NCBI GenBank assembly: GCA_020216745.1
Contig: JAIWNQ010000087.1
Location: forward strand, 1 to 10,000
Direction of reading: 5' to 3'
DNA length: 10,000 nt
From: Candidatus Hydrogenedens sp.
GTDB lineage: Bacteria; Hydrogenedentota; Hydrogenedentia; Hydrogenedentales; Hydrogenedentaceae
A program made the translations under genes and the position numbers. Numbering within the stretch: the stretch's first letter is position 1; each line of letters starts with the position of its first letter. Below the pieces are notes generated by a model, which saw only the letters and a program-made list of their open reading frames with translations, searched no databases and was not told the origin of the DNA. Below are positions 1 through 10,000 of this stretch, piece by piece.

Positions 1-689
1 GCCACCCATCTACCTACTGTGTCGAAATCCGAACGATGACGCGACTCACAACGTCGTAGCATTGCAGAAACACGCATCGTATAATCCTTTGCGAGAACCC
101 CAGGCGGAATTGGCGAAACATTATGTGTATCATGCCAGAAAATTCGATTGCCCTGATACTTCTGCATTCGTGGTATACCTCCATAGAGTCCAATGCTTTC
201 AAACAGCACTGGCATTTTTCCCAACCGCGAACATGCAGATACCAATTCACCAGTAAACATCCACGCATAAATTGCCATCGTTAGTGTTGGAGAAAGACCA
301 TAGTCACGCATCAACAATGTCATTGCTCCTGGAATAGGATGAGTAACACCAAAAACGACCCAACATGCCCCTGGCGTCGATACAGCTTCTGGTACTGGAT
401 GTTCTGCATCTGCGAAAAACAGGACGGCGTCGTTATCCATAGTAATCGTCTCTGGTAAGATAGCAGTAAGCATCAATCCTCCAGCCCGACCTGTTATCTC
501 GCTTACCAGAGCTGGATTTCCACCAGCATAAAGTCCCCCACCTGCGACAATTCTTTTTGCTACCATTTCCCCTGCCTGCACCATTGCAGGGATATCTTCC
601 TGTGCTCGGTCAAGGGCATCTGCTGTCCGCAGTAAATACGAATCTGGCATTGCACCTATAATCATAATCACACTTATTACAATAATCAT
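1..689 (-). CDS. SIS-domain-like protein, N-terminal part, cut by left edge
   Basis: The reading frame is open for 229 codons from ATG at 689 to the window edge, so the C-terminus is missing. An AGGAGA Shine-Dalgarno site (695-700) lies 5 bases before the ATG and supports this start. The N-terminus (MIIVISVIMIIGAMP) is hydrophobic and could be a short signal peptide or anchor, although it lacks an obvious basic n-region; a second in-frame ATG at codon 14 is a weaker alternative. Residues about 36-75 read AGEMVAKRIVAGGGLYAGGN followed by a GRAGGLM motif. This resembles the first strand and helix of SIS (sugar isomerase) phosphosugar-binding folds, where a Gly-rich loop and an RAGGL-like segment line the ligand pocket. 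If the leader is real, an exported SIS-like protein is unusual, because known SIS proteins act in the cytoplasm. Substrate and reaction cannot be stated. It is divergent from the tRNA gene. Confidence is high that this is a gene and moderate for the family. Confidence 0.75.
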   Translation of the reverse strand, partial: MIIVISVIMIIGAMPDSYLLRTADALDRAQEDIPAMVQAGEMVAKRIVAGGGLYAGGNPALVSEITGRAGGLMLTAILPETITMDNDAVLFFADAEHPVPEAVSTPGACWVVFGVTHPIPGAMTLLMRDYGLSPTLTMAIYAWMFTGELVSACSRLGKMPVLFESIGLYGGIPRMQKYQGNRIFWHDTHNVSPIPPGVLAKDYTMRVSAMLRRCESRHRSDFDTVGRWV

Positions 690-907
690 ATATATCTCCT
701 GTTTCAGTTTCTTACTACTTATATATCATTTGATAATAAATGTTTACCTATCCCATCTATTCAGCATAACAGAAAAATTTCAATCTCTACAATTTAAGTA
801 ATACGTATTCTAAATTGTTTGTTACCTTTCAATAACCTCTATACATTACAGATATTTTCAGTAACTAATCCCTCTAAATTATTCGTTGTATAAAAAAAAT
901 CATATAT

Positions 908-948
908 TTGATTTTAACTACAGTATTATCATATAATCCCTTTATAAT
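908..948 (+). promoter_or_regulatory. Candidate promoter of the initiator tRNA gene
   Basis: Two perfect TATAAT hexamers lie just upstream of the tRNA, at 932-937 and 943-948. The first has a TTGATT -35-like box (908-913, 4 of 6 consensus bases) at 18 bp spacing and would start transcription near 944. The second has no good -35 box at 16-18 bp and would start almost at the mature tRNA 5' end. The surrounding 690-957 spacer is very AT-rich, so chance matches are possible. I saw no gene in that spacer. Confidence 0.5.
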
Positions 949-957
949 ACGATATGT

Positions 958-1034
958 CGCGGGGTGGAGCAGTCTGGCAGCTCGTTGGGCTCATAACCCA
1001 AAGGTCGCTGGTTCGAATCCAGCCCCCGCTACCA
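958..1034 (+). tRNA. Initiator tRNA-Met (CAU), 77 nt with encoded CCA
   Basis: The sequence folds into a full cloverleaf: a 7-bp acceptor (six Watson-Crick pairs plus an unpaired 1-72), D stem GAGC/GCTC, anticodon loop CTCATAA with anticodon CAT, T arm GCTGG-TTCGAAT-CCAGC, and a genomic CCA at 1032-1034. Three features identify it as the formyl-Met initiator rather than elongator Met: three consecutive G-C pairs at the bottom of the anticodon stem (GGG/CCC), an A11-U24 pair in the D stem, and no Watson-Crick pair at 1-72. The last feature lets formyltransferase recognise the charged tRNA in bacteria. Here the mismatch is C1-U72, where Escherichia coli has C1-A72. The remainder is close to the E. 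coli sequence and has the same length. It appears to be transcribed alone and is followed at once by a terminator. Confidence 0.98.
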
Positions 1035-1042
1035 TTGAAATT

Positions 1043-1076
1043 AAAAGGACTTGCACAAATGTGTGAGTCCTTTTTT
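1043..1076 (+). terminator. Intrinsic terminator of the tRNA gene
   Basis: The arms AAAAGGACT (1043-1051) and AGTCCTTTT (1066-1074) pair perfectly. A 2x2 mismatch and a CAC/GTG inner stem with an AAAT loop lie between them. A run of six T (1071-1076) completes a classical Rho-independent terminator 8 bases after the tRNA CCA end. The A-rich 5' arm means it may also work weakly in the other direction. Confidence 0.9.
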
Positions 1077-1151
1077 CATGTCAATAAAGTATAATCGATC
1101 CCATTTACGTTTCAACGATAATCTAACGTTTATAATAGGTTTGATTAAAAA

Positions 1152-1169
1152 ATCGTTATTATTAACGAT
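1152..1169. repeat. Perfect inverted repeat, possible operator
   Basis: ATCGTTA (1152-1158), spacer TTAT, then TAACGAT (1163-1169) form a perfect 7-bp inverted repeat with a 4-bp spacer. The half-site AACGATA also occurs as a single copy at 1114-1120 in the same spacer. The dyad sits about 70 bases before the hydrolase start and just upstream of its candidate -35 box, so binding by a dimeric regulator is plausible. In such AT-rich DNA it could also be chance. Confidence 0.4.
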
Positions 1170-1182
1170 ATTCGTTGTTTCC

Positions 1183-1213
1183 TTGCAAAATATGATTTAA
1201 TTACATTTATAAT
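1183..1213 (+). promoter_or_regulatory. Candidate promoter of the secreted hydrolase gene
   Basis: A perfect TATAAT (1208-1213) has a TTGCAA box (1183-1188, 4 of 6 matches to the -35 consensus) 19 bp upstream, which is slightly long spacing. Transcription would start near 1220, leaving a short leader that contains the AAGGA Shine-Dalgarno site at 1226-1230. Another TATAAT at 1131-1136 lacks a convincing -35 box. Confidence 0.4.
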
Positions 1214-1237
1214 GTATCATTAAACAAGGAAATAACG

Positions 1238-3322
1238 ATGACGAATTTTATTATTGCACGGTTCCTTCTATCCCTCGTTTTTACATTCTCATCTCCACCA
1301 ACATTTCAGGATTTGATGAACCCCGATGTATTTCCCGACCCACAATGTGGAATGCTTGTAGAAAAAGCAGAGATTGTAAATGGTAAATTATTTATACAGA
1401 CTACAGGTGCGAAATTCTCACTCAACCCAACTGGTGAGGGAACTTTTCAGCAACGGATTGGACACCCTCGTCCTGTCCTTACAATAAAACTGGAGACAGG
1501 TGTTATAGAAGTTCCACCAAAAATAATCACTAATTCACCTGGACGTGCTGTTATATCTTATGATAAGTTTAATCTTCGCATCAACGGCGATTCTTTATTC
1601 ATGTTTCAGGCATTAAAACCTCTTACAGTTACAGTATCCAAAAAAATCGATGTCGGTTTTCATGCCTCATACAAAGCGAATCATGTAATTTTTGATGAAT
1701 ATGGTGGTTTTGGTCTATGTTACTCAGAACAAGAGACGGATGATGAGTTCAATCCTTACGGCGAGACAACCGCAAAATATACCATTCCTCCCAACGCTGT
1801 GTTATGGATAGGTGTCTGTCCACCAAAACCATATAATTGGGAACGTTCCATTCATGATAACATCGTCTGGCACTGGTCAAATCAGTTAGGTTATCCTCCC
1901 GACACCGAATTAATATCATGGGCAAAGGAAGGAAACATCATCCTGCTTCAATCAGAAGTAATGCTATGGAAAGACTGGAACCTTGCTTTCATCCCGAGAT
2001 TAGGCGAATCAGAATTTGCCCGTGTCCGAGATACCTGCCATCAACACGGACTACGATTTATTGTCTATACAAGCCCATACTATTTCTTAAAAGGCACACC
2101 CTTTGAATCACAAGCCATGAATTCATTCGAAAATTTCAAAGGTTGGCCACCAGGTGATGCTACAGGTAGAAACATAGACCTATTTTTGTCAGAAATTTAT
2201 CGAGTGATGAAAGAATACAAACCCGATGGTTTATATTTTGACGGGCAATACACAGACAACCCCGCACCATTATATATGCTTGCCAGAAAAAGTCGAGAAC
2301 TATTAGGTGAAAATGGCATTTTAGAATGGCATTCAACATGGGCTCTTGGCAATGGACAATGTTTCCTGCCTCAAGCCGATGCCTACATAGACATTATCCT
2401 TCGAGGTGAAGGACAAGACACGTTATACAAAGACTTTAATTATCTTCGCTACTTCGTCTCATGTTACAACACCAGCAACAGTATCGGTGTGTTATGCACC
2501 AATGGACCTCATAAGCCCTCTGCAGATACTATTGACCGACTCCTTAAAGCCAACTGTCGGCTTCATACAATTGTTGGTTGGCTACAAGATAAAGAAATGA
2601 TGAACCTACTTAAAACACACTATCGAAACAAACTCACCCCAAAACTTCGTAACGAAATTGAGCAATTAGCAATGGAACGACAAAAAGAAATACCAAACAT
2701 CTCAAAGAAGAGAGCCAACGAAGAGAAAATGTTACTTCAAGAACCTTCATGGGAAAAACCAATTTTCGTTGAGGAATTCAACAGCATACCTGACTGCGAA
2801 TTACACATCTCCCCACAGAACAACAATCCCTTCTCTGTTCAAAGTGGAATCATGTCCATCTCCGCTTTGCCTCATACATACGCATACATTACCTGTCCAT
2901 TAGACAACATCATTCAGGGATTTACTGTTCGCTTAAGACAAGGCACTGACAACGGAATGTCATGGGGTCCAGCAGTTCAAATCCGTTGGGAAGACGACTC
3001 ACGCTTGAGGGTTGGACTCCGTAGCGATGGACTAATACAACTTGACATCGGAGGCGAACAAAAACTATTCAAAGGATTTAATCCTAACGAATGGATTCAA
3101 TTGCGAGTCCGCTGGACAGAACACATAGGACTAATCGAAATATTGAACCCAGATAATCAATGGCAAAAAATTACCCGCTTCAATCATGCCTGCCCTATTC
3201 ATACTCCCGCAAAAAATGTATCCTTCGGCAAAGTCCCCTATAACGGCGAACCCATCGACCACACCGATAATAATAACCTTCTCCCTGGCACCAACCAATG
3301 GGACACTCTCTCCCTATTTTAA
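1238..3322 (+). CDS. Secreted putative glycoside hydrolase (TIM-barrel plus C-terminal beta-sandwich-like domain)
   Basis: The product has 694 residues. The start is supported by AAGGA (1226-1230) 7 bases upstream. Residues 1-19 (MTNFIIARFLLSLVFTFSS) look like a Sec signal peptide, so the protein is probably exported. Residues about 36-200 form a beta-rich region like the N-terminal sandwich of several glycosidase families. Residues about 225-450 look like a TIM barrel: alternating strands such as LRFIVYTSPYY (272-282) and DGLYFDG (330-336), then EWHSTW (363-368) and RGEGQD (389-394). D335 with E363 or E391 are candidate catalytic acids, by analogy with barrel glycosidases that carry acids at strand ends. 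A charged helical linker (about 460-505) leads to a domain (510-694) resembling concanavalin-like or DUF1080-like carbohydrate-binding sandwiches. I cannot name a GH family or substrate. The gene converges with the ATPase gene and does not look functionally tied to the defence-like block. Confidence 0.7.
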   Translation: MTNFIIARFLLSLVFTFSSPPTFQDLMNPDVFPDPQCGMLVEKAEIVNGKLFIQTTGAKFSLNPTGEGTFQQRIGHPRPVLTIKLETGVIEVPPKIITNSPGRAVISYDKFNLRINGDSLFMFQALKPLTVTVSKKIDVGFHASYKANHVIFDEYGGFGLCYSEQETDDEFNPYGETTAKYTIPPNAVLWIGVCPPKPYNWERSIHDNIVWHWSNQLGYPPDTELISWAKEGNIILLQSEVMLWKDWNLAFIPRLGESEFARVRDTCHQHGLRFIVYTSPYYFLKGTPFESQAMNSFENFKGWPPGDATGRNIDLFLSEIYRVMKEYKPDGLYFDGQYTDNPAPLYMLARKSRELLGENGILEWHSTWALGNGQCFLPQADAYIDIILRGEGQDTLYKDFNYLRYFVSCYNTSNSIGVLCTNGPHKPSADTIDRLLKANCRLHTIVGWLQDKEMMNLLKTHYRNKLTPKLRNEIEQLAMERQKEIPNISKKRANEEKMLLQEPSWEKPIFVEEFNSIPDCELHISPQNNNPFSVQSGIMSISALPHTYAYITCPLDNIIQGFTVRLRQGTDNGMSWGPAVQIRWEDDSRLRVGLRSDGLIQLDIGGEQKLFKGFNPNEWIQLRVRWTEHIGLIEILNPDNQWQKITRFNHACPIHTPAKNVSFGKVPYNGEPIDHTDNNNLLPGTNQWDTLSLF

Positions 3323-3332
3323 GTACTCCCAC

Positions 3333-3377
3333 CTGTCCGACTCCTCCGCCTCGTCCGACCTGTCCGACTAATCCGAT
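3333..3377. repeat. Degenerate 9-bp tandem repeat, five units, between convergent genes
   Basis: Five contiguous 9-bp units can be read: CTGTCCGAC, TCCTCCGCC, TCGTCCGAC, CTGTCCGAC and TAATCCGAT. The shared core is TCCGAC; units one and four are identical and the last abuts the stop codon of the minus-strand ATPase. The array fills nearly all of the 54 bases between the two convergent stop codons. It does not form a hairpin with a T-run, so it is not an evident terminator. It is more GC-rich than its surroundings. Confidence 0.75.
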
Positions 3378-5914
3378 TAAAATTCTATCCCTAATTGCCT
3401 CAAAGCCTCATAAATTTTCTCACGCTCTTGCCTTGTTATCTTACCCTCTCTGGCACGAACTATTATTTGCACTTCTTTAAATTTCCCGTCAATAAACTTT
3501 ATAACTTGCATAACATCGCTTACCTTCCCCTTGGGTAGTGGAAAATTCAATTCAAGTTCTTCTTCATATATGTCCTCTCTCTTACTCTCTATTGCCTCTT
3601 TACCAATTATTTGTTCTGTTGAATATGATGTGCCCAATCCATTCTTTACAACTACAGGTTCTTGAGATTTTTCTTCACCTCTTTTTTGTGGTTCACAAAG
3701 ATTCTCTGCAATAATCACTTCATTATTCTCAAAGGAAACATTCGGTACTTCCTTAAAATATCTACAGACAGCCTTATCACCGGATAATTCCCCCAAACCA
3801 AACATGCCCTTACTCACCCCTTCCTTAATAGCATCTTCCAGAACGGACTTCGATAACAATCTTGACTCTCCAGGTACCCGATACGATGCATTCAATATCT
3901 GTTCTGTTATCACATAGTCCTTTCCTTTCAAATAACGCTCTTTTACAACTATTGGCGCGATTCGTTCTAATATCTCCCCCTGCGACCGCAGTCTTTCATA
4001 CACCTCCGCAACAATACTCTGCACATTACCATGGGTTGCAATCCCCAAATCATCAATCTTATATCCTTCCTTAGTAGGGATTCCTACCTGACGATATAAC
4101 CTCCGTATCGTTTCTACCAATTCCTTGTCCATCTCCTTTACTTTACTCTGTATATTCTTCTTCTGCTCATCCGAAATTTGCAATGTCATATCTTCCAATA
4201 TAGATTTATGCGCCTTGTATTCCCGAATAACATTCTTAAACATCTCTCGCTCACTTTCCATCGGAAAAAGGAAAAATACCGTATTACAATTTACCCGTGG
4301 ACTGGCCCCTTTTTTCTGTATCATATTCAAAATAACATCTTTATCTTCCCACGGCAAAATTACCAGTTTCATCTCATTAGTATCCGGAATATTAGATGGA
4401 TTTCTCTCCCATATATATACCCTTAACTTATCGTGTTTCGTGTTTCTCAAAAGCAACTCTCGTTCCATCTCTTGAATATCAGAATCCTGGACATTTTCCT
4501 TTTTAGTTAATAAAATCCTATTTATATTCGGTTTATTAGAAAAATAATATTTGCCCCCATGATACTGAATATAAAACAACTTATTCTTTAATTGTTCTAT
4601 CGCCTCCGTAACCGCACTCGAAGGATTTCCTATAGTCGTCGAACACCGTTTAATTTCACTCAACGTCGCACCCCTTTCCTCGCCACCTGAAAAAGAATAC
4701 ATAAAAATAGTTGTTGCAGTTCTCGTTCCCAGCTTTAAATTCTTATACATACTTCCCGACTCACGATTAATTCTCTCACTCCCAGAATTATAATCCGTAA
4801 TGTCCTGTGCTATTACACTATTAAACTCACTTCCACAATATCGAAGTAATTCCTCCCGCACCTCATGCTTCATTAATGGAAAATCAGCAACACTAATATA
4901 CGGAACCTTTTCTTTAATTAAGGCCCCTACAACAAGAGCCAATAATCGCAAAACACCCCGCGTCCGTTGAAAATTAGGAAGACTACCCCAACGATGATAC
5001 AGAACATCTATCACCTCCGGCATGAAGGGATACGATGCTAAAAAACGGTCCCGATACTGAGTAATCTCTACACCCGAAGGTAAAATCTCTTCCTTTTCCG
5101 CATATTTTATAAACTCATTCACTACCTTCTTCACTTCGGACATTTCAATATTTCGAAACAACCTCTGACGAATGACACTGGCTATTTCCGAATCCTGGAC
5201 CGGAGTATAAATCTTTTCCATTCGCCCCGTTACCTTCTGCAACTGAGCATACATCTGTTCCGATATATTATCGTAATGCTCCAGATGGCTTGACGGCAAA
5301 GTAATTACCAACGACACCTTTTCTAACGATGAGACCGTTTCCGTCAATTCCTGAATAAAAGCCAATGTTTGCCCTCCTAAATTACTCTCACCCACTTTGT
5401 ATCCGCTCGCCTTCGTCATATATTCCAGCAACTCATCTATCAATATCACCAACGGTTGTTGTGGCTCCAACAATTTCCGCAATTTATCTTTCCCCGGTGA
5501 TGTAAACTCAGTAAGCAATTCATTCTTACCCATTAATTGTCTTTCCAGCAAACCCCACAATGTCGTACTTGCCTCCAAATTAGTCCCTACAATAACCACA
5601 GTTTTTGCATCCCATTCCTTCCTCGCCCGATGATATATAGCAATCAAGGAATGCGTCTTCCCTCCACCAAATGGCGTTTGCAACTGTATCACAGGGTCAC
5701 CACCTTTGCCCTCTATCCGACCTCGTATTATCTTTAATAGACTCTTTAATCCTTCTGTTTCATATGTCTTCTGAAAAAACAAATCCGCATCTCGATATTC
5801 CGTAGGCCCTTCATTATGCGCTACCTGCCAGAGGTCCGCCGCGAAAATATCCATTGTCAACCTACCCGAAACTATATCCGCATGAGGATTCGCTATAGTA
5901 TGAAATGCTTTCAT
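3377..5914 (-). CDS. DUF499-type P-loop ATPase, candidate anti-phage protein
   Basis: I place the start at ATG 5914 (845 residues) because AAGGAG (5924-5929) lies 9 bases before it; the ATG at 5923 touches the Shine-Dalgarno site with no spacing. The N-terminus from 5914 (MKAFHTIANPHADIVSGRLT) also begins as DUF499 proteins usually do, leading into MDIFAADLW. In this numbering the Walker A motif PFGGGKT is at 81-87, Walker B VILIDE at 156-161, and a sensor-like strand VSLVITLPSS at about 200-209. The middle part is helical with winged-helix-like stretches, followed by a charged, probably flexible linker (about 730-790). A final alpha/beta region ends in EALRQLGIEF, as is common in the family. 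DUF499 ATPases are repeatedly found beside DUF1156 methylases in defence regions. Their exact action is not known to me; DNA-dependent remodelling or sensing is inferred. The gene follows the methylase after 172 bases, so it may be cotranscribed or have its own promoter. No frameshift is visible. Confidence 0.88.
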   Translation of the reverse strand: MKAFHTIANPHADIVSGRLTMDIFAADLWQVAHNEGPTEYRDADLFFQKTYETEGLKSLLKIIRGRIEGKGGDPVIQLQTPFGGGKTHSLIAIYHRARKEWDAKTVVIVGTNLEASTTLWGLLERQLMGKNELLTEFTSPGKDKLRKLLEPQQPLVILIDELLEYMTKASGYKVGESNLGGQTLAFIQELTETVSSLEKVSLVITLPSSHLEHYDNISEQMYAQLQKVTGRMEKIYTPVQDSEIASVIRQRLFRNIEMSEVKKVVNEFIKYAEKEEILPSGVEITQYRDRFLASYPFMPEVIDVLYHRWGSLPNFQRTRGVLRLLALVVGALIKEKVPYISVADFPLMKHEVREELLRYCGSEFNSVIAQDITDYNSGSERINRESGSMYKNLKLGTRTATTIFMYSFSGGEERGATLSEIKRCSTTIGNPSSAVTEAIEQLKNKLFYIQYHGGKYYFSNKPNINRILLTKKENVQDSDIQEMERELLLRNTKHDKLRVYIWERNPSNIPDTNEMKLVILPWEDKDVILNMIQKKGASPRVNCNTVFFLFPMESEREMFKNVIREYKAHKSILEDMTLQISDEQKKNIQSKVKEMDKELVETIRRLYRQVGIPTKEGYKIDDLGIATHGNVQSIVAEVYERLRSQGEILERIAPIVVKERYLKGKDYVITEQILNASYRVPGESRLLSKSVLEDAIKEGVSKGMFGLGELSGDKAVCRYFKEVPNVSFENNEVIIAENLCEPQKRGEEKSQEPVVVKNGLGTSYSTEQIIGKEAIESKREDIYEEELELNFPLPKGKVSDVMQVIKFIDGKFKEVQIIVRAREGKITRQEREKIYEALRQLGIEF

Positions 5915-5923
5915 CCAAACCAT

Positions 5924-5929
5924 CTCCTT
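5924..5929 (-). promoter_or_regulatory. Shine-Dalgarno site that decides the DUF499 start
   Basis: On the minus strand the site reads AAGGAG and is followed directly by ATG at 5923 and, after 9 bases, by an in-frame ATG at 5914. A ribosome cannot normally use a start codon adjoining the site, so 5914 is preferred. This trims three residues (MVW) from the longest frame. Confidence 0.8.
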
Positions 5930-6006
5930 TTTTTCATATTGTCATTCAATTCTAACAAAAAAAGAAATAAAATAATAAATTACATTACAACATATAACCA
6001 GAGCAC

Positions 6007-6035
6007 CCATTGTAACGGGAGCATCCCTGCTCCTG
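6007..6035 (+). repeat. Hairpin repeat, copy 1 (between methylase and ATPase genes)
   Basis: This 29-base element matches 26 of 29 bases of the copy at 9007-9035. Its arms CGGGAGCA (6016-6023) and TGCTCCTG (6028-6035) form an 8-bp stem with one G-T pair around a TCCC loop. No T-run follows on either strand, so it is more likely a dispersed REP-like repeat than a terminator. The rest of the gap (5930-6086) is AT-rich and I saw no gene or convincing promoter in it. Confidence 0.8.
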
Positions 6036-6086
6036 AACCCTAAATAACCACTCCAGGAACAAATACACTCCCCCTACCTCAATCCC

Positions 6087-8930
6087 TTAAAACAATTCCC
6101 TTTGCTCTGGCTTTGTTGCAAGTTTATCTATTTCACGTAAAACTCTTTCTTTACCCGTTAAAAATCCTTCCAACAACTTCTTCTCCTTACTCTCATTCGG
6201 CAAACACTCCGCCACTGCCTGCCCAACACGATAAAACGCATCACTCTTCCCATATCCCGTCTCCTTCAACAATTTCAACAACTCCTCCTGCTTACTCTTT
6301 TCCCACAACAATAATACACGATGCAATACATCTATCAAATCCTTCCCCCCTTTTAATTCTTCCCCTTCCCGTTCCGCAGGTCCCAAAACACGCACATACT
6401 CCTTATCCTTTCTTATGAAACTTCCCCGCTTCGACCATTCCTCCGTAAGGTCTATACCACAACTCGTTGCCAGCTTCCGTGCCTCGTCAAATTCTACCCG
6501 TGCCTCTCCATACTCCCAACGATACAACACATAAAATCGGGTCAACTCACTTATCTCCCCTGCAAAACCATTATGCAATATCTTACGCACCGCATAATCC
6601 GTCGCTATCTTCCGTATCTCCTCCAACATTACATCCGCACGAATTATCTCCCCCTCATAATTCATCACCTTCTCATACTTCCCAAACACCTCTATCCCCG
6701 CACCTATCGCCGAAATAAAAAAGTCCGACCCACTCACCCCCTCATCCCACAATCGCTCCAATTTCTGATTCAAATACCACTTCAACTCTTCCAAAACCTC
6801 ATTATAAAACCCCGTCTCCTCCCGCTTCATCTTACGCCCAACAATATAAATTGACGACGCCAATACAGCCGATTCATTTGCCCTTAATCGCGATTGCATC
6901 TCCGTATTTACTGGCCAGGACGCCGTTACCACCAAACCCGAATCCAGCAATGCATTTATCACCGTTTCCCAGCCCGATGTCGATTTATGTGCATACACAA
7001 TCACCGCTATCCCATCCGGCTTCAATATCCGATACATCTCCTTAAACGATAACCCTAACTGCTCCTCAAAAAATCTTGTAGCTTTTATTTTCCCTCCTTC
7101 TCTTTCGGGATATGCAACAATCTCTTGTTTTTTCGGCGTAAGATATGTGATAAACAACTCCGGATACAGATGACCTATACTCCGTTTCAACCACACATAG
7201 AAAAAATCCGACAAGTAAGAATAAGGAACATTATCATAATAAGGTGGGTCCGTTAATACCGCATCAAAATAATTATCCGGATAGGGAAGCTGTGTCGCAG
7301 AAGCATGACTAACAACAGGAACTAAAACCTGACAATCTGAAATCTGTGATAGGTTACTCAATGTTTTTAAATAATATTCTTGCCCTGTTATAAAACTTCC
7401 TGTAGAGCAACTAAAAGGATTCAATTCTACATAGTCCCAAAGCATTGTGATTGCTTGTCGCCCAAATAAATGTTTTATAGCTTCAGAAGTATTGTCCCAA
7501 CGTGTAAGCGAACTATTGAAAGCAGAATTCATATCTATTGTTATCCCCAGGTAGCTAACCACTGCTTTAGCAAAGTCGGGTGGATATTGTAGTTGAATCA
7601 TTTCCTCATACGCCCTGCGAACCGCATCACAAAAAGTTATCAGACTCAACTTCTGCCTCGAATTAAATAAATCGCCCCATTTCTTTGGAGAACTCCAGTG
7701 AGGAGAAAAACCCAACGTCCCTTTTATTGGTAATTCCTCATCAGGCACGGGCTCCATACCCCATTTCTCTCGCAATTCTTCCACCTTTCGGGATAATGCC
7801 TTCTCCGCACATAGGTATAATTCCATATCTTCTTCTGTGGCTATTCGATACCGTTTCCCCCTCTCTGTTCCACCTTTCCCCAAAGTACGGTTTTCCTCAC
7901 CAGCTAAATAAACCACCGCTATCATCCGCTGGCTTGATTTCCCCTCCTGAAACAACTGCCTCGTGGTCTTATCATCTATCACCGCACCACACGCAGGACA
8001 GCTTACTACCGCACGGGCTACAGTCCCTTTTTCCGGATCAAAACTACCCACCGGCAAATCCAAATTTGAAATATCGGGCTTCTCAATAAACCGCCATCCT
8101 TCCTTACCCTTCTCTACAATCCCAAACTCAATCGTATTCCTCTCCTTATCTACCACCGGATACAACGATATCTTCTTTCTATCCTTCTTAGCCAACCAAT
8201 ATTGCCTCATCAATGGAATCTCCACAGAACAAATAGGATTCTGGCATGGTATCGTTCTTGCCCATATATATCCGACGGGAATAGAAAAATTATTTTTTCC
8301 GGGGTAGACATAAAAAGATAAAAGTTCTTTTTTTGCTTCCTCTAAAACCCAATTCCCCCAATATTTTACTGCAAATAATAAAGGGCTATTTTTAGAAATG
8401 TTGTATTCATCAGAAAAATAAGTTCTATTTCCTTTATTTTCATTATGAATTTTCGATAAATCCGGAACCTCAGAGGATGTGTTTCCATATTTCACAGGAT
8501 AAACCAATGTCGCCAATTCAATTAATACTGCTACAGGATTGTAGTCATTAGCATAACTTTCACAACCCAGTCGTAATGCTTCCAATGGATAAGCCCCCCC
8601 ACCAGAGAATGGATCTATAACTTTAGGAGGCTTATCCGCATTTGCCTTTAATATTTCCTCTCGGGCTTTTTTAATAAACATCTTATTATTCGAGTTTTCC
8701 CATTTGCATAGATTAACAATAAAATCCCGTTTCTTTTGCCATTCATTTATGTTTGACTGTACCGGTATTAAACTTGCATAAGCAGTAGCCCTACTTGAAG
8801 CTAAAGGTCGTCGTGCCCACCATATATGCAAAGTACTGATATGTCCATGTCGGATATTTTTTTCCTTAGCACTTTCTATACCCACTTCCTTTACCGGAAA
8901 CGACTCTTCAATAAACCGTTTACTTGTCAT
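6087..8930 (-). CDS. DUF1156 DNA methylase, candidate anti-phage modification enzyme
   Basis: The product has 947 residues. The start is ATG 8930 with AGGAGG (8935-8940) 4 bases upstream. The N-terminus (about 1-60: FIEESFPVKEVGIESAKEKN, then HIWWARRPLASSRA) is the DUF1156 signature. DPFSGGG (106-112) is the S-adenosylmethionine-binding motif I, and DPPYYDNVPY (561-570) is the catalytic motif IV of amino-methyltransferases, pointing to N6-adenine or N4-cytosine methylation. C229 and C234 (CQNPIC) with C311 and C314 (CPAC) probably bind zinc across a long insertion. The stretch DMNSAFNSSLTRWDN (466-480) is also typical of the family as I recall it. The large middle and C-terminal regions may carry target recognition. 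The enzyme would act on DNA in the cytoplasm and protect self DNA. It sits between the helicase-like and ATPase genes, with 144- and 172-base gaps. Base composition varies strongly along the gene. Confidence 0.92.
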   Translation of the reverse strand: MTSKRFIEESFPVKEVGIESAKEKNIRHGHISTLHIWWARRPLASSRATAYASLIPVQSNINEWQKKRDFIVNLCKWENSNNKMFIKKAREEILKANADKPPKVIDPFSGGGAYPLEALRLGCESYANDYNPVAVLIELATLVYPVKYGNTSSEVPDLSKIHNENKGNRTYFSDEYNISKNSPLLFAVKYWGNWVLEEAKKELLSFYVYPGKNNFSIPVGYIWARTIPCQNPICSVEIPLMRQYWLAKKDRKKISLYPVVDKERNTIEFGIVEKGKEGWRFIEKPDISNLDLPVGSFDPEKGTVARAVVSCPACGAVIDDKTTRQLFQEGKSSQRMIAVVYLAGEENRTLGKGGTERGKRYRIATEEDMELYLCAEKALSRKVEELREKWGMEPVPDEELPIKGTLGFSPHWSSPKKWGDLFNSRQKLSLITFCDAVRRAYEEMIQLQYPPDFAKAVVSYLGITIDMNSAFNSSLTRWDNTSEAIKHLFGRQAITMLWDYVELNPFSCSTGSFITGQEYYLKTLSNLSQISDCQVLVPVVSHASATQLPYPDNYFDAVLTDPPYYDNVPYSYLSDFFYVWLKRSIGHLYPELFITYLTPKKQEIVAYPEREGGKIKATRFFEEQLGLSFKEMYRILKPDGIAVIVYAHKSTSGWETVINALLDSGLVVTASWPVNTEMQSRLRANESAVLASSIYIVGRKMKREETGFYNEVLEELKWYLNQKLERLWDEGVSGSDFFISAIGAGIEVFGKYEKVMNYEGEIIRADVMLEEIRKIATDYAVRKILHNGFAGEISELTRFYVLYRWEYGEARVEFDEARKLATSCGIDLTEEWSKRGSFIRKDKEYVRVLGPAEREGEELKGGKDLIDVLHRVLLLWEKSKQEELLKLLKETGYGKSDAFYRVGQAVAECLPNESKEKKLLEGFLTGKERVLREIDKLATKPEQRELF

Positions 8931-8955
8931 AAATCCTCCTCCAGATAATCAACTT

Positions 8956-8961
8956 ATTATA
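8956..8961 (-). promoter_or_regulatory. Candidate -10 box upstream of the methylase
   Basis: A perfect TATAAT on the minus strand lies 26 bases before the methylase ATG and would start transcription near 8949. No good -35 box is found 15-18 bp upstream, so an own promoter for the methylase is only a possibility. Confidence 0.3.
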
Positions 8962-9006
8962 AACTAAGCATACTTTACCATATCATAATACTAATAATAC
9001 ACACAT

Positions 9007-9035
9007 CCATTGTAGCGGGAGCATCCTTGCTCCCG
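9007..9035 (+). repeat. Hairpin repeat, copy 2 (between helicase-like and methylase genes)
   Basis: The arms CGGGAGCA (9016-9023) and TGCTCCCG (9028-9035) pair perfectly over 8 bp around a TCCT loop, preceded by CCATTGTAG. It is the best-formed of the three copies. It has the same plus-strand orientation as the other two and lies in an otherwise AT-rich gap. Confidence 0.85.
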
Positions 9036-9047
9036 TATAAAAAGCGT

Positions 9048-9072
9048 TATAGCGGAAGCATTTTTGTTCCCG
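9048..9072 (+). repeat. Hairpin repeat, copy 3, degenerate
   Basis: This element matches 20 of 25 bases of 9011-9035, and all five differences are transitions. The arms CGGAAGCA (9053-9060) and TGTTCCCG (9065-9072) still pair except for one A-C mismatch and one G-T pair, around a TTTT loop. It begins 12 bases after copy 2 and ends two bases from the stop codon of the helicase-like gene. A T-run lies about 10 bases beyond it on the minus strand, which is too distant for a standard terminator. Confidence 0.7.
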
Positions 9073-9074
9073 AC

Positions 9075-10000
9075 CTACTCAACCTTTCCCGACCTCTCTA
9101 TTTCTTCCATCCTCACAATATATCTAACCACTTTTTCTTCAGGTTGCATATTGTCCGCAGGATTCCGAACAATCTTTAATTCAGGATTTGTAGATGCGTT
9201 AAACACAATATACAAATAATAATCATCTTTAAATCGTTGTGCATGTAGCCATTCATTCTGCGTAATAATAACATCCCCTTTATCCGCACGCGTTTTAACC
9301 TCTATATACCGTATCCCAATAGATTCCCCATTCTCATCATATTTCACAGAACGAATATCAAACCCTAAATTCTGTTCAGAAACATCCTCAGGATTCCTCC
9401 CCTGCTTCCGTTCATATTCCATTGCGACATGCATACCTATTGCTTCTATCTCTTCACTTACAATAATGGGTTTCTTCCCTTCTCGTTTTTGATAGGGCAT
9501 TACTCGAACAACCGATAAAAGACGAGGAGTCTCCATAGATAGGGATGTCTCTTTTTGAATCTGTTTACGTAACTCCTCTTTTTGGTGTTCGTATCGTCTC
9601 TTCTTCTCCTTAGTATTGTTTATTACCAGTTCCACATTTTCACCGTTATCTTTCCGTTTTTCTAATTTTATTAGGTCCTCATCTAATCTATCAATGAGAT
9701 ATTCTAATGATTTCACCCCATAGTTCTTCTTAATTTCTGCCTGCCGATTCCGTTCCTGAAGCAATTCGTTCTTATATTCTTCCAGCGCCTGCAAAGCGGT
9801 GCGTAATACCTTATTCTCTATTTCCTCTACGGATAAAGATGACTCCGATATAGGTTGATTTTCTTGCTCTAAGTCCCAAAGGATAGACGGTGGAATAGGT
9901 TTAATGTTTGCTCCATCTGTATAAAATGAAAAAAGCCGTTTTCCTGCGGTAGCCCCTGTTCCATCCTCAATTTCACCTTCATAAAAGATAATATATCCAT
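9075..10000 (-). CDS. C-terminal part of a probable helicase with DUF3883 domain, cut by right edge
   Basis: The frame is open from the TAG at 9075 to the window edge (307 codons), so the true start lies outside; an in-frame TTG at 9794 has no reason to be the start. The visible protein begins GYIIFYEGEIEDGTG, then GKRLFSFYTDG and PPSILWDLE, a stretch like the region after the motor in large SNF2/DEAD-type helicases of defence loci. A charged coiled coil of about 80 residues follows (roughly 9550-9790). The last 120 residues match DUF3883 (NO VEIN C-terminal-like): GRNPEDVSEQNLGFDI, RYIEVKTR, NEWLHAQRFKDDYYLYIV. D (codon 9357-9359), E (9300-9302) and K (9294-9296) form a D...ExK pattern as in PD-(D/E)XK nucleases. 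No helicase motif lies inside the window, so the helicase identity rests on domain pairing and context. It is probably the first of the three genes to be transcribed. Confidence 0.75.
   Translation of the reverse strand, partial: GYIIFYEGEIEDGTGATAGKRLFSFYTDGANIKPIPPSILWDLEQENQPISESSLSVEEIENKVLRTALQALEEYKNELLQERNRQAEIKKNYGVKSLEYLIDRLDEDLIKLEKRKDNGENVELVINNTKEKKRRYEHQKEELRKQIQKETSLSMETPRLLSVVRVMPYQKREGKKPIIVSEEIEAIGMHVAMEYERKQGRNPEDVSEQNLGFDIRSVKYDENGESIGIRYIEVKTRADKGDVIITQNEWLHAQRFKDDYYLYIVFNASTNPELKIVRNPADNMQPEEKVVRYIVRMEEIERSGKVE

Follow-up and report, generated by a model that had tools for sequence, protein, structure and literature searches.

The locus described here raises the question of which protein of an Hma system selects the DNA site, and which one cuts. 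Hma is an already described, little-tested bacterial phage-defence system composed of a helicase, a DNA methylase and an ATPase. A 2026 report describes it anew under the name Type-1 DUF499-centred BREX-related (BR) system, present in 2446 taxa (PMC12839542). In the literature searched, neither a test of which Hma protein picks the DNA site nor a report of target specificity set by HmaB was found.

The window, meaning the whole 10,000-base stretch analysed, carries on its minus strand hmaC, hmaB and the final 307 codons of hmaA, with intergenic gaps of 144 and 163 bases (Table 1). The hmaA reading frame (9075-9998, minus strand, 307 aa) is open at the window edge. The first-pass annotation had proposed three same-strand genes of an Hma-like locus, encoding a probable helicase, a DUF1156 methylase and a DUF499 ATPase, and had called for profile searches against Pfam and defence-system models; open reading frames and matches agree with it. 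With no curated cut-off applied to the E-values, HmaC matches PADLOC model PDLC00662 at 8.5e-126, HmaB matches PDLC00661 at 6.5e-126, and the HmaA fragment of the window matches PDLC00659 at 4.5e-21 (2.9e-20 in a separate search together with the rest of the protein). The Pfam matches to DUF499 (2.2e-42), DUF1156 (2.6e-21) and NOV_C, the DUF3883 domain (4.2e-25), all exceed the Pfam cut-offs; those to UreF, Alpha_L_fucos, Tropomodulin and 23S_rRNA_IVP fell below cut-off and were rejected as assignments. The more specific label "anti-phage-associated DUF1156/DUF499" did not hold, as the corresponding NCBIfam equivalogs were missed by a wide gap (168.2 against a cut-off of 1000 bits for DUF1156, 169.8 against 1200 bits for DUF499).

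Table 1. Features of the hma locus, in window coordinates
Feature	Position	Strand	Basis
hmaC, DUF499 ATPase, 848 aa	3377-5923	-	ORF list, Pfam, PADLOC
HmaC Walker B LVILIDE, aa 158-164	5432-5452	-	D and E in 121/121
HmaC Walker A GGGKT, aa 86-90	5654-5668	-	present in 121/121
hmaB, DUF1156 amino-methyltransferase, 947 aa	6087-8930	-	ORF list, Pfam, PADLOC
HmaB catalytic DPPY, aa 561-564	7239-7250	-	present in 121/121
HmaB exchangeable segment 2, about aa 461-536	7323-7550	-	pairwise HmaB comparison, block scan
HmaB exchangeable segment 1, about aa 398-418	7677-7739	-	pairwise HmaB comparison
HmaB four conserved cysteines C229, C234, C311, C314, candidate zinc finger	7989-8246	-	conservation; putative zinc binding
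HmaB motif I DPFSGGG, aa 106-112	8595-8615	-	motif present
hmaA 3' part, 307 whole codons and 2 bases of the codon split between window and C186	9075-10000	-	ORF, PADLOC, joint to C186
HmaA C-terminal NOV_C/DUF3883 domain, PD-(D/E)XK nuclease fold, fragment residues 181-307	9078-9458	-	predicted fold
HmaA YIEVKTR, candidate catalytic E-x-K, fragment residues 233 and 235	9288-9308	-	120/120 HmaA; putative role
HmaA GFDIR, candidate metal-binding D, fragment residue 214	9351-9365	-	D in 119/120 HmaA; putative role

The helicase expected beyond the right edge is present on the abutting contig C186 (L036), where bases 2-2452 of the minus strand hold the remaining 817 codons of hmaA (1.3e-183 against PDLC00659). 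In the homologue P0122 (1125 aa), residues 1-817 are covered by this part and residues 819-1125 by the window part, with 5 mismatches; since both parts align one residue apart, a single codon spans the contig joint. The full HmaA of a same-genus genome, G001, matches the same model at 2.5e-200. Judged from its sequence, the locus is a complete, apparently intact hmaA-hmaB-hmaC operon of the Hma/Type-1 BR kind.

As to cutting, the first-pass annotation saw no separate nuclease gene and guessed that the helicase/DUF3883 protein might cut. The C-terminal domain of HmaA is predicted to adopt the PD-(D/E)XK core fold, with the D and the E-x-K pair in place, and across 120 HmaA relatives these residues are found in 119 (D), 120 (E) and 120 (K). 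The missing nuclease would, from predicted fold and conservation, be the DUF3883/NOV_C end of HmaA. Together with the helicase part, also seen in G001, sequence and predicted fold give HmaA the Type-1 BR layout of a Snf2 helicase followed by a PD-(D/E)XK domain. Alternatively, the role of the locus could be to mark DNA for regulation, or the defence could have decayed and ceased to cut. Each of the three proteins retains its motifs, however, and like the nuclease residues these are near-invariant, which makes this alternative very improbable.

HmaB carries the N-terminal DUF1156 domain and the four-cysteine insert of Type-1 BR methyltransferases, and both motifs reported as intact in the methylase, DPFSGGG and DPPY, are present. 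Motif order and DPPY presumably indicate an amino-methyltransferase, and motif order together with the structural model would place the insert after core strand 2. PADLOC describes its own HmaB model as a DNA-adenine methylase, while HmaB was predicted to be an m5C methyltransferase in the original description of Hma (Payne et al. 2021, PMC8565338). HmaC is a DUF499 ATPase whose Walker A and B motifs, as annotated before, are intact.

Beyond the known Hma system, the additional finding from sequence comparison is an exchangeable segment in HmaB, located just before DPPY. Among 48 otherwise near-identical HmaB pairs, which are formed by 49 proteins and are not independent of each other, in a database clustered at 90%, identity in this segment is two-peaked, with 37 pairs below 50%, none between, and 11 at 80% or above. 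Over 7,260 pairs, the segment is nearly uncoupled from the rest of the protein (r=0.15, against 0.77 and 0.74 for control blocks). When every 95-residue block was scanned without guidance, the least coupled one lay at HmaB 461-555 (r=0.14), the minima being 0.58 in HmaA and 0.64 in HmaC, and in this block comparison of the three proteins no stretch of HmaA or HmaC was uncoupled like the HmaB segment. Several results count against a clean picture. In the 461-555 block, 31 near pairs fall as 17 below 0.5, 4 between and 10 above, so that the gap is not empty; the link between segments 1 and 2 is loose (r=0.51 among near pairs and 0.05 over all pairs); and HmaB is more mosaic elsewhere too, with a median block r of 0.64 versus 0.81 for HmaA and 0.79 for HmaC. 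Mosaic HmaB proteins are exemplified by P0001 and P0002, both known here from their HmaB alone, and P0002 also differs in further blocks outside the segment. A search for silent hmaB cassettes in the own genome, which is 86% complete, returned one hmaB match only.

The sequences are mostly of metagenomic origin, and the mosaic proteins could be assembly chimaeras of several alleles in one sample; the G001 contig indeed ends inside hmaB, as may happen where alleles differ. However, the pattern recurs in 69 HmaB near pairs and is not seen in 102 HmaA or 70 HmaC near pairs from comparable data. An assembly artefact would not single out one protein, and several natural segments would still be needed, so that chimaerism appears very improbable as an explanation. 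A further reading is that the segment varies through phage anti-restriction attack, or through tolerance of change, rather than through reading DNA. The contact of the segment with DNA is our inference, and the phage inhibitor Ocr is described as targeting BREX methyltransferases (PMC11341690, PMC11842806). Against this, the segment lies directly before DPPY inside the insert that PMC12839542 names the target-recognition domain, and 22 HmaB pairs share a segment (at least 0.80) that is more alike than the remaining protein, which fits transfer of a module. We regard attack or tolerance as improbable.

Comparison of near-identical HmaB copies suggests that their replaceable piece determines the DNA sequence to which the complete system responds. 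Given that the segment is exchanged while HmaA and HmaC stay nearly constant, HmaB most simply reads the target for both jobs. By the best reading, from sequence and by analogy, the DNA target of methylation and of restriction alike would be dictated by HmaB; in BREX this is the role of PglX, the specificity factor for methylation and phage targeting (PMC11341690, PMC11842806). Invader recognition could instead reside mainly in HmaC, in its alpha+beta, winged-helix and C-terminal RRM-like parts, with HmaB only marking self. This has been proposed (PMC12839542), and HmaC has a variable stretch of its own (741-780, or 711-805 in the block scan, where 70 near pairs average 0.77 and 4 of them fall below 0.5). 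That stretch, however, diverges in step with the rest of HmaC (r=0.76), in contrast to the uncoupled HmaB segment (r=0.14), and a site change in HmaB alone would leave HmaC-read sites unprotected. Recognition by HmaC therefore seems unlikely. A further-reaching reading, with a probability of roughly 0.55, is that Hma/BR is modular: HmaB would be the single specificity subunit for both jobs, its segments being swapped by recombination between lineages and re-aiming one HmaA/HmaC engine, much like HsdS exchange in type I restriction. Recognition would then lie in HmaB aa ~398-418 and 461-536, and neither in the four-cysteine region nor at the HmaC end.

The operon itself probably works as a restriction-modification-like defence, targeted by HmaB and with HmaA cutting, as sequence, models and analogy point to. 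HmaB would bind a specific DNA site through its replaceable segment and, in the cell's own DNA, methylate that site at an amino group, probably adenine N6. At an unmethylated site on invading DNA, it would seed a complex with HmaC, the ATPase, and HmaA, the Snf2-type motor; HmaA would move along the DNA and cut with its C-terminal PD-(D/E)XK domain. One reading by HmaB would thus serve methylation and restriction alike. What the analysis itself shows is the gene content and order, the intact motifs, the predicted nuclease fold with its conserved residues, the co-conservation of the genes and the uncoupled HmaB segment.

The first-pass reading depended on the three genes being kept together in relatives. 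They are: of 22 loci examined, 14 have hmaA, hmaB and hmaC, always on one strand. Two of the genes occur in 7 loci, 6 of which are cut by a contig end, and one further locus holds an hmaB fragment only. In G001, hmaC was not found, the contig ending inside hmaB, which is compatible with a gap or a loss; neither hmaB nor hmaC had a match in G002 or G003. Contigs C184, C185 and C186 abut by reading frames and gene order, and abutting is assumed for C182, C183 and C187, each of 10,000 bases too. After the left-flank gene (window 1238-3322), G003 and G002 have an amidohydrolase gene; in G003 the tRNA-Pro of the right flank precedes a 142-base piece resembling the four-helix gene, and infC comes next. 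In the own genome, infC lies on C182, at a distance of ~36 kb provided that the contigs abut, and the genes in this interval are mostly ordinary chromosomal ones. No insertion ends can thus be named, and the idea of a mobile island inserted into a clean, empty site is not supported. The term "island" is loose, the locus lying at a gene-order break among ordinary chromosomal genes. An AbiJ-TIR gene lies ~6 kb upstream of hmaA. Between positions 3000 and 10000, promoter-like sites (17 versus 17.1 expected) and terminator-like sites (1 versus 4.5) are not above chance. The Type-2 markers DUF3780/HKD and the Type-3 markers PglZ/iSTAND were absent from the 11 proteins of the window, C184 and C186 (Pfam E<=0.01), and the spaces between the hma genes are too small for such extra genes.

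Natural HmaB pairs with a near-same backbone and different segments make site choice directly testable. If the modular reading is true, each pair predicts two motifs, segment exchange should shift methylation and restriction together, and the HmaB segment is the stretch to read for predicting Hma motifs. The earlier nuclease question now has a named candidate domain and named residues in HmaA.

Among known systems, type I restriction offers in HsdS exchange a replaceable recognition segment combined with a constant motor; here the segment lies inside the methyltransferase, and no separate specificity subunit was seen. Hma itself shares the same three proteins by PADLOC profile in one operon, and differs in that HmaB was given there as m5C whereas amino-methyltransferase features are found here (Payne et al. 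2021, PMC8565338). Type-1 BR (PMC12839542) shares the tripartite core, with a DUF1156 methyltransferase bearing a large insert and four cysteines, a Snf2 helicase with a C-terminal PD-(D/E)XK nuclease, and a DUF499 ATPase without a HEPN match; further parts given there are a TUDOR and an inactive REase in the helicase, a C-terminal HTH triad in the methyltransferase and an RRM in the ATPase. That report assigns invader recognition to the ATPase, whereas the present data point to HmaB. BREX differs in that no PglZ, BrxA, BrxB or BrxL gene was seen among the scanned proteins here and that the effector here would be a helicase-nuclease. With PglX/BrxX it nevertheless shares a site-reading methyltransferase, an AAA+ ATPase and site-specific self-marking, and hence the same proposed logic (PMC11341690, PMC11842806).

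The helicase part that the first-pass annotation sought past position 10000, where its view stopped at the contig end, is present on C186, the contig abutting that edge. In a profile search of the same genome (3.13 Mb, 295 contigs, 86% complete), the HmaA model gave a match of 1.3e-183 on C186:11-2254(-) and one of 2.9e-20 at the window end. A Snf2/DEAD model of this sort is expected to match widely, and it did so in each of the 14 control genomes; what counts is how strong the matches are and where they lie, rather than that they occur. Residues 1-817 of the 1125-aa homologue P0122 align with the 817 codons of C186 and residues 819-1125 with the 307 window codons, with 5 mismatches in 1124. 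Since the window (C185) and its two abutting contigs (C184 and C186) are exactly 10,000 bases each, the break in hmaA seems to stem from cutting of the deposited sequence rather than from damage to the gene. A full-length HmaA of 1151 aa adjoins a partial hmaB in the same-genus genome G001; it matches the PADLOC HmaA model PDLC00659 at 2.5e-200, with weaker matches to the DrmD and BrxH helicase models. The genes of the operon are separated by 163 bases (hmaC/hmaB) and 144 bases (hmaB/hmaA).

Features of the Hma operon and its surroundings (L036 is on C186, L038 is in G001, and L037 is a further fetched locus)
Feature	Location	Strand	Remark
hmaC	window 3377-5923	-	ORF
hmaB	window 6087-8930	-	ORF
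hmaA 3' part	window 9075-10000	-	ORF open at window edge
22-base hairpin-forming repeat	window 6011-6032 and 9011-9032	-	one in each operon gap
Glycosidase-like gene and tRNA-Met			beyond hmaC
Four-helix gene, tRNA-Pro, two glycosidase genes			upstream of hmaA
AbiJ_NTD3-TIR gene	L036 8569-9423; L038 11091-11963	+	about 6 kb upstream of hmaA
320-aa protein gene	L036 7476-8438	-	beside TIR gene
9-base unit arrays (TCCGACTCG-like)	L036 2582-2688, 2877-2911, 3288-3332, 3478-3584; L038 ~5962-6036		
N6/N4 DNA methylase gene	L037 3425-5110	+	Pfam 1.2e-44

A degenerate-pattern search for the 22-base repeat gave 5 exact matches in the window's own genome, 2 of them in the operon gaps, with 0.00 copies expected in the window; no copy occurs in the other fetched loci, L038 of G001 included. 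The fold of the second window copy is not clearly stronger than that of shuffles (z -1.57). Gene order upstream of hmaA is identical in G001, and the AbiJ_NTD3-TIR gene, whose PADLOC matches are TIR-type candidates, is kept in both hmaA-bearing genomes of the genus. Its 320-aa neighbour has no Pfam match above the cut-off and no PADLOC match; by eye, its N-terminal start resembles restriction-subunit N-terminal domains. The 9-base arrays read as Ser-Asp repeats; they lie around the four-helix gene and tRNA-Pro and extend into them, and occur again in G001. No clean empty site for the locus was found. The relative G003 has no hmaB or hmaC match; between its tRNA-Pro and infC lies a 142-base piece (L057 9014-9155), 75% alike to the four-helix gene, that may be what remains of something longer. 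Elsewhere, the L037 methylase is directly followed by a 223-aa gene with neither Pfam nor PADLOC match, a possible restriction partner, and DNA alike to this region is found near the tmRNA of the relative G002.

An HmaB-like match at E<=0.001 occurs in 20 of 59 relatives (own genome excluded), part of the weaker matches being confined to the methyltransferase core. All three genes are present, on one strand each time, in 14 of the 22 loci examined, in the order A-B-C in 12 and C-B-A in two (L083 and L084); the A match of L084 is weak (26 bits) and at a contig edge, and all three genes of L087 are fragments. The remaining loci carry A and B only (4), B and C only (3), or a B fragment (1). In L041 (5594-8319) and L075 (6495-9154), hmaB lies in two overlapping frames, for which a programmed shift, sequencing error, or decay may account. 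In L073, L075, L077, and L078, 1.5-5 kb separate hma genes, enough to house embedded genes; Hma-embedded defence candidates are mentioned in PMC12988326. The conserved motifs are well kept among the best 120 of at least 7,741-7,983 matches per protein search (about 8,000 candidates scored in each), to which the window's own HmaB and HmaC were added: each residue of the HmaA motifs DPGAGKT, DEAH, TATPH, and QRMGRIHRYGQ is found in 116-120 of 120 sequences, and HmaC GGGKT, the HmaC Walker B D and E, and HmaB DPPY in 121 of 121.

One part of HmaB varies independently of the remainder. The nearest homologues, P0001 (93%) and P0002 (85%, named Candidatus Hydrogenedens), are both mosaics of the window's HmaB. 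P0001 differs by ten scattered residues and two stretches, 402-416 and 464-536; in P0002 the same stretches differ, along with about 39-137, 193-245, and 568-618, and changes are few over the last 250 residues. Among near pairs, defined by a median identity of 0.90 or more over 20-residue windows, HmaB windows 401-420, 461-480, 501-520, and 521-540 have mean identities of 0.42-0.51, and windows 261-280, 441-460, 481-500, and 601-620 of 0.63-0.70 (69 pairs). In the other two proteins, values below 0.70 are limited to one window in HmaA (861-880 at 0.68; 102 pairs) and two in HmaC (741-780, 0.62-0.69; 70 pairs). Over all 7,260 HmaB pairs, identity of the segment (about 398-418 plus 461-536) correlates with that of the rest at r=0.15, compared with 0.77 and 0.74 for two control blocks. 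Where the rest of the protein is identical at 0.88 or more (48 pairs), the segment is below 0.5 in 37, 0.5-0.8 in none, and at least 0.8 in 11, compared with at least 0.8 in 48/48 for a control block; these pairs are non-independent (49 proteins make them up) and the protein database is clustered at 90%, so the counts point to exchange but do not measure how often it happens. As the segment had initially been picked from one pair, every 95-residue block of all three proteins was scanned: coupling is lowest at HmaB 461-555 (r=0.14; the lowest values are 0.58 for HmaA and 0.64 for HmaC), where two peaks persist with the gap now occupied (17, 4, and 10 of 31 near pairs). In 22 pairs the segment is at least 0.80 identical and exceeds the rest, which falls as low as 0.68, a pattern that fits segment transfer between lineages. 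Linkage between the two stretches is only loose (r=0.51 for near pairs, 0.05 over all pairs), and they may thus move separately.

HmaB proteins with a near-identical backbone thus bear different segments, whereas P0122 has just 5 differences from the window's HmaA and the nearest HmaC representatives have 0, 8, and 1 substitutions, differing starts aside; this contrast is linked via nearest relatives, not via the genes beside P0001 and P0002. If HmaA or HmaC alone read the site, a new HmaB site would leave the old sites unprotected. The simplest account, by inference for Hma, is that HmaB reads the DNA site for both methylation and restriction. In BREX, PglX does both jobs by experiment (PMC11341690), and DNA recognition by BrxX is required for defence (PMC11842806).

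The locus belongs to the known Hma kind, named in 2021 from 1,638 instances in 26 phyla (PMC8565338) and re-described in 2026 as Type-1 BR, a DUF499-centred BREX-related system, in 2446 taxa (PMC12839542, which also cites a study of an Snf2-nuclease in Halomonas). No report of recognition-segment exchange in Hma or BREX appeared in the literature searched, which covers few subscription articles and no bioRxiv preprints; where specificity lies is the new, testable statement. Compared with Type-1 BR, the emphasis differs: PMC12839542 assigns invader recognition to the DUF499 ATPase, whereas here HmaB is proposed as the site reader.
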